Assembly: GCA_958295645.1 (NCBI GenBank)
Contig: OY282361.1
Location: 1,764,501-1,828,500 of the forward strand
DNA: 64,000 nucleotides
From: Longimicrobiales bacterium
GTDB taxonomy: Bacteria; Gemmatimonadota; Gemmatimonadetes; Longimicrobiales; Gaopeijiaceae
Direction of reading: 5' to 3'
In this document: positions 1 through 64,000 of the stretch, one piece after another
How positions within the stretch are numbered: the stretch's first letter is position 1
Layout of the letters: each line of letters begins with the position of its first letter
Notes under the pieces: model-generated
What the model saw: the letters and a program-made list of their open reading frames with translations, nothing else
The model's database searches: none
Told to the model about the DNA's origin: nothing
Made by a program: the position numbers and the translations under genes

Positions 1-375
1 TTCCGGCGGCGCCGGTTCGCGCTGCTGCAGGAGTCGCTGGCGACCCTGGAGGTGCACGAGTCGGGACGAGTGGCGTGGATGATCGTGCCGGGCGCCGCCT
101 ACGGCCGGACGCAGGCTTCGGTCGAAGACTTGGAAGGGTTCGTGGACGTGCCGAGGAGCATCCGCGGCGTGGAGGTGGCGCTCCTGTTCCGCGTGGCCAA
201 GGACGGGCAGACCAAGGTGTCGATGCGGTCCGGCGCCGCCGTGGACGTGAACCAGTTGGCGGCGGCCTTCGGCGGTGGCGGCCACCCACGCGCGGCCGGG
301 GCGGTGCTGCCGGAGCCGATGGAAGAGGCCGTCCGGAGAGTCGTCGGCGCGGTCGTCGGCGCATTGGCCGAGTGA
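1..375 (+). CDS. DHH/DHHA1 phosphoesterase, C-terminal part (NrnA-like)
   Basis: The reading frame is open from base 1 and stops at 373-375, so the 5' end lies outside the window. The visible 124 residues end in a DHHA1 nucleic-acid-binding domain with the diagnostic glycine/histidine motif GGGGHPRAAG at about residues 91-100. In this family (oligoribonuclease/pAp phosphatase NrnA and relatives) the N-terminal DHH domain, missing here, binds two metal ions and cleaves short RNAs or 3'-phosphoadenosine phosphate. The family call is firm; the exact substrate cannot be told from the fragment. A short perfect palindrome (426-440) follows the stop but has no T-run. Confidence 0.75.
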   Translation, partial: FRRRRFALLQESLATLEVHESGRVAWMIVPGAAYGRTQASVEDLEGFVDVPRSIRGVEVALLFRVAKDGQTKVSMRSGAAVDVNQLAAAFGGGGHPRAAGAVLPEPMEEAVRRVVGAVVGALAE

Positions 376-526
376 GCGCCGGGTTCTGAAGGCCGCCACT
401 TGCAACGACGAGGGCGCCGACGCGTCCGTTGGCGCAACGGCTCCTTGAGGCGGGCGGGTCGCCGCCGCTGGCGCGCCCCCTGGCCGCGGCCGGCCGGCTG
501 GCCCGTCCCGCCATTGGCCAAGTAGG

Positions 527-3205
527 ATGAACGAACCAGCCCGTCGTCCCCTAGTCCCGAATCGGACCATGTCTCCCAACGTCATCCCCCGCTCGCCCGC
601 CCTGGCCGTCCCAAGGCCGGCCTTCGCCGCCCTCGCCCCAGCGCCAGCCCGGGGATGGCCCCATGCGCTGGCCTCCGTCGTCGCGCTAGCCCTCGCATTG
701 GCGCTCGCGCCGTCCTCCGAAGCCGCCGCCCAGTCGCGCCGAGCCTATCCCGCCACCGCCCATGGCGGGAACTACATGCACAACTTCTACCTGCCTCCGG
801 CCCCCGCCACCACGCCCTGGTACCCCGCCTGGCATCCCAGCGGCGCGACTCTGGCCGTCGCCATGAGCGGCTCGATTTGGGAAGTGAATCCGGCGACCGG
901 GACGGCCACGGAGATCGTCCACGGGCCGAAGTACTATTCCTCTCCCGGCTATTCTCCCGACGGAGCCTGGCTGGCGTACACCGCCGACGACGACGGCATC
1001 TCGATCGGCTTGGAGGTCTTGAACACGGCTACCGGCGAGCGCCACGTGCTCGCGGAGGACGAGCATGTTCACGCCGATCCGCGCTTCTCGCCGGACGGGA
1101 GCCGCATCGCCTACGTGTCGACCGCGCCCAGCGGCTACTTCAACGTCTACGTCCGGCCCTTCGCGGACGGACGCTGGACGGGGCCGCCCGAGGCCGTCAC
1201 GACCGATCATTCCTTCGGCCGCAACCGCCTGTACTTCGGGCCTTGGGACATGCACACGTCGCCGGCGTGGCTCCCCGACGGCGAGGAGCTGCTGCTGGTG
1301 TCCAATCGGGACGTCGCGCTGGGGAGCGGCAACGTATACCGGGTCCCGGCCCGGGCCGGGGGAATCGAGACGCGCCAAGTCGTGCTGGACGAACAGACCT
1401 TGTACCGTACCCAGCCCGACGTGGCCTACGACGGCAAGCGCTTCGTGTACTCGTCCACCGCCGGCGCCGCGGACCAGTTCCAGAACTTGTACGTGCAACC
1501 GACCGTCGGCGGCGAGCCCTACAAGCTGACCTTCTTCGAGCACGACGCCTTCCATCCCCGGTGGTCGCCCGACGCCGAGTGGATCGCGTTCGTGGCCAAC
1601 GACGGCGGCCTGCCCCAGCTGTACTTGCTGGAGACGAACGGCGGCCGCCTGCAGAAGATCGAAATCCGGCGGCGGAACTGGGCGCGGCCCATGGGGGTCT
1701 TGTCCGTGGAGACCGTGTTGGAGCGGGGAGAATCGTCCGGGGGCGGCGAGCGCGTGGCCAGCCGGGTCCATCTGACGGCCTCCGACGGCAAGTTCTACGC
1801 CCCGGCGGACGCCTATGCGCGGGTCAGCCGGGCGGGCGACCGCGTCTTTCATCATCCGGGCGCCTTCGCCGTGGAGCTGCCCGCCGGGCCGGCCGAGTTC
1901 ACGGTGGTGCGCGGATTCGAGACGACGCCAGCCACCGTGCAGGTGGAGATTCAAGAGGGAGACACGACCGCGCTGACGGTGGCGCTGGAGGAAGTGTCGG
2001 ACGTGTCGGGGGACGGTTGGTTCTCCGGCTCCACGCACGTGCACATGAACTACGCCGGCAATCTGCGCAACACGTTGTCCAATCTGATGATGATGTCCGC
2101 CGCCGAGGACCAGGACATCGTGAACGAGCAGGTCGCCAACAAGGACAACCGCATCTTGGACCACCAGTACTGGATTCCGGGCGGCGGCCCGCATCCGCTG
2201 TCCGAACCCGGCCGAGTGCTCGTCGTGGGCCAGGAATACCGTCCGCCCTTCTACGGCCACGTGTTCATGTTCGGCCACCGCGACCACCTGATCTCGCCCT
2301 ACGCGACCGGCTACGAGGGCACGGCCATCGAGAGCCTGTACCCCAGCAACACCGACATGCTACGCAAGGCGAAGGCCCAGGGCGCGACGACCGGATACGT
2401 GCATTCCTTCTACAACGGCGACCCTCTGGAGGGGAACCTGGGCGGCGCGAAGGGCTTCATGGTGGACGCGGCGCTGGAGGCCGCCGACGCCGTGGAGTGG
2501 TCCACGCCGCAGGACGGATGGCCTCCCTTGTACGCCGTCTGGAGCAACGGCATCCGCGCCGCGGCCGTCGGAGGCGAAGACTCCATATCGAGCTTGCACG
2601 CGACGCCTCTGGTGGGCTCGATGCGCACCTACGTGCACGTTCCAGGCGGCTCGCTGTCCATGGCGGGGTGGTTCGAGGGACTGCGAGCGGGCCGGGCCTA
2701 TGCGAGTTCTGGGCCTCTGCTGGAGTTCGAGGTGGAGGGACAGGGCCCGGGCGGCCAGGTGGACTTGGACGCGCCGGCCGAACTCGCGGTTCGGGTGCGC
2801 GTGCGGAGCATCGTGCCTCTGTTGCGCGCGGAGCTGGTTTGGAACGGCGAGGTGGTGCGGACTTGGGAGTTCGCCGGCGAGCGCAAGGAGCTTGCCGTGG
2901 AGGACGGCCTCGTGGCGCCGGGCAGCGGCTGGCTGCACCTGCGCGTGGAAGGCTCGCCCGAGGAGCGCTGGCCTCTGGACACCGCCTATCCGCAGGCGTT
3001 CACCAACCCCGTGTGGGTCCGGGTCGCCGGCCGGCCGGTGCGCAGCGCCGAGGCCGCCGACTACGCGATCCGCTGGATCGACAAGCTGGAGGCCATGGCC
3101 GCCGAGTGGCCGGGCTGGCGCTCCGAACGCGAAAAGACCCATGTGTTCGCGCAGTTCGAAGAGGCCCGGGCGGTGTACCGGCGGCGGGCGGCGGAAGCGC
3201 GTTAG
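527..3205 (+). CDS. Secreted PD40 beta-propeller protein with CehA/McbA-type metallohydrolase domain
   Basis: The 892-residue protein begins with an Ala/Leu-rich hydrophobic signal segment ending near residue 70 (after AAAQS), so it is probably exported. Residues about 75-400 hold TolB/PD40 propeller repeats, seen as recurring SPDG/SPDA turns followed by IAY/IAF strands. From about residue 495 a PHP-like metal-binding domain starts (GWFSGSTHVHMNY), with further His/Asp/Glu-rich stretches (GQEYR, GEDSISSLHATP). CehA/McbA proteins hydrolyse esters or carbamates in some strains, but the natural substrate here is unknown. An alternative start is the Met at residue 15. It converges on the broken gene that follows, overlapping it by 4 bases. 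Confidence 0.75.
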   Translation: MNEPARRPLVPNRTMSPNVIPRSPALAVPRPAFAALAPAPARGWPHALASVVALALALALAPSSEAAAQSRRAYPATAHGGNYMHNFYLPPAPATTPWYPAWHPSGATLAVAMSGSIWEVNPATGTATEIVHGPKYYSSPGYSPDGAWLAYTADDDGISIGLEVLNTATGERHVLAEDEHVHADPRFSPDGSRIAYVSTAPSGYFNVYVRPFADGRWTGPPEAVTTDHSFGRNRLYFGPWDMHTSPAWLPDGEELLLVSNRDVALGSGNVYRVPARAGGIETRQVVLDEQTLYRTQPDVAYDGKRFVYSSTAGAADQFQNLYVQPTVGGEPYKLTFFEHDAFHPRWSPDAEWIAFVANDGGLPQLYLLETNGGRLQKIEIRRRNWARPMGVLSVETVLERGESSGGGERVASRVHLTASDGKFYAPADAYARVSRAGDRVFHHPGAFAVELPAGPAEFTVVRGFETTPATVQVEIQEGDTTALTVALEEVSDVSGDGWFSGSTHVHMNYAGNLRNTLSNLMMMSAAEDQDIVNEQVANKDNRILDHQYWIPGGGPHPLSEPGRVLVVGQEYRPPFYGHVFMFGHRDHLISPYATGYEGTAIESLYPSNTDMLRKAKAQGATTGYVHSFYNGDPLEGNLGGAKGFMVDAALEAADAVEWSTPQDGWPPLYAVWSNGIRAAAVGGEDSISSLHATPLVGSMRTYVHVPGGSLSMAGWFEGLRAGRAYASSGPLLEFEVEGQGPGGQVDLDAPAELAVRVRVRSIVPLLRAELVWNGEVVRTWEFAGERKELAVEDGLVAPGSGWLHLRVEGSPEERWPLDTAYPQAFTNPVWVRVAGRPVRSAEAADYAIRWIDKLEAMAAEWPGWRSEREKTHVFAQFEEARAVYRRRAAEAR

Positions 3206-3626
3206 GCCGAGTCGGAACGCCCCTCCTGGGGACCGCGGCGGTTCTCGGGCGCTTCTCCCTCTGCTCCGTCCTTCGGCTCCTCGCCAGAGTAGCGAGCGGG
3301 CGCCTCCCGCACGCCGGCCGCGGTGGCGACCCCGGCCCCCGCAGTGGGCAAGTTGGCGCCCTCCAGACGGCGCGGGAGCGATCGTTCGTCGATCTTCGTG
3401 CTCAAGGCGCTGACCACGGCCGTCATGCCGGTGAGGGCGGTCGTCACCTCCCGGTGATTCTCGTCAACCCGATCTGTTCCACGAGCCGATTCTCTCCGGC
3501 CTCGCGCCGCCGCTCCGCCTCCTGCCACTCCCTTCGCCTTGTGGCCCGTGCTGCGCGATGCAGGCCAAAAGCAGAGACGACGACCGCCACGATCGTCCAG
3601 AAGTCGCCGTTGGAAAGAAGGTCCAT
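3202..3626 (-). pseudogene. Frameshifted small single-TM coiled-coil protein
   Basis: Two overlapping minus-strand frames look like halves of one small gene. The first (start 3626) encodes a hydrophobic segment (FWTIVAVVVSAFGLH) followed by a charged, Arg/Glu-rich helix and stops at 3444. The second, in another frame, continues with a helix of the same style (DRVDENHREV, ALSTKIDERS) and ends at 3202. Joining them around 3465-3485 gives one N-terminal membrane helix plus a coiled-coil tail, a common layout for small holin-like or anchoring proteins. This could be a true frameshift, a sequencing error, or two unrelated frames. Function unknown. It fills most of the otherwise empty stretch 3206-3686. 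Confidence 0.35.
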
Positions 3627-3686
3627 CCTGTCATTCCTTCGCTTCGGGAGCGCACCCTACCGGCGTGGCCGCGCCGCCAGTCGCCT

Positions 3687-4862
3687 TCAATGCCGACCCC
3701 GGCAATCTACACTGGGAGGCTGCCCGGAGTCCGCCACCGCCAGAATCCCGCCCGCAAGGTTGGCCACGTCGTCGTACCCCTCCTGGGCCAGCAGCCCGGC
3801 CACCTCCATGCTCCGACTGCCGCTGCGGCAGTAGACGACCACCGGGCGGTCGCGCGGGACTTCGTCCAGACGGCCAGGAACCTCGCGCCGGGGCACGAGC
3901 ACCGCGCCCAAGTGCGCAAGGTTGGACTCCTCCCACTCGAAGGGCTCGCGCACGTCGAGCAGGAACGGCGTTGGGCGCGCAGCCATCGCCCCGGCCAGTT
4001 CGGAGGGCGCCAGCTGGCGGATTCGCGGATCCGGCGCCGTCGCTCCGCAGAACGCGTCGTAGTCGATCAGGCCGGTCTGCGTCGGAGCGTCCCCGCAGAG
4101 CGGACATCCCGGATTGCGCCGAACCTCGACTTCGCGCCATCGAAAGGCCAAGGCGTCGAAGACGTGGAGACGGCCTGCGAGAGACTCGCCCACGCCCAGC
4201 AACAGCTTGATCGCCTCGAGGGCCTGCGCGGCTCCGATGACGCCGGGCAGCGCGCCGAAGACTCCGGCCTCCGCGCAGTTGGGCACGAGGCCGGGCGGGG
4301 GCGGTTCGCGGAAGAGGCAGCGGTAGCAGGGGCCGTCTTCGGCGCCGAAGACGGAGACCTGTCCCTCCCATCGGTAGACCGAACCGTAGACGTTGGGAAG
4401 GCCCGAGAGAACGCAGGCGTCGTTGACTAGGTAGCGGGCGGGGAAGTTGTCGGTGCCGTCCACCACCACGTCGTAGCCGGCGAAGATGTTCATGGCGTTG
4501 GCCGACGTCAGCCGCCTCTGATGCGTCTCCACCTCCACGTGCGGGTTGACGGCGGCCAGCCGCTGCCGGCCGGACGCCACCTTCGGCACGCCCACGGCCT
4601 CCGTGTCGTGGAGGATCTGGCGCTGCAGGTTGGTCAGGTCCACCACGTCCGGGTCCACCAGGCCCAGGACGCCGACGCCGGCCGCCGCCAAGTAGAGGCC
4701 GGCGGGCGATCCCAGTCCGCCCGCTCCCACGAGCAGCACGCGCGCGGCCTTGAGTCGCTCCTGTCCCTCGCTGCCCACCTCGGGAAGCACCAGATGGCGG
4801 GCGTAGCGGGCTCGCTCGGCGGCCTCCAGCGGTCTCCGAGGGGGGGGCGCCTGGCTATTCAT
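3687..4862 (-). CDS. moeB: MoeB/ThiF-type adenylyltransferase with C-terminal rhodanese domain
   Basis: The 391-residue protein activates the C-terminal glycine of a ubiquitin-like sulfur carrier (MoaD or ThiS type) by adenylation; the rhodanese domain can then supply sulfur. Visible marks are the nucleotide-binding loop [11 protein letters not shown] near residue 46, the Asp of [10 protein letters not shown], the zinc pairs CYRC and CPLC, and a rhodanese active-site loop [10 protein letters not shown] near residue 345. The MoeB-rhodanese fusion is common in bacteria lacking a separate sulfurtransferase. The ATG at 4862 overlaps the recQ stop by 8 bases, so translation is probably coupled. 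No moaD or thiS gene is visible nearby, so molybdopterin and thiamine roles cannot be separated. Confidence 0.88.
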
Positions 4863-6888
4863 GGGCGCGCAACACGGCCAAGAAGTCCTCTCCGTAGCGA
4901 TTCAGCTTCTTCTCTCCGACGCCGGCGATTTCGGCGAACTCTTCCAGCGTGCGCGGGCGGCGTTCCATCATCTCGCGAAGGCTGGCGTCGTGAAAGATGA
5001 CGTAAGGCGGGACGCGCTGCGCCGAGGCCAGCTCGGTGCGGCGTTGCCGCAAGGCCTCCCAGAGGGCCTCGTCGCCCCCGCTCGCCAACGCTCCTGCGGC
5101 CGGGCGGCCGGAGCCCGTGCCTGTCCCGGATCGGCCGGCCGGCGCCCCGTCGAACCCTGAGGCCGTTCCAGAGGCGCCGACGGGCCTCTTCCGGGGCCGG
5201 CTCGCGGGAAGGCGGGCGTCGCGGCGCATGAGGACTTCGGCCTCGCCGCGAAGGACGGGCCGACTCGCCGGCGTCAGGCTCAGCGAGCCGTAGCCCTCCA
5301 TGTCCACGGCCAGCAATCCCCGGGCGACCAGCTGCCGCACGACCGAGCGCCATTCGCGCGCGCCCAGGTCGTGCCCGGCGCCGAACGTGGGAATCCTGTC
5401 GTGGCCGAACCTGCGCACGCGTTCGGTGCCGTTGCCGCGCAGCACGTCGATCAAGTACGCCGCGCCGAATCGCTCGCCCGTCCTGGAGGCGCAGGACAGC
5501 GCCTTCTGCGCAGCCTCGGTGGCGTCCCACGACTGGACGGGAACGAGGCAGTTGTCGCAGTTGCCGCACGGCTCCTCGAGCGATTCCCCGAAGTAGGCCA
5601 GCAAGGTGCGACGCCTGCACGCCGCGAGCTCGCAGTACCCCAGCAGCGCGTCCAGCTTGCGCACCTCGAGGCGCTTGCGCTCGGGGCCGGCGTCCGAGCC
5701 CTCGACCATCTGGCGCAGCATCACGACGTCCTGCAGTCCGTAGGTCATCCAGGCGTCGGCCGGCTCGCCGTCGCGGCCCGCCCGGCCCGTCTCCTGATAG
5801 TAGGCCTCCATGCTCTTGGGCAAGTCCAGGTGGGCCACGAAGCGCACGTCGGGCTTGTCCACGCCCATGCCGAACGCGATGGTCGCCACCATCACCACGG
5901 CCTCCTCCTTGGCGAAGCGGTCCTGGTGGCGGCGGCGGACGTCCGGCGCGAGGCCGGCGTGGTAGGGCAGCGCGTCCAGGCCTTCGCCGCGCAACCATTC
6001 GGCGGTCTTCTCGACGCGCTTGCGGGACATGCAGTAGACGATGCCCGCGTGGCCCCGGTGGCGGTCGCCCAGGAAGCGTTGGAGCTGCCGGCGGGCGCTC
6101 TGCCGGGGAACGACGGCGTAGCGGATGTTGGGCCGGTCGAAGCCGCTCACGAAGACGCGGGCGTCGCGGAGCCGCAGGCGCTGGAGGATTTCGTCGCGGG
6201 TGAGCTGGTCGGCGGTGGCGGTGAGCGCGATGCGGGGGACTTCGGGGAAGCGTTCCTGGAGGACGGAAAGGCGCAGGTACTCGGGCCGGAAGTCGTGGCC
6301 CCACTGGGAGACGCAGTGGGCCTCGTCCACCGCGAAGAGGGCCAAGCGGTTGCGGGCGAGCATGTTCAGCGTGTGTTCGCCGAGCAGGCGCTCCGGGGCC
6401 ACGTACAGCAGGTCGAGCCTGCCCGCGGCCAGTTCCGTCCTGGCGCGGGCGGCTTCCTGGGGCGTCAGCGAGGAGTTGAGGCAGGCGGCCCGCACGCCGG
6501 CTTGGCGAAGCGCCTCCACCTGGTCGCGCATGAGGGCGATCAGGGGCGAGACGACGACGCCGACCCCGTCGCGCACAAGCGAGGGGACTTGGTAGCAGAG
6601 CGACTTGCCGCCGCCGGTGGGCATGAGCACCAAGCTGTCGCGGCCGGCGATGGTGTGCTCGATGACGGCTTCTTGCTGGCCGCGGAACTGGGTGTAGCCG
6701 AAGACGCGCTCGAGGGCCGCGCGATGGGGGGACGGAGGGGCGGCCGTGGCTGGCCCGGGGGCGCTTGGGGCCTGGGCGCTGGGCGGGGTCGGCTCGGGCG
6801 GCAGATCGTCGAACAGGGCAAGCGCCCGGGGCTCGGCGGTCCGGCTCGCGGAGCGGGCGCGACCCGTCCTCCATGACCCGGCCGTCAT
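4855..6888 (-). CDS. recQ: ATP-dependent DNA helicase RecQ
   Basis: The 677-residue 3'-5' SF2 helicase acts in recombination and repair. It shows Walker [13 protein letters not shown], the DEAH box in [18 protein letters not shown], motif III ALTATA, motif [11 protein letters not shown], the RecQ zinc cysteines (C-RRR, then CGNCDNC), a winged-helix region and a C-terminal HRDC domain. A linker of about 45 residues rich in Gly, Thr, Ser and Pro lies between winged helix and HRDC. I chose ATG 6888 because it forms an ATGA overlap with the upstream gene's stop and because the frame above it is Arg-rich and unlike coding sequence. The N-terminal 60 residues before the helicase core are low-complexity. 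Confidence 0.95.
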
Positions 6889-7283
6889 CCGTCTCCCCTT
6901 CGGCGAAGGTTCGCCTCCGCGAGGACGACGCTGGTCCCCGCGAAGGCCGCGCCCGCCGCCGTGCCCGCCAAGAGGGCCGGGACAACCAGCGCGACGACGA
7001 CGACCAACGCCGCGGGCAACCCGCCCGCCACGCGTCCCATCACGACGGCCACGTCGGTCACGGGGGCTCCGAGTCCGCCCCAAAGGAGCAGGAGAGCCCA
7101 ACCGAAGGCTCCGGCCACGGCGCCGCGCCCAGCCATGCGAAGCGCACTTGGGGCACCGCCCTGCGACGGGCTCCGCCTAGCCTCCGCCCAGCCCAACCCG
7201 GCTCCAGCCAAGGGGACAGCCGCCCAGCCGAACAGCATGGTCCCCGCAACCGCCGCCGCCGTCGCCGCTACAAGCGTCGTCAC
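6885..7283 (-). CDS. Small Ala/Gly-rich membrane protein
   Basis: A 132-residue protein with three or four hydrophobic stretches: about residues 4-30, 50-72 and 82-118, rich in Ala, Val and Gly, ending in a basic tail. It overlaps both neighbours by ATGA (7280-7283 upstream with the acylase stop, 6885-6888 with the recQ start), which strongly suggests a real, coupled gene. I do not recognise a family. Confidence 0.65.
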
Positions 7284-9925
7284 CGCGCAGCCCTCAGCAC
7301 GAGTTCGGCCCGCACGAGTCCGCGGTCGCGCAACTCCGCTTCCGTGCGCGGAAAGCGCAGGTCCTCGAGCTCCCCGCGCAGCCAGAAGCCCAGCCGGTCG
7401 TCGTATCCGGCGCTCGCCGGGTTGCCCGACTGCCCGCCGGGGAAGGCGCCGCGCGCAACGACCTCCTCCCCCAGTTCGACGGCCATCCGCCAGCTCGCCC
7501 CGTGCGACCCGCTGCCCGACAGCGGGCTAAGCAGTCCGGGACCGCCCGTCGCGGCCAAGCCCAGGCGGGAAAGCCCCGGCACCCGAAGCAGGTGATGGAT
7601 GTTGAAGCGCCGCGCGTTGCTCCAGGCCCATCCGCCACCGTCTTCGGGACCGTGCTTGGCCCTCGTCCGCGCCAATCCCATCGCGAGCGCCCGTCGCAGC
7701 AGCGCGTCCCGGTCCTCGACCTCGGGCGTGGCGCGGTCGTCCCACCACGGGCTGTCGGGCATCGACGCCAGCGTCAACGCGACGGTCTCGCGCGGCGTCG
7801 AGACCCAGGCGTCGCCCGCGTCGGCCAACTCGTCCCACAACAGGCTGTCCAGCGCCGCCAGGACTTCCTCGAACAGGACGGCGCGCTCGTTCGCCGGGGC
7901 GTAGGTCCCGTCCCAGGCGGCCAGGAGACGGGCCGCCGTTGCGAAGTCGGCCTGTGCGTCCGGCGGGGCCGCCGCCAAGAGGAGGTCCCGAAAGAGGCGG
8001 ACGCGAGCACTGGTGGGGTGAGTCTGGTAGGCTTCCAGATCGGCGGCGGAGTGGCGTTCCCGCGAGCGAAGCAGCTCGTTGATGGTCATCGCCCGCCAAG
8101 GGTCCGGCCAATCGGATCCGAAGTAGGCGCCGCTGGTGGTCTCGGGGTCGGCGGGCTGCTGGTTCGCGGAGGCCAAGTACCCCTGCGGCGGGTCGACGGC
8201 GAGCGGGTAGCCGGCCGCCCTTCCCTGCCAATCGGACTCGCGCGTCGTGCCGTCGTAGTAGGAGTCGCCCCGGGCGCCGGTCGGGCGAACCGGGTAATGG
8301 GCGGCGCTCTGGACGGCGATTCGGCCGTTCCCGTCGGCCACCAAGCCCACCTGCGCGGGAGCTCCCCATCCCGCCATCGCATCCAGCCACTCCGGCACGG
8401 ACTGCGCCCTCTCCGCCCGCATCAGGGCGTGCAGCTCGCCGCACTCCTCCAGCACCGTCCAGCGAACCGACGCCGGTCCGTCGCCGAAGTCCAGAACCGG
8501 GCCGCGGTGGGTGCTCCGCACGGTGTCCGTCGCGAGGAGCCTGCCGTCCGGCCCCCAGAAGCGCTCGATCCTGGCCTCCAAGGGCTCCCACCGTCCGTCC
8601 AGGAAGTAGCTTCGCGGCGCGTCGTCGTCGTCGAGGCGCTCGAGGTACATATCCATCACGTCCGCGCCCGTGTTGGTGAACGTCCAGGCCACGTCGCGGT
8701 TGAAGCCGATGACGATGGCGGGCACGCCGGCAAGCGTCACCCCGTAGACGTCGAGCTCTCCCGGCGCCACCAAGTGCGCCTCGTACCAGATGCTCGGGAG
8801 GCTGAGGCCAAGGTGCGGATCGCCCGCCAGAATCGCATGGCCCGATGCCGAGCGGCTCGGTCCGACGGCCCAGCTGTTGCTGCCCACGCCCGGCGCGTTG
8901 GACCTGGGGACGGGTTGCGCGTCGAGCGCGGCTCCGACGTGGGAGTCCTGGGCGGCCGTTTCGCCCGGCGCGGCTCCGGTATGGGATTGCAAGGCGGCGC
9001 GCCCGACGGACTCCCCGTCCACGGCGGGCCCCAGGCTAGGGGGGGAGATGCCGCCCTCCAAGAAACGCGGGCCACGGTGCGGGACGACCGGCTCCTGGAC
9101 CGGGTTGTCCGCCGGGAAGAGGGCGTCCGCAGCCTCTTCGCCGACGACCGCAGCTACGCGGGCCCGGCGAACCTCGGCCGGGTTGAAGGTGAGGACCCAC
9201 CCCATGCGCTTGAGGACGTGCAACGAGTTGACGGGCTGCCAGGGCGCGGGTTGCGCGCCCAGTAGATGGTATTCGAAGGGCCGCTCGCCGGGCGCCGACA
9301 GGTTGCCGATCCAGGCGTTCACGCCCTGCGCGTAGGCCTCAACGGCCTCGTGGGCCGCATCCGGGCTCGGCGGAGGCCGCGAGTCGTCGCCACGGCCGCC
9401 GTCGCTGTCGCCGCCCGAGTCCGGCAAGACCCCGCACCGGCCGGCGGCCAACGCCTCCAGGTCGCGCTCGGCCGCGAAGCCCAGACCCAGCCTCCGGGTC
9501 TCGCGGTCGAAGTCCAGCGCAGCCGCTCCCGCCCACTCGCTCAACGTCCCGGCGGTGGCCCGCGTCTGCGCTTCCATCTGGAAGAGGCGGTCGCGGGCGA
9601 CCACGTACCCGAGCGCCCGGCGGGCGTCCGCCGCGCTCGACGCAAAGACGTGGGGCACTAGGCGGTCGTCGTAGACCACGCGGACTTCGGCGCCCAGGCC
9701 GGCGACCACCGCCGTGTCCGACCGAGGAGGCGCGGCGAACTTGGCGACGTTCCAGACGCCGCGCACCGGATCGAGAAGCGGCCCCAGCGGCGGCAGCGGC
9801 CCCAGCGGACAACCCGCAAGCGACACCGCGCCTCCAGCCGCCGCAACCCACAGCCCAAGCCTCAGGAACGTCGCCGCCCTGCCCCCGCGCTCCATCCGGA
9901 CCGACTCCGCCTCGGAACCCCGCAC
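7280..9925 (-). CDS. Penicillin acylase family lipoprotein (Ntn hydrolase)
   Basis: The protein (about 880 residues) belongs to the penicillin/acyl-homoserine-lactone/aculeacin acylase family, which is made as a precursor and self-cleaves to expose a catalytic Ser at the start of the beta chain. That site is visible as GSNSWAVGPSRSASG near residue 350, followed by the family's LAGDPHLGL motif. The N terminus has a hydrophobic segment ending in a lipobox (VSLAGC), so it is probably a periplasmic or outer-membrane lipoprotein. Substrates in the family range from beta-lactams to quorum signals and cannot be told here. GTG 9925 or ATG 9895 (GGAG about 9 bases upstream) could be the start. It lies 16 bp after the DUF418 gene. 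Confidence 0.88.
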   Translation of the reverse strand: MRGSEAESVRMERGGRAATFLRLGLWVAAAGGAVSLAGCPLGPLPPLGPLLDPVRGVWNVAKFAAPPRSDTAVVAGLGAEVRVVYDDRLVPHVFASSAADARRALGYVVARDRLFQMEAQTRATAGTLSEWAGAAALDFDRETRRLGLGFAAERDLEALAAGRCGVLPDSGGDSDGGRGDDSRPPPSPDAAHEAVEAYAQGVNAWIGNLSAPGERPFEYHLLGAQPAPWQPVNSLHVLKRMGWVLTFNPAEVRRARVAAVVGEEAADALFPADNPVQEPVVPHRGPRFLEGGISPPSLGPAVDGESVGRAALQSHTGAAPGETAAQDSHVGAALDAQPVPRSNAPGVGSNSWAVGPSRSASGHAILAGDPHLGLSLPSIWYEAHLVAPGELDVYGVTLAGVPAIVIGFNRDVAWTFTNTGADVMDMYLERLDDDDAPRSYFLDGRWEPLEARIERFWGPDGRLLATDTVRSTHRGPVLDFGDGPASVRWTVLEECGELHALMRAERAQSVPEWLDAMAGWGAPAQVGLVADGNGRIAVQSAAHYPVRPTGARGDSYYDGTTRESDWQGRAAGYPLAVDPPQGYLASANQQPADPETTSGAYFGSDWPDPWRAMTINELLRSRERHSAADLEAYQTHPTSARVRLFRDLLLAAAPPDAQADFATAARLLAAWDGTYAPANERAVLFEEVLAALDSLLWDELADAGDAWVSTPRETVALTLASMPDSPWWDDRATPEVEDRDALLRRALAMGLARTRAKHGPEDGGGWAWSNARRFNIHHLLRVPGLSRLGLAATGGPGLLSPLSGSGSHGASWRMAVELGEEVVARGAFPGGQSGNPASAGYDDRLGFWLRGELEDLRFPRTEAELRDRGLVRAELVLRAAR

Positions 9926-9941
9926 GCCGCCTCCCCTGCCC

Positions 9942-11186
9942 CTACCCTGCCCGCGCCCGCAAAGGCTGCCGCTTCCCGTAGGTCGCCGTCCGCCACACCC
10001 ACTCCAGCGGCCCGAACCGGAACCGCGCCAGCCACCACGGCGACCACAGCAGCTGCAAGACCCACACCCCGGCCACGACGCCGAGCTGCTCCGGGCGTCC
10101 CAACCGCTCGAACATCCCCAGCCCGTGCCCGTAGAAGACCAGCGTGCAGACGACGCTCTGCGTTACGTAGTTGGTCAGCGCCATCCGCCCCGCGGCGGCC
10201 AGCCTCCGTTGAAGCCCCGCCATCCAACCGCTCCGAACGGCCAGCATCACCAACGCCAAGTAAGCCGCCGCCACGCCCAGCGAGCCCACGTAGTTGAACA
10301 GCGGCCCCTGCAACATCGACGCCTCCATGGCGAAGCCCGCGCGCACGTTGTAGCCCATCCCGAGCGCGATCACAGGGAGCCCCAGGCCCGCGCCCACCGC
10401 CGCCATCCGCCTGTAGAACCCCGGCGAGCGCGCCGCCGACAGAACGCCCCACCGGTACAGCGCCATGCCGATCAGCATCGCCCCGCCCGCGCGCCACAGA
10501 AAGAACGTCAGGAACACAACGGTCTCCATCCCCAGCGCGTCCTCCGAACGAAGAGGCTGCTGGTCCAGCCATCCGCCCCGGTACGCCTCGATCTCTTCGT
10601 CCATCGCCTCCCGGGACGGCGCCCATTCCAGCTCCTGGGCCGCGCGCTCCTCCTCCGGCCAGTACGGGATCGTCGCCGCCAAGCCGCCCCACAGCGGGAG
10701 CACCACGGCGATCATGCAGGCGCCCGCGACGAGCAGCCTTCGGGGCCGAAGGTTGCGGAGCGGGTAGAGCAGCATCCCGCAGAGCGCGTAGGCCACCAGG
10801 ATGTCGCCCATCCAGATCAAGTGGGCATGGGCCAGGCCGATGGCCAGCAGCCACAGATGGCGCCGGTAGTGGACGCCGGGCGCCGCGGGCGGTCCTCGCG
10901 CGGCCATCCGATCCGAGATCATGGCGATTCCGGCCCCGAAGAGCACCGAGAACAGCGTCAGGAACTTGGCCTCCGCCAGCAGGTGCACCGCGCCCCAGGC
11001 CCAGAACTCCGCGCCCTCCAGCCTCCCGTTCGCGAAGGGGTTCAAGTACGCCGCCCCGACCATCGCGAAGGCCCCGATGTTGACGAGCAGGATGCCCATC
11101 AACGCGAACCCGCGCAGGACGTCGATGGCGACGATGCGCTCCGAAGCGGCGGTCGGGGCAGGCTTCGCGGAGGGGTCGGCGGGCAT
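9942..11186 (-). CDS. DUF418-family polytopic membrane protein
   Basis: About 414 residues with roughly ten hydrophobic segments. The N-terminal motif IVAIDVLRGFALMGILLVNI and the C-terminal pattern GRMALTNYVTQSV...FGPLEWVWR are typical of DUF418 (YeiB-like) proteins, whose biochemical role is unsettled. ATG 11186 is chosen because conserved sequence starts about 20 residues later and the frame above reads Arg-rich through the promoter region of the divergent mod gene. First gene of the run DUF418, acylase, membrane protein, recQ, moeB. Confidence 0.88.
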   Translation of the reverse strand: MPADPSAKPAPTAASERIVAIDVLRGFALMGILLVNIGAFAMVGAAYLNPFANGRLEGAEFWAWGAVHLLAEAKFLTLFSVLFGAGIAMISDRMAARGPPAAPGVHYRRHLWLLAIGLAHAHLIWMGDILVAYALCGMLLYPLRNLRPRRLLVAGACMIAVVLPLWGGLAATIPYWPEEERAAQELEWAPSREAMDEEIEAYRGGWLDQQPLRSEDALGMETVVFLTFFLWRAGGAMLIGMALYRWGVLSAARSPGFYRRMAAVGAGLGLPVIALGMGYNVRAGFAMEASMLQGPLFNYVGSLGVAAAYLALVMLAVRSGWMAGLQRRLAAAGRMALTNYVTQSVVCTLVFYGHGLGMFERLGRPEQLGVVAGVWVLQLLWSPWWLARFRFGPLEWVWRTATYGKRQPLRARAG

Positions 11187-11500
11187 GGTTCGGTGTCTTC
11201 GGGGAGGCCGGTCGGCTTCGGCGGAGGATGGGCAAGGGGACTTTAACATGGCCCCCGGGACACTGGAATGCGCAAACGGGCCGGGGCAGTCCGGCCCTTG
11301 GGCGCCGGTTGCGGCCACAGCCCCGCTCGGCCGCTTGATCATGCGGCGAGAACGCCGACGCGACGAGGAGCGGCCCGGCAACGCTCATGTCCGTTGACCC
11401 CGGCCCGCGGGTCGCTATACTGAAGGAAGCCCTCCCGAAGAGGCCCGCGCCGCCGGACGCGGCTACCTCTACCCGTCCTCCACGGAGCCTCGGAACGCAA
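11187..11500. other. Divergent intergenic region, DUF418 / mod
   Basis: These 314 bases separate the leftward DUF418 gene from the rightward restriction-modification genes. The right part holds the promoter described separately and a leader of about 75 nt. The left part presumably carries the DUF418 promoter, but I see no convincing -35/-10 pair on the minus strand there. No RNA gene is recognised. Confidence 0.5.
11394..11421 (+). promoter_or_regulatory. Sigma70-like promoter of mod-res
   Basis: TTGACC at 11394-11399 and TATACT at 11416-11421 are separated by 16 bp. This is a near-consensus pair in otherwise GC-rich DNA, pointing into the Type III system. It lies inside the frame above the chosen mod start, which argues against a start upstream of it and places transcription initiation near 11428. 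Confidence 0.65.
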
Positions 11501-13129
11501 ATGCGCCTTCAGTTCAAGGGACAGGTCTTCGTCGAGAACCACCACTTGGCGGTGCCCTATCACGAACTGAAGGCGGTGCGCTCGAAAAGCGTCAGCCCGA
11601 AGGCGAGCCTCCACGACAACCTGATCATCCAGGGCGACAACCTAGCTGCGCTGAAGGCGCTCCTGCCCACGTACCACGGCAAGGTCAAGTGCATCTGCAT
11701 CGACCCGCCGTACAACACGGGAAACGAGGGGTGGGCGTACAGCGACCGGGTCAACTCGCCGATGATGCAGGACTGGTTCGGCAAGGTCGTGGACCGCGAC
11801 GACCTTACTCGCCACGACAAGTGGTGCTGCATGATGCTTCCCCGGCTGAAGCTGCTACGAGAGCTGCTCACCGACGACGGCGCGATCTTCGTCTCCATCG
11901 ACGATAACGAAGTTCACTCCTTACGGTATCTGCTTGACGACGTATATGGCCGTGAGAATTTTGTTACGACGATCGTATGGCACAAAATGGACAGTCCCAA
12001 GAACACGGCCATTCACTTCAGCGAGGATCACGATTACATAGTCGTGTACGCCAGGAATGCGGCGAAATGGAGGTCGAATCCGTTGCCGAGATCGGCAAAG
12101 ATGCTCGCACGATACAAGAATCCGGACAATGACCCCCGCGGACGATGGCTGTTGAGCGACCTAGCCGCCCGCAATAAATACGTACAGGGTCGATATCCTA
12201 TCACGACGCCTACCGGCAGAGTTATAAAGGGACCGCCCGCAGGCAGCTACTGGAGGGTCAACAAGGAGAGATTCGCAGAACTTGAGAAGGACGGGAGAAT
12301 CTGGTACGGGAAGACCGGCGACAACCGGCCAGGCATCAAGCGTTTCTTGTCCGAAGTTCGATCAGGAGTCGTTCCTCAGACATACTGGCATTGGAAAGAT
12401 GCCGGAAGTACACGCAACGCGAAGCAGGAAATCAGCAAGGTGATGAGCCTCGGGCCGTCACAGGATGCTTTTGTAACTCCAAAGCCCAGCAAACTCCTCA
12501 AACGCATCCTACAGATTGCCACCGACAAGGACTCCATCGTCCTCGACTCTTTCGCCGGCTCCGGCACAACCGCCCACGCAGTGCTGGCTCTGAACAAAGA
12601 GGATGGGGGAAACAGACGCTTTGTGCTGATCGAGTGCGAGGAGGACTACGCGGACACCCTGACCGCCGAGCGGGTGCGGCGGGTGATCAAGGGCGTCCCG
12701 GGTGCCAAGGACAAGGCCCTCGAAGCCGGGCTTGGCGGCACGTTCAGCTACTTCAAACTGGGGAAGCCGATGCGGCGCGAATCGATGCTGAAGGCATCTG
12801 GATTGCCGGACTACGAGAGGCTGGCCGGCTACGTGTTCTTCACCGCCACTGGAGAGGAGTTCGAGCCGGAGGCGATCAACCGGGATACTTGGTTCATCGG
12901 CGCAAGCCAACTGTACGACGTGTTTCTGATCTACGACGCCGACACCGAAGCGCTCAAGAACATGGCGCTCACTCTCGACATCGCCAGGAAGTTGCCGAGC
13001 GGTGAACGCAGGCGCTTGGTCTTTGCGCCCACGAAGTACATGGACTCGGAACTGCTGCACAAGCATCGGATCACTTTCGCCCAGTTGCCGTTCGAGATAT
13101 ACGAGACGGTGGAAAAGCTCGTCAAGTGA
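11501..13129 (+). CDS. mod: Type III restriction-modification DNA methyltransferase (Mod)
   Basis: The 542-residue enzyme is a beta-class N6-adenine/N4-cytosine methyltransferase: catalytic motif IV DPPYNTG (about residue 67) comes before the AdoMet-binding motif FAGSGTTAHAV (about residue 350). In a Type III system Mod also sets sequence specificity for the complex. The stretch between the motifs, the target-recognition region (about 11900-12600), is visibly richer in A+T than the flanking DNA and its neighbours. ATG 11501 is chosen because the promoter (-10 at 11416) lies downstream of the other in-frame start at 11387. Its stop overlaps the res start (GTGA). Confidence 0.9.
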   Translation: MRLQFKGQVFVENHHLAVPYHELKAVRSKSVSPKASLHDNLIIQGDNLAALKALLPTYHGKVKCICIDPPYNTGNEGWAYSDRVNSPMMQDWFGKVVDRDDLTRHDKWCCMMLPRLKLLRELLTDDGAIFVSIDDNEVHSLRYLLDDVYGRENFVTTIVWHKMDSPKNTAIHFSEDHDYIVVYARNAAKWRSNPLPRSAKMLARYKNPDNDPRGRWLLSDLAARNKYVQGRYPITTPTGRVIKGPPAGSYWRVNKERFAELEKDGRIWYGKTGDNRPGIKRFLSEVRSGVVPQTYWHWKDAGSTRNAKQEISKVMSLGPSQDAFVTPKPSKLLKRILQIATDKDSIVLDSFAGSGTTAHAVLALNKEDGGNRRFVLIECEEDYADTLTAERVRRVIKGVPGAKDKALEAGLGGTFSYFKLGKPMRRESMLKASGLPDYERLAGYVFFTATGEEFEPEAINRDTWFIGASQLYDVFLIYDADTEALKNMALTLDIARKLPSGERRRLVFAPTKYMDSELLHKHRITFAQLPFEIYETVEKLVK

Positions 13130-15654
13130 TCCTCAAGGAGTACCAGAAGCGAACGCTCGACGTCGTTCGGAGGTACGTGGAGAACTTGGCGACGTGGCGC
13201 GACAAGGCCGCCGACCTGGACCCCGAGTTCGAGTTCGACTGGGCGGCCAAGGCGTGGGAAAAGAGCGTGCCGTCGCATACGTACGTGCCCCGTCGCAACG
13301 GCCTGGGCGAGCCGTTGCCCACCTCTTGCCTCAAGATTCCCACCGGCGGCGGCAAGACCCTTCTGGCCACCAAGGTGATCGACTTGGTCCATACGCACTT
13401 CCTGCGACGACAGTCGGGCTTGGTGCTGTGGGTAGTGCCCACCACTCAGATCTACAACCAAACGCTCAAGGCGCTCAAGGATCGCGACCACCCCTACCGG
13501 CAACAGTTGGACGTGTCGTCGGCCGGACGCACCCTGATCCTTGAGAAGACCAGCGGCTTCGCTCCCCGCGACGTGTCGGAGAAACTGTGCGTCCTTCTGT
13601 TGATGCTGCCCTCCGCAAACCGCCTTACCAAGGACAGGCTCCGGATGTTTCGCGACAGCGGCGGCTTCGACCGCTTCTTCCCCTCCGACGAGAACGCCGA
13701 TGGCCAGAGGAGACTGCTCGAGAAGACGCCGAACCTGGACACTTTCGAGCGCCAAGGCGGCGTATGGGGACGACACGCCAAGACGTCCCTGGGAAACACC
13801 CTGCGACTGCTGCGTCCCCTGATCGTCCTCGACGAAGGGCACAAGGCGTACAGCCGGAACGCCAAGAATACGCTGGAGGGCTTCAATCCGTACATGATCG
13901 TCGAGCTGTCGGCCACGCCGCCCAGGGACGCCAACGTGCTGGTGGACATATCGGGCCAGGAACTGAACGCCGAGGAGATGATCAAGCTCGACCTGCACAT
14001 CAAGAACAGCGCCAGCGTCCACTGGGAGGACACGTTGTTGGCGTCGGTGGAGCATCGCAAGCTGCTGGAGGAGGAAGCATGTCTGAACGAGGCGGACACG
14101 GGCGAGTACATCCGCCCGATCTGCCTGATCCAGGTGGAGCGGACGGGGAAGGGCCAGCGTCGGCCGGGCATCGTCCACGCCGACGACGTGAGAGAGTACT
14201 TGCTGCGCCATCCAGAGGTTCGCCCGGAGCACGTCGCCGTAAAGACCAGCCAGAGGGACGAACTCAAGATCGTGGACGAGATCGGCGGCCTGCTCGCTCG
14301 CGACTGTCCGGTTCGGTTCATCATCACGAAGCAGGCATTGCAGGAAGGCTGGGACTGCCCATTCGCCTACGTCCTGACGATCCTGACGAACCCGGATTCG
14401 CAAAGTGCGCTCACACAGTTGGTGGGCCGCATCTTGCGTCAACCTTACGCAAGGAAGACGGGTGTTGCTTGGCTCGACGAGAGCTACGTGTTCTGCTTCC
14501 AGCGCCGGGGAGCGGACCTGCTTCAAGAGGTGCGCAAGGGGTTCGGGCTGGAAGGCTTGCAGGGGCTTGAAGGCAAGATCGTAACCGACGACGATGGTCC
14601 CTTGCAGCCCGGCGAGCCTCTCTTCGCGCGCCAGCGCCAGCGATACCGAGACGCGGCCCGCGACTTGGTGCTGCCGGCGTTCATGATCAAGGACGGGCGG
14701 AACTGGAGGCTCGTGCGGTACGAGACCGACATCTTGTCGCAGATCCCGTGGGACGACGTGGACGTCAGCCCGCTGTTCAGCCTGACCCTGGGCGCGGAGA
14801 GCGAAGGCGACTTCGAGTTGCGGGCCGGACTCGAGGAGGAAGCGTTGATCGGTCCGGCCCGCCACGCGGGCTCGGACAACCCGGAGAACGGCGACGGCGT
14901 GACCGATCGATACTTCGCGGCCAGTCACCTGCTGGGCGCCATGCCGAATCCGTGGCGTGGCAGCGAAGCCGCCGAAAAGGTGTTCGGCGCGCTGTTGGAG
15001 AAGTATCCGCGCCGACAGGTGGCCGCCAACTACATGTTCGTCCTCGAAGAGCTTCGCAAGCACTTGGAGGGCGAGCGCGACCGCCTGTCCCGGAACGTCT
15101 TCTTCGACATGCTGAAGCGCGACGTCATGCGGTTCCTGGTGGTGACCGACGACTTGGCGTTCAACCGGCCGCCGTCCAAGGTCGAGATCGGATCGGGGAA
15201 GCAGGCGAACCGGACCGACGGAAGCCAGTTCAAGCTCAACCTCCACGAGCGCACCAGCGAAGAAGAGCTGAACGAGCTGGAGACCAAGGTCGCAACCTAC
15301 TTGGATCAGCAGGCGCGCCTGTTCTTCTGGTATCGCAACCGGAGCCGCAAGGACTACTACGTGCAGGGATGGAAGCCGAGACGGGTCTATGCGGACTTCG
15401 TCTTCGCCCTAAAGGCGGACGGCCCGGGCGACGAGGAGCGCTTCGGCGACGTCTTCGTCCTCGAGACGAAGGGACTGCATCTCAAGCAATCCGAGGACAC
15501 CGACTACAAGCGCTGCGTCTTCAACACCTGTTCCGAGCTGGCCAAGCAGGCGGACTGGGCCGCGTTCGCGCCGACGATGCGCGACAAGGTCGTGCACTTC
15601 GAAATCGTGGACGAAGACGAATGGCAGCAACGCCTGAACGCCATGCTCGCCTGA
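13126..15654 (+). CDS. res: Type III restriction endonuclease subunit (Res), SF2 helicase-nuclease
   Basis: The 842-residue protein has a DEAD/DEAH-type motor: Walker A IPTGGGKTLLA (about residue 70), Walker B LIVLDEGHKA, motif III ELSATP, a motif VI-like QLVGRILRQP, and the Res-type phrase LQEGWDCP. Near the C terminus DFVFAL...VLETKG fits a PD-(D/E)XK nuclease core. With Mod it would cut unmethylated DNA after ATP-driven communication between head-to-head sites. The GTG start at 13126 overlaps the mod stop by 4 bases, so the two are co-translated. Somewhat shorter than EcoP15I-type Res but with the key motifs present; probably functional. Confidence 0.9.
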   Translation: MILKEYQKRTLDVVRRYVENLATWRDKAADLDPEFEFDWAAKAWEKSVPSHTYVPRRNGLGEPLPTSCLKIPTGGGKTLLATKVIDLVHTHFLRRQSGLVLWVVPTTQIYNQTLKALKDRDHPYRQQLDVSSAGRTLILEKTSGFAPRDVSEKLCVLLLMLPSANRLTKDRLRMFRDSGGFDRFFPSDENADGQRRLLEKTPNLDTFERQGGVWGRHAKTSLGNTLRLLRPLIVLDEGHKAYSRNAKNTLEGFNPYMIVELSATPPRDANVLVDISGQELNAEEMIKLDLHIKNSASVHWEDTLLASVEHRKLLEEEACLNEADTGEYIRPICLIQVERTGKGQRRPGIVHADDVREYLLRHPEVRPEHVAVKTSQRDELKIVDEIGGLLARDCPVRFIITKQALQEGWDCPFAYVLTILTNPDSQSALTQLVGRILRQPYARKTGVAWLDESYVFCFQRRGADLLQEVRKGFGLEGLQGLEGKIVTDDDGPLQPGEPLFARQRQRYRDAARDLVLPAFMIKDGRNWRLVRYETDILSQIPWDDVDVSPLFSLTLGAESEGDFELRAGLEEEALIGPARHAGSDNPENGDGVTDRYFAASHLLGAMPNPWRGSEAAEKVFGALLEKYPRRQVAANYMFVLEELRKHLEGERDRLSRNVFFDMLKRDVMRFLVVTDDLAFNRPPSKVEIGSGKQANRTDGSQFKLNLHERTSEEELNELETKVATYLDQQARLFFWYRNRSRKDYYVQGWKPRRVYADFVFALKADGPGDEERFGDVFVLETKGLHLKQSEDTDYKRCVFNTCSELAKQADWAAFAPTMRDKVVHFEIVDEDEWQQRLNAMLA

Positions 15655-15679
15655 GGACGCGGCGAGACAAAGGAGAACC

Positions 15680-17197
15680 ATGAAAACGACAAAGACCCGC
15701 ACCAACACCCCGCCCACCGTCCGGCTCCGTCCGAGGCCCGCCGACGAAAGGCCGCCACTCGCCCGACCCGCCCCCACAGCTCGCACGCTCGCAAGCTGGG
15801 CCACCCCCGCTGCCCTCGCCCTCTCGGCCGCCTTCGCGCCCTCGGCCCCACCCCTCCAAGCCCAGCCGCCCCCCGCATCCAACGCCACCGTCTTCGCCGA
15901 CGTCGCCGTGCTGCCGATGACCTCGCCGACCGTCCTCGAGCACCAGAACGTCCTCGTCCAGGACGGCGTCATCACCTACGCCGGCCCGGCCGACGACATG
16001 CCCGCGCCGCCGGCCGGCGCCACCGTCGTGGACGGCGCGGGCCGCTACCTCATGCCCGGCCTCGCCGAGATGCACGCCCACGTGCCGCCGGGCGGCTCGT
16101 TCCCCAGCGAAGCGGTCAGCGACATCCTCTTCCTCTACCTGGCCAACGGCATCACCACCATCCGCGGGATGCTCGGCTCTCCTTATCAGATCCCGCTCGC
16201 CCAGGCGCTCGCGCGCGACGAAGTCGAAGGCCCCAACTTCTACGTGGGCGCGCCCTCCCTCTCCGGCGGCTCCGTGCGCTCGCCCGAAGACGCCGAGCGG
16301 CTCGTCCAAGCCCATGCCGCAGCCGGCTACCACCTGCAGAAAATCCACCCCGGCGTCTCCCTCGAAGCCTGGGACCGCATGGCCGAGACCGCCCGGCAAC
16401 TGGGCATCACCTTCGCCGGGCACGTGCCCGCAGCCGTGGGACTCGTCCATGCCATCGAGACGGGAATGTCCACGGTCGATCACCTGGACGGCTACGTGGA
16501 CGCCGTGGCCCCGGCCGACGTGCAGGCGCAAGTGAACGCGGGCCAAATCCGCTTGGGCGGCCTCTTCAAGGGCATCGACCAGGCCAAGCTGGACGAGATC
16601 GTTCGGCTGACCGTGGACCGCGGCGTCTACGTGGTGCCGACGATGTACCTCTGGGAGAACCTGTACGGCGCGCCGGACGCGGACGCGATGCTCGCGCAGC
16701 CCGAGATGAAGTACGTCTCGCAGGCCCAGCACGCGGCTTGGCGCAGGCAGGCGTCGGGAGGCCCGAGGGGAACGCCGGAGGAAGTGGCCGCGTATCTGGA
16801 CTTGCGCAAGCGCATTCTGGAGGCGCTGTCGGAGGCGGGGGCGGGCATTCTGATGGGGACGGATTCGCCGCAGCTGTTCAACGTGCCCGGATTCGCGCTC
16901 CAGAGGGAGATTGCGGTGATGGCGGACGCCGGCATGTCGAACTACGAGATCCTGAAGAGCGGCACGGCGGCGGTGAGCCAGTACGTGGCGGACCACCTTG
17001 GCCTGGACGGCAACTTCGGCACGGTCGAGGCCGGGCAGCGAGCGGACTTGGCGCTGTTGGAGGCCAATCCGCTGGACGACTTGGCCAACTTGACCGAACG
17101 GGCGGGGGTCATGATTCGCGGCCGCTGGATGCCGCGCGCCGAAATCGACGAGAGGCTGGCCGCGCTGGCCGCAAAGCACGCGGGGGAAGACCAGTGA
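15680..17197 (+). CDS. Secreted metal-dependent amidohydrolase
   Basis: A 505-residue amidohydrolase-superfamily enzyme with a long N-terminal leader containing a hydrophobic, Ala-rich segment that ends near residue 62. Metal-ligand signatures are MHAH near residue 130, a Lys in HLQKIHPGV that is the likely carboxylated bridging residue, FAGHVPAAVG, and GTDSP near residue 394. The family hydrolyses C-N bonds, commonly dipeptides, imides or cyclic amides; the substrate is not predictable. The ATG at 15680 has a good ribosome site (AAAGGAG, spacing 5). Its stop overlaps the next gene's GTG, so the two amidohydrolases are coupled. Confidence 0.85.
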   Translation: MKTTKTRTNTPPTVRLRPRPADERPPLARPAPTARTLASWATPAALALSAAFAPSAPPLQAQPPPASNATVFADVAVLPMTSPTVLEHQNVLVQDGVITYAGPADDMPAPPAGATVVDGAGRYLMPGLAEMHAHVPPGGSFPSEAVSDILFLYLANGITTIRGMLGSPYQIPLAQALARDEVEGPNFYVGAPSLSGGSVRSPEDAERLVQAHAAAGYHLQKIHPGVSLEAWDRMAETARQLGITFAGHVPAAVGLVHAIETGMSTVDHLDGYVDAVAPADVQAQVNAGQIRLGGLFKGIDQAKLDEIVRLTVDRGVYVVPTMYLWENLYGAPDADAMLAQPEMKYVSQAQHAAWRRQASGGPRGTPEEVAAYLDLRKRILEALSEAGAGILMGTDSPQLFNVPGFALQREIAVMADAGMSNYEILKSGTAAVSQYVADHLGLDGNFGTVEAGQRADLALLEANPLDDLANLTERAGVMIRGRWMPRAEIDERLAALAAKHAGEDQ

Positions 17198-18642
17198 GCG
17201 GGCCGCGGAAGCCCATCGTCCTCTCGCCGGTCGGAGCCGTGCTTGCGGTGGTCGGGGCCGTGACGGGGTGCGCCCTGCCAGAGCCGGCCGCGGATGACGC
17301 CGCGCCCCTCCTGATCGACGGCGGCACCGTGGTCGCGATGGACGAGGCCGGGAGCATCCTCGAAGGCGGGGCGGTTCTCGTCCAAGGCGACAGCATCGCG
17401 GCGATTCTGGATCGCGACGCGCCCCGGCCCCAGGGCGTCCGCCGACTCGATGCGACGGGCCAGCTGGTGATTCCCGGGCTCGTCAACGTGCACGGGCACG
17501 CGGCCATGTCGCTGCTCCGGGGACTGGCCGACGACCTGCCGCTGATGACGTGGCTGCAGCAACACATCTTCCCGGTCGAGGCCGAACTGGTCGCGCCGGA
17601 CTTCGTGTACTGGGGAACGTTGCTGTCCTCCGTGGAGATGCTGAAGAGCGGGACGACCACGTTTGCGGACATGTACTACTTTCCGTTCGACGTGGCCCGC
17701 GCCGCCGCCGACGCGCACATCCGGGCCGTCGCCGGGCCGGGCGTGATCGGCTTCCCCGCGCCGGACTTCGCATCGCCGGAGGAATCGCTCGCCGCCGCGC
17801 CCGAATTCCTGGAGCGCTACCGCGATCATCCTCTGGTCGTGCCTTCGGTGTCGGCCCACGCGCTCTACACCACGCCCTTGAACGTTGTCGCCGCGGCCGC
17901 CGAGCTGGCCTCGGACTACGAGGCGGTCTTCCAGATCCACGCGGCCGAAGACGCCACCGAGGAGGCGCAGTCCCAGGAGGCGAACGGGATGGGCGTCGTG
18001 GAGGCCCTGGCTTCCGTGGGCGCGCTTCGGCGGGGGACGGTGCTGGCCCACGCCGTCTACCTGTCGGACGAGGACATCGCGACCATCGCGTCGAGCGGGG
18101 CGGGAACGGCGCACAATCCGCAGAGCAACATGAAGCTGGGGATTCCCCAGGCCGCTCCGGTGGCTCTGGCCCTGGCCGCGGGCGTTCCCGTGGGACTGGG
18201 GACGGACGGCCCCGCCAGCAACAACGACCTCGACCTGTTCGGCGAGATGGACGCGGCCGCCAAGCTGCACAAGTTCGTCTCGGGCGACCCGTCCGTTCTG
18301 CCCGCCGAGACCGTCTTCCGCATGGCGACGATGGGCGGCGCCCGGGCGCTCGGCCTGGACGACCGCATCGGTTCGCTGGAGCCCGGCAAGCAGGCGGACA
18401 TCGTGCTGCTGGACCCGCGCCGGGCCGGCCTCACGCCGCTCTACGCCGTGTATTCCCACCTCGTGTACGCCGCGGACGGCAGCGACGTGACCACCGTGCT
18501 GGTGAACGGCCGAATCGTCGTCCAAGACGGCCGCGTCCTGACCGTGGACGAGGACGAGGCGATGCGCCAAGCCCGCGGCTTCGGCGACCACGTCCGCGAA
18601 GTCGTGGAGCGCGTCGCGGCGAGTTCCCAAGAGCCCAGCTGA
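17194..18642 (+). CDS. MtaD-like amidohydrolase lipoprotein (MTA/SAH deaminase family)
   Basis: From the GTG at 17194 (overlapping the preceding TGA) the protein is 482 residues. It starts with a hydrophobic segment and a lipobox (VTGC). The body closely follows the 5-methylthioadenosine/S-adenosylhomocysteine and chlorohydrolase-type deaminases: VNVHGHAAMSLLRGLADD, IHAAEDATE, HAVYLS, NPQSNMKLG and GTDGPASNNDLD, giving the metal His residues, general-acid Glu and metal Asp. Family members are usually cytosolic, so the apparent lipoprotein signal is unusual and suggests deamination outside the cytoplasm. The frame is open much further upstream, but that part lies antisense-like within the preceding gene. 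Confidence 0.82.
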   Translation: MSGPRKPIVLSPVGAVLAVVGAVTGCALPEPAADDAAPLLIDGGTVVAMDEAGSILEGGAVLVQGDSIAAILDRDAPRPQGVRRLDATGQLVIPGLVNVHGHAAMSLLRGLADDLPLMTWLQQHIFPVEAELVAPDFVYWGTLLSSVEMLKSGTTTFADMYYFPFDVARAAADAHIRAVAGPGVIGFPAPDFASPEESLAAAPEFLERYRDHPLVVPSVSAHALYTTPLNVVAAAAELASDYEAVFQIHAAEDATEEAQSQEANGMGVVEALASVGALRRGTVLAHAVYLSDEDIATIASSGAGTAHNPQSNMKLGIPQAAPVALALAAGVPVGLGTDGPASNNDLDLFGEMDAAAKLHKFVSGDPSVLPAETVFRMATMGGARALGLDDRIGSLEPGKQADIVLLDPRRAGLTPLYAVYSHLVYAADGSDVTTVLVNGRIVVQDGRVLTVDEDEAMRQARGFGDHVREVVERVAASSQEPS

Positions 18643-18649
18643 CCAACAC

Positions 18650-21600
18650 ATGAACGCCACTCTCCTCGCCGCCGTATCGAGCATCGCAGCCGCCGCGCCT
18701 CCCGTCGCAGCAGTCCTCCCGCAGGAGCCCGCCCCGCTCGCCACCCCCCAGTTGGACGCGCTGCGCCCGCGCAACATCGGCCCGGCCGTCATGAGCGGCC
18801 GCATCGTGGACCTCGCGGTCGTGGAATCGGACCCTTCCAAGTTCTACGTCGCCTCGGCCACCGGCGGCGTCTTCAAGACCTCCGACAACGGCATCACGCT
18901 CTCTCCCGTCTTCGAGCACGAGGGCACGCACTCGGTGGGGGCCATCGCGGTTCATCCCGTGGACACGGCCCTCGTCTGGGTCGGCACCGGCGAGCGGGCC
19001 AGCCGGCAGAGTTCCTCCTGGGGGGACGGCCTCTACAAGAGCACGGACGGCGGCGCCACCTGGACTCACATGGGACTGCGCGAGAGCCGGCACGTCGGCC
19101 GCATCGCGCTGCATCCCTCCGACCCCGAGACCGTCTACGTCGCGGCGATGGGCCACCTCTGGGGTCCCAACGAGGAGCGCGGCCTCTACAAGAGCGCCGA
19201 CGGCGGCGCCACCTGGACCCGCATCCTTCACGTGGACGAAGACACCGGCGCGGTGGACGTGGCACTGGATCCGCAGAACCCCGAGACCGTGTACGCGGCC
19301 ACTTACCAGCGCCGTCGCCGGCCCTGGGGATTCCACGGCGGCGGACCCGGAAGCGCCTTGTACAAGAGCACGGACGGCGGCGCCACCTGGGACAAGCTGA
19401 CCGGCGCGGAGGCGGGTCGCGGGCTGCCCGAGGGCGACATCGGCCGCATCGGCATCTCCATCTATCGATCCGACCCGCGGATTGTCTACGCCAGCGTCGA
19501 GCAGGGCTATCGCTACAACGCCTCCACCGCATACACGGAGCGGCGCGCGGGCATCTATCGCTCCGAGGATCGGGGCGAGTCGTGGGAGCACATGAGCGAC
19601 TGGAATCCCCGCCCCATGTACGCCAGCCAGATCCTCGTCGATCCCAGCGACGACCAGCGCATCTACATGGTCAACAGCTATTCGTTCTCGGACGACGGAG
19701 GCCGCAACTTCACCGTGCCGCGCCAGAGCCTGCACGGCGACGACCGGCTGGTCTGGGTCGATCCGGCGGACTCGCGCCACGTCATGAAGGCGGACGACGG
19801 CGGGCTGGGCATCTCCTACGACCGCGGCCTCAGCTGGCTCTACATCTCCGATCTGCCCGTGAGCCAGTACTACCGGGTCGCGGTGGACATGGCCCGCCCC
19901 TACAACGTGTACGGCGGCCTGCAGGACAACGGCTCCTGGATGGGGCCGAGCGAGACGTACCGAAGCGACGGCATCCTCAACGGCGACTGGAGGCGACTGG
20001 GCGGCGGGGACGGGTTCCTCAACATCCCCGACACGACCAACAACGCCATCGTCTACACCGAGTCGCAGTACTTGGGACTGTCGCGGTTCGACCTCCGCAC
20101 CGGCGAGCGCACGGCCATCCGTCCGGGCGACCCGCAGGGCCACATCGCCGCTCGCCGCAACTGGACGACCTGGAGGGACATTGCCGCGCCCGAGGAACAG
20201 CGGTTGGGCAACGCCATGGCGCCCGCCAACTGGGACGGCCCCTTCGTCGTCTCCCCGCACGACGCCTCCACGCTCTACGCCGGGACCAACGTCCTCTGGA
20301 AGACGACGGACAGGGGCGACTCCTGGACCGCGCTGGGCGACCTGACCACCGGCGTGGATCGCCGCACGCTACCGATCATGGGCCAGGCCCCCGGCGAGTT
20401 CGTTCCGTCGCTGGACGACGGCATCCCCTACTACCCCACGATCTCCGCCGTCGCCGAGAGCCCGCTGGCCGAAGGTCTGCTCTACGCCGGCACGGACGAC
20501 GGACGGCTGCACGTCTCCCGAGACGGAGGCGCGACGTGGACCGACGTGGCCGGCGCGATGCCGGGTCTGCCGGAGGGCGCCTGGATCGCGGGCCTGGAGC
20601 CGTCCCGGCGCTACGAGGGCCGCCTCTACGCCGTGGTGAACAACTACCGCAACGACGACTACGCCAACTACCTCTACCGGTCCGACGACCACGGCGCGAC
20701 CTGGACGTCCGTCTTGGGCGACCTGCCCCCCGAGCGCGTGCTGCGCACCGTGCGCGAAGACCCTCGCAATCCGGACGTGCTGTTCCTGGGCGCGGAGATC
20801 GGCCTGTTCTACACGATGGACGGAGGGCGCCGCTGGACCGAGCTGCGCGGCGGCATGCCCACGCTGGCCTTCAACGACTTGGCCGTCCATCCGCGCGACA
20901 ACGACCTGGTGCTGGGAACGCACGGGCGCGGCGTGTGGATTCTGGACCAGATCAACGCGCTCCAGGAACTGTCCCAGGAGGTCATGGCGCGGCCCGCCCA
21001 CCTGTTCTCCATCGAGCCGGCCGTGCAGGTGCGCCGGGCGGGACGGGGCGCTCACGCGGGCGACGTGCACTTCCGGGGCGAGAACCCGCCCAACGGCGCC
21101 TTGTTGGACTATTGGCTCGCCCAAGCGGCGGACAGCGGCGAGGTGGAGCTGGTGGTGGAATCGAGCGGCGGCGAGCGGGTCGCGACGCCGGCCGGGACGG
21201 GGTTGCAGGGGATGAACCGGGTCGTGTGGGACCTACGGCACGAAGTGGGCGAGACGGCGGCGGCGGGAGCGGCGGGCGGCAGCTTCGCGGCGCGGGCGGG
21301 CGGAGCCGGGCCCCGGGGGCCGCTGGTCGTGCCGGGCACGTACGTCGTGCGGTTGAGGGCGAGCGGCGCGGAATCGGTTCAGGAGGTCGAAGTGCGCCCG
21401 GATCCGCGCAGCCGGGTCAGCGCAGAGGTGCGGGCCGAGTGGACAGAGACGTTGCTGGAGCTCGCCCGGGCTCGCCTGCGCGCGACGGCCGGGCGCGCCA
21501 GGGCGCGCGCGACGGCGGTTGCGGCCGACGCCGAAGCCCCCGGCCAGGAAGGCCTGGAGGCGGCGAGCCGAGGCGACGCGAAGCTGCGTGGCCTGGAGCG

Positions 21601-21760
21601 CGAGTTCGGCGAAGTGGCGAGCCGCATCGGCCGCCTGTACTCGGCGGTCGAGGGCGTGGTTGCGCCGCTTACTCGCGACCAGCAGTCGCGCCGGGCCTAC
21701 TACCGCCAAGCGCTGGAGACTCTCGAGGCCGAACTGGCCGCGGCCGCGCCGCGCCGATAA
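18650..21760 (+). CDS. VPS10/BNR-repeat secreted beta-propeller protein
   Basis: A 1036-residue protein with a short N-terminal hydrophobic segment and at least eight BNR-type turns (S-x-DGG-x-TW, for example STDGGATW and SRDGGATW) through about residues 40-760, as in the sortilin/VPS10-like 'glycosyl hydrolase' proteins common in Bacteroidota, Acidobacteriota and Gemmatimonadota. The C-terminal 250 residues are Ala/Arg-rich and helical. Catalytic activity is unproven in this group; a surface binding or peptidase-associated role is possible. The last 27 bases of the gene before its stop recur at 26555-26581. Confidence 0.82.
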   Translation: MNATLLAAVSSIAAAAPPVAAVLPQEPAPLATPQLDALRPRNIGPAVMSGRIVDLAVVESDPSKFYVASATGGVFKTSDNGITLSPVFEHEGTHSVGAIAVHPVDTALVWVGTGERASRQSSSWGDGLYKSTDGGATWTHMGLRESRHVGRIALHPSDPETVYVAAMGHLWGPNEERGLYKSADGGATWTRILHVDEDTGAVDVALDPQNPETVYAATYQRRRRPWGFHGGGPGSALYKSTDGGATWDKLTGAEAGRGLPEGDIGRIGISIYRSDPRIVYASVEQGYRYNASTAYTERRAGIYRSEDRGESWEHMSDWNPRPMYASQILVDPSDDQRIYMVNSYSFSDDGGRNFTVPRQSLHGDDRLVWVDPADSRHVMKADDGGLGISYDRGLSWLYISDLPVSQYYRVAVDMARPYNVYGGLQDNGSWMGPSETYRSDGILNGDWRRLGGGDGFLNIPDTTNNAIVYTESQYLGLSRFDLRTGERTAIRPGDPQGHIAARRNWTTWRDIAAPEEQRLGNAMAPANWDGPFVVSPHDASTLYAGTNVLWKTTDRGDSWTALGDLTTGVDRRTLPIMGQAPGEFVPSLDDGIPYYPTISAVAESPLAEGLLYAGTDDGRLHVSRDGGATWTDVAGAMPGLPEGAWIAGLEPSRRYEGRLYAVVNNYRNDDYANYLYRSDDHGATWTSVLGDLPPERVLRTVREDPRNPDVLFLGAEIGLFYTMDGGRRWTELRGGMPTLAFNDLAVHPRDNDLVLGTHGRGVWILDQINALQELSQEVMARPAHLFSIEPAVQVRRAGRGAHAGDVHFRGENPPNGALLDYWLAQAADSGEVELVVESSGGERVATPAGTGLQGMNRVVWDLRHEVGETAAAGAAGGSFAARAGGAGPRGPLVVPGTYVVRLRASGAESVQEVEVRPDPRSRVSAEVRAEWTETLLELARARLRATAGRARARATAVAADAEAPGQEGLEAASRGDAKLRGLEREFGEVASRIGRLYSAVEGVVAPLTRDQQSRRAYYRQALETLEAELAAAAPRR
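21733..21759. repeat. 27-bp direct repeat, left copy (tail of the VPS10-like gene)
   Basis: An exact 27-base match to 26555-26581. Here it is the coding end of the VPS10-like gene; the other copy sits without a gene about 90 bp before the M16 start. The two copies bracket the SGNH copies A-D. Confidence 0.85.
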
Positions 21761-21820
21761 GCTTCGGCTCCGCGCCGAACCGGGTCGGCGAGCCGGCCGA
21801 CGGCGTGTTCGAGGCAACCG
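21760..21820 (+). pseudogene. Relic of an M16 peptidase 3' region
   Basis: About 51 of 61 bases match the intact M16 gene at 29182-29242, and the translation keeps its frame (SFGSAPNR...VFE here, SFGSAPDR...VFE there). It directly follows the VPS10-like stop and directly precedes the C-terminal end of SGNH copy A, the same order M16-then-SGNH seen at 29.5 kb. It looks like what is left of a duplicated M16 gene after deletion. Confidence 0.6.
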
Positions 21821-21830
21821 GCCGTCGGCG

Positions 21831-22611
21831 TTCGCCACAGACCGATCGGTTCCGCTCCAACCATTCCATCACAGCTTCGGCCGCCCATTGGTGGCCCTGC
21901 GGGTTCCAGTGCCAGTCGTGCTTCCACCGGGCGTCCTCGAGAACCCCGCCCTGGCGGAGAATCCAGCCGGCCTGGTCGATCACCGGGATGTCCCGGGCTT
22001 CGGCGAGGCGCACCAAGCCATCGAACCAAGGGCGGCCACGAGTTGCCATCGAGTAACTCGCCAGGACGACCATTGCAAACGCCTCGTCAACCTCTGCAAA
22101 AGCGTCCGAACGCGGAACACCCCGGCGTTCGGATGCGGCGGACGGACGGCAATGCGGCCGTCCTTCTCCCTGACAGCCGTCGGCACTGGAGGTCGATCCG
22201 AGTTCCAACGGTTGGACGCAAAGTTGTCGTAAATGTCGTTCGACACGTAGACGAGCACGACAAGCTTGGGGCGCAGGCGCCGTACCCACTTGTCGTAGAA
22301 CGGCAGCTGGTCGATCTGCCCCGTCGCCCGCCAAGGCTGTTCGTCCGAGATACCGTCCAGAATTCTCGCGAGTTCGTCCAGCGCACCTCCGCATTGGGTG
22401 CCGGATGGCGCCCAACGCCGGGAACGAATTCCATGGGCCGGTGCCGGGAGACGAACGGCGATGCCGAGCGGAGCCACACCTCGTAGCCGGCGGCAATCCC
22501 GCCAGGAACTGCAAGAAGAAGCAAGGCGTTCCACCAGACGACGCGCACTGCCGCGCGAAGACGCGAAGGAGGCCTCGCCGAGTCGGGGGCGGGCGGGGGC
22601 GAGCCGGCCAT
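21831..22611 (-). pseudogene. SGNH hydrolase copy A, broken
   Basis: Homologous to copies B-E. It starts at ATG 22611, only 2 bp beyond the stop of copy B, and keeps the membrane anchor region (NALLLLAVPGGIAAGYEVWL). An internal deletion near 22340 then removes the catalytic GDS block, joining the TNSLG segment to the region before QLPFYDKWVRRLRPK in another frame. A further frame change occurs before the C-terminal HWNPQGHQWAAEAV block, and the normal stop after VCGE is lost, so the frame runs on towards 21669. Without the nucleophile block it cannot be an active esterase. Confidence 0.75.
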
Positions 22612-22613
22612 CG

Positions 22614-23753
22614 TCACTCGCCACAGACCGATTGGTTCCGCTTCAACCATTCAAGCACGGCTTCGGCTGCCCATTGGTGGCCCTGTGGAGTCCAGTGCAG
22701 GTCGTACTCGTACTCAGCGTCCTCGAGGGCCCCGCCCTGGCGGAGAATCCAGTCGGCTTGGTCGATCACCGGGATGTTCCGGGCCTCGGCGAAGCCCGCC
22801 AAGCCATCGAACCGAGGGTTTCCACGAGTTCCCATCGAGTGAATCGCCAGGACGACCAATGCAACGCCGTCAGAACTCGTCCGTTGCTTCCACTGGTCAA
22901 GCCCAAGGAGCGTGAAGTCTTCCGGTTCCTGCCACTGTTGCGAAATCAGCCGATCCGACACCCCCCGCCGGCGGAAGCGGAAATGGTCGACTGGTCCAAG
23001 GAAAACATCAGTGCAAAGGGGACGAACGCGGCAGGCGGCGCGCAAATGACGCTTCAACCACTGCAAGGACGTCCCAGCGCGGAACGCTGCTGCGTTCGGA
23101 TGCGGCAGACGGACGGCAATGCGCCCGCCGTCCTCCTTGACCGCCGTCGGCCTTGGAGGCCGATCGAAATCCCATCCCCAGCCTTCAACGGCACTCCCCG
23201 AGTTGTCGCGAAAGTCGTTCGGCACGAAGACCAGCACGACGAGCTTGGGGCGCAGGCGCCGTACCCACTTGTCGTAGAACGGCAGCTGGGCGATCTGCCC
23301 CGTCTGTCGTCGGCCCCACGCCGAGACGGTGACGTCCAGTTGAGGCAACCGCTCGGTTGCCGATTCCTCCAGCCGAACTTGAAGCTTGTCCGCGATCCCG
23401 ACTTCCGCCGCTTCGACGAAGGAGTCGCCCACGAAGGCGACGTGGCAACTCGCCGCCGCGCGCTCGGGACTCGGCGGCTCCCTGTCGAGGAAGCCAAGGC
23501 TGTTCGTCCGAGATACCGTCCAGAATTCTCGCAAGTTCGTCCAGCGCACCTCCGCATTGGGCACCGGATGGCGCCCCACGCCCGGAACGAATTCTACGGG
23601 CCAGCTCCTGGAGACGAACGGCGATACCGCACGAAGCCACACCTCGTAGCCGACAACCCCGCCAGGAACTGCAAGAAACAAGGCGTTCCAACAGACGACG
23701 CGCAATGCGGCGCGACGCCGCGAAGAAGGCCTTGGCGAGTCGCGGGCCGACAT
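22614..23753 (-). CDS. Membrane-anchored SGNH/GDSL hydrolase, copy B
   Basis: About 379 residues. One N-terminal hydrophobic helix (NALFLAVPGGVVGYEVWL) should anchor it, with the hydrolase outside. SGNH blocks are visible: block I FVGDSFVEA with the nucleophile Ser, a block III-like VFVPNDF, and the catalytic Asp/His block DLHWTPQGHQWAAEAV near the C terminus. Such proteins act as esterases or acyl transferases, often on cell-surface glycans; the substrate here is unknown. The start is placed at 23753 because this ATG aligns with the start codons of copies A, D and E; in-frame starts also exist up to 23789. Copy A follows after 2 bp. Confidence 0.78.
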   Translation of the reverse strand: MSARDSPRPSSRRRAALRVVCWNALFLAVPGGVVGYEVWLRAVSPFVSRSWPVEFVPGVGRHPVPNAEVRWTNLREFWTVSRTNSLGFLDREPPSPERAAASCHVAFVGDSFVEAAEVGIADKLQVRLEESATERLPQLDVTVSAWGRRQTGQIAQLPFYDKWVRRLRPKLVVLVFVPNDFRDNSGSAVEGWGWDFDRPPRPTAVKEDGGRIAVRLPHPNAAAFRAGTSLQWLKRHLRAACRVRPLCTDVFLGPVDHFRFRRRGVSDRLISQQWQEPEDFTLLGLDQWKQRTSSDGVALVVLAIHSMGTRGNPRFDGLAGFAEARNIPVIDQADWILRQGGALEDAEYEYDLHWTPQGHQWAAEAVLEWLKRNQSVCGE

Positions 23754-24029
23754 GGAGGGCTTTCCCATCTTCAATTTTCCCATCTTCAAGGCTCCAAGAA
23801 GCTCCCGCGTCGGATCGGCCCGCCGAAGCGGCAGTCAACCGCTCGGCGAGCGGCACGCCTATTGTAATCGAACCCTAAGCCCGCCGAAAGACGACCGCGC
23901 TGGCCCGCCTCGCGCACCTCCCGCGCATGAGGCCGGTCGCCCTAGCCGGCCATCGTATCGCCACAGACCGATTGGTTCCGCTCCAACCAGTCAAGCACGG
24001 CTTCGGCTGCCCATTGGTGGCCCTGTGGA
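23644..24029. repeat. 386-bp perfect direct repeat, left copy
   Basis: Identical base for base to 24984-25369 at an offset of 1340. It covers the N-terminal codons of copy B, the gap with the shared upstream element, and the C-terminal codons of copy C. Perfect identity between otherwise diverged copies points to recent duplication or gene conversion. Confidence 0.9.
23799..23870 (-). promoter_or_regulatory. Shared structured upstream element (before SGNH copy B)
   Basis: Read on the minus strand, it begins with CGATTACAATAGG, whose TACAAT (23861-23866) could be a -10 box, and continues with the hairpin CCGCTC-GCC-GAGCGG and a second hairpin GCCG-CTT-CGGC. An identical copy lies before copy C, a shortened one before copy D, and a version about 80% identical (58 of 72 bases) starts at 35081 on the plus strand. 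No good -35 box is seen. It may be a promoter plus leader RNA or a dispersed repeat. Confidence 0.5.
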
Positions 24030-25093
24030 ACCCAGTGCAGGTCGTGCTCCCAATGACTGTCCTCGAGAGCCCCGCCCTGGCGGAGAATCCAGTCGGCTTG
24101 GTCGATCACCGGGATGTTCCGGGCCTCGGCGAAGCCCGCCAAGCCATCGAACCGAGGGTTTCCACGAGTTCCCATCGTGTGAATCGCCAGGACGACCAAT
24201 GCAACGCCGTCAGAACTCGTCCGTTGCTTCCACTGGTCAAGCCCAAAGAGCGTGAAGTCTTCCGGTTCCTGCCACTGTTGCGAAATCAGCCGATCCGACA
24301 CCCCCCGGCCGAGGAAGCGGAAACGGTCGACTCGTCCAAGGAAAACATCAGTGCAAAGGGGACGAATGTGGCAGGCGACGCGCAAATGACGCTTCAACCA
24401 CTGCAAGGACGTCCCAGCGCGGAACGCTGCTGCGTTCGGATGCGGCAGACGGACGGCAATGCGCCCGTCGTCCTCCTTGACCGCCGTCGGCCTTGGAGGC
24501 CGATCGAAATCCCATCCCCAGCCTTCAACGGGACTCCCCGAGTTGTCGTGAAAGTCGTTCGGCACGAAGACCAGCACGACGAGCTTGGGGCGCAGGCGCC
24601 GTACCCACTTGTCGTAGAACGGCAGCTGGGCGATCTGCCCCGTCCTCTCTCTGCCCCAAGCCGAAGTGGTGACGTCCAGTTGGGGCAACCGCTCCGCTGC
24701 CAACTCCTCCAGCCGAACTTGAAGCTTGTCCGCGATCCCGACTTCCACCGCTCTGACGTAGGAATCGCCCACGAAGGCGACGTGGCAACTGGCCGCCGCG
24801 CGCTCGGGACTCGGCGGCTCCCTGTCGAGGAAGCCGAGGCTGTTCGTCCGCCCTACCGTCCAGTAGTCGCGCATGTTCGTCCAGCGCACCTCCGCATTGG
24901 GCGCTGGATGGCGCCCCACACCGGGAACGAATTCCAACGGCTGGCGCAAGGAAACGAACGGCCTCGCCGTGCGGAGCCACAATTCGTAGCCGACAACCCC
25001 GCCAGGAACTGCAAGAAACAAGGCGTTCCAACAGACGACGCGCAATGCGGCGCGACGCCGCGAAGAAGGCCTTGGCGAGTCGCGGGCCGACAT
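23942..25093 (-). CDS. Membrane-anchored SGNH/GDSL hydrolase, copy C
   Basis: About 383 residues with the same plan as copy B: membrane helix near residues 15-40, block I FVGDSYVRA, VFVPNDF, and the C-terminal DLHWVPQGHQWAAEAV. It is nearly identical to B in the central region, but its segments around EFVPGVGRH, the TNMRDYW stretch and LEELAAERL match copy D rather than B, so the gene is a mosaic. It ends with four extra residues (DTMAG instead of E) shared with D. The start at 25093 corresponds to 23753 in copy B. Confidence 0.78.
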   Translation of the reverse strand: MSARDSPRPSSRRRAALRVVCWNALFLAVPGGVVGYELWLRTARPFVSLRQPLEFVPGVGRHPAPNAEVRWTNMRDYWTVGRTNSLGFLDREPPSPERAAASCHVAFVGDSYVRAVEVGIADKLQVRLEELAAERLPQLDVTTSAWGRERTGQIAQLPFYDKWVRRLRPKLVVLVFVPNDFHDNSGSPVEGWGWDFDRPPRPTAVKEDDGRIAVRLPHPNAAAFRAGTSLQWLKRHLRVACHIRPLCTDVFLGRVDRFRFLGRGVSDRLISQQWQEPEDFTLFGLDQWKQRTSSDGVALVVLAIHTMGTRGNPRFDGLAGFAEARNIPVIDQADWILRQGGALEDSHWEHDLHWVPQGHQWAAEAVLDWLERNQSVCGDTMAG

Positions 25094-25369
25094 GGAGGGC
25101 TTTCCCATCTTCAATTTTCCCATCTTCAAGGCTCCAAGAAGCTCCCGCGTCGGATCGGCCCGCCGAAGCGGCAGTCAACCGCTCGGCGAGCGGCACGCCT
25201 ATTGTAATCGAACCCTAAGCCCGCCGAAAGACGACCGCGCTGGCCCGCCTCGCGCACCTCCCGCGCATGAGGCCGGTCGCCCTAGCCGGCCATCGTATCG
25301 CCACAGACCGATTGGTTCCGCTCCAACCAGTCAAGCACGGCTTCGGCTGCCCATTGGTGGCCCTGTGGA
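24984..25369. repeat. 386-bp perfect direct repeat, right copy
   Basis: Partner of 23644-24029. Here it spans the start of copy C, the C-D gap and the end of copy D. Identity stops sharply at both ends, after which the genes differ at scattered bases. Confidence 0.9.
25139..25210 (-). promoter_or_regulatory. Shared structured upstream element (before SGNH copy C)
   Basis: Identical to 23799-23870 because it lies within the 386-bp repeat. Putative -10 TACAAT at 25201-25206, followed by the same two hairpins, 46 bp from the chosen start codon of copy C. Confidence 0.5.
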
Positions 25370-26436
25370 GTCCAGTGCCTGTCGTGCTTCCACACGGCGT
25401 CCTCGGGCGTCCCGCCCTGGCGGAGAATCCAGCCGGCCTGGCTGATCACCGGGATGTCCCGGGCCTCGGCGAGGCGCGCCAAGCCATCGAAATGAGGGTC
25501 GCCACGAGTTCCCATCGAGCGAATCGCCAGGACGACCAGTACAACGCGGTCGGATCTCGTCCGTTCCTTCCACTGGTCAAGCGCAAAGGCCGTGAAGTCT
25601 GCCGACACCCACAACCCCTCAACAGGAGGCGGCAAGTCTGGCGCCATCCCGTGGAGGAATTCGTCGTATGGTCCGAGGAGGACGTCAGCGCAAAGGGGGC
25701 GAAGGCCACAGGCGACGCGAAAACGACCTGTCAATATCTTCATGGGCGTCCGAGCGCGGTACGCCTCGGAACTCGGATGCGGCAGATGAACGGCAATGCG
25801 GCCGTCCTCCTTCCTGACTGCCGCCCGCCTTGGAGGCCGATCGTAGTCCCATCCCAAGCCTTCATAGCCCAGCGACGAGTTGTTCCCAACGTCGTTCGGC
25901 CCGAAGACGAGCACGACCAGCTTGGGGCGCAGGCGCCGTACCCACTTGTCGTAGTACGGCAGCTGAGCGATCTGCCCCGTCCCCTCTCTGCCCCAAGCCG
26001 AAGTGGTGACGTCCAGTTGGGGCAACCGCTCCGCCGCCAACTCCTCCAGCCGAACTTGAAGCTTGTCCGCGACCCCGACTTCCACCGCTCTGACGTAGGA
26101 GTCGCCCACGAAGGCGACGTGGCAACTGGCCGCCGCGCGCTCGGGACTCGGCGGCTCCCTGTCGAGGAAGCCAAGGCTGTTCGTCCGAGATACCGTCCAG
26201 AATTCTCGCATGTTCGTCCAGCGCACCTCCGCATTGGGCACCGGATGGCGCCCCACGCCGGGAACGAATTCGAACAGCTGGTGCAAGGAGACGAACGGCC
26301 TTGCCGTGCGGAGCCACAATTCGTAGCCGGCGGCAATCCCGCCCGGAACTGCAAGAAGAAGCAAGGCGTTCCAACAGACGACGCGCATTGCAGCGCGAAG
26401 GCCTCGTCTAAGTCGGGGGGGGGGGGGGGCTCGCAT
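25282..26436 (-). CDS. Membrane-anchored SGNH/GDSL hydrolase, copy D, with poly-C start region
   Basis: From ATG 26436 the protein is about 384 residues: Met-Arg-Ala, then a Pro run from a C15 tract, the membrane helix, block I FVGDSYVRA, VFGPNDV and C-terminal HWTPQGHQWAAEAV (DRHW here where B and C have DLHW). The middle third (after GPND) diverges clearly from B and C, while both ends are close, again a mosaic. The frame is also open up to 26508, but those codons come from an inserted gene fragment. The homopolymer directly after the start could switch the frame on and off. Confidence 0.75.
   Translation of the reverse strand: MRAPPPPRLRRGLRAAMRVVCWNALLLLAVPGGIAAGYELWLRTARPFVSLHQLFEFVPGVGRHPVPNAEVRWTNMREFWTVSRTNSLGFLDREPPSPERAAASCHVAFVGDSYVRAVEVGVADKLQVRLEELAAERLPQLDVTTSAWGREGTGQIAQLPYYDKWVRRLRPKLVVLVFGPNDVGNNSSLGYEGLGWDYDRPPRRAAVRKEDGRIAVHLPHPSSEAYRARTPMKILTGRFRVACGLRPLCADVLLGPYDEFLHGMAPDLPPPVEGLWVSADFTAFALDQWKERTRSDRVVLVVLAIRSMGTRGDPHFDGLARLAEARDIPVISQAGWILRQGGTPEDAVWKHDRHWTPQGHQWAAEAVLDWLERNQSVCGDTMAG
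26415..26429. repeat. G15/C15 homopolymer in SGNH copy D
   Basis: Fifteen consecutive G on the plus strand, read as C on the coding strand, beginning seven bases into the gene. At this length the frame is open into the SGNH domain. Homopolymers of this length slip readily in replication and also in sequencing. Confidence 0.8.
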
Positions 26437-26492
26437 GTTCGTCCGACGCACCTCCGCATTGAGTGCTCGATGGCGCCCCACGCCAGAAACGA
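26437..26492 (-). pseudogene. Fragment of an SGNH gene inserted before copy D
   Basis: About 56 bases closely match the internal part of the SGNH genes that encodes GVGRH...NAEVRWTN (compare copy C near 24870-24930). The piece lies directly upstream of the copy D start and cuts short the shared upstream element. It is in frame with copy D, giving a possible N-terminal extension from 26508. Confidence 0.6.
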
Positions 26493-26536
26493 AGCGGCGG
26501 CCAAGCACTCGGCGAGCGGCACACCTATTGTAACTG
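26493..26536 (-). promoter_or_regulatory. Shortened shared upstream element (before SGNH copy D)
   Basis: About 44 bases of the element seen before copies B and C. The possible -10 TACAAT (26527-26532) is intact; the hairpin is weaker (GAGTGC instead of GAGCGG). It ends where the inserted SGNH fragment begins. Confidence 0.45.
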
Positions 26537-26554
26537 AGCCCCTACGCCTGCGGG

Positions 26555-26581
26555 ACTGGCCGCGGCCGCGCCGCGCCGATA
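26555..26581. repeat. 27-bp direct repeat, right copy
   Basis: Exact copy of the VPS10-like gene tail (21733-21759), here outside any gene, 88 bp before the M16 start. It marks the likely junction of an ancient tandem duplication. Confidence 0.85.
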
Positions 26582-26669
26582 GGTTTGACGGCGCAGGCGT
26601 TGGCGCCACCGGCAACGGGACGATCCGCGTCTGCCAGCCTCGACTCAACCAAATCCGAAGAGGACCAAG

Positions 26670-29516
26670 ATGCGCGCTTCCCCCGTTCGCCTTCACGCGT
26701 TCGTTTTCGCTCTCCTGGCCGCCACGACCGTCGCAGTTCCCGCGCGGGCCCAGGAAACTCCCAGAATCCCGAGCATTGAATCGGCCGACGACTACCTCGT
26801 CGACGATCCGGCGGTCGTCGCGGGCGTGCTCGACAACGGCCTCCGCTACTACGTCCGCTCCAACGGGCGGCCCGAGAACCGCACCCTCCTGCGCTTGGCG
26901 GTCAATGCGGGCTCCATCCTGGAAGACGAAGACCAGCGCGGCCTCGCGCACTTCGTCGAACACATGGCCTTCAACGGAACGCGCAATTTCGAGAAGCAGG
27001 CCCTGGTGGACTATCTCGAGTCCATCGGCATGGCCTTCGGTCCGGACATCAACGCGTACACCAGCTTCGACGAAACGGTCTACATGCTTGAAGTCCCCAT
27101 GGACGATCCCGAGATGCTCGCCACGGCGTTTCGCATCTTGGAAGACTGGGCCAGCGCCGTCGTCCTCGACCCCGAGGAAGTCGACAAGGAGAGGGGCGTC
27201 GTCACGGAGGAATGGCGGCTGGGGAGGGGAGCCGGCGCCCGCATGTTGGATCAGCAGTTTCCCGTGCTCTTCGAGGGCTCGCTCTATGCGGATCGGTTGC
27301 CGATCGGCGACACCGAGGTGCTTGCGACGGCGCCGGCCGAGACGTTGCGGCGCTTCTACGAGACGTGGTACCGGCCCGACTTGATGGCGGTCGTCGCGGT
27401 AGGCGACTTCGACTCAAGCGCCATCGTGGACAAGATTCGCCAGCACTTCGGCCACCTGCAGAACCCCAGCGACGCTCCCGCACGCCCAACCCACGCCGTG
27501 CCCATCGACCATCCGCCCCGGGTCGCCGTGGCCACCGACGAGGAGGCCCAGATGACCCGGGTCGGCGTGTTGTACAAGCAGCCTCCGCAGAGCTACCGGC
27601 GGGTGGCCGACTTCCGGCGGGGCTTGGTGCAGCAGCTCTACGCGGGAATGCTGAATTCGAGGCTGGACGAGCTGACCCGGCAGGCCGAGCCGCCGTTCGT
27701 GATGGCGATTTCCATGCGCGGCGGCTTCGTGCGCGCCATGGACGCCTATCAGTTGATGGCCATCGTCGAAGAGGGCAAGCTCGAACGCGGCATGGAAACG
27801 CTCCTCACCGAAGCCGAGCGAGTGGCGCGGCACGGCTTCGCCGCCAGCGAGCTGGAAAGACAGAAGATCGAGGTCATGCGCGGATACGAACGCCGGTTCG
27901 CCGAAAGAGAGAACCAGGAGTCCGGGGCGATCGCCGGCCAGCTCGTCAACGCCTTCCTCGAGGATCGGGCGTATCCCGACGTGGAGATGCAGGCCGCGCT
28001 GGCGCAGATGCTGTTGCCCGGCGTCACCGTTGAAGAGACGAACGCGCTGGTCTCGGAGTGGATGAAGGAAGACGGCCGAGTCGTGCTCGTGGACGCCCCC
28101 GAGAAGGAAGACGTCGAGGCTCCCGTTCCCGAGGACTTTGCGGCGATGTTCGACGCCGTCGCGGCGAAGGCCATCGATCCTTACGAAGACGCCGAAGTGG
28201 ACGCCCCTCTCGTGCCGGACGTCCCGGCCGGAGCAGCCGTGGCGGAGGCGCAGTCGGTGGACGAAGTGGGCGTCACGATCTGGACGCTGGAGAACGGCGT
28301 GCGCGTGCTGCTCAAGCCGACCGACTTCAAGGACGACGAAATCGTCTTTACGGCCACCAGCCCGGGCGGAGCTTCGCTTGCGCCGGACGAAACATACATG
28401 AGCGCCACGATGGCTTCGCTCTTGGTGGACCGAGGCGGCGTGGGAGCATTCGACATGACGGCCCTCGGCAAGAAGCTGACCGGCAAGGCCGTCAGCGTGT
28501 CGCCGACCATCTCGGGGCTGTCCGAGGGTTTCGGCGGACGCGCGTCGCCTCAGGACATCGAGACGGCGTTTCAGCTGATCTACCTGTACTTCACTGCGCC
28601 GCGAAAGGACGAGGCGGCTTTCGAGGCGACGAAGGCTCTGTTCGGCAGCATCCTGGCCAACGCTTCCTCCGACCCCGCCTCCGTGTTCGGAGACACGGTG
28701 GCCGTCACGATGAGCCAGGGACACCCGCGCGCCCGCCCTCCTCGAGTTGAAGATCTCGAGGAGCTCGACTTGGACGAGGCCTTCGGCTTCTACAACGACC
28801 GCTTCGCCGACGCCAGCGACTTCACCTTCTACTTCGTGGGCGCGTTCGAGTTGGAGGGCATCCGGCCCCTGGTGGAGCAGTATCTGGGCGCCCTCCCCAC
28901 CTTGGGACGCGAGGAGAGTTGGCGCGACCTGGGCATCGATCCGCCCAGCGGCGTCGTCGAAAAGGTCGTGCGCAAGGGCGTCGAACCCCAGAGCCAAACG
29001 CGGATCATCTTCGCCGGCGACGCAGAGTACACGTTCGAGGCGAACGCCGTGATGATCGCCCTAGCGGACGTCCTGGAGATCCGGTTGCGCGAACTGCTCC
29101 GCGAAGACCTGGGCGGGACCTACGGCGTGGGCGTGTCCGGCCGGATCGACCGGGAGCCGGACCAGGAGTACCGGGTCGGCATCAGCTTCGGCTCCGCGCC
29201 GGACCGGGCCGACGAGCTGGCCACCGTCGTGTTCGAGGAGATCGAACGCATGAAGACGGACGGCCCCGATGCCGAGACCGTGGCCAAGGTTCGCGAGACG
29301 CAGCGGCGCGCCAAGGAATCCAACCTGCGAGAGAACGGCTACTGGCTCGGGCAAGTCCGCCGCTTCGATCGCGAAGGCATCGACTTGGCCGAGATCCCGA
29401 GCTACGACCTCATCGAGGCGTGGTCGGCGGAGCAGCTGCAGGCGGCCGCGGCGCGCTATCTGCGTCTGGATCAGTACGCGAAGTTCGTGCTTCAGCCGGA
29501 GAAGATCGTGCCGTAG
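26670..29516 (+). CDS. Secreted M16 (pitrilysin-family) zinc metallopeptidase
   Basis: A 948-residue protein with a clear signal peptide (hydrophobic core ALLAATTVAV, cleavage near ARAQ). The inverted zinc motif HFVEH lies at about residues 93-97 and the distal Glu ligand in RGVVTEEWR near 176, so the first M16 domain should be catalytic. The second half is a further M16 pair without HxxEH, as usual for the single-chain 900+ residue type. It likely degrades peptides in the periplasm. It lies between SGNH copies D and E, on the opposite strand. GAGG about 8-11 bases before the ATG serves as the ribosome site. Confidence 0.92.
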   Translation: MRASPVRLHAFVFALLAATTVAVPARAQETPRIPSIESADDYLVDDPAVVAGVLDNGLRYYVRSNGRPENRTLLRLAVNAGSILEDEDQRGLAHFVEHMAFNGTRNFEKQALVDYLESIGMAFGPDINAYTSFDETVYMLEVPMDDPEMLATAFRILEDWASAVVLDPEEVDKERGVVTEEWRLGRGAGARMLDQQFPVLFEGSLYADRLPIGDTEVLATAPAETLRRFYETWYRPDLMAVVAVGDFDSSAIVDKIRQHFGHLQNPSDAPARPTHAVPIDHPPRVAVATDEEAQMTRVGVLYKQPPQSYRRVADFRRGLVQQLYAGMLNSRLDELTRQAEPPFVMAISMRGGFVRAMDAYQLMAIVEEGKLERGMETLLTEAERVARHGFAASELERQKIEVMRGYERRFAERENQESGAIAGQLVNAFLEDRAYPDVEMQAALAQMLLPGVTVEETNALVSEWMKEDGRVVLVDAPEKEDVEAPVPEDFAAMFDAVAAKAIDPYEDAEVDAPLVPDVPAGAAVAEAQSVDEVGVTIWTLENGVRVLLKPTDFKDDEIVFTATSPGGASLAPDETYMSATMASLLVDRGGVGAFDMTALGKKLTGKAVSVSPTISGLSEGFGGRASPQDIETAFQLIYLYFTAPRKDEAAFEATKALFGSILANASSDPASVFGDTVAVTMSQGHPRARPPRVEDLEELDLDEAFGFYNDRFADASDFTFYFVGAFELEGIRPLVEQYLGALPTLGREESWRDLGIDPPSGVVEKVVRKGVEPQSQTRIIFAGDAEYTFEANAVMIALADVLEIRLRELLREDLGGTYGVGVSGRIDREPDQEYRVGISFGSAPDRADELATVVFEEIERMKTDGPDAETVAKVRETQRRAKESNLRENGYWLGQVRRFDREGIDLAEIPSYDLIEAWSAEQLQAAAARYLRLDQYAKFVLQPEKIVP

Positions 29517-29540
29517 TCCCGAGCTGGTTCGTCGGTCGAG

Positions 29541-30408
29541 TCAGGCGGCCGGCCCTCGTCGCTCGTCGCAGACCGATTGGTTCCGCTCCAACCATTCCAG
29601 CACGGCTTCGGCTGCCCATCGGTGGCCCTGCGGGGCCCAGTGCCCGTCATGCTCCCAATGAGCGTCCTCGGCAACCCCGCCCTGGCGGAGAATCCAGTCG
29701 GCTTGGTCGATCACCGGGATGTTCCGGGCCTCGGCGAGGCGCGCCAAGCCATCGAACTGAGGGTTGCCACGAGTGCCCATCAAGTGAATCGACAGGACGG
29801 CCAATGCAACGCCGTCGGATCTCGTCCGTTGCGTAGGCCCCTCCCGAGTTTTCGCTCCAGTCGTTCGGCACGAAGACGAGCACGACGAGCTTGGGGCGCA
29901 GGCGCCGTGCCCATTTTTCGTAGTAAGGCAGCTGAGCGATTTGCCCCGTCCGCTGTCGCCCCCAAGCCGAGGTGGTGACGTCCAGTTGAGGCAACCGCTC
30001 GGTTGCCGATTTCTCCAGCCGAACTTGCAACTTGTCCGCGATCCCGACTTGTGCCGCTTCGACGAAGGAGTCGCCCACGAAGGCGACGTGGCAACTGGCC
30101 GCCGCGCGCTCGGGACTCGGCGGCTCCCTGTCGAGGAAGCCAAGGCTGTTCGTCCGCTCCACCGTCCAGAATTCTCGCAAGTTCGTCCAGCGCACCTCTG
30201 CATTGGGCGCTGGATGACGCCCCACGCCGGGAACGAATTCCCCGGGCTGCCGGCTCTTGGAGTCGAACGGCAACGCCTCGCGGAACCACACCTCGTAGCC
30301 GACGGCGATCCCGCCAGGAACGCCAAGAAGAAGCAAGGCGTTCCAACAGACGACGCGCAATGCGGCGCGAAGAGGCCTCGCCGAGTCGGGGGGGGGGGGG
30401 GGGGGCAT
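29541..30408 (-). pseudogene. SGNH hydrolase copy E, broken, with poly-C start
   Basis: Starts at ATG 30408, followed at once by a C18 tract (six Pro codons), then the membrane helix (NALLLLGVPGGIAVGYEVW), block I FVGDSFVEA and VFVPNDW. Near 29845 an internal deletion of roughly 120 codons joins NSGGAY to the region before SDGVALAVL, in a different frame, so the Asp/His block (HWAPQGHRWAAEAV) is out of frame with the start. It lies 19 bp after the ornithine-cyclodeaminase gene and converges on M16 with a 24-bp gap. Confidence 0.75.
30388..30405. repeat. G18/C18 homopolymer at the start of SGNH copy E
   Basis: Eighteen G on the plus strand; on the coding strand C18 directly follows the ATG. 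The frame is open through it at this length. Confidence 0.8.
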
Positions 30409-30427
30409 GGAGAGAGCTTCCCCGTCC

Positions 30428-31432
30428 TCAAGGCTCCGAAGAACTCGTGCGGCAGGGCGTCGCCACTAGGAGCCCCGCGTCACGCGCCTCTGCGCGCTTC
30501 AGAGCCTCGGCCGCGATGGCGATGTCTTGGACGGCCACGCCGACCGACTTGAAGAAGGTCAGGTCTCGCCCTGTGGCGCCTCGCGGAGCGACGCCGTTGA
30601 CGATCTCGCCCAGATCGGCGTCGATCACGTCCGCTGGCACACGTCCCTGGCGCACCGGGACGATCAAGTCCCCCGCTTCTTCCATCGCCACCCGGTCCTC
30701 CACGACCACGCGCGCGCGCACCACGACTTCGGTGCCGACTTCCCGCGCGCCGGGAGTGAAGCTGCCCCCGCCGCTCACGTGGGTGCCGGCAGGCAAGGCC
30801 GTGCCGTCGAACACCGGAGTGTGCGACGTGGTGACCGCGACGACGATGTCCGCGCCGTCGATCGCCGTCGCCGGGGCGTCCACCGCCCTCGCCTCGACCC
30901 CTTCCAGCGAAGCCGCCAGCCGACGGGCGGACTCTCCGCCCCTCGACACGATCCGCACTTCCTGGATGGGCCGCACGGCCCGGATCGCCTCGACGTGGCG
31001 GGCCGCCTGCGCCCCCGCGCCGAACACCGCCAGGCTCCGGGATTCCGGCCTGCTCAACAGACGGGCCGCCAAGCCCGCAGCAGCAGCCGTCCGAATCGCG
31101 GTCAGCTCGCCCGCGTCGAGCAACGCCCGCGGCATCCCCGTGTCGTCGTCGAGCATCAGAATCAAGCCGCTGATCACCGGCAAGCCCCGCTCCCGGTTGC
31201 CCTCGAAGACCGACACGACCTTGGCCCCTCGCTCCCCGGCCCCAGACAACCGCGCCGGCATGAACAGGCTGATCCCGCGCCCGGATTCCAGCGCGACTCG
31301 CCTCGGCATCTCGGCTTCGCCCGCCGACAATTGCCCGAAGGCGCGCGCCATCGTCTCGATCGCGTCGGCCATGGGGATCAGCGCCGCGATCTCGGCGCCT
31401 CCGAGAATCCGCAGGTCCGTGGCTGACGTCAT
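30428..31432 (-). CDS. Ornithine cyclodeaminase / mu-crystallin family enzyme
   Basis: 334 residues. The Rossmann loop VFGAGAQAARHVEA (about residue 130), RTAAAAGLAARLL and GTHVSGGGSFTPGAREV match the OCD/alanine dehydrogenase/ketimine reductase family, NAD(P)-dependent enzymes acting on amino acids or cyclic imines. Which reaction it performs cannot be decided by eye. ATG 31432 overlaps the permease stop (ATGA), so uptake by the permease and metabolism by this enzyme may be linked. The last codons (SSSEP) lie 19 bp before SGNH copy E. Confidence 0.85.
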   Translation of the reverse strand: MTSATDLRILGGAEIAALIPMADAIETMARAFGQLSAGEAEMPRRVALESGRGISLFMPARLSGAGERGAKVVSVFEGNRERGLPVISGLILMLDDDTGMPRALLDAGELTAIRTAAAAGLAARLLSRPESRSLAVFGAGAQAARHVEAIRAVRPIQEVRIVSRGGESARRLAASLEGVEARAVDAPATAIDGADIVVAVTTSHTPVFDGTALPAGTHVSGGGSFTPGAREVGTEVVVRARVVVEDRVAMEEAGDLIVPVRQGRVPADVIDADLGEIVNGVAPRGATGRDLTFFKSVGVAVQDIAIAAEALKRAEARDAGLLVATPCRTSSSEP

Positions 31433-33609
31433 CCCGACACGACCCGGCCCACGAAGGCCCGTACGGGATCGTGGCTCTTCAGCACCACCACCGTCCCGCG
31501 CGCCTCCCGAGCGATGCGTTCGGGGAGCGTGCCGAACAGGATGCGGCTGGAGAAGCTCTCGCTCGAAGCGCCCACCATGATGCCGTCGAATTCTCGGGCG
31601 GCGAACACCACCGACTCGGCGACTCCGCCCCGCATGACGCGGGTCTGCACGGCGGCCTCGGCAGGAAGCTCGGCCCGTTCCTCCGCCAGGCGCGACTCCG
31701 CCTCCGCCAAGCGCGCCTCCGAAGCCGTCGCGGGCGCCACTGCCGCCAACGTCAGCCGGCCCCCCGCGGACGTCGTCATGTCGAGCGCGTAGCTCTGGGC
31801 CTTGCGGGCATGCGCTCCCCCGGCCGTAGGCAGCAAGATCCGGGTCGGCGCCACGCGTCCGGGCCCGAACTTGACCAGCATGATGTCGGTCCGCCCCAGC
31901 CGCACCACGTCGTCCGTCACTTCGCCCAGGATTCGGCGCGCCGTCGACGTGTAACCTTTCCATCCCAGGAGGATCAGGTCGGCCTTGCAGTTCCGCGCCG
32001 ACTCCAGGATGGCGCGGGCCACGTTGCGGCCGGCCCTCACTTCCACGGACACCGGCACGTCCACCGAAGCCGCCGCGGCCCTCAAGTCCTCCATGCCCTC
32101 GCTCTCGCGATCCACGAGTTCGCGCGCCATCGACGGCGGCAGCTGCTCGGGCACCTGGACGACCCGCAGCAACGCGACCTCCCCCTTCCGCGCACGAGCG
32201 ATGGACGAGGCCATCCGCAGGAGCGGCGCGACGGTGTTGGGGTTGTAGACCGGCAACAGAATCCGGAAGGCCGCATCGGAGGGCGAGGCCCTCAATCCCA
32301 CCACCTTCGATTCCGGCCCCGGCGCCTCGAAGCGCGACCCCTTCCAGGCGGCGTACCCGGCCACGCCCACCGCAATGGCCGCCACGGCCAGCACGACCGA
32401 CCCCGCCGGAATCTGGAGCATCAGGTAGATGTTGGCCGCGATGCCCATGGCGGGCAGCACCGGGACGAAGGGCACCCGAAACGGACGGACCAGGTCCGGA
32501 AACCGGCGGCGGTGCACGATCAAGGCCGCGTTGACCATCGACAACGCCAGCAACAGCACCAAGTTGGCGAAGTGGGCCAGCGACTGAAGCGGCAGGAGCA
32601 GGGCGAACACGCCGATCGACCCGGCGATCGCCACCAGCGCGGCGACCGGCGTCTTGGTGCGCGCGCTCACGAAGCCGATCAAGCCCGGCAGATGCCCCAG
32701 CCGGCTCATGGACAGCACCACGCGCGACCCCGCCAGAATCGACGCGTTGGAGGCCGAGATCATCGAGAAGATCGCGCCGCCCACGATCACGGCTCCCCCG
32801 GCGGGACCCAGGAACGCGCGTGCCGCCACCCCCATCGCGGCCTCCGTGTAGTCGGTCAGGTCGGCGACCACGACGACCAGGACCACGAAGGCGTACAGCA
32901 CCGTCACCACCAGCATCGAAATGAAGATGGCGCGCGGGATGGTGCGGGTCGGCTCGACCACCTCGCCCGCCGAGGCCGCGATGGCGGAGAAGCCGAAGAA
33001 GGTGATGAAGACCAGGGCGGCCGTGGAGGCGATCAGCGGTACGTCGCGGCTGAAGCGATCGCTCAGGATCGCCGCGTCGAAGCTGCCCAGGCCGCCGCCG
33101 ATGAACCACACGAGAAGCAGTATCTTGGCCGCCGTCACGACGACCTGGAAGGTACCGCTTTCCTTGGTGCCCTTGACGTTGAGCAACGTGAGCGCGCCCA
33201 GGAAGAGCAGGCCCGGCGCCGCCGCGACCGCCGCGTGCCAGATGAACTCGTTGAAGTACGTGGAGAGGCTGGCGATGTAGAAGGCGCAGGACGAGGCGTA
33301 GCCCAGGAGGAGGCACCATCCGACCAGGTACGCCACCAGCGAGGGGAAGGTCTCGCGCGCGTACAGATAGCCCTCGCCCGAGCGCGGATAGATGGAGGTG
33401 AACTCGCAGTACGTGAGCGCGGTGAAGGCGGCCACCAGCGCCGCGAGCAGGAACGAGACGATGGCCGCGCTGCCGACGTAGCCCACGGCAAGGCCGGACA
33501 GCGTGAAGATGCCCGCCGCGATCATGGTGCCCGTGCCGATCGCGAGCGCCGACACGAGCCCCAGGTCGCGGGTCAGGCCCGAGTGGACCTCGGTCGGTGG
33601 TGGGGTCAG
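31429..33609 (-). CDS. APC-family permease with C-terminal universal-stress domains
   Basis: About 725 residues. The first 460 have about twelve membrane segments and the APC signature (LAIGTGTMIAAGIFTLSG, FFGFSAIAASAGEV), as in amino-acid transporters. The remaining 240 form two UspA-like domains (RILLPVYNP...; RILLPTAGG..., GIMVGASSESFSSRILFG). The frame has no ATG near its beginning: homology starts at about SGLTRDLGLV, so a CTG at 33609 is given as boundary, while GTG 33555 is the first conventional start but would leave only ten residues before the first helix. The gene begins next to the TlpA stop and overlaps the downstream enzyme. Confidence 0.8.
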   Translation of the reverse strand: MTPPPTEVHSGLTRDLGLVSALAIGTGTMIAAGIFTLSGLAVGYVGSAAIVSFLLAALVAAFTALTYCEFTSIYPRSGEGYLYARETFPSLVAYLVGWCLLLGYASSCAFYIASLSTYFNEFIWHAAVAAAPGLLFLGALTLLNVKGTKESGTFQVVVTAAKILLLVWFIGGGLGSFDAAILSDRFSRDVPLIASTAALVFITFFGFSAIAASAGEVVEPTRTIPRAIFISMLVVTVLYAFVVLVVVVADLTDYTEAAMGVAARAFLGPAGGAVIVGGAIFSMISASNASILAGSRVVLSMSRLGHLPGLIGFVSARTKTPVAALVAIAGSIGVFALLLPLQSLAHFANLVLLLALSMVNAALIVHRRRFPDLVRPFRVPFVPVLPAMGIAANIYLMLQIPAGSVVLAVAAIAVGVAGYAAWKGSRFEAPGPESKVVGLRASPSDAAFRILLPVYNPNTVAPLLRMASSIARARKGEVALLRVVQVPEQLPPSMARELVDRESEGMEDLRAAAASVDVPVSVEVRAGRNVARAILESARNCKADLILLGWKGYTSTARRILGEVTDDVVRLGRTDIMLVKFGPGRVAPTRILLPTAGGAHARKAQSYALDMTTSAGGRLTLAAVAPATASEARLAEAESRLAEERAELPAEAAVQTRVMRGGVAESVVFAAREFDGIMVGASSESFSSRILFGTLPERIAREARGTVVVLKSHDPVRAFVGRVVSG

Positions 33610-34124
33610 CCTGCACCCCCCGGTCGTGCGGGAAGCAACGCCCGCACGGATTCCTGAACGTCCGCGTTCATCGGGTGGAACGATCCCACCCACTTGCGCG
33701 CGATCACGCCCTCGGAATCCACCAGGAAGCTGCCCGGCAGCCCGATCAGGCCGTAGGCGTCCATGATCTCCGACGACGGGTCGTGGTAGACCGGGAAGGT
33801 GACGCCGATGTCGTCCAGGAAGGATTGTATCAGTTCGCCCGCTCCGCGGTCGTCCAAGCTGACGCCGACGACCCGAAACCCCTGCGCCGCATACGCGTCG
33901 TGGAGCCGTTGCAGCTCGGGCATCTCCTGCCGGCACGGGGCGCACCACGTCGCCCAGACGTTGAGCAGATAGGGAGCGCCGAGCAGGTCGGGGGATCCGG
34001 CTTGGGCGCCGGCCAAAGCCACGGTCGTGAACGGCGGCGCAGGATCGCCGGCCGCAGGAGGTCCCGGCAGGTCGTGACCGCAGGCGGCAACGGCGGCCAA
34101 GGCCAGGATCTTCGTCCTCTTCAT
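33606..34124 (-). CDS. TlpA-like thioredoxin-fold lipoprotein
   Basis: 172 residues. An N-terminal lipobox (AAVAAC) suggests a periplasmic lipoprotein. The redox motif WCAPC lies in NVWATWCAPCRQEMPEL, followed by the TlpA/ResA pattern VVGVSLDD and GLPGSFLVDSEG with the cis-Pro. It probably reduces disulfides in exported proteins, for example during cytochrome c maturation, though no ccm genes are visible. ATG 34124 is chosen because the signal peptide starts directly there. Confidence 0.88.
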   Translation of the reverse strand: MKRTKILALAAVAACGHDLPGPPAAGDPAPPFTTVALAGAQAGSPDLLGAPYLLNVWATWCAPCRQEMPELQRLHDAYAAQGFRVVGVSLDDRGAGELIQSFLDDIGVTFPVYHDPSSEIMDAYGLIGLPGSFLVDSEGVIARKWVGSFHPMNADVQESVRALLPARPGGAG

Positions 34125-34391
34125 CGCGTTCCCTTCTCGGTCTGCCGCCCTTCTCGGGACGGCGTCTTCAGGGCTGGCGGATCGTTGCGCGACAAGTCCA
34201 ATCGGGGCGCTTGCGGGAACCCGAGGGGACGCCGATCCCTTCAAGCTACCCAAGCACGGGCCGTCGGCCAATTGCGGAGGCCGCGAAGGCCCCGCCGGAA
34301 CTCTCGGGGCCGAATCGTCGTAGGTTTGAGGAGAGGCCGCCGATCGAAGAAGACGCCCGACGGGCGGCCGGCCCGCGCCTGGATTCCGACC

Positions 34392-35075
34392 ATGTCCGAC
34401 CCGAATGCCGAACGCAAGATGAAGTGGCGCTTTCTCGCCGGCTTCGGCGTGTACTTCGCCGCCGTGCTCCTGGCGTGGGACACGCCCGTCCTGTATCCGC
34501 TCAAGATCTTCGTCGTCATGCTGCACGAGATCAGCCACGCGGCGGCGGCCGTGGCGACCGGGGGATTCGTCGACGGCATCGAACTGGATCCGCGGCAGGG
34601 CGGTCTATGCCGCTGCCCGGGCGGCAACGCCTTCGTGACGCTCTCGGCCGGCTATCTGGGCAGCTTGGCGTGGGGCCTGCTGCTTCTCTCGGCGGCAGGC
34701 GCGAAGTGGGTCCCGTCGCGTGCCGTGGTGGTGGCGGTGGGCGCACTGGTGACGGTTCTCGCGTTGCTCTACGTGGACGGCTCGTTCGGGCTCGGCTTCG
34801 GCGTGGCGTTCGGAGGGGCGCTGATGCTGGCGGGATTGAAGTTGCGACCCAGCTTCCAGAAGCCCATCCTGGTCACGCTGGGGCTGACCAGCTGCCTCTA
34901 CGCGATCCTCGACATCAAGAGCGACGTCCTGGACCGTCCCCATCTTCAGTCCGACGCCGCCATGCTGGCCGAGATGACGCCCGGCATATCCACAACGACG
35001 TGGGGAGTGATCTGGATCGCGGTCGCCGCCCTCGTCAGCGCCGTCGCCTTCCGGCGGGCCTACCGGCAGGCGTAG
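34392..35075 (+). CDS. M50-like membrane metalloprotease-type protein
   Basis: 227 residues with about six hydrophobic segments. HEISHA near residue 43 is an HExxH zinc motif inside a membrane helix, as in M50B-like proteins, followed by PGGNAFVTLSAGYLGS. The second site-2-protease signature (LDG/NPDG) is not obvious, so peptidase activity is likely but unproven. Several relatives are annotated simply as M50-family or as membrane proteins of unknown role. The frame is open upstream but is Arg-rich there, so ATG 34392 is preferred. Confidence 0.72.
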   Translation: MSDPNAERKMKWRFLAGFGVYFAAVLLAWDTPVLYPLKIFVVMLHEISHAAAAVATGGFVDGIELDPRQGGLCRCPGGNAFVTLSAGYLGSLAWGLLLLSAAGAKWVPSRAVVVAVGALVTVLALLYVDGSFGLGFGVAFGGALMLAGLKLRPSFQKPILVTLGLTSCLYAILDIKSDVLDRPHLQSDAAMLAEMTPGISTTTWGVIWIAVAALVSAVAFRRAYRQA

Positions 35076-35080
35076 GGACT

Positions 35081-35152
35081 CGATTACATTAGGCGTGGCG
35101 CTCGGCGAGCGCCTGGCCGACGCTTCGGCGGACCGGCCGACGCGGGAACTGG
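35081..35152 (+). promoter_or_regulatory. Shared structured upstream element (head of the 35.1-kb unit)
   Basis: 58 of 72 bases match, without gaps, the minus-strand sequence upstream of SGNH copies B and C. The hairpin is kept: the outer pairs G-C, G-C here correspond to G-U, C-G there, a paired base change. TACATT at 35085-35090 is a candidate -10 box; no convincing -35 is seen. Confidence 0.5.
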
Positions 35153-35193
35153 TGTCCAGCCCGATGTCCCACCCGAACCAAGGAGGTGATCAC

Positions 35194-35256
35194 TTGTCCA
35201 GTCAAAGTACCCAGCGCAACCCGGCAAGGGCATGCGATCGCCGCTTCGGCGTCTGA
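35194..35256 (+). CDS. Putative 20-residue peptide with very strong ribosome site
   Basis: TTG 35194 is preceded, 8 bases away, by AAGGAG within AAGGAGGTGATC (35180-35191), complementary to the 3' end of 16S rRNA over 12 bases. The peptide is polar and Arg-rich, ends RRFGV, and matches nothing I recognise. Its stop lies in the loop region of a strong hairpin, an arrangement that would let translation affect RNA folding. The preceding bases (GAACCAAGGAG) match the ribosome-site context of several genes in this window. Confidence 0.4.
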   Translation: MSSQSTQRNPARACDRRFGV

Positions 35257-35321
35257 CGCCGAACAACGATCGACCACTCGCGCCGTAGGCGGCCTTCGCC
35301 GCCGGGTTGCGGCTGGTTCTG

Positions 35322-35372
35322 CACCCCCGGTGGCCCTCGGACTTCGGTTCAGGGGTTGCCGGGGGTGTTTTT
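35322..35372 (+). terminator. Rho-independent terminator of the 35.1-kb unit
   Basis: Stem CACCCCCGG / CCGGGGGTG (35322-35330 with 35359-35367), extended inward through G-U and C-G pairs to a CTTCGG tetraloop (35342-35347), then five T at 35368-35372. It ends 9 bases before the greA stop codon on the other strand. Confidence 0.85.
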
Positions 35373-35381
35373 CTTGCGAAC

Positions 35382-35864
35382 TTATTCGTCCGCGTTCAGT
35401 TGTTCGGGAAGCGTCGTCAGCTCCGTCACCGCGAGACGGCGTTCGCCGCCGGGAAGCCGCACGGTCACTTCCTCTCCCTTGCGCGCGCCCATGAGTCCCT
35501 TGCCGATCGGCGACGCCATCGAGATGTGGCCGGCCTCCAGGTTCATGTAGTCGCCCGCCACGATCGTGTAGTCGACGACTCTGTTCCGGGTCATGTCGCG
35601 AACGGTGACCTTCGAGCCGAAGCCGACCCGGTCTGCCGGCATGTCGTCCACGTTGATCTTCGACAGATCGGACATGCGGCGCGCCAAGTGTCCGAGCCTG
35701 GCCTGGACGAACTGCTGCCTCTCCAGAGCGGACTTGTACTCCGCGTTCTCGCGCAGGTCCCCGAGTTCCACCGCCTTCTGTATCCGGCGCGGGAGCTCGA
35801 CGTTGAGTTCGCGCGTCAGGACGTCGACTTCGTCGCTGATCTTGGACTTGATTTCGTCGAGCAC
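35382..35864 (-). CDS. greA: Transcription elongation factor GreA
   Basis: 160 residues, normal GreA length. An N-terminal coiled coil carries the tip motif GDLRENAEYKSA with the acidic residues that reach into the RNA polymerase secondary channel and stimulate cleavage of backtracked RNA. The C-terminal FKBP-like domain contains ASPIGKGLMGARKGEEV. The start is GTG 35864; no better start is visible. It converges on the structured unit at 35.1 kb. Confidence 0.93.
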   Translation of the reverse strand: MLDEIKSKISDEVDVLTRELNVELPRRIQKAVELGDLRENAEYKSALERQQFVQARLGHLARRMSDLSKINVDDMPADRVGFGSKVTVRDMTRNRVVDYTIVAGDYMNLEAGHISMASPIGKGLMGARKGEEVTVRLPGGERRLAVTELTTLPEQLNADE

Positions 35865-35941
35865 GAGGCGCGGGTCCGGGGCGGGGCGGCAGGGACTGGG
35901 CCGGAAGGAACGGGGAAGGAAGCTCCGAGGCCGGCGGCCTG

Positions 35942-37135
35942 CTAATCGTCGCCTAGCTCCGGCGCGAAGGCAACCGGCCGGCTGACCAGGGTTCGGCGCG
36001 ACGCTCCGTCCGCCGGCTTCGACTTCGACGGAGGCGGCAGGATTCCCGCACCGGGCAGCAGCCGCCAGACGCTCGCCGCGGTCTCCATCACGGCCTCGGC
36101 GTCCGGCCCCGTCACGTTCACGTGTCCCAGCTTGCGTCCGGGGCGCGGCGTCTTGTCGTAGAGGTGGACGTGAGCGCCGGGCACCGCCGCGAGCACGGGC
36201 AAGTCGGGCATCTCCCCGATCACGTTGAGCATGGCGGTCGGGCCGCGGGCCGCGGGCGGGGCGAGGGCTAGGCCGGTCACCGCGCGGACGTGGTTCTCGA
36301 ACTGGCTGGCGCCCGCGGCGTCGATCGTCCAGTGCCCCGAGTTGTGGACGCGCGGGGCCATCTCGTTGGCCAGCAGGCGTCCCCCCGACTGAAAGAGCTC
36401 GACGGCCAGCACGCCCACGTAGCCGAGCCGGTCCATGATCTTGCCGGCCAGCACCTCCGCCTCGGCCTGCAGGCCGGCAGAGACGTCCGGCGCGGGAGCA
36501 TAGCTGGCTCGCAACAGGCCGTCGCGGTGATGATTCTCGGTCAGCGGATAGAAGACGCGGCTGCCGTCCAAGCCCGCCGCGCCCAGGACGCTCAGCTCGC
36601 GCTCGAAGTCCACGAACGACTCGGCGATCAGCCGCGGACCCAGCGCCTTCACGGCGGCTGCGGCTTCCTCCGGCGAGCGGACCACGGCTTGACCCTTGCC
36701 GTCGTATCCGAACCGTCGCGTCTTCACTACTGCGGGCAGGCCGGTCGCGGCCAGAGCGGCGGCCAGGTCGCCGACGCCGTCCACCGGGCAGGAGCGAGCC
36801 GTGGGGATGCCGAGCTCCTGAAACAGACGCTTCTCGGCGCGCCTGTCCTGGGCCGCGGCCAGAGCGGCGGGAGAAGGATGCACCGGCACCTCCGCCGCCA
36901 GCCGCCGAACCGCCTTGGCGGGCACGGCCTCGAACTCGAACGTGACGACGTCCGCCGCGGCCGCGATGCGGTTCAGGCAGACTGGGTCGTCGTAGGAGCC
37001 GCGCACTACCTCGCCCAGGGAGGCGACCGGCGGGTTCGACGCGGGCTCCAGGAAGAGGAAGCGCCGGCCGAGCGGCCTCCCCGCCAGCGCCAGCATCCGC
37101 GCCAGCTGTCCCCCGCCCAAGACGCCGACCGTCAC
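35942..37135 (-). CDS. purK: N5-carboxyaminoimidazole ribonucleotide synthase PurK
   Basis: 397 residues of the ATP-grasp superfamily. PurK makes N5-CAIR from AIR, bicarbonate and ATP in purine synthesis, the substrate of PurE. Marks: TVGVLGGGQLARMLALAG at the N terminus, VVKTRRFGYDGKGQ (ATP loop), NEMAPRVHNSGHWTIDA and the closing GHVNV block. GTG 37135 is chosen because conserved sequence begins at the next residue; the frame above it runs antisense-like through purE. It starts 19 bp after purE. Confidence 0.95.
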   Translation of the reverse strand: MTVGVLGGGQLARMLALAGRPLGRRFLFLEPASNPPVASLGEVVRGSYDDPVCLNRIAAAADVVTFEFEAVPAKAVRRLAAEVPVHPSPAALAAAQDRRAEKRLFQELGIPTARSCPVDGVGDLAAALAATGLPAVVKTRRFGYDGKGQAVVRSPEEAAAAVKALGPRLIAESFVDFERELSVLGAAGLDGSRVFYPLTENHHRDGLLRASYAPAPDVSAGLQAEAEVLAGKIMDRLGYVGVLAVELFQSGGRLLANEMAPRVHNSGHWTIDAAGASQFENHVRAVTGLALAPPAARGPTAMLNVIGEMPDLPVLAAVPGAHVHLYDKTPRPGRKLGHVNVTGPDAEAVMETAASVWRLLPGAGILPPPSKSKPADGASRRTLVSRPVAFAPELGDD

Positions 37136-37154
37136 CGCCCGCTCGCCGCCCCGC

Positions 37155-37658
37155 TCAGCGCCCGGCGGGCAACCGAGGGTCCGCCCCGGCCAAGACCTCC
37201 TCCGTGCGGGCACGCGCGAAGGCCCGCACCGCCTCGCGCACCTCCGGGTCGCCGCAGCCCAGGATGCGCGCCGCCAGCAAGGCCGCGTTCGTCGCCCCCG
37301 CCGTCCCGATAGCCAGAGCGCCGACCGGCACCCCGCCCGGCATCTGAGCAATCGACAGCAGGGAATCCAGCCCTTGCAGGGCCTTGGACTGCACGGGCAC
37401 GCCCAGCACCGGCAACACCGTCTTCGAAGCGATCATGCCCGGCAGGTGCGCCGCCCCGCCCGCGCCCGCGACGATCACCGCCAAACCGCGCCTCTCGGCC
37501 TGCGCTGCGTACTCGTACAGCAGGTCCGGCGTCCGGTGCGCCGACACGACCCGCACTTCGTAGGGAACCCCCAGCGCGTCCAGCGCGTCGGCGGCGTGCT
37601 CCATCGTCTTCCAGTCGCTGCGGGAGCCCATGACGACTCCCACCAGAGGTCGGCTCAT
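37155..37658 (-). CDS. purE: N5-carboxyaminoimidazole ribonucleotide mutase PurE (class I)
   Basis: 167 residues, normal for class I PurE, which converts N5-CAIR to [24 protein letters not shown] with the catalytic His, [14 protein letters not shown] and [14 protein letters not shown] are all present. The purE-purK order and close spacing give the usual two-step unit. Confidence 0.96.
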
Positions 37659-37833
37659 GGCGGCCTGTCGAAGTTGTCGGCGGTTGCGGATCAGCGCGAA
37701 GATTGTGCAGGCTGTCGCCTGCCGCCGGCAAAGTCAAGTACGCCGGACAGGAACAACTGCGCCGGATCGGAGATTCGCCGTGCCTCGCAGACCGGGTCGC
37801 CGTGCCTAGCAGGCCGATGTAGAGGCGTCCGCC

Positions 37834-39105
37834 TTACCGGGCGTCCAGCACGAAGTGCCGCTTCTTGCCGATTCGCGCGACCACGAAGCGGCCGTCCAGC
37901 AAGTCTTCCGTCGTCAACGTCCCGTCGGTCGCCGAGACGCGCTCGCCGTTGACGTAGACGCCCCCGTCGCGAATCAGGCGGCGCGCTTCGCTTCGCGACG
38001 ACGCCATGCCGGCCTCGGCCATCACCACCGCCAGTTCCGCGCCCGGGCCCTCCAGCCGGCTCCGCGCCAGCGCAGTGGACGGCACGTCCGCGAAGACGTC
38101 CTCGATCTCGGCGGACGAGAGCCCCCGGGGACTGCCGCCGAACAGTATGCGCGACGCCCGCAAGGCCGCGTCGAGTCCGTCCGCCCCGTGGACGGTTCGC
38201 GTGACCTCGGCCGCCAAGCGCCTCTGGGCCTCGCGCCGGTGCGGGGCGGTGCGCACGGCCTCGGCCAGGTCGTCCACCTCGTCGCGATCCAGGAGCGTGA
38301 ACAGCTTCAGGTAGCGGACGACGTCGGCGTCCTCCGAATTCAGCCAGAACTGGTAGAAGCGGTACGGCGACGTGCGCTCGGGGTCCAGCCAGACGGTCTC
38401 GGCGGCCTCCGACTTGCCGAACTTCAGGCCGCGGGCGGTGACGAGCAGAGGGAAGACCACCCCGTGGCACTGCGGCCCGCCCATGCGACGAACCAAGTCG
38501 ATGCCAGCGGTGATGTTTCCCCACTGGTCGGAGCCGCCCATCTGGAGCGTGCAGCCGTGGCGCCTGGACAGCTCCAGGAAGTCGTACGCCTGAAGCAGCT
38601 GGTAGCTGAACTCGGTGAAGGAAATGCCGGCCTCCTCGTCCTCCAGCCGACGCTTCACCGACTCCTTGCGCAACATGGCGTTGACGGAGAAGTGCTTGCC
38701 GACGTCGCGCAGGAAGTCCACCAACCCTAGCCCGTCCAGCCAGTCCAGGTTGTTCGCCATCCGCGCCGGATTCGACGCCGCCTCGAAGTCCAGGAACGAG
38801 GCCAGCTGCCTGCGAATGCCCTCCGCGTTCTCCTCCATCGTGAGGCGGTCGAGCAAGGCGCGTTCTCGGGTCTTGCCGGACGGGTCTCCGATGAGCCCGG
38901 TGCCGCCGCCGACGAGCGCGATCGGACAGTGGCCCGCGCGTTGCAGGTGCACGAGGCCCATGATGGGGACGAGCGAGCCCACGTGGAGCGACGACGCGGT
39001 GGGGTCGAAGCCGACGTAGCCGGCCACTTGGCCCACCGACAGGGCCGCGGCCGCGTGCTCGGTGGCGTCCGCGAGCAGGCCGCGCCAGCGAAGTTCCTCG
39101 ATCAT
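37834..39105 (-). CDS. tyrS: Tyrosyl-tRNA synthetase
   Basis: About 423 residues of the bacterial TyrRS type. The class I HIGH-like motif is PTASSLHVGSLVPIM (about residue 38), tyrosine-binding residues are in QLLQAYDFLEL and GGSDQWGNI, the KMSKS-like loop is KFGKSEA, and the C-terminal S4 RNA-binding domain carries SSRSEARRLIRDGGVYVNG. ATG 39105 is preferred to TTG 39114. It follows menE by about 60 bp on the same strand and may be read through from the men operon. Confidence 0.95.
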   Translation of the reverse strand: MIEELRWRGLLADATEHAAAALSVGQVAGYVGFDPTASSLHVGSLVPIMGLVHLQRAGHCPIALVGGGTGLIGDPSGKTRERALLDRLTMEENAEGIRRQLASFLDFEAASNPARMANNLDWLDGLGLVDFLRDVGKHFSVNAMLRKESVKRRLEDEEAGISFTEFSYQLLQAYDFLELSRRHGCTLQMGGSDQWGNITAGIDLVRRMGGPQCHGVVFPLLVTARGLKFGKSEAAETVWLDPERTSPYRFYQFWLNSEDADVVRYLKLFTLLDRDEVDDLAEAVRTAPHRREAQRRLAAEVTRTVHGADGLDAALRASRILFGGSPRGLSSAEIEDVFADVPSTALARSRLEGPGAELAVVMAEAGMASSRSEARRLIRDGGVYVNGERVSATDGTLTTEDLLDGRFVVARIGKKRHFVLDAR

Positions 39106-39165
39106 GGCGTCCAAGCTAACGCCGGGGAGGCCCTTGCTGCCCCGGCCTTCGGCAGGCCCTCGCGA

Positions 39166-40764
39166 CTACGAGCCTGGCCTCGCCTCCCAGGCCAAGCTGG
39201 GAGCAGGCTGGTTGCGCGACGCGGCGGCGGCACGGTCGGCCTTGCCCGTCGGCGTGCGGGGAAGCGAGTCCACGACCTCGATCCGCGACGGGCACTGCGC
39301 CCTGGACAGGCGGGCGCGGCAATGGCGGTACACGTCGGCGGGGCCGACCGCGGCGCCGTCCGCTTCGACGACGGCCGCCACGCGCTGGCCCCATTCCTCG
39401 TCCGGCACGCCGAACACGACCGCCTCCGACACGCCCGTCATGCCTTCGACGACGCGCTCGACTTCGCTCGGCGCCACGTTGACCCCTCCGGTGACGATGA
39501 CATCGTCCGCCCGTCCCTCCACCCAGACATGTCCGTCTGCGTCCAGGCGGCCCACGTCGGGCGTCCGAAACCAACCCTGCGCGTCGACCGGCAACGGCTC
39601 GGGCTCGCCACCGGGCTGGGGAATCAGCACGGAGGCCAGCGTGGGACCCCGAACGGCCAGGACGCCGGTTCCGCCCGGCTCCGCATCCAGCGAGCGCTTG
39701 TCGCGCCGTCCGTCCGCAGTGTTCGCGCACACCTTCGTCTCCAGCCCCTGCAACGGCGGCCCCACCGTCCCCGGCGTCCGCCGAGCCAGATCGGGCGGCG
39801 CCGTGGCCACCTGCGAGGCGGTCTCGGTCATGCCCCAGGTCGGCGCAACCGGCAAGCCCGCTGCCACTGCCCGCTCGAGCAACTTGGGAGACAACGCCGC
39901 GCCGCCGACCAGCACGCAGCGCAGAGCGGGCGGAGGGGCGTCTCCGTCCAATCGGTCCAGGACGCGGCCGAGCATGGCCGGCACGAGGGACAGATGCGTC
40001 ACCTCGCCGGCGAGCGCTGCGCGGGCGACCGCCTCCGCATCGAAGCGCCGCCAGCAACGGAGGGCGCACCGCAAGGCGACCGCGCGCAACACGAGGGCCA
40101 AGCCGCCGACGTGGCCCAGCGAGAGGCAAAGCCCCCAACGGTCCCGGGAGGTCAGCGACAGGCGCTGGGCCGAGGCGACGGCGCTGGCGGCGAACGCGGA
40201 ACGCGCCAGTCCCACGGCCTTCGAGCCGCCCGACGACCCCGAAGTGAGCAACAGGACGTCCACGTCGCGGAGATGCCCGGCGGGGACGGAGCCGACCGCC
40301 TGCCGAACGAAGCGCAAGGCGGGACGGGCCGAGCCGCCGCCGGCCTCGAATCGCCGAGGCGGGCGCACCGGGTGCGAGGCCGGACGCACTGGGCCGTCGC
40401 CGGCCTCGAATCGCTCGGCCGACCGCGTCAACTGCAAGGCCGGCCGCACGAGCCGCAGGGCGCGGTCGAACTCGGCGGGGGCGAGCCGCTCGTGGAGGGG
40501 CGCCGCGACGAGTCCCGCCCTCCACAGGCCGAACAGGGCCGCGATCGAGGCGGAGCTGGGGGGCTCGCGGATCACGCCCACCGAACCCGCGGGGACGGCA
40601 TCGGCCAAGCATCGGTCGGCGACGGCATCGGCGGCCGCGTCCAGCTCGCGCCACGTCCAGCGGCCGTCGTCGCAGTGGAGGGCCAGCCCGTCCGGCCTCT
40701 CCGAGGCGGCTGCACGGAGGTCGTCGCCGGAGGTTGCGGCGGGGCTCGCGTCCGTCCGCGTCAT
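39166..40764 (-). CDS. menE: o-Succinylbenzoate-CoA ligase MenE
   Basis: 532 residues of the ANL adenylating superfamily. The phosphate loop is LLLTSGSSGGSKAVGLA (about residue 172), the A5-A8 region is WGMTETASQ and GWFRTPDVGRLDADGHVWVEGRADDVIVTGG, and the catalytic Lys lies in PRTPTGKADR near the C terminus. Its place as last gene of the menaquinone operon supports MenE among the many possible acyl-CoA ligases. The segment at residues 110-150 contains several near-repeats of a short Arg/Pro-rich stretch (RPASHPVRPPRRFEAGGG type), seen in DNA as repeats around 40330-40450. Confidence 0.85.
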   Translation of the reverse strand: MTRTDASPAATSGDDLRAAASERPDGLALHCDDGRWTWRELDAAADAVADRCLADAVPAGSVGVIREPPSSASIAALFGLWRAGLVAAPLHERLAPAEFDRALRLVRPALQLTRSAERFEAGDGPVRPASHPVRPPRRFEAGGGSARPALRFVRQAVGSVPAGHLRDVDVLLLTSGSSGGSKAVGLARSAFAASAVASAQRLSLTSRDRWGLCLSLGHVGGLALVLRAVALRCALRCWRRFDAEAVARAALAGEVTHLSLVPAMLGRVLDRLDGDAPPPALRCVLVGGAALSPKLLERAVAAGLPVAPTWGMTETASQVATAPPDLARRTPGTVGPPLQGLETKVCANTADGRRDKRSLDAEPGGTGVLAVRGPTLASVLIPQPGGEPEPLPVDAQGWFRTPDVGRLDADGHVWVEGRADDVIVTGGVNVAPSEVERVVEGMTGVSEAVVFGVPDEEWGQRVAAVVEADGAAVGPADVYRHCRARLSRAQCPSRIEVVDSLPRTPTGKADRAAAASRNQPAPSLAWEARPGS

Positions 40765-40779
40765 CCTCCGGCGTCCCCC

Positions 40780-41688
40780 TCAGCGCGTCCCCAAGAGGAA
40801 GCCGGCCGCCACGCCAACGCCGTAGACCGCCACGCCTCGAGCCGTCCGCTCCAGAACGGGGGCCAAGGCGCGCCGGTTCGCCTTCCCTCCCGATCCGAAG
40901 GCGAATCGCAGCACGGCCCGCGCGGCCGGCCCGCACCCCGCCACGCCCGCCAGTCCCAGCAGCGTCCACGCCGACCAGCCCGCCCAAGCCCACCCGGCCA
41001 CCGGCACGGCCGCGGCCAGGCCGAGGCAGGCCACGTACTCCGCCGCGGCCCCGCCGTCCCCCCACCGCACCGCAAGCGTGCGCTTCCCCACCGCCGCGTC
41101 CGTTTCGCGATCTCGCAGATTGTTCGCGACAAGGATGGCCGTGCTGAACGCGCCCAGTCCCACGCCCGCCCAGAGCGCCTCCGCCGACACCGACAGCCCC
41201 TGCACATAGTACGTGCCCGCGACCGCCACCGGCCCGAAGAACACGAAGACGAAGACGTCCCCCAGGCCATGGTACGCCAAGGGATACGGTCCGCCCGTGT
41301 ACGCCACGGCGCAAGCCAGCGACACGGCCCCGACCACGACCACCGGCCAGCCCGCCACCGCCGCCAAGTAGACGCCCACCGCCGTCGCCGTCGCCATCGC
41401 CGCGATCATCCCCCGGCGCACCGACTCCGGCGCCAGCAACCCGGCCTGCGTCGCGCGCACAGGCCCGATCCGCTCCTCCGTGTCTCCCCCCTTCACGAAG
41501 TCGTAGTAGTCGTTGCCCAAGTTGGCCGCGACCTGGATCAGCAGGCCCCCCGCGAGCGCGCCCAGGGCCGGGCCGCGCACAAAGACCCCGCCCGCCACGG
41601 CGATCCCGCTCCCCGCCACGACCGGCGCGGCAGCCGCGGCCAACGTGCGGGGCCGGGCCGCCAGCACCCAGGCGCCCAACCGGCTCAA
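40780..41688 (-). CDS. menA: 1,4-dihydroxy-2-naphthoate polyprenyltransferase MenA
   Basis: 302 residues, UbiA-type membrane prenyltransferase with about eight helices. The two Asp-rich motifs that bind Mg-prenyl diphosphate are NLGNDYYDFVKGGDTEER and NNLRDRETDAAVGKRT. It attaches the isoprenoid tail to DHNA at the membrane, giving demethylmenaquinone. The start codon is TTG 41688, 16 bp after menB. Confidence 0.92.
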   Translation of the reverse strand: MSRLGAWVLAARPRTLAAAAAPVVAGSGIAVAGGVFVRGPALGALAGGLLIQVAANLGNDYYDFVKGGDTEERIGPVRATQAGLLAPESVRRGMIAAMATATAVGVYLAAVAGWPVVVVGAVSLACAVAYTGGPYPLAYHGLGDVFVFVFFGPVAVAGTYYVQGLSVSAEALWAGVGLGAFSTAILVANNLRDRETDAAVGKRTLAVRWGDGGAAAEYVACLGLAAAVPVAGWAWAGWSAWTLLGLAGVAGCGPAARAVLRFAFGSGGKANRRALAPVLERTARGVAVYGVGVAAGFLLGTR

Positions 41689-41704
41689 GACCGCCTCCCG
41701 GCCG

Positions 41705-42544
41705 CTACCACGGCAGCCACGGATACTTGCGAAAGTCCGGCTTGCGCTTCTCCAGGTAGGCGTCGCGGCCCTCCTGCCCCTGTTCGGTCATGTAGAAGAG
41801 GAGCGTCGCGTTGCCGGCCAGCTCCTGGAGGCCCGCCTGCCCGTCCACGTCCGCGTTGAAGGCCGACTTGAGCAGCCGGATCGCCAGCGGGCTGTGCTGC
41901 AGAATGCGCTGCGCCCAGTCGAACCCCTCCTCCTCGATCCGGTCCACCGGGACCACGGCGTTGACCAACCCCATTTTCAGGGCCTCGGCGGCGTCGTACT
42001 GCCGACACAAGTACCAGATCTCGCGCGCCTTCTTCTGGCCGACGATGCGGGCCAAGTACGAGGACCCGAAGCCGCCGTCGAAGCTTCCCACGCGCGGCCC
42101 GGTCTGACCGAAGACGGCGTTGTCCGCCGCGATGGTCAGGTCGCAGACGACGTGCAGCACGTGACCGCCGCCGATCGCGTAGCCCGCCACCAGCGCGATC
42201 ACCGGCTTGGGCATGGAGCGGATCAGCCGTTGCAGGACCAGCACGTTCAGGCGCGGCACCCCGTCGCCGCCGACGTAGCCCGCGTCGCCCCGAACACGCT
42301 GGTCGCCGCCGGAGCAGAAGGCGTACTTCCCATCGGCGCTCGGCCCTTCGCCCGTGAGCAGCACGACTCCGACGGAGGAATCGTCCTGCGCGTCGTGGAA
42401 GGCGTCGAGCAGCTCGAACAGCGTCTCGGGTCGGAAGGCGTTGCGCACCTCCGGGCGGTTGATGGCGATCCGGGCGACGCCGTCGCGCTTCGCGTAGGTG
42501 ATGTCTTCGTAGGTCTTGGCGGTCTGCCACGCGGTTGCGGTCAT
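41705..42544 (-). CDS. menB: 1,4-dihydroxy-2-naphthoyl-CoA synthase MenB
   Basis: 279 residues of the crotonase superfamily. MenB closes the naphthoquinone ring of o-succinylbenzoyl-CoA. [36 protein letters not shown] (oxyanion hole), and [21 protein letters not shown] with the conserved Asp are typical of MenB and separate it from other crotonases, as does the C-terminal [10 protein letters not shown] type ending ([17 protein letters not shown]). Gap to menD is 33 bp. Confidence 0.95.
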
Positions 42545-42577
42545 GGACCGGCCTCTCCGAGGTTGGGGGATTGCGGA

Positions 42578-44359
42578 CTAAGGGGAGCGCCGTAGAATCT
42601 CGCCCACCCGCTCGGTCACGCGCTCGCGCACGGCTTCGTGGCGGCGCCGGTTGGTCTCGCGGCATGTCCGGACGCGCAGGATCTCGGCGCCGGGACGGGC
42701 GACGGCGGCTCTCACGGCGCTGGACAGCTCCGCCGGGGTCGTCGCGTCGGCGAAGGGGATGCCGTAGAGCCGGGCCGCGTGCTGAAAGTCGAGTCCATGC
42801 GGCGTGGCAAAACGAGGCGTGAACGCCGGCTCGAACGCTCGAATCGGCAACATGTGAAAGATGCCGCCGCCGTCGTTGTCGATCACCACGAACACGACGT
42901 TGCGGTCGAGGTCGCGCGCCGCCAGGAGCCCGTTGAGGTCGTGGTAGAGCGCCAAGTCGCCCAGAAGGCAGACCACCGGTTCGGCGGCGGCGGCGCAACC
43001 CAGCGCCGAGGAGACGATTCCGTCGATTCCGTTGGCGCCCCGGTTGGCCAGGACGCGAATCCCCCGGGGCGACGGGCGGCCGTAGGCGTCCAGATCGCGC
43101 ACCGGCATCGAGCTGGAGACGAAGAGCGTGGCCCCGGCGGGGAGCGCCTCGAGCACGGCGGCGGCGTAGGCGCCCTCGTTCGCGTCGTCGTCGAGGGCGG
43201 TCTCCACCGCCTCCCAGGCGACGGCCTCGACGGCTTGCCAGCGGCTTGCCCAAGCGGCTTGGCCGGCGTCCTGGCGGAGTCCTGCGTCCCCGTCCGCGCA
43301 GGCGAGACGGCTCAGCGTTTCTCCCGCCGGAGCCCGCACGTAGTCGCCCGCTAGGCGCTGGTGGTCCTTGCGCCGGCTCCCTGCGTCGATCACGACTTGG
43401 CGGGCGGCGGTCCATCGCTCCAGGGTCGTCTCCAGGGCGAAGGACGTGGGCGTGCGTCCGGTGCGGAGAACCAAGTCGGGCGCCAAGCTCTCGACGGCCT
43501 CCGGCAGGCGCAGAAAGTGTTCGTACGCTCCGATCGGGTGCGCCTGCGGCGGCGTTCCGGAGGCGAAGCGCGCGCCCGAGAGGGGGTCGGCGAGAAGGGG
43601 GACGCCCAGCCGCGCCGAGAAGTCCGCCAGCGCGGGCCCTTCCGCGTCGGGATCGTCGGAGGGGCCGGCGACGACGACGGGTCGGCGAGACTCCGCCAGC
43701 CGCCGGGCGACGAGGGCTGCGCCGGCTTTATCGTGACTTGGTCCGCCAACGGTTCGGCTGGACGGCGACCGCGGCCGCGGCCGAGCGACGAGGGCCGCGG
43801 CGCGCCTCCACGAGTCGGGCGACTTCGGCTGCAGCGGCTTGTCGAAGGCGACGTTGAGATGGACGGGTCCGCCGGGCGGCCCGACTGCGGAGGCGGCGGC
43901 GGCGCGGGCGCGTTCGGCGACGGCATCCAGACCCGCCTCCGACGGCACGGGCAGGTCGGCCTCGCAGCGCAGCCGCGGCCCGAAGATGCCGACTTGGTCG
44001 ATGGTCTGGTGCGCGTCGGCGCCGCGAAGCCGGGGCGGACGGTCGGCCGTCAGCAGGATCATCGGCACGTCCGAGAGATCGGCCTCGACCACGGAGGGCA
44101 GCAGGTTCGCGACCGCAGTGCCCGACGTCGTGACGACGGCGGCGGGACGCCCTGCGCGCCGCCCGTATCCCAAGGCGAAGAAGCCGGCCGACCGCTCGTC
44201 CAAGTGAACGCGGACACGGAGCCCGGCCACTCCGGAAAGCGCCAGCACCAGCGGCGCCGACCGGGACCCGGGCGCAACCTCCACTTCCTCCAGCCCGCAC
44301 TCGGCCAGCGCACCCACGATCCTGCGCGCCCAGGCCAAGTTCAGTTCGCCGGCCGTCAC
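42578..44359 (-). CDS. menD: SEPHCHC synthase MenD
   Basis: 593 residues, thiamine-diphosphate enzyme joining isochorismate and 2-oxoglutarate. Motifs: EVEVAPGSRSAPLVLAL, HLDERSAGFFALGYGR with the cofactor Glu, TTSGTAVANLLPSVVEA, RGANGIDGIVSSALG, and the ThDP/Mg motif GDLALYHDLNGLL...IDNDGGGIF. GTG 44359 overlaps the menF stop (GTGA). The frame continues openly far upstream through menF, but that part is Gly/Arg-rich shadow sequence. Confidence 0.94.
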   Translation of the reverse strand: MTAGELNLAWARRIVGALAECGLEEVEVAPGSRSAPLVLALSGVAGLRVRVHLDERSAGFFALGYGRRAGRPAAVVTTSGTAVANLLPSVVEADLSDVPMILLTADRPPRLRGADAHQTIDQVGIFGPRLRCEADLPVPSEAGLDAVAERARAAAASAVGPPGGPVHLNVAFDKPLQPKSPDSWRRAAALVARPRPRSPSSRTVGGPSHDKAGAALVARRLAESRRPVVVAGPSDDPDAEGPALADFSARLGVPLLADPLSGARFASGTPPQAHPIGAYEHFLRLPEAVESLAPDLVLRTGRTPTSFALETTLERWTAARQVVIDAGSRRKDHQRLAGDYVRAPAGETLSRLACADGDAGLRQDAGQAAWASRWQAVEAVAWEAVETALDDDANEGAYAAAVLEALPAGATLFVSSSMPVRDLDAYGRPSPRGIRVLANRGANGIDGIVSSALGCAAAAEPVVCLLGDLALYHDLNGLLAARDLDRNVVFVVIDNDGGGIFHMLPIRAFEPAFTPRFATPHGLDFQHAARLYGIPFADATTPAELSSAVRAAVARPGAEILRVRTCRETNRRRHEAVRERVTERVGEILRRSP

Positions 44360-45909
44360 CGTGCGCCTGCCAAGAGGCCGCCGCCCCGGCAGACCCGCGC
44401 CATCGCCCGAAGCACCGGGCGCAACTTGATCTCGGTCTCCTCCCACTCCAGTGCCGGATCGGAGCCCGGCACGATCCCGGCGCCCGCGAAGAGCCGCCAG
44501 CGTCCTCCCGACAGAACCGCCGACCGGAGCGCCGGAACGAAGACGCCGCGGCCCTCCGAGTCCAACCAGCCCACCGGCCCCGCGTACCAGCCGCGATCGA
44601 ACACTTCGCTCTCGGTGAGGATTCCCAGCGCCACTTCGCGGGGAATCCCGCAGACCGCAGGCGTCGGATGCAACGAGGCCAGCGCCTCGAGCAACGCCAA
44701 GCCGGGCGGCGCCTCCGCCGCGATCTTGGTCTCCAGATGCTGAATGTGGGCCAGCGCCAGGATATGGGGCTCCACGTCGCGGCGAACCGCGCATCCCAGC
44801 GCCTCGAGCCGGGCCACCATGTCCTTCACCACGAAGTCGTGCTCGGCCCGGTCCTTCAGGCTGTTGAACAGCCGCTGCCCCAGCCGCGCCGCCTCCACCG
44901 AGTCGGCTCCCACGCCCACGCTCCCCGCGACCGCCGTGGCCCGAAACGCCCCGCCGGCCAGAGTCGCGACCGTCTCCGGCGCCGCGCCCACCAACGCCTG
45001 CCCCGCCACGGGCTCGAACAGGAAGACGTAGCTCCCCCGGTTCTCCCGCCACAGCGCCGAGGCCAACGCCGCCGGCTCCACTTCGCCGTCCGGGCTCGCC
45101 TCCACCGTCCGGGCCAGCACCACCTTCTCCGCCTCGCCCGCCTTGATCCGCCGAAGCGCGGCGCCCACCATCTCGTCCCAGGCCGCCCTTCCCATGCCTC
45201 GGTCCAACGAAGCCGCCTGCAGACCGCCCGAGACCCGCGGCGCCGCGGCGCCGCGTCCGTTCGTCGTCTCGTCCCCCCGCTCGGCCCCCGCCCCCGCTTC
45301 GACGGCCGCCGCCCATCGCCCGCACTCCGCCTCGGCCCGCGCCGGATCCCGGTCGCGCACCGCCAGCCACGACTCGCCCTCTCCGGCACGAAACTCCATC
45401 TCGACGACAGGCAGATGAAACCGCGCCGCCGGAAACGCCGCCCACACGCCGTCCGCCCGATGCCGTCCCGAAAACGAGAATCCCCCGAACACCCGCGCGC
45501 CCTCTCCACCGCACCCAGCCGCCAAGGCCCGCCCCGCCAGCCTCTCGACCGCCCGAAAGCGCGACCGCTCGTCCCCGCCGCCCGATCCCGCCCCAGCGCC
45601 GCCGCCCGCGTCTTCCCGAACGACCAAGTCCTCCAAGACGCCCGCGTGCGCCACCCACCGCTCGCCGAACGCCCAAAAGCCCCTGGCGCCGCCCGCCGCC
45701 ATGTCCAAGAAAGCCGCCGGACAGGCCCGTTCCAGCCTCCGCCGGGTCTCGTAGTACACGCTGAAGTCGCCGCCTGATCGGGGATCGGAGTCCGCGCGCC
45801 GCGCACCGCGCCGGTCGGCTGAATATACCGATCCGGACTGGTCCGCCGTCCTCCTCGCTCCATGCTCGCCCTGTCTCGCGAAGGGCGGCGTCACCCCTCC
45901 GCCGGGCAT
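44356..45909 (-). CDS. menF: Isochorismate synthase MenF
   Basis: Up to 517 residues; a chorismate-binding enzyme that makes isochorismate, the first step of menaquinone synthesis. The C-terminal catalytic domain has KVVLARTVEA, HPTPAVCGIPREVAL, YAGPVGWLDSEGRGVF, and GAGIVPGSDPALEWEETE with metal-binding Glu residues. The first 50 codons are Arg/Gly-rich and unconserved, so GTG 45759 (AGGCGG upstream, then VYYETRRRLE) may be the true start. First gene of menF-D-B-A-E. Confidence 0.92.
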   Translation of the reverse strand: MPGGGVTPPFARQGEHGARRTADQSGSVYSADRRGARRADSDPRSGGDFSVYYETRRRLERACPAAFLDMAAGGARGFWAFGERWVAHAGVLEDLVVREDAGGGAGAGSGGGDERSRFRAVERLAGRALAAGCGGEGARVFGGFSFSGRHRADGVWAAFPAARFHLPVVEMEFRAGEGESWLAVRDRDPARAEAECGRWAAAVEAGAGAERGDETTNGRGAAAPRVSGGLQAASLDRGMGRAAWDEMVGAALRRIKAGEAEKVVLARTVEASPDGEVEPAALASALWRENRGSYVFLFEPVAGQALVGAAPETVATLAGGAFRATAVAGSVGVGADSVEAARLGQRLFNSLKDRAEHDFVVKDMVARLEALGCAVRRDVEPHILALAHIQHLETKIAAEAPPGLALLEALASLHPTPAVCGIPREVALGILTESEVFDRGWYAGPVGWLDSEGRGVFVPALRSAVLSGGRWRLFAGAGIVPGSDPALEWEETEIKLRPVLRAMARVCRGGGLLAGAR

Positions 45910-45931
45910 CGGCTCCGGCCCGTCAACTCCG

Positions 45932-46210
45932 CTATTTCCGATTGCCGAAGCGCCGAAGCTCGTCCGGATCCTTGACTCCGAGGTGACGGCATACCGCGTT
46001 GTGGCGGATGTCCTCGGCCTCGTGGTCGAGGTACGTGCAACCGCAAGAGCTGCAGGAGCGGTAGGGGATGTGGACCGTGAGGGTTGCCGCCGAATCCCCA
46101 GACCCCCAGACCAGAGCGTCGTCAGTCCAGGTCGTTGCTACCGTCTTCGCGCCGCATTGGGCGCAGTCCAAGTCGCGATCCGCGACCGGCTGTGGGTCCG
46201 TCTTCGTCAT
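45932..46210 (-). CDS. YgiT/MqsA-type zinc-finger protein
   Basis: A 92-residue protein with two CxxC pairs, CAQCG near residue 16 and CSSCG near residue 53, enclosing a small beta-rich domain (LTVHIPYRSCSSCG). This is the pattern of the N-terminal zinc domain of MqsA/YgiT antitoxins. The HTH domain of full MqsA is missing and no toxin gene is adjacent, so it may be a free-standing zinc protein. ATG 46210 follows a GAACCAAGGA ribosome site at spacing 8. Confidence 0.6.
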   Translation of the reverse strand: MTKTDPQPVADRDLDCAQCGAKTVATTWTDDALVWGSGDSAATLTVHIPYRSCSSCGCTYLDHEAEDIRHNAVCRHLGVKDPDELRRFGNRK

Positions 46211-46463
46211 CGTTTCGATTCCTTGGTTCGGCGCGGTGGAAGCTTCGCTCTCCGCTGGTCGTGGTTGTCATTGGGGACGGCGGTTTCACGTCGCCGGGAC
46301 GGGCAAGATGCGCCTCCGAAGACCCACTAAGCTCGCAAGCCCCTAAAATCGCAAGGCTACCCCGAAACCCGCCAAGAACATATGTTTACGAAGAGCGATA
46401 CTCCGTGCGTTCCAAGACGCCGCGCTCCACGAGACCTCGCTTCGATCTCCCGGACGGTGCGCC

Positions 46464-48896
46464 ATGGCCAGCCCCAGCTCCCAGAACACGCAGGCATCGC
46501 GCCCAGCGGAGGCCCAGCACCCGGAAACAGCCGGAAACAACTCCACGGCCGGGACGCTGGCAGCCGGCTCCACCACTCGCACGGCCGAATCGCACTCCAC
46601 CCCGCCGCTCGCTCCCGCCATCGGCCGAACCGCAGCCCCAGGCGCGGCAACCGAAGTCGGCCCGCGTCCCGCCAAGGCCCCCGCGCCGCCAACCGGCAGC
46701 CCCGCCGAACCGCAGGCCACGCCAGCCGCCCCACGCTACTCCACGCCTCCCGACCCCACGCCCGTCCCTGCGCGGGGGACCGATCACGACCTGGACAGGC
46801 CCGAGTACTACCTCAATCGCGAGCTCACGTGGCTGAACTTCAACTTCCGGGTGCTGCACGAAGCCGAGGACGCTCGGACGCCGCTGATGGAGCGGGTCAA
46901 CTTCCTCGCGATCGTCGGGTCGAATCTGGACGAGTTCTTCATGAAGCGGATCGGGGGCCTCAAGCAACAGGTCGAGGCCGGCATCACCGAGCGCACGGTG
47001 GACGGGCGCACGCCGACGCAGCAGATCGAGGAGTGTGCCAAGGTGGTGCGGCGGCTCGAGGCGAGGCAGAGAGCGGCGTTCCGGGTCGTCGCCAAGCAGC
47101 TGGCGGCGGAGGGCGTCCGCGTCACCGACCTGGCGGATCTGACCGAAGAGCAACGCGCGTGGCTGAGGGACCACTACCTGCGCAACATCTATCCGCTCGT
47201 CACGCCGCAGGCCACGGACCCGGCCCATCCGTTCCCGTTCCTGTCCAACCTGTCGCTGAATCTGCTGGTCACGCTGCGCAACGGCGGCGAGACCGTCTCG
47301 GTGGCGCGCGTGAAGGTCCCGGTCGGCACTGGCATCGCCCGCTTCGTGAGGATTGCCGAAGACGACGTGTGGGTGCCGCTCGAGAGCGTCATGGCCAGCA
47401 ACCTGGACATCCTCTTTCCCGGGATGGAGGTCATCTCCTGCGACATGTTCCGCGTCACGCGCAACGCCATCTACGACGTGGACGAGGACATGGCGGACGA
47501 CCTCTTGGAACACATCGAGGCGGGACTGCGCAAGCGGCGGCTCGCGCCGATCGTGCGCCTTCAGGTCGAGGAGGGGATGGACCCGGTGCGTCGCGCCGTC
47601 CTGACCAAGGAGCTCGGCCTGCAGACCAGCGACGTCTACGAAGGCAGCGGACTGCTGGGGCTCGCCGACCTGGCCGAAATCCATGGCATGGCGAAGAACG
47701 GCCTCGCCTATCACCCGCATCATCCGGCGGAACATCCCGCCCTCCTCAACGACCGGCCCATCTTCCACATCGTGCGCGACGCCGGATCGCTTCTCCTTCA
47801 CCATCCGTACCAGGCCTTCGACACTTCGGTCGGACGCTTTCTGAGCGAGGCCGTGCACGACCCGAAGGTGCGCGCCATCAAGATGACGTTCTATCGCATG
47901 GCGCCGCGGAGCAGCATCATCGACCACTTGGTCGAGGCGGCCCGCAACGGCAAGCAGGTCGCAGTGGTCATCGAGCTGCAGGCGCGCTTCGACGAGGCCG
48001 CGAACATTCAGTGGGCGAACGCGCTGGCGCTGCACGGCATCCACGTCACCTACGGCGTGCTCGGCCTCAAGACGCACTGCAAGCTCATTCTCGTGGTGCG
48101 CCAGGACTACGACGGGCTTCGCCGCTACGCCCACCTGGGCACCGGCAATTATCACGCGGGCACTGCTCGCACGTACTGCGACCACGGTCTCCTCACCAGC
48201 GACGCCGCAATCGGCGCGGACCTGACCGAACTGTTCAACTATCTGACCACCGGCTACCGGCCCACGCGCCGCTACTGGAAGCTCCTGCCGGCGCCCCAGC
48301 GTCTGCGCCCCGCCCTGCTGGAACGCATCGAGCGCGAGGCCGCCGGACACTCGGAGAAGTCGCCCGGGCGAATCCAGTTCCAGATGAACGCGCTGGAGGA
48401 CCCCGAGGTCACCAAGGCGCTGTACGCTGCGTCGATGCGCGGCGTGAAGGTGGACCTGATCGTGCGCGACAGCTGCAGGATCCGCCCCGGGATCTCCGGC
48501 TTGTCCGAGAACATCCGAGTGGTGAGCATCGTCGGCCGCTTCCTGCAGCACTCCCGCATCTACTATTTCCGCAACGGCGGCGACGAAGAGTACTACATAG
48601 GCTCGGCGGACTGCATGAGGCGCAACCTGAGCGCCCGCGTGGAGACGCTCGTGCCTGTCGAGGACGCTTCGCTGCGCGCCGAACTCCGCCATGTGCTGGA
48701 CGTGCAGTTGGCGGATCAGCGTTGCGCATGGGACATGGGCGCCGACGGAGGCTACGTGCAGCGCGTTCCCGAAGGCCCGGACGGCGCGGGCACGTTTCGC
48801 GCGCTCATAGACTGGGCGCACGTAATGGAGACGGAAGGCAAGCGCCTGCGGCGGCGGCGGCCCGCCGGACTGCGCGGCGGACGGACGAGCCGCTGA
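46464..48896 (+). CDS. ppk1: Polyphosphate kinase 1
   Basis: 810 residues as drawn; the conserved protein (about 700 residues) starts at YYLNRELTWLNFNFRVLHEA near residue 113. PPK1 builds polyphosphate from ATP. Visible: GSNLDEFFMKRIGGLKQQ, HPYQAFDTSVGRFL, IKMTFYRM, and the catalytic-His segment GLKTHCKLILVVRQ (about residue 535), then HLGTGNYHAGTARTYCDHGL. The first 110 residues are Pro/Ala/Ser-rich low complexity with no clear ribosome site, so either it has an unusual disordered extension or the true start is further in. Confidence 0.93.
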   Translation: MASPSSQNTQASRPAEAQHPETAGNNSTAGTLAAGSTTRTAESHSTPPLAPAIGRTAAPGAATEVGPRPAKAPAPPTGSPAEPQATPAAPRYSTPPDPTPVPARGTDHDLDRPEYYLNRELTWLNFNFRVLHEAEDARTPLMERVNFLAIVGSNLDEFFMKRIGGLKQQVEAGITERTVDGRTPTQQIEECAKVVRRLEARQRAAFRVVAKQLAAEGVRVTDLADLTEEQRAWLRDHYLRNIYPLVTPQATDPAHPFPFLSNLSLNLLVTLRNGGETVSVARVKVPVGTGIARFVRIAEDDVWVPLESVMASNLDILFPGMEVISCDMFRVTRNAIYDVDEDMADDLLEHIEAGLRKRRLAPIVRLQVEEGMDPVRRAVLTKELGLQTSDVYEGSGLLGLADLAEIHGMAKNGLAYHPHHPAEHPALLNDRPIFHIVRDAGSLLLHHPYQAFDTSVGRFLSEAVHDPKVRAIKMTFYRMAPRSSIIDHLVEAARNGKQVAVVIELQARFDEAANIQWANALALHGIHVTYGVLGLKTHCKLILVVRQDYDGLRRYAHLGTGNYHAGTARTYCDHGLLTSDAAIGADLTELFNYLTTGYRPTRRYWKLLPAPQRLRPALLERIEREAAGHSEKSPGRIQFQMNALEDPEVTKALYAASMRGVKVDLIVRDSCRIRPGISGLSENIRVVSIVGRFLQHSRIYYFRNGGDEEYYIGSADCMRRNLSARVETLVPVEDASLRAELRHVLDVQLADQRCAWDMGADGGYVQRVPEGPDGAGTFRALIDWAHVMETEGKRLRRRRPAGLRGGRTSR

Positions 48897-48938
48897 CGAA
48901 CGAAGGCGCCGCGAACCGTCGGCAAGCGCCGACGCAGT

Positions 48939-51035
48939 TCAGCTGACGGGCCTGCTCCTCGGTACTAGGCGGGCCGACCACAGTCCCGAATTCGTGTCCG
49001 AGAAGAAGACGCGGCCCTTGAAGGGCATCGCGCTCCAAGTCATCGGGGAGTTGGGGATGTAGCCGGCGGGATCGAAGGGCTTGAAGACGGCGATCTCGCG
49101 GCCTTGCGTGTACAAGTTTCCCATGAGGTCGCCGGAGACGTCCACGATGCGCAGTCCGCCCTCGTAGTACGCTTGGTAGAGCTTGTCGTCTTCGACCCAG
49201 ATGTTGTGCGTGCCGTACTCGGGCACTTCGTAGCGCGCGATCATCTCGGGATTCTCGGGATCGGAGAAGTCGATGATCTGGACGTGTCCCTGCGTGGCCA
49301 GGGGGACGCCGTGCATGCCCGTCTGGGGATCGTAGGGCAGCTGGTACGATCCGCGTCCCGGTCCCGGTCCTTCCCAGGCCAGCCCGCGCCGGTTCATGAT
49401 TTCGTCGCCCACGAAGACGTAGTGCCTGCCCGTGGACTTGGACACGTACGGAAACACTGCGTGCGTGCTTCCGGTGGGCAAGGGATAGCTGCTCACGAAC
49501 ACTGGATTCTCCGGCGAACCGCCCCAGCGCCCGTCGCCGACGTCCACGACGACCAGCCCGTTCCCCCACTCGGCCGAGTACGCGAGCCCGTCCATCACCC
49601 AGACGTCGTGCAACCGGCTGTCCGGGTGGTCGTACTCGCCGACGTAGCGCGGGTTGTAGAGGTCGGAGACGTCGAGGATGACGTACTTGTCGCCGTTGGC
49701 CAGCGCATACACGTGCGTCTCGGTGGGAAAGGCGTTGTGCACGCCGCCGGTGAGCCCGTAGCCGGACACCTCGGAGGCGATCACGGGATGCGCGGGGTCG
49801 GCCAAGTCGAGGACGACCAGGCCGTTTCGCCTGTCGGAGGCGCCCTCGCGGGTCATGGTCGCGTAGCGGGCGTCCGGCGACACCTTCATGTCGTTGACCG
49901 ACCGGGCGTCCACCTGGATGGAATCGGTCTTGAAGATGTTCGGACCGGTCACGTCCCAGACGAATCCGTGACCGTCCGAGCGCTTGGCGCCCGTGAGCGC
50001 GTAGTCGCGCCCGTCGCGTCCCTCGAAGACCCAGAAGTCCGTGGTGCGCACGCGCTGCTCCCTGCCCTGCCCCAAGATCTCCAGCTGCTGAAACACGTCG
50101 CGGGCCAGAACCTCGAAGGTCCCCTTGGCGGCCAGCGGACCCGCCGCCGCGACCACCGTGTAGAGGCCCGGCACGTCGGCCACGAAGCTCGCATCCCGCA
50201 TCTGGGCCGCCGCCGACGGCGCCCGGACGCCCTCCGGCGCCTCGTACCTGTGCGACCACTCGACCGGCACGCCCTCCAACACGGCCCCCTGCCCGTCGCG
50301 CACCACGGCCCGCAGGCGCACCACGTCGCCCGTCCGAACCGACCCCGGCAGGCCCTCGAGCTCAAGGGACTGCCCGCCGAACGGCTCCACCTCCAGCGCC
50401 ACCGAGGCTTCCACGCCTTCCACCGAGGCCACGATCCGTGCCGCGCCCGGCGCCACGCCCGCCACCCGCCCGAAGCGGTCCACCGACGCCACGCCGGGCG
50501 TCTCGCTCCGCCAAGCCACCTGGGGCCGCGGCCGTCGCGTGCCGTCCCCGTGCACCGCCTCGGCCCGCGCGCCCACCGCCGTGCCCGCAAACAGCCGCGC
50601 ACCGCCCTCCACCGACACCCGCACCTCGCTCACGGCCGGCCAGTCGATCGTCACCGGCACGGCCAGCGCCACCGTCTCCCCATCCGGCTCCGCGTACGTG
50701 GCCGCAAGCTCGTACTCGCCCGCGGCCACCGCCGTCACCACGCCCCTCCGAACTCGCACCGCCGAACGCGGCCCCACCAACCGCACCGAGACCTCCACCC
50801 GCATCCCCGACCGCGTCACGCCCACGACGCCGACGGCCGCCGCCTCCCCCACGCGCATCACGAGTCGCGCCGGCGTCGCCTCGAGCGCCACCACGGGATC
50901 GTCCGCGGTTCGCCCGCCCGCCTGCGCCTCCTGCGCCGCACCCGCGCCGACCAGCCAGGCCGCCAGAACCGCCGCCGCAAAGCAGACGGCCGCCGCCCTG
51001 CGCGCCGCCAAGCCCAACATCCCCGTCTTCGCCAT
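48939..51035 (-). CDS. Secreted LVIVD-repeat protein with Ig-like domains
   Basis: 698 residues. A signal peptide (AAAVCFAAAVLAAWLVGAG, cleavage near AQA) leads into two or three bacterial Ig-like segments (ETPGVASVDRFGRVAGVAPGAARIVAS type) and then LVIVD beta-propeller repeats (LVVLDLADPAHPVIAS, YVILDVSDLYNPRYVGEY, VQIIDFSDPENPEMIARY, LRIVDVSGDL). Such proteins are cell-surface or periplasmic; function unknown. AAGGAG at spacing 7 supports ATG 51035. It converges with ppk1 across 42 bp. Confidence 0.85.
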   Translation of the reverse strand: MAKTGMLGLAARRAAAVCFAAAVLAAWLVGAGAAQEAQAGGRTADDPVVALEATPARLVMRVGEAAAVGVVGVTRSGMRVEVSVRLVGPRSAVRVRRGVVTAVAAGEYELAATYAEPDGETVALAVPVTIDWPAVSEVRVSVEGGARLFAGTAVGARAEAVHGDGTRRPRPQVAWRSETPGVASVDRFGRVAGVAPGAARIVASVEGVEASVALEVEPFGGQSLELEGLPGSVRTGDVVRLRAVVRDGQGAVLEGVPVEWSHRYEAPEGVRAPSAAAQMRDASFVADVPGLYTVVAAAGPLAAKGTFEVLARDVFQQLEILGQGREQRVRTTDFWVFEGRDGRDYALTGAKRSDGHGFVWDVTGPNIFKTDSIQVDARSVNDMKVSPDARYATMTREGASDRRNGLVVLDLADPAHPVIASEVSGYGLTGGVHNAFPTETHVYALANGDKYVILDVSDLYNPRYVGEYDHPDSRLHDVWVMDGLAYSAEWGNGLVVVDVGDGRWGGSPENPVFVSSYPLPTGSTHAVFPYVSKSTGRHYVFVGDEIMNRRGLAWEGPGPGRGSYQLPYDPQTGMHGVPLATQGHVQIIDFSDPENPEMIARYEVPEYGTHNIWVEDDKLYQAYYEGGLRIVDVSGDLMGNLYTQGREIAVFKPFDPAGYIPNSPMTWSAMPFKGRVFFSDTNSGLWSARLVPRSRPVS

Positions 51036-51378
51036 TTCCGTTCTCCTTGGTTGCGGGCGGGACGCTTGTCGCGGGCGGGGCGCTCGTGTCGCGGGCGAGA
51101 CGCTCCTCGCGAGCCGCCGCGCCCTCCGATGTCAGGCCGCCGGCCCGGGACGACTCGGCAAAGTACGCCTCCTTCGCCAGCATCGCACGACTTCCCCCCG
51201 CGAGCACGACGCCGACCTGATTCCCCTCGGTACGGGCTTGCCCCCACGGCCAACCGATTTCATTCTTACGCATTGCGGCCGTCCCGCTTCCGCGACGCCG
51301 GAATCGCGGCCCTCCACAAGGAGCCGCCAGCCGCGCGCGGGCGGCTCCACCGAACACACGACGCACGAGGCGCTCTTC
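51036..51378. other. Divergent intergenic region with short tandem repeats and a leader hairpin
   Basis: These 343 bases separate the leftward LVIVD gene from the rightward metalloprotease. Three imperfect units of about 20 bp with core GCGGGCG(G/A)GACGCT run from 51051 to 51108. A 9-bp stem GGAGCCGCC / GGCGGCTCC (51320-51328 with 51340-51348) sits 30 bases before the metalloprotease ATG and could affect its translation. No clear sigma70 promoter was found. Confidence 0.5.
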
Positions 51379-53963
51379 ATGTCCACGACAAGCACGTTCC
51401 CCCGGCTCCCGAAGCTGGTTTCCGCCCCGGCCTGCGCCGCCCTGGCCGCCGCGGCCGTCCTCCTGGCCGCCGCCGCGCCACCGCCCTTGTCGGCCCAGGA
51501 CGCCTTCCCCTCCATCGCCGAGAAGACCGAGGGCGCCACCGCCATGGAGGGCTTCTTCAACCTCTACTGGGACGAGGCCGAGGGCGCGCTGTACTGGGAG
51601 ATGGACCCCGCGTCGGGCGAGTTCCTCTACCAAGTCTCCATGGGCTCCGGGCTCGGCTCGAACCCCGTCGGCATCGACCGGGGGCAGTTGCGGGGGACCC
51701 ACGTGCTGGAGGTCCAGCGGGTCGGGCCGCGCGTGCTGCTCATGGAGCCCAACTACCGGTTCCAGGCGCGGAGCGACAACCCCACGGAGGTCCAAGCGGT
51801 GCGCGACGCCTTCGCGCCCTCGGTCTACTGGGGCTTCGACGTCGTCGCCGAGTCGGACGGGCGCGTGCTCGTGGACGCCACGCCCTTCTTCGTCCGCGAC
51901 GCCCGGGGAGCGGCCGCCCAGATGGCGCAGCGCGGCCAGGGAACGTTCCAGCTGGACAAGTCCCGTTCGGCCATTCATCTGCCCGCCACGCAGTCCTTCC
52001 CCGAGAACACCGAGGTCGAGGCGCTGCTCACGCTCACCAGCAGCAATCCCGGCGGCTTGGTGCGCGGCGTCGCGGTCAACCCGCAGGCGGTGACCCTTCG
52101 CCAGCACCACTCGTTCATCCGTCTCCCCGGCGAGGGCTACGAGACCCGCGTGGCCGACCCGCGCATCGGCGTGAACGGCCCGACCATCTACGACTACGCG
52201 ACCCCGATCGACCAGGACATGCGGATTCGCCTGGCCGCCCGCCACCGGCTGCAGAGGCGCAGCCCAGGCCCGGAGCCGTCGGAGCCCGTGGAGCCCATCG
52301 TCTACTACGTGGATCCCGGGACGCCCGAGCCCGTCCGGAGCGCGTTGGTCGAGGGCGCGCGCTGGTGGGCGGACGCCTTCGAAGCCGCGGGATTCCTGAA
52401 CGCCTTCCAGGTCGAGATCCTGCCGGCGGGCGTTGACCCGCAGGACATCCGCTACAACATGATCCACTGGACGCACCGGCGGACGCGAGGCTACTCCTAC
52501 GGCAACACGATCACCGACCCGCGCACGGGCGAGATCATCCGGGGCGTGGTGAACTTGGGCAGCCTTCGCCTCCGCCAGGACTATCTGCTTGCGCAGGGCA
52601 TGACCGCGCCCTTCGCGGACGAGGACGGCGGCGCCTGTCTGGCCGCCGCGCCGGTCTTCGAGTATCTCGCCGAGATGGCCAGCAACGGAGACGCCGTGGA
52701 GATGGCCCTGGCCCGGGTGCGCCAGCTTTCCGCGCACGAAGTCGGCCACACGCTCGGCTTCCCGCACAACTATCTGGCGAGCACGTACGGGCGCGAGAGC
52801 GTCATGGACTACCCCGCCCCGCTCGTCGAGATCAGGGGCGGCGAGCTGGACCTGTCCAACGCCTACGTGCAGCGCATCGGCGAGTACGACAAGCTGTCGG
52901 TCGATTGGCTGTACCGTGAGTTCCCGGAAGGCACGGACGAAGCCGCCGCACTCGAAGACATCGTCATGCGGGGGATCGACGCGGGTCTGGAGTTCATGGC
53001 GCACCGCAACAACAACTTCATCGGCGCGGGCCATCCCTACGCCGGCGTCTGGGACAACGGCGCCAACCTCGTGGACCATCTGGAGCACGAAATCAGGGTG
53101 CGCAACATCGGCATGGAGCGCTTCGGCGAGGACGCGATTCGCGAAGGCCGCCCCCTCTCGGACCTCGAGTACGTGCTGCTGCCCTTGTACATGCATCACC
53201 GCTTTCAGTTGCGCGCGGCGGCCCAGAGCCTGGGCGGCGCGAACTATCGCTATGCAGTGAAGGGGGACGGACAGAGGCCCGTGGAGATCGTGCCCGGCGA
53301 CGAGCAACGCCAAGCCCTCGAAGCGATTCTTTCGACGCTGACCGCCGACTTTCTCGCGTTGCCCGAGGACCTCGTGGCCATGATCCCGCCGCCGGCCTAC
53401 CGTCATCAGGAAGGCGAAGCGTTCCCCGGCCGCACCGACCTGCTGTTCGATCCGCTCGCGGCGGCCGCTGCCTCGGCGGATTTCTCCGTCGGCGAGATTC
53501 TGCATCCGGCGCGCATGGCGCGGCTGGTCGCCTACGGAAGCATCGACGAGGACTATCCCAACTTGGAAGAGGTGACGGACAGGCTGCTGGAGGCCACCTG
53601 GGGCGCCGACAAGCCCGGCGACGAGTATGCGATGCAGGTGTTGCACGTCGTCCAGAGGGCCGTGGTGGACAGGATGATGCAGCAGGCGAGCAGCGCGGCC
53701 GCATCGCCCGAAGTCCGCGCCGTGCTGTCGGACCGGCTCGACCGGCTGGCCGGACAGCTCGAAGGGCTGACCGAAGGCACGACGTCGGGGCTGGGACGCC
53801 TGGCCGGACGCATCGGCGGCCGCATCGCGGGCGACCGGCTGGACAAGTCGCCCCACGAACGCCTCGTCCACGCCGACATCCGCCGCTGGCAGGCCCGGAT
53901 CGAGAACACCGTGCCCGCGCAGGCGCTTCCAATGCCGTCCGGCGACCCGATCGGGAGCGCCAG

Positions 53964-53967
<4 letters not shown>
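51379..53967 (+). CDS. Secreted zinc-dependent metalloprotease (HExxHxxGxxH)
   Basis: 862 residues with a signal peptide ([18 protein letters not shown]). The zinc motif [12 protein letters not shown] lies at about residues 452-463, the metzincin form with third His and a nearby MDY (VMDYPAP, possible Met-turn). The N-terminal half ([25 protein letters not shown]) matches the large 'zinc-dependent metalloprotease' proteins with DUF5117/DUF5118 segments common in Bacteroidota and Gemmatimonadota. ATG 51379 is chosen because the signal peptide follows directly. Its stop overlaps the aldolase ATG. Confidence 0.88.
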
Positions 53968-55067
<1,100 letters not shown>

Positions 55068-55125
55068 CCGCAGGGGGTCCGTTGCGGCGCGGCCTCGTCC
55101 GCGCTTCCTTGTCTGCGCTGGTCTC

Positions 55126-55911
55126 CTAGCCTGCCTCCGCGCCTTCGTGCGCCGTCGAGTGCAACGCGAAGACCACTCCCTGGGGGTCCATGCACTGGGC
55201 GACGAGATCGCCGCCCGGCACTTCCATGGGGCCGTTCATCACCTGTCCGCCCAGCTCCTTGACGGTCTCGACGGCCGCGTTCACGTCCGGCACGCGGACG
55301 TAGAACACCCAGCCGACCGGCCTCTCCTCGGGCCCGTTGAACATCCCGCCCAGCGGATGGGCGCCGCGTCCGAACATCTGGTAGACGCCCATCTCGCCCA
55401 TGTCCATCTGGTCGGCCTCCTGCCAGCCGAAGAGGTCGGAGTAGTAGGCCCAGGCGGCCTTCCAGTCGCGGGTGGCCAGCTCGTGCCAGGAGAACTCGCC
55501 CACCTCCGCGAAGGCGTCGTGGCCCGGCGTCTCCTCCTCGGGCTGAAGCACCGAGAGCACGCCCCCCGTCGGATCGGCGAGAACCGCTATCCGTCCCACT
55601 TTCGGAATGTCCATCGAGTGCAGAACCTTGCCGCCGAGGCTCGTCGCCTTGCTTGTGGTCGCGTCGGCGTCCGGCGTCGAGACGTACGCCAGCCAGCACG
55701 GCGGCGCTCCGGAGGCGGCCGCCTCCTCGGGCAACGTCATCACGCCGCCGATCGGCCTCTCGCCGCTCATCCACATCGTGTACGGCGTCTCGCCGTCTTC
55801 CCAGGGACAGGTGGTCCACCCGGCCACCCGCGCGTAGAAGGCTTGGGCCGCTTCCGGATCCGTCGTCATCAGTTCGTACCAGCAGAACCGCCCGTTCGGC
55901 GTGTCTGGCAT
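55126..55911 (-). CDS. VOC-family protein with two glyoxalase-like domains
   Basis: 261 residues in two repeats, each starting with a W-E/H-L pattern (FCWYELMTTDPEAAQAFYARV; FSWHELATRDWKAAWAYYSDLFGW) and ending in a DP-G-V strand (ADPTGGVLSVLQP; MDPQGVVFALH). Proteins of this type are often labelled glyoxalase/bleomycin resistance-like; the reaction is unknown. ATG 55911 has CCAAGGAG at spacing 9. Confidence 0.85.
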   Translation of the reverse strand: MPDTPNGRFCWYELMTTDPEAAQAFYARVAGWTTCPWEDGETPYTMWMSGERPIGGVMTLPEEAAASGAPPCWLAYVSTPDADATTSKATSLGGKVLHSMDIPKVGRIAVLADPTGGVLSVLQPEEETPGHDAFAEVGEFSWHELATRDWKAAWAYYSDLFGWQEADQMDMGEMGVYQMFGRGAHPLGGMFNGPEERPVGWVFYVRVPDVNAAVETVKELGGQVMNGPMEVPGGDLVAQCMDPQGVVFALHSTAHEGAEAG

Positions 55912-56025
55912 TTCGTCTCGCTCCTTGGTTCGTCTTGCGTGCTTCGTCAGCGTGATAGCTTGCGTGCACTGAAGATAGGGCCAAGTTGGTCCAGTGGCCC
56001 AGGAACACGCGACCGAGGAGGGCTC

Positions 56026-56535
56026 GTGAGAACGCTGTTGATCGCCAGACACGCCAAGTCGGACTGGAGCGACCCGCGCCTGCCCGACCACGACCGGCCG
56101 CTTTCCCGGCGCGGGCTGCGGGACGCTCCGAACGTAGGCCGCGCCTTGGCCGAAAGAGGACATGCGCCCGACTACGTGTGCTCCAGCACTTCCGTCAGGA
56201 CGCGGGAGACCTGGGCGCTGATGGAGCCCCACCTTCCGGGCCGGCCGCGGGTCGATTGGCTGCCAGGGCTCTACCTCGGTTCGACGGCGCGCCTCCTGGC
56301 CGCCCTGCAGTCCGCTCCCGCCGAGGCGGGCACGGTGATGGCGCTCGGACACAATCCCGGCATCCACGGCCTGGCGGCTGAACTCCCGGCCACTGGACGC
56401 CCCTCGCTGCTGAGGCTGGTCGGCCGCAACATGCCGACCGGAGCCGTCGCGATCGTGGAGCTGGACGGCGACGGCTGGGAAGACATGGCCGGCGGGCGGC
56501 TCGCGGACTTGATCCTGCCGCGAGCGCTGCGCTGA
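56026..56535 (+). CDS. sixA: SixA-type phosphohistidine phosphatase
   Basis: 169 residues of the histidine-phosphatase superfamily. The catalytic motif is IARHAKSDW at residues 6-14, the second His is in ALGHNPGIHGL, and the HDRPLSRRGLRDA and SSTSVRTRETW segments are typical of SixA. In E. coli SixA removes phosphate from His of phosphotransfer proteins. GTG 56026 follows a GAGGAGG ribosome site; the frame is open further upstream over the VOC gene but only as a shadow. Confidence 0.87.
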   Translation: MRTLLIARHAKSDWSDPRLPDHDRPLSRRGLRDAPNVGRALAERGHAPDYVCSSTSVRTRETWALMEPHLPGRPRVDWLPGLYLGSTARLLAALQSAPAEAGTVMALGHNPGIHGLAAELPATGRPSLLRLVGRNMPTGAVAIVELDGDGWEDMAGGRLADLILPRALR

Positions 56536-56560
56536 CGCCGGGCTGACCCGCGGGACGGGC

Positions 56561-56606
56561 AAAAAAAGGCGGGGCGCCTCCCCCACCCCGAAGGAGACAC
56601 CCCGCC
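56561..56606 (-). terminator. Rho-independent terminator
   Basis: Read on the minus strand: GGCGGGG...CCCCGCC with an inner GTGTCTCC/GGAGGCGC pairing, followed by seven T (A at 56561-56567 on the plus strand). It would end transcripts of the small secreted-protein gene; the plus-strand sixA gene ends just before it. Confidence 0.8.
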
Positions 56607-56669
56607 AGCAGGCCTTTCAGGTCAAGCCCGAAGGCTCAAGGCCCCGAAAGGCCGCCCCACCCGGCATCC

Positions 56670-57185
56670 TTACGGCTGGATGCCGGTCACCTCCCACCTC
56701 GTCTTCAGCATATCCCGCGCATGGTCGCCGAGCAACGGCGAGTTCGCCAGCATCTGCGCTCGCCTCAGCAATTCGTTCGCCTCGGCGGGTTGGCCATTGG
56801 ACTCCGCCACCCACGCCGCATCGGCAAAGGCGTTGGCGGCGACGATCACGTCGCCCCGATCCAGCGCGCGCACGCCGGCGGACTCGAAGTCGCGCACCGC
56901 CTGCCGCTCGTGTCCCTGGTAGAACGAGAGCCGCCCGGCGCGCAGGAGATCCTCCACCGCAGTCTCGTCGCCCGCGGGCCGGAGCTCCGCCGCCCGGCGG
57001 AACAAGGAAGCGGCGCGGTGCCAGTTGCCGCCGTCCGTCAGGTGCTTCGCAGCCGTCGCTTCGATCTTCTCGATCTCGACGATCGGCGTGTCGTCGCCGT
57101 TCTGCGCCGCCAACGGCCCTGCAATAGCCAGCGCCAGCACTGCCAGCCCGGCCCGAATCCCTCTCATGGAGCGTGTGATGCTCAT
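56670..57185 (-). CDS. Small secreted TPR-like protein
   Basis: 171 residues. Signal peptide (IRAGLAVLALAIAGPLAAQ, cleavage after LAAQ region), then four helix pairs with Ala/Leu spacing (WHRAASLFRRAAELRP, VIVAANAFADAAWVAES, EANELLRRAQMLA) suggestive of TPR repeats. Function unknown. ATG 57185 has AGGAG upstream (spacing about 9) and a terminator follows the stop. Confidence 0.7.
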   Translation of the reverse strand: MSITRSMRGIRAGLAVLALAIAGPLAAQNGDDTPIVEIEKIEATAAKHLTDGGNWHRAASLFRRAAELRPAGDETAVEDLLRAGRLSFYQGHERQAVRDFESAGVRALDRGDVIVAANAFADAAWVAESNGQPAEANELLRRAQMLANSPLLGDHARDMLKTRWEVTGIQP

Positions 57186-57374
57186 TCTGCTGTCTCTCCT
57201 CGATATATGGTTAAGACCCCGGACGCCTCTTCGATCGGCTTGCCTGTCCGAAGTTCCGAGGAAGGGGCGACCCGTCATGCGGGCCGGCCTTCCGCGTGGA
57301 AGATAACTACGGCAGGGGCGCGGAAAGAGTTTCAGCGGCGGGGCGGCCGACGCGCGGCCTGTGCGGTCTCGCCG

Positions 57375-58754
57375 CTACCGCCGCCGCATCTCGCGCAGCT
57401 CCGGCAGCGCCTCTCGGAACAGATCGTCGATCTGCCGATAGAGGGCGTCCAGGCGGTGTTCCTTGTCTGCGCGGGCGAGCGCGGGGCCGGTGCGGACGTC
57501 GTCCCCGTCGCGGCGCAACTGGGAGGCCTCGCGGGCGATGCGGTTGGTCCTGCGGTTCGCTTCGCAGGCGGCGAGCGTGGCGGGTCGCGAGCGGCACGGC
57601 AGGACTTGCCTCGGACCTCATCGTCGGCCCAGTCGGAGATTTCGTAGAACTCGTTGCCGAAGCGGGTGTAGGTGCGGGGCTTGGGCGGATGGAGGCTGTA
57701 GAGGCCGGTGAGCAGGCGCAGGGTCCTTGGGAAGGGCTTGGGTCCGTTGGCCTCTTCGTCCCAGAGACGCTCGTCCAGGAAGACGACGGCGGCGTTGCCC
57801 AGGTGGCCGGTCCAGCCGCGCACGAAGGTCTGGCCGTGTCGCCGACGGTTGACGCGTGTGCCCGCCTCGGCAATCCACGCGGGACGGGTCAATAGATGGA
57901 CGAGCCGGGTCCAATGGCGCTTGACCTGCGTACGGCCCGCGGTCCTGCGCTGCCTGGTTCCCCGGACGGGGCCTAAGTCCGTCTCCGACTCCACGAGCCC
58001 CGAGTAGAAGCCGCCTTGAAGCAGGTACTCTCGCATGGCGGCGGAACGTCCTGTGGCCAGATCGTGCACTGCGTGGACGCTGCCGGACAGCGTGCCCAGG
58101 AAGGGCAGCTGCAGATACCGGCCCGCCACGAACCCTGCCAGCGTGTCGCGGAAGAAGTTTCTTCACGACGAACACGGGCATCGTGGTGATCATGGCGGAG
58201 ACGGCCATTCTGAAGACCGCTAGCCATCGAAACACGGCGGGCGGCGGATCTTCGTGGATGCTCTCCAGCATCGCGGCCAGCGCCTCGTCGTGTACCACGA
58301 AGCGCCTGCGCCTGCCCTCGACCAGCGCGACGGCGACCGTCGAGGAGCGAGGCGTCCGCCCCGTCGCCTCCGAAGCCACTCGGGCGCCCTTGGGGTCGCG
58401 GGACAGCGTCGCAAAGAGCTCTGTCCTCGCCCCGGATCCGTCCCCCCCGAACAGCGCCGCGTACCGCACCGCCTGCTCCAGGTGCTCGCGTCCTTGGGCC
58501 GCCACCGGCGCCACGACGTCCCTCAGGCAATGGCGAACCTCGCGCACAGGGACGCGCCCCGAACCGTCGGCCGCCTCGGCAAACGGACCGCACCGCCACA
58601 CGTGCTCGACCAGCGACCGGCTGTGGTTGATGTGCTCGAATCGCTCCCCAACCGCGTCGGCGCCGAACCACTCGCCGATGGTCTGGGCCGCGTGCCAGCG
58701 GTGGACGAACAGCGTCCGGAGCTTGCGCAATCGGCGCTGCCGGACGACGCTCAC
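57375..58754 (-). pseudogene. Frameshifted gene resembling phage large polyvalent protein (LPD38-like)
   Basis: Three frames join into one protein of about 460 residues. GTG 58754 opens a frame reaching VFRWLAVFRMAVSAMITTMPVFVVKK; one extra A near 58158-58160 shifts the continuation (FRDTLAGFVAGRYLQLPFLG...EISDWADDE) to a second frame; a further change around 57575-57625 moves the tail (EANRRTNRIAREASQLRRD...YRQIDDLFREAL) to the third, stopping at 57375. The FRDTLA region and helical tail resemble the LPD38 domain at the end of very large phage or plasmid polyvalent proteins. That assignment is tentative. It may be inactive, or the frameshifts may be errors. Confidence 0.45.
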
Positions 58755-58791
58755 CGGAGTTTGCGCAACCGGCGCTGCCAGACGGTGCTCA
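58716..58791. repeat. 38-bp imperfect tandem duplication over a start codon
   Basis: 58716-58753 and 58754-58791 match at 33 of 38 bases. Each unit carries a GTG start at its upstream end in minus-strand sense (GTG 58792 overlapping the helicase TGA; GTG 58754). The first reads 13 codons (QRRLRKLR at the end) and stops in a TGA overlapping the second GTG. Confidence 0.8.
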
Positions 58792-61059
58792 CTCGTCCGT
58801 TGCGCCGCCCGCGCCTTCCCCCTCCTCGTCCTCGTCCGGCAAGAACCGGCTTCGGCGCCCGTAGCTCAGCACCCGCAACTCCTTCTTGGCGCGAGTCGCG
58901 GCGACGTAGACCAGGGCGCGTTCCAAGGTCTCGGCGGACTCGCGTGCGGCTTCGTCGCCGGCGCTTCGGATCGCCACGGGCAGCGGCACCAAGTTGCGGT
59001 TGGCGCTGGCGATCACCACGCGGTCGAACTCCAGGCCCTTCACGCGGTGCATCGTGGCCAAGCGGACGCAGTCGTCTTGATCGGCGTCGGGGCCGGCGCG
59101 CTCCAGGACGCAAACTTCCACTTCGCGGCACCGGAGGGCTTCGGCCACGGCGTCGCGTTCGTTGTTGGTTCGCGCGACGACGCAGGCGCCCCGGAGCAGC
59201 TCGCTGCGCCGCGACATGTCCTTCAGATAGCCGGCGATCCAGTCCGCCTGCTCGTCGGCGGAACCGAAATGGGCCAAGCTGGGCGCAGGACCGTGGGTCA
59301 GGGACTTGAAGCCGCGGTTGTCGTCCCGGCCGCCGTCCAGGTCGTCGATCTCCCGGCCTTCGAGAAGGCGCACGGCCCAATCGCGGGTCTCCTCGGTCGT
59401 GCGGTAGTTGAGCCGCAGCTTCCTGGACCGGCCTCGGATGTTGATGCCGCACCGTCCCAAGACGACATTGCGTCGCCCGTAGATGCGCTGGTGCCCGTCG
59501 CCCACGACGAACAAGTCGTCCTTGCCGACGGGCACGATGCCGCGAATCAGCCGGTACGCGGGAGCGCCCAGGTCCTGCGCCTCGTCGACGATGACGGCGG
59601 CGTATCCCGCGCCCTGCGGTTCGGCGGCGAGCAGCGCAGCGGCGTCCCGGTACGCGTCGTCCACTTCCTTGACGCCCCGCTCCGCCAACTGCACCCGGTA
59701 CTCGGCGAACACCGGCCAGACCCTCGCCCGCGTCCGGCGGTTCAGCGGCGTGCCCCGTCCCGCGCGAAAGACCCGCAGGTAGTCCTCCTCCGTCTCGATC
59801 CCGGCGGCCTGGACCACCTGCTCCCATTCTTCCTCGTAGAAGGCTTCCGGGAGCCTCACGCCGGCGTCCCGCTGGTCCATTGCGCGGTTCCACGCATGCG
59901 AGTCCCGCCGGTACGCGATGCGGAAATCGTATTCCTTGCGGCGCAGGAATCCCACGACCCATTTGTCCAGGTTCGCCACTTCGATCTTCTCCATCTCTTC
60001 CGGCGAGCAGATGGAGCCCAGGTTGTTCTCGATGTCGGCGGCCAAGTTGCGCGTGAAGGTGAGGAACAGAATGCGGTCCCTCTCGCGGTACGCCCGGGTT
60101 TGTCGGCGGCCCGCTCGCGCCTGCCCTCGGGCCGCTTCGTCCCGTTCCACCATTCTCCGGGCCAACCAGCGAGCCCTATGTATGGCCACGACGGTCTTGC
60201 CGGTGCCTGCGCCACCCAATACGCGAACGGGACCGTTCCACCGCCGCTCCACCAGCCTGCGCTGGGACGGATGGAGGAAGACGCGCCAATGCTCCAGAGG
60301 CGCGCTGAGCACCTCTTCCAAGGCCGCCTCGTCGTCCACCACGAAGAAGCGGACGCGCGAGTCGGAGCGGCCGAGGGCCGTCTCAAAGTCGCTGGTGTCC
60401 ACGGGCTCGCTGGGGAGTTCGCGTTCGAGGACGAGCTTCTCGTAAGGCTCGCCGCACAAGTAGTAGAAGAGGGATGCGTAGGCTTCGACGGGCAGGCGCT
60501 TCTTCATTGCGTCGAGACCGGCCTCGTCGCGGACGCTGCGGACCTCCTCGAGCATGGCGGGCGGGACGCCGAGGCGAGCGAGTTCGCGATCCTTGAGCGC
60601 GGCGAAAGCGGAGGCGGGACCCCTGCGCGCGCCAGTGCTCGGTTCCGGTGCGTCCGGCGTGGGGCCCGGTTGCAGCACGTACACCTGCACAGCCCCGGTC
60701 TCGGGGTGGACGGCGCATTCGTGACGCCTCGCCCAATCGTAGGCGTCGTCGTGCTTGTCCGCCCAAAGAAGCAGGTGAAGCCCGCCCTGGCCCGTGTAGA
60801 AGAGGATGGCCCGGTAGGATCGGTCGATCCGCAACGACCGCATTCGGGAGTTGCGCAAACCGTGAATGCGTTCGTAGTTCAACCCTGGCGCCTTGGAGTC
60901 GCGGTTGAACTTGTCGATGAGCGACCGGACGGCCTTCTGTTGCGCCTTGGGCAACCGGCCGAAGGCTCTGAGGAAGTCGGACGACATGGCCAGCCGAGGC
61001 TTGTTCTTCGTGTTGATCCGAGACCGCTTGAACTTGTGGATCGCGATTCGGCGGATCAT
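58789..61059 (-). CDS. UvrD/Rep-type SF1 helicase with N-terminal RelE/ParE-like domain
   Basis: 756 residues. Residues about 25-115 resemble a RelE/ParE toxin fold (FLRAFGRLPKAQQKAV, APGLNYERI, SRMRSLRIDRSYRAIL, LLLWADKHDDAYDWA). After a linker comes a full SF1A motor: Walker A GGAGTGKTVVA (about residue 270), LFLTFTRNLA, Walker B VIVDEAQDL, LRLNYRTTEE, MHRVKGLEFDRVVI and YVAATRAKKEL. RelE-UvrD fusions are known as a subfamily, but their role is not settled; RNA or DNA surveillance or defence is possible. Start at 61059 or ATG 60987. It sits 49 bp after the Rpn-type gene and overlaps a downstream GTG. Confidence 0.85.
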   Translation of the reverse strand: MIRRIAIHKFKRSRINTKNKPRLAMSSDFLRAFGRLPKAQQKAVRSLIDKFNRDSKAPGLNYERIHGLRNSRMRSLRIDRSYRAILFYTGQGGLHLLLWADKHDDAYDWARRHECAVHPETGAVQVYVLQPGPTPDAPEPSTGARRGPASAFAALKDRELARLGVPPAMLEEVRSVRDEAGLDAMKKRLPVEAYASLFYYLCGEPYEKLVLERELPSEPVDTSDFETALGRSDSRVRFFVVDDEAALEEVLSAPLEHWRVFLHPSQRRLVERRWNGPVRVLGGAGTGKTVVAIHRARWLARRMVERDEAARGQARAGRRQTRAYRERDRILFLTFTRNLAADIENNLGSICSPEEMEKIEVANLDKWVVGFLRRKEYDFRIAYRRDSHAWNRAMDQRDAGVRLPEAFYEEEWEQVVQAAGIETEEDYLRVFRAGRGTPLNRRTRARVWPVFAEYRVQLAERGVKEVDDAYRDAAALLAAEPQGAGYAAVIVDEAQDLGAPAYRLIRGIVPVGKDDLFVVGDGHQRIYGRRNVVLGRCGINIRGRSRKLRLNYRTTEETRDWAVRLLEGREIDDLDGGRDDNRGFKSLTHGPAPSLAHFGSADEQADWIAGYLKDMSRRSELLRGACVVARTNNERDAVAEALRCREVEVCVLERAGPDADQDDCVRLATMHRVKGLEFDRVVIASANRNLVPLPVAIRSAGDEAARESAETLERALVYVAATRAKKELRVLSYGRRSRFLPDEDEEGEGAGGATDE

Positions 61060-61108
61060 GGCTCGTGGTCTCCGGGTCGGTCCTGGTTGCCGGGCGGTCG
61101 AACCGCCG

Positions 61109-62317
61109 TCACGCCGTCCGAGCCACTCGCTCCAGCAGGTCTCGGCCGCTCGCGCAGTCGATGATCAGGTCAGCGATCGCGGTAGCCCGCCCCGAGTCCG
61201 AAGACCCCTCCAGCAATGCGGCAAGTCCCTCCGCCGTCTCATCGCCGAACTTCCGCCGCGCCAGACGCACCAACGTGGCTCGCTGTTCGCGCGACGCACG
61301 CGCCTCGGCTTCTCGGCGGCCTTCCCGAAGTCCCTTCTCTCGACCCTCTTGCCGGCCTTCCTCTCGACCCTCCTGCCGGCCTTCCTCTCGACCCTCTTGC
61401 CGACCCTCCTCAAGACCCTTGCGACGGGCTTCCCGGCGCTCCGACGCCCACCACGTTTCCACGATCGGGCTACCCAAGTCCTCCAACTCGCCTAGCTTTG
61501 CCACGTCTTCCTCCTTTGCTCCTTCCTCGATCATCGAACTGCGCACCCACTCGACCAGCGCTCGCCTAGCAGGGCTGTCCCGCGGCATCAGCTTCTGCAA
61601 CGTCGCCAGCGCCTCCTGAAACTCGGCCTGATCCCTGGCGTAGCGCAACCTCAACCCCGCCGTCCGGGGCGTGTCCGCCCGCGCCAGCGACTTCGCTTCC
61701 GCCGCCTCCGACACCACGAGGAGCTCGTGCCCCAGGGCGAACGGCAGGAAAGCCTTCGCCTCGTCCGCCAGCATGTCCTCGATCCGTGTCGGCGCAGTCC
61801 ACGGCTTCGTGCCGACGTAAATGACGACCGGCAGCACCGGCGGCAGCTTGCGTCTCTTGCGAACCTCCGGATCCTTGGTCAGCTCCTCGTAGACCAGCGC
61901 CGTCTCCAGAAGAATCCGCACCGGCATGCGCCAGTCCACGGTGGACTGAGCCTCGAAGAGGAAGATCACGTAGAGCCACGAATCCCGGAACGGCGCCCGC
62001 CACACGAGATCCACGTGGCGGACGGTTCTGGACTTGGGGTCGATGTACTCGGTGTGCGTCTTGCGGAGTTCGCCGAGGTCCAGGCTGGCGACGACCTCCC
62101 CGGCGACAACCTTTCCGAAGACATGCTTGCCGAGGAATTCGTTCACGATCCCCTTGTCGCCGTAGAACGCCTTGGCGCTCTTGTCCTTCGGCTGGTGAAT
62201 CGGCTTGCGACGGAACTCGTTCGAGCGACGAGCGTCGCTGGCAGCCTCGTCCAGAGACGGTTGCTGCTCCGGCGGTCTTCGTCCTGGACTGGAGTCGCGG
62301 GGGCCGGGCGCGGCCAT
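61109..62317 (-). CDS. Rpn-family recombination-promoting nuclease / transposase-like protein
   Basis: 402 residues. The core (YGDKGIVNEFLGKHVF, DLVWRAPFRDSWLYVIFLFEAQSTVD) carries the PD-(D/E)XK-type pattern (D, then E-x-Q) of the RpnA-like / 'putative transposase YhgA-like' nucleases, followed by MPVRILLETALVYEEL and LPVVIYVG. Rpn proteins cut DNA and promote RecA-independent recombination in E. coli. The C-terminal third contains a repetitive charged segment (EGRQEGRE units). The N-terminal 45 residues are unconserved, so a later start is possible. Confidence 0.82.
   Translation of the reverse strand: MAAPGPRDSSPGRRPPEQQPSLDEAASDARRSNEFRRKPIHQPKDKSAKAFYGDKGIVNEFLGKHVFGKVVAGEVVASLDLGELRKTHTEYIDPKSRTVRHVDLVWRAPFRDSWLYVIFLFEAQSTVDWRMPVRILLETALVYEELTKDPEVRKRRKLPPVLPVVIYVGTKPWTAPTRIEDMLADEAKAFLPFALGHELLVVSEAAEAKSLARADTPRTAGLRLRYARDQAEFQEALATLQKLMPRDSPARRALVEWVRSSMIEEGAKEEDVAKLGELEDLGSPIVETWWASERREARRKGLEEGRQEGREEGRQEGREEGRQEGREKGLREGRREAEARASREQRATLVRLARRKFGDETAEGLAALLEGSSDSGRATAIADLIIDCASGRDLLERVARTA
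61337..61408. repeat. 24-bp tandem repeat inside the Rpn-type gene
   Basis: Three units of 24 bp, starting at 61337, 61361 and 61385 (each begins CTCTCGACCCTC), encoding eight-residue EGRQEGRE repeats on the minus strand. The period is a multiple of three, so gain or loss of units keeps the frame. Confidence 0.85.
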
Positions 62318-62596
62318 GGACGCCTCTCCTCACGGGCGTGGTCGGGGTTTCCAGCGGCCCCGGCCGACGGTGGTCTTCGGAGGACCTCGGGCTGGTCGTG
62401 GAGGCTCGCCGGGGCTGCGTCCTTAATCGTCGCGATTCGAAACGGGCGCTTCCATGGTTGGATGGGACTGGTTTGGTCCCTTATCAACAACCCGCTTCCC
62501 TTCCGCGGACTATCCGCAAACGCCAAAGCATCATGGTAGATACCGTGTTCGGTCTGGATAACAAGATGTCGTACGCCGTGACGCGGCGCACGCACC

Positions 62597-64000
62597 TCAA
62601 CCCGAGCCCCGCTCCAGGGCGATGATCCGCGCGCCGAGGCTCTCCAGCTGGGCGGCCATGGCTTCGTGAACCGTGAAGAAGAACACCTGCCGGCTCTTCG
62701 ACACTTCTTGAAGAAGCTCGAAGGACGAGGCTCGCCGTTCCGCGTCCCAATTGACCAGCGTCTCGTCCAAGATCAACGGGAGTCGTTCGTTGTCCTCGTC
62801 CAAGTGGTCCACGATGGCTAGGCGAAGGGCCAGGTACGTCTGCTCCTTGGCTCCTTGCGACAAGGCGCCTTCCACCCTGCGGGGCTCGGGTATGGAGGGG
62901 CCGCGCAGATAGAAGGACGAGTCGCCCACGTCTCCCACGACGATCCGGTCGTAGCGACCGCCGGTCATGCGGCGTAGGTGCTCTCCAGCCCGGCGCAACA
63001 AGGCAGGTTGATGCTCGTCCCTGAAGTCGCGATCTGCCCTTTCCACGATGCGAGCGAGAAGGAACGCACGATCCCGGGCCTCGCGGGCGTCGTCGATCTT
63101 GGTTCTCAGCACTTCCATCCGCCCTTCGACTTCGTCTGCGGACTCGCTTCGGCGCAGGTACTCGATGTCGCCGTCCAGTCGGCCGGAAGCTTGCCGCAAT
63201 TCCTTCGCCTCGCTGTCCAGACCCGCCTCAAGCCGGCGTTCTTCCTCCAGCGCCTCCTCCAGGCCGTCCCACGTGTCGGCCCCATTCGATTCGGTGGCGG
63301 CTTCGGCGGCCTCGATCTCCGTCTTGATTTCCTCCAAGCGAGGGTGCTCTCGCCGCAGGTCGCTCTCCAGCCGTGCAACATCGCTCAGCGCTTTGGCCCA
63401 CGCCACGGCCGCTTCGGCCCCCCGATCCACGTCGCCGTCCCCCAGTTCCAGCAGCCGGTCCTCCAGTTCCTTCACCGCCTGCGTCGCAGCCTCCTTCTGC
63501 GACTCGGCCTTGCCTGCTTCGGTCTCGGTCCATTCCAGATCTCTGCCTGCGGACTTGGCCTCCTCCCGCGCCGCCACTGCCGCCTCGAGGGCCGCGGCCA
63601 ATGCCGGTCTCCCCTTGCCCTCGCTCCAATCCACGCCGACGCCTGACGCCAGACGCTCAATCTTGGCGCGTTGTTCGTCCAGCCTGCGACGCTTGTCGTT
63701 CAGCGCTTCCAACCGCTCCCTTAGGTCGTGGCCGAGTTCCGACATGCGCGCCACGGCGGCCACCAGCTCGGGGCCGGGCCGCTCCAGCAGAGAAGGGAGC
63801 ACGGGGAACCCCGAGAGCGCGTCGCCAATCTTGGTCCGTGCCTCTTCCTCGGCCGCCCGCGCAGCCTGGATCCGGCTTTTCCTAGCGCGATTCAGAGCTA
63901 TCGCCTGCGTCGCCTCCTCCCGGGCTCGCGACGTCAGTTTCCGCCAGCGCAGCACGAGCGTCGCGCCCGTCCCCAGCAGAAGCGCCGCAGTACCCAGCAC
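62597..64000 (-). CDS. YhaN-like AAA/SMC-type ATPase, C-terminal part
   Basis: The frame is open to the window edge; 467 residues are visible and the N-terminal Walker A half is missing. A short membrane-like stretch (LGTAALLLGTGATLVL) is followed by about 250 residues of heptad-rich coiled coil (ERLEALNDKRRRLDEQ, EALEEERRLEAGLDSEAKEL), then the ABC signature LSQGAKEQTYLALRLA and Walker B LPLILDETLVNWD. Central hydrophobic segment plus coiled coil matches the YhaN type, which usually pairs with a YhaO-like nuclease; that gene would lie beyond the edge. Confidence 0.8.
   Translation of the reverse strand: MLGTAALLLGTGATLVLRWRKLTSRAREEATQAIALNRARKSRIQAARAAEEEARTKIGDALSGFPVLPSLLERPGPELVAAVARMSELGHDLRERLEALNDKRRRLDEQRAKIERLASGVGVDWSEGKGRPALAAALEAAVAAREEAKSAGRDLEWTETEAGKAESQKEAATQAVKELEDRLLELGDGDVDRGAEAAVAWAKALSDVARLESDLRREHPRLEEIKTEIEAAEAATESNGADTWDGLEEALEEERRLEAGLDSEAKELRQASGRLDGDIEYLRRSESADEVEGRMEVLRTKIDDAREARDRAFLLARIVERADRDFRDEHQPALLRRAGEHLRRMTGGRYDRIVVGDVGDSSFYLRGPSIPEPRRVEGALSQGAKEQTYLALRLAIVDHLDEDNERLPLILDETLVNWDAERRASSFELLQEVSKSRQVFFFTVHEAMAAQLESLGARIIALERGSG

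Follow-up and report, generated by a model that had tools for sequence, protein, structure and literature searches.

The window examined here (a 64-kb stretch of the genome of a Longimicrobiales bacterium, the genome being one contig of 2.89 Mb) carries on its minus strand, at 21831-30408, five SGNH/GDSL paralogues, three of them intact (copies B, C and D) and two broken (A and E). Segments have been exchanged between these copies, and on the sequence evidence set out below the array is a recombining and probably contingency-type locus, in which switching itself is a prediction. The reading adopted, which we would put at even chances, is that of a tandem, recombining family of membrane SGNH proteins that would decorate glycans, some copies being switched by slippage in poly-C tracts.

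Organisation of the array

An earlier note on this DNA had described five homologous SGNH/GDSL genes, three intact and two broken, within 8.6 kb. That description is correct as regards the copies, and is completed here by an intact and unrelated M16 peptidase gene lying among them, which the note had omitted (Table 1). The repeat period of copies B, C and D is 1340 and 1337 nt. Copy A, in which the block-I region (with the catalytic Ser) is deleted, overlaps the 3' end of copy B. A 27-mer from the end of the upstream sortilin-like gene is found at 21733 and again before the M16 gene at 26555; taken together with the remnant of the M16 3' end beside copy A, this recurrence implies that the array grew with segmental duplication. 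Five relatives with M16 homologues share no sortilin-like, transporter or SGNH neighbours with the window, so that the ancestral (empty) locus cannot be read from them. No further close SGNH copy is present in the genome outside the array, and an Rfam search of the window gave no match.

It is hardly credible that the array is an artefact of assembly, i.e. a false duplication or a set of collapsed strain variants. The sequence does come from one MAG contig, and long homopolymers are error-prone, but the copies differ from one another by 5-30% and have distinct deletions, and comparable arrays are found in many other assembled genomes.

Table 1 Positions of the SGNH copies, their tracts and associated features.
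Feature	Position	Strand	Description
Copy A	21831-22650	(-)	Broken SGNH gene; frame broken; N-terminal part 22330-22650, C-terminal part 21831-22091
Copy B	22614-23789	(-)	Intact, membrane-anchored SGNH protein; 391-aa frame; likely start is the ATG in 'MSARDSPRP'
Copy C	23942-25129	(-)	Intact; mosaic, with 5' end and middle of B, N-terminal third and 3' end of D
Copy D	25282-26436	(-)	Intact; own middle third; start at ATG 26436 (upstream of tract) or ATG 26388 (downstream)
Copy E	29541-30408	(-)	Broken; middle deleted internally, frameshift near 29840
C15 tract	26415-26429	(-)	N terminus of copy D; C on coding strand
C18 tract	30388-30405	(-)	Follows directly on the ATG of copy E at 30408; assembled length keeps the frame (M-Pro6)
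M16 peptidase gene	26670-29516	(+)	Intact; within array, between D and E; not a family member
C-B spacer	23700-23950	(-)	Identical to D-C spacer 25040-25290; tandem duplication of 1340-nt unit
SGNH N-terminal block fragment	26430-26493	(-)	86% to copy D; just upstream of C15 tract; recombination scar
M16 gene 3'-end remnant	21757-21814	(+)	58 nt, 86%; adjoins copy A
C-terminal domain of ~120 residues	L038:9561-9980, L038:13580-14983, L038:18443-20425		Also in the C-terminal extensions of most multi-phylum SGNH copies

Protein family, fold and genomic neighbours

The SGNH blocks of the family (numbered as in alignment A2) are GDS95-97 (block I), N165-D166 (block III) and D336-x-H338 (block V), and Ser97, Asn165 and His338 are invariant in all 55 sequences of that alignment, which omits one copy (L031:6942) from G025, a relative of the window genome. 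In the omitted copy (L031:6942-8201), GGS and PPD replace GDS and PND, and it is possibly a non-catalytic member of an intact array. Against the Pfam family Lipase_GDSL_2 (cut-off 32.9 bits) copy D scores 35.8, above the threshold, while B (32.1) and C (28.5) fall just below it; ALGX is matched at a sub-threshold 20-24 bits (cut-off 26.5), no NCBIfam family comes near its cut-off, and a search of the PDB by sequence gave no match. An AlphaFold2 model (pLDDT 86.7, pTM 0.85) comprises an N-terminal helix and an SGNH domain, and comparison of this model with the PDB gave 86 matches at E<=0.001, those among the matches listed being mostly SGNH/GDSL enzymes and including CgnD, PatB, TesA and acetyl-xylan esterases. 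The conserved blocks, the predicted fold and the N-terminal helix thus bear out the original assignment of these genes as encoding membrane-anchored SGNH proteins.

The SGNH genes of most genomes having several copies, and those of two outgroups with a single copy, have as neighbour a carbamoyltransferase gene (PF02543/PF16861), whole or truncated, and often an SxtJ-like gene as well; this linkage places the family in the decoration of a glycan or a small molecule. The window genome has two carbamoyltransferase genes, both away from the array, and G025 has none; the array itself has no adjoining glycan gene. From the fold, the membrane anchor and the linkage to carbamoyltransferase and SxtJ-like genes elsewhere, we infer that the enzymes of the array modify glycans. 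It is distinctly unlikely that the array represents a catabolic or dosage expansion, whose copies de-acylate different environmental or host polysaccharides so that substrate specialisation and not surface variation is what is seen. Such an expansion would fit the acetyl-xylan esterases among the fold neighbours, and a variable cap would be expected to alter substrate, but each protein is membrane-anchored, and the carbamoyltransferase and SxtJ-like neighbours, present in single-copy outgroups too, point to assembly of a decorated product.

Two further features of these loci may be recorded. At L038:4957-8198 and in similar loci, ThiS-like, SxtJ-like and carbamoyltransferase genes precede SGNH copies, and truncated carbamoyltransferase ends precede others. 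A C-terminal domain of ~120 residues, for which there is no Pfam match, is common to SGNH proteins and to two large membrane-type proteins; it is absent from the SGNH copies of the window genome.

Exchange of segments between copies

It had been proposed from inspection that copy C resembles D near the N terminus and B in the middle, while D has a middle third of its own. Alignment of the five copies and a test for recombination, as the earlier note had suggested, show with clear statistical support that C is a mosaic of B and D, and the pattern extends further than was claimed. No difference separates C from B over 257 aligned nt that take in the 5' flank and the start; C is then D-like in alignment columns 275-616 and B-like (97-98%) in columns 617-1210, and its last 90 nt, including the 3' flank, are identical to D. 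The informative sites in C are clustered, falling into 26 runs among 197 sites, a number as low as which was reached in none of 20000 permutations (0/20000). The middle third of D is 53-80% identical to B and C. Runs tests for a mosaic signal were negative for E as derived from B and D, and for D as derived from C and A, and they lend no support to the idea that A and E serve as silent donors. The outer pattern of C (5' end of B, 3' end of D) is attributed to unequal crossing-over between B and D, and its inner switches would need additional exchange.

The divergence between copies is uneven along the gene. For the N block, middle and C block respectively, pS is 0.19, 0.32 and 0.10 between B and D, and 0.14, 0.30 and 0.22 among 11 copies of G025; dN/dS is about 1 in the middle region, although this region is aligned less surely, which could inflate both pN and pS. 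In both sets the flanks have diverged less at synonymous sites than the middle has, so that the flanks are homogenised and the middle, which is the cap separating catalytic blocks III and V, is not.

Poly-C tracts at the start of the genes

The C15 and C18 tracts are the only runs of at least 9 in the 64-kb window, and the occurrence of two such runs within 8.6 kb is above chance (0.05 expected); in the whole genome there are 17 G/C runs of at least 9, of which 11 are of at least 12, with lengths of 14-26. The earlier note had placed both tracts right at the start codon. This is exact for copy E, but in D the tract begins 7 nt past the ATG at 26436 and is followed by a second in-frame ATG, at 26388. 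If one C is added or lost in copy D, the frame from the upstream ATG becomes one of 9 or 231 aa; since the tract lies between two in-frame ATGs, such a slip removes only the longer form, and translation from the downstream ATG is not abolished. Given also that E is a pseudogene, neither tract clearly gates an intact gene here; the intact copies B and C have no tract.

Over the family as a whole, C runs of at least 9 are found in only 6 of about 80 scored starts. Set against other sequence, this is nonetheless a marked concentration: 6 C runs of at least 9 in 6.2 kb of family start windows, where 0.07 would be expected, as against 8 G/C runs in 683 kb elsewhere, i.e. an enrichment of about 80-fold with all runs having C on the coding strand, in a test that was chosen after the tracts of the window had been seen and in which the count is 4 if D and E are left out. 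A parallel is found in a gammaproteobacterial MAG (OY282354; G061), where two tandem SGNH copies read ATG-ACG-AGC-ACA-GC and then C24, four codons after the ATG and directly before the membrane helix, at the same site as in D and E; a clear AAGGAG lies upstream in the first of the two. All four long tracts (15, 18, 24 and 24) are in frame as assembled. The C9 tracts of loci L040 and L044, which are seemingly out of frame with the nearest ATG, were considered as possible OFF alleles and rejected, as neighbouring single-base differences explain them equally well.

An unlikely alternative is that the G/C tracts act mainly on the DNA, as break- or quadruplex-prone sites seeding recombination (like the guanine quartet near Neisseria pilE), and not as translational switches. 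The D tract abuts a duplicated fragment of the SGNH N block, i.e. a recombination junction; in the MAG G061, too, tracts sit between a duplicated 5' gene fragment and the likely true start of Calx-beta genes; and the copies are mosaic, all of which such a role would lead one to expect. However, the clearest mosaics, B and C, are tract-free, and the sole breakpoint that maps to a tract is the 5' end of D.

Other candidate contingency genes

Tracts of this kind are not confined to the SGNH family. Elsewhere in the window genome (C1:1884000-1894000; L099) there is a tandem array of at least five paralogues of PMT_2-type membrane glycosyltransferases, three of which have tracts (G20, G26 and G11) in the region of the start codon. 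At C1:326789-331322 (L096:1790-6323) the frame of an Mrr-ResIII helicase is followed by a C18 tract and then by an N6-methylase (N6_Mtase) in a different frame, an arrangement that looks like a phase-variable restriction-modification (RM) gene in its OFF state. Near C1 33310 (L095:1967-3748), a C21 tract lies within an open frame, which it keeps as Gly7, and which has a GHKL-ATPase-like motif and no Pfam match. The MAG OY282354 (loci L143-L162) has 36 G/C runs of at least 12. Among those sampled, seven follow a shared (M/V)KRW start; four of these keep the downstream reading frame and three do not. Two of the four in-frame cases are Calx-beta proteins, and in several of these loci translation may in truth begin beyond the tract.

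These loci bear on what is perhaps the most substantial alternative, which we regard as possible though doubtful, namely that the array reflects birth and death of tandem duplicates with unequal crossing-over, the tracts having no switching role and having expanded neutrally in an N-terminal tail that is Pro-rich and free of constraint. It would account for the decay of two of the five copies and the fragments in many genomes, for the Pro-rich and variable start regions of the family, and for tract differences between relatives that are multiples of three (C6 vs C9), as if only in-frame changes persist; copy D, moreover, can start past its tract. Less easily explained in this way are tract lengths of 14-26 with few intermediates, in a genome with so small a total of G/C runs of at least 9, and the fact that tracts turn up again both in an RM gene and where the copies of another, unrelated paralogue array begin.

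The proposal that this is a surface-variation locus is partly supported: inter-copy recombination, a non-random tract site that recurs in an unrelated genome and the other contingency-like loci all speak for it, while any product translated from the downstream ATG of D, which a slip would spare, speaks against it.

Distribution and horizontal spread

In a sample of the phylum the family was found in 2 of 395 genomes, the window genome and G025. In a sample of the family and order (58 genomes), close homologues were found in G025 alone, as 11 full copies and one fragment in small arrays, with weak matches in G010 and G018. Similar arrays in related genomes, which it had been proposed to look for, are thus represented by G025; the contrary picture, of relatives each with one conserved copy, was not what was found, as a close SGNH copy is absent from 56 of the other 57 relatives searched.

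An earlier scan of contigs with a single protein as query gave no match. A profile scan of GTDB genomes, which relied on two short peptides and so does not prove absence elsewhere, found the family in MAGs of Pseudomonadales, Gammaproteobacteria, Nitrospirales, Vicinamibacterales, Candidatus Entotheonella and Longimicrobiales. Most of these MAGs belong to one accession series; each has 3-13 matches, often tandemly arranged and accompanied by fragments. A few outgroups with a single copy stand further off. To judge by the accession series and by the Entotheonella label, the bacteria carrying these genes are probably sponge symbionts. Amino-acid identity reaches 95% between Nitrospirales and Gammaproteobacteria, 93% between Vicinamibacterales and Pseudomonadales and 91% between Entotheonella and Gammaproteobacteria, and in a tree the copies of different phyla intermix, which together imply horizontal transfer among the multi-phylum copies. 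The copies of the window genome and those of G025 form clades of their own, indicating lineage-specific expansion or concerted evolution there.

Relation to known systems

Most known cases of phase variation through slippage at homopolymers come from Proteobacteria and Campylobacterota that live with hosts, above all from pathogens. In the literature searched no paper joined sponge symbionts to an SGNH hydrolase, and those in which sponge-associated symbionts and phase variation are both mentioned do not seem, by title and abstract, to deal with this subject.

The phase-variable poly-G/C genes of Campylobacter include the maf1/maf7 groups and type IIG RM genes, with core tracts of 7-13 nt (PhasomeIt, PMC6321876). 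The present genome is similar in having G/C tracts in paralogous, putative surface-modification genes together with RM genes carrying tracts, but whereas those of Campylobacter are known or putative switches, the tracts here are longer (15-18, and 24 in the relative), belong to an SGNH family and would switch by prediction. In pilin antigenic variation at Neisseria pilE/pilS there is one expressed locus with silent copies (PMC3547852, PMC12871193); gene-conversion mosaics, partial copies and a G-rich element are common to both systems, but the array here has three full-length genes, each with its own start, one of which (C) combines segments of the two other intact genes. Among AT3-SGNH acyltransferases, O-antigen acetylation by OafB is phase-variable and modulates phage interaction, the switching of oafB being epigenetic (reviewed in PMC9558356). 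In these too an extracytoplasmic SGNH domain acts on a surface glycan (the putative substrate here), but the present proteins have no fused AT3 domain, just a single N-terminal helix. Finally, crocagin biosynthesis employs the hydrolase CgnD and, in addition, a carbamoyltransferase (PMC10070186). PatB (7tlv) and CgnD (8a2n) are among the best PDB matches, and share the fold; with TM-scores of 0.36-0.60 and identities of 15-16% for proteins of this type, the fold is the same but the family is not.

Proposed mechanism and significance

On the reading adopted, the array would encode periplasm-facing, membrane-anchored acyl hydrolases or transferases of SGNH fold, acting on surface or secreted glycans as their presumed substrate. 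Unequal crossing-over and gene conversion homogenise the N- and C-terminal blocks, while the cap region stays distinct between copies. In some copies the start codon and the membrane helix are separated by a long poly-C tract, slippage in which may turn their translation on or off, so that a population might express differing combinations of enzyme variants and hence differing glycan decoration.

A wider suggestion, offered tentatively, is that a hitherto undescribed, poly-C-switched, mosaic SGNH family has passed horizontally between phyla living together (probably in sponges) as a shared surface-variation toolkit, along with glycosyltransferase arrays and Calx-beta and RM contingency genes. 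What is described here is the anatomy of contingency loci in a genome of Longimicrobiales type and in further bacteria presumed to be symbionts, with a family found across phyla at up to 95% identity. Such a finding would imply that contingency loci operate in communities of uncultured symbionts too, and that this kind of locus is itself mobile.

Follow-up and report, generated by a model that had tools for sequence, protein, structure and literature searches.

The 290-base gap at positions 35081–35372 of the window, by which is meant the whole 64,000-nucleotide stretch of Longimicrobiales DNA analyzed here, lies between an M50B-like gene and a convergent greA-type gene, and comparative analysis shows that it contains a genuine RNA gene, single-copy and hitherto uncatalogued, that is common to much of one Gemmatimonadota class. 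The explanation that we favor, though with slightly less than even confidence, is that of a stand-alone small-RNA gene of approximately 200–290 nucleotides whose fold is switched by the ribosome, such that ribosome loading is part of its function. This reading best accounts for the combination of a selected reading frame, a largely unselected peptide, a covarying helix embedded in the ORF, an extreme Shine-Dalgarno sequence and the lack of a dependent gene. An earlier note on this DNA had described in the gap a 12-base match to the anti-Shine-Dalgarno, a TTG start at ideal spacing, a 20-codon frame whose stop lies in a hairpin, a second hairpin and a long terminator capped by UUCG, and all of these elements are present among the features of the locus, as follows.

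34392–35075, plus strand: upstream neighbor, a Peptidase_M50B-like membrane protein (Pfam PF13398)
35085–35090, plus strand: putative -10 element TACATT, the best upstream promoter-like match, with a poor -35
35097–35150, plus strand: 5′ hairpins in their own-genome version, predicted by folding, their sequence kept in close relatives only
35158–35174, plus strand: conserved upstream element AGCCCGATGTCCCACCC, from alignments, with a class consensus of approximately GCCC.ATGTYCNACC
35180–35191, plus strand: AAGGAGGTGATC, an extended Shine-Dalgarno complementary to the 16S tail GGATCACCTCCTTT, as read from loci L037 and L090
35194–35256, plus strand: mini-ORF with a TTG start, 20 codons and a TGA stop, encoding MSSQSTQRNPARACDRRFGV; frame, start and stop are kept in relatives
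35215–35225, plus strand: 5′ arm of a long-range helix, CGCAACCCGGC, within the ORF, from covariation
35228–35242, plus strand: near-invariant RNA motif GGGCA(T/A)GCGATCGCC, within codons 12–17, from alignments; kept in L079 and L186 despite another frame
35245–35263, plus strand: stop-codon hairpin UUCGGCGU-CUG-ACGCCGAA, predicted by folding and by pairing in relatives (helix 4)
35288–35303, plus strand: second hairpin GGCGGC-CUUC-GCCGCC, from the sequence
35301–35311, plus strand: 3′ arm of the long-range helix, GCCGGGTTGCG, from covariation
35322–35372, plus strand: intrinsic terminator hairpin with a UUCG cap and T5, from folding and from terminator enrichment in members
35382–35864, minus strand: downstream convergent neighbor, a GreA/GreB transcription elongation factor (Pfam PF01272/PF03449)

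The unit is retained over a broad range of relatives. Nucleotide searches recover homologues in 30 of 39 of them, mostly over 35150–35270, and a first covariance model, built from 47 sequences, detects the RNA in 167 of 297 Gemmatimonadota genomes, almost always as one copy; a genome of the same family (G238) is exceptional in carrying two copies on different contigs. With a second model the count is 176 of 294, made up by rank of 68/74 in the own family, at least 17/18 in the order outside this family (the 18th is a marginal, partial match) and, in the remainder of the class, about 90 of about 200. Most of the genomes are metagenome bins, and as related genomes were counted, these figures do not represent independent events. 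Beyond the phylum, the spread was assessed by an exact pattern, which returned at least 113 loci from 84,980 species genomes. The pattern matches listed are from Gemmatimonadota, except for one bin titled “bacterium” and three titled Gammaproteobacteria (L029, L063 and L071), which are probably mislabelled, as judged for L029 and L071 from sequence or neighbors shared with a record of the Gemmatimonadota BD2-11 clade (L072). Viral contigs, plasmids and phages yield no matches to the unit, and a phage or plasmid element was rejected on this ground.

Upstream of the mini-ORF, members share a segment that complements the 16S rRNA tail over 11–13 nucleotides. The 12-mer AAGGAGGTGATC occurs only once in the 2.89-Mb genome, at 35180–35191, while the reversed control pattern occurs 0 times. 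Its core is invariant in 130 loci, which is partly a consequence of the search design, and it is present in the model-based matches as well. An NTG start (TTG, GTG or ATG) resides 6–7 nucleotides behind GGAGG in members, the distance in the own genome being 7 nucleotides (TTG at 35194–35196). All three starts are found; the excess of TTG in the first pattern scan is partly by design, as that scan required TTG, and the model-based matches are free of this bias. An upstream ATG, within GATGTC, was considered as the true start and rejected, as it lacks a ribosome site and stands in different frames to the ORF in different genomes. The own 16S is unreadable in the assembly, and the complementarity is thus based on the tails of two relatives (L037 and L090) and on general knowledge of this tail. 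A 16S rRNA model has no match in the own single-contig genome (G000:C1); as 5 of 14 control genomes likewise yield none, the own gene may be masked or missing. In L037 and L090, this RNA shares its 7–8-kb locus with the 3′ end of the 16S rRNA gene.

Conceivably, the complement could be an end in itself, with the unit being a putative ribosome-binding RNA that captures or titrates 30S subunits, or senses the integrity or maturity of the tail, through 13 nucleotides of pairing. The invariance of the core, partly a product of the search design, and its uniqueness in the genome are in keeping with such a role, but a trap of this kind needs neither a conserved in-frame stop to release ribosomes nor the downstream helix described below, and we regard this proposal as quite unlikely.

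The reading frame that follows is under selection. Across 130 distinct loci the stop is TAA in 44, TGA in 43 and TAG in 42, exactly 20 codons are present in 102 of the 130 ORFs, and the other two frames have no common end. TGG is never seen at the stop position, where independence of the two varying letters would predict 14 instances. Between the start and the conserved motif, the spacing varies by multiples of three with one exception, and in the lineage of L079 and L186 a one-base frame shift is accompanied by a stop after 23 codons, with the GGGCAAGCGATCGCC motif kept and read in the other frame. That a stop is shared in one frame, that TGG is avoided and that the shifted lineage still terminates all argue for selection on the frame, and the comparison of start, frame and stop points to a translated ORF, as in dual-function RNAs. 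In the own genome the TGA (35254–35256) resides in the tip of an 8-bp hairpin.

The peptide, as far as can be judged from these alignments, is largely unselected. In 70 close pairs of 20-codon ORFs, 44 single changes are synonymous and 143 nonsynonymous, corresponding to a synonymous fraction of 0.24, compared with 0.28 expected by chance, and to a dN/dS-like value of 1.26. Synonymous changes are thus no commoner than chance would provide, and purifying selection on the amino-acid sequence, as expected of a small-protein gene, is not seen in these 70 pairs. Codon 13 is GCA in 102/102 ORFs and the bases around it are near-fixed even at third positions, which indicates that the constraint on this stretch acts on the RNA. 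A divergent set of loci (L191, L195, L197, L199, L201–L207, L209 and L211) has a 14-codon version of the ORF, MSTDxxTARIAGSR, in which 12 of the changes in the ARIA codons are synonymous and 3 nonsynonymous. This small sample of non-independent pairs gives a hint of constraint, and of some role, at the level of the peptide in this subgroup.

These observations bear directly on the possibility that the unit is simply the mRNA of a functional micro-peptide of 14–20 residues, its RNA structure merely tuning translation. The conservation of the start, the frame and the three kinds of stop would be expected of such an mRNA, as would the pattern in ARIA. Against it stand the synonymous fraction at or below chance in the 102 20-codon ORFs, the fixation of the most conserved stretch at third positions too, and the frame-shifted L079 and L186, which retain the RNA motif and lose the peptide. 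A micro-peptide is accordingly unlikely in our estimation, and the small protein proposed in the earlier note finds weak backing at best across the 20-codon ORFs, surviving as a mere hint in the divergent 14-codon subgroup.

Selection at the RNA level is also apparent in the secondary structure. The minimum free energy is -150.9 kcal/mol, compared with -129.8 ± 6.0 for shuffled sequences (z = -3.5), and 0 of 200 shuffles fold as well. The first ~70 nucleotides (35081–35150) are not conserved in relatives, and most matches begin at ~35150. The stop hairpin is not the principal conserved helix; that place belongs to a long-range helix that joins the second half of the ORF to a segment beyond the stop, the first bases of its 3′ arm competing with the second hairpin. 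Double changes are observed in 11 of its 12 pairs among 78 sequences, and the whole structure contains 199 double-change cells, compared with 58.7 ± 12.2 in shuffles and 14–40 in slid controls, on an alignment that was fitted to the model and so leans towards structure. The helix is seen on an unfitted alignment also, with double changes in 8 of 21 predicted pairs, and its mean score is 24.6 for native partners and 18.3 after partners are swapped between sequences. Divergent members (e.g. L208, L210 and L214) display the same architecture despite quite different sequence, and maintain the helix with unrelated arms, such as CAGTTGATTGCC with GGCAATCAACG in L210. Both the stems and the frame, whose conservation in close relatives the earlier note had asked about, are kept there. 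In predicted ribosome-free folds the 5′ arm is mostly engaged in the helix (median pairing 0.76) and the stop codon is mostly exposed. Another helix, GCCC/GGU (helix 1 from RNAalifold), was set aside, as its pairs never change on both sides and it has no covariation support.

At the 3′ end of the unit, the terminator consists of a stem at 35322–35367, with a C(UUCG)G cap, and T5 at 35368–35372. A terminator is present in 90% of members and in 5% of control stretches. Several terminator hairpins of a divergent family (L199–L211) share a tip resembling CGCG-TTAGGG-CGCG, hinting that the loop of the terminator is itself conserved in these sequences.

The genes around the unit do not share its constancy. 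In a large group of the sampled loci it lies between an M50 gene and a convergent gene of the AhpC/redoxin type, and the genes 3′ of the unit vary overall, including redoxin, GreA, PQQ-type dehydrogenase, acyl-CoA dehydrogenase, polyketide synthase and others on either strand (the three enzymes following GreA were named by reading the sequences, without a Pfam run). As these 3′ genes differ and are often convergent, the unit is not the leader of a fixed gene and is independent of its neighbors, that is, stand-alone. It might nonetheless be supposed that the ORF is the leader peptide of an attenuator that governs whether transcription passes the terminator into a gene beyond it, as the earlier note had entertained. 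Attenuators are built from a mini-ORF, overlapping helices and an intrinsic terminator, all of which the unit has, and some genomes have a co-directional gene within ~200–350 nucleotides 3′ of the unit. The identity of that gene varies, there are no regulatory codon runs, and convergence with the next gene is seen both in the own genome and in no fewer than a quarter of the loci sampled (the redoxin-type gene by itself accounts for 31 of 117). No position 5′ of a fixed co-directional regulated gene emerged from the sampled loci, and inspection by eye brought no conserved antiterminator pairing to notice. This reading is already largely refuted, and we consider it very improbable.

Comparison with known systems places the unit near several of them and within none. 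There is no match in the window to Rfam 15 at the gathering threshold, and the best sub-threshold hits (E up to 10) fall far below the cut-off, with E values of ~1 or worse; the judgment of the earlier note that the unit fits no known RNA family is borne out, as is its recognition of a unit with a probably translated mini-ORF, which the conserved frame and helix found here support. The tmRNA is likewise a structured RNA with a short ORF that is read by the ribosome, but the present unit has a start codon, a Shine-Dalgarno and an intrinsic terminator and no tRNA-like end; it has no RF00023 match, and a canonical tmRNA exists elsewhere in the genome, so tmRNA identity was rejected. The 6S RNA resembles it in being a structured single-copy RNA of ~200 nucleotides per genome, but has no conserved reading frame; RF00013, a model that also misses most control genomes, does not match, and this identity was rejected as well. 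Leader-peptide attenuators share with it a mini-ORF that overlaps a ribosome-openable helix and is followed by an intrinsic terminator, and differ in the fixed co-directional gene and the regulatory codons discussed above. In dual-function small RNAs such as SgrS/SgrT and RNAIII/hld, the part known to be conserved is the peptide and/or the base-pairing region. In contrast, the unit keeps the frame and not the peptide, and its ORF forms one arm of the conserved helix. A further member of this group is Pos19 of Rhodobacter, a dual-function or coding small RNA (PMC5036791). SgrS/SgrT, RNAIII/hld and Pos19 all resemble the unit in being stand-alone RNAs of 200–300 nucleotides with a terminator, a short ORF and a good ribosome site.

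A further possibility is that the unit is an antisense RNA acting in trans, with the ORF serving a second, independent function or being a by-product. Its stand-alone position, its terminator and the conserved segments GGGCAAGCGATCGCC and, within the own family, TGTTCGCGCCG would suit such a role. Selection on the frame and stop implies that the ORF is no by-product, and no target complementarity in the own genome was found for the one motif tested: the only exact complement of the conserved motif is the motif itself, and sites with one mismatch are near background. An antisense role thus seems to us rather improbable.

Taken with the frame and the helix, the results suggest that it is probably the act of translation, rather than the peptide, that matters, and we infer that the RNA is transcribed, translated and switched between forms. 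In the translation-switched reading that we favor, the 30S subunit would be recruited unusually strongly through 11–13 base pairs to the 16S tail, and the ribosome would read 14–20 codons and stop inside the structure. En route, it would melt the helix that joins the second half of the ORF to the segment past the stop, thereby freeing or hiding segments of RNA such as the GGGCAAGCGATCGCC motif and the 3′ arm. The RNA could in this way alternate between a folded and a ribosome-opened form, acting as a gauge of initiating ribosomes or being controlled by one. Weighing against this reading are the poor predicted promoter of the own genome, the lack of an antisense target for the conserved motif in that genome, the hint of a peptide role in the 14-codon subgroup, and the partial pairing of the Shine-Dalgarno in many predicted folds (mean unpaired probability 0.31), which makes strong recruitment uncertain. 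Among the three suggestions of the earlier note (an attenuator, a small protein and a ribosome-binding or translation-sensing RNA), the last is the best fit to the data, as a matter of fit only. A bolder extension, possible but doubtful, is that the unit represents a new class of free-standing RNA whose conserved output is being translated. Ribosomes brought in by a full-length complement of the 16S tail would open the helix within the ORF, and the RNA would thereby signal, or be set by, how many initiating 30S subunits are available or how intact they are, and would exert some control in trans.

The retention of a single-copy RNA through most of a family and order and much of a class makes a core role likely, and yet the RNA is absent from every RNA library searched. 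To our knowledge, Gemmatimonadota have hardly been studied at the RNA level, and a literature search found no paper on such an RNA in the phylum; the unit would be the first housekeeping-type small RNA for this widespread group of soil and water bacteria. Selection on translation and selection on the peptide are separated here with unusual clarity, and the idea that an RNA gene may work through the passage of ribosomes can be put to the test in this unit.

The unit probably has its own promoter. With transcription beginning near 35096, the RNA would be ~280 nucleotides long, although the promoter-like element of the own genome is poor. A simple consensus scanner calls no promoter or terminator at the locus, where the terminator stem contains mismatches. 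Upstream of members, promoter-like elements score 6.8, compared with 5.2 in shuffled sequence, and cluster at a few distances. The block 35064–35150, which holds the putative promoter and the first 5′ hairpins, recurs at ~83% identity at 23800–23886 and 25140–25226, both on the minus strand and apparently upstream of two tandem paralogous ORFs, and looks like a duplicated promoter block.
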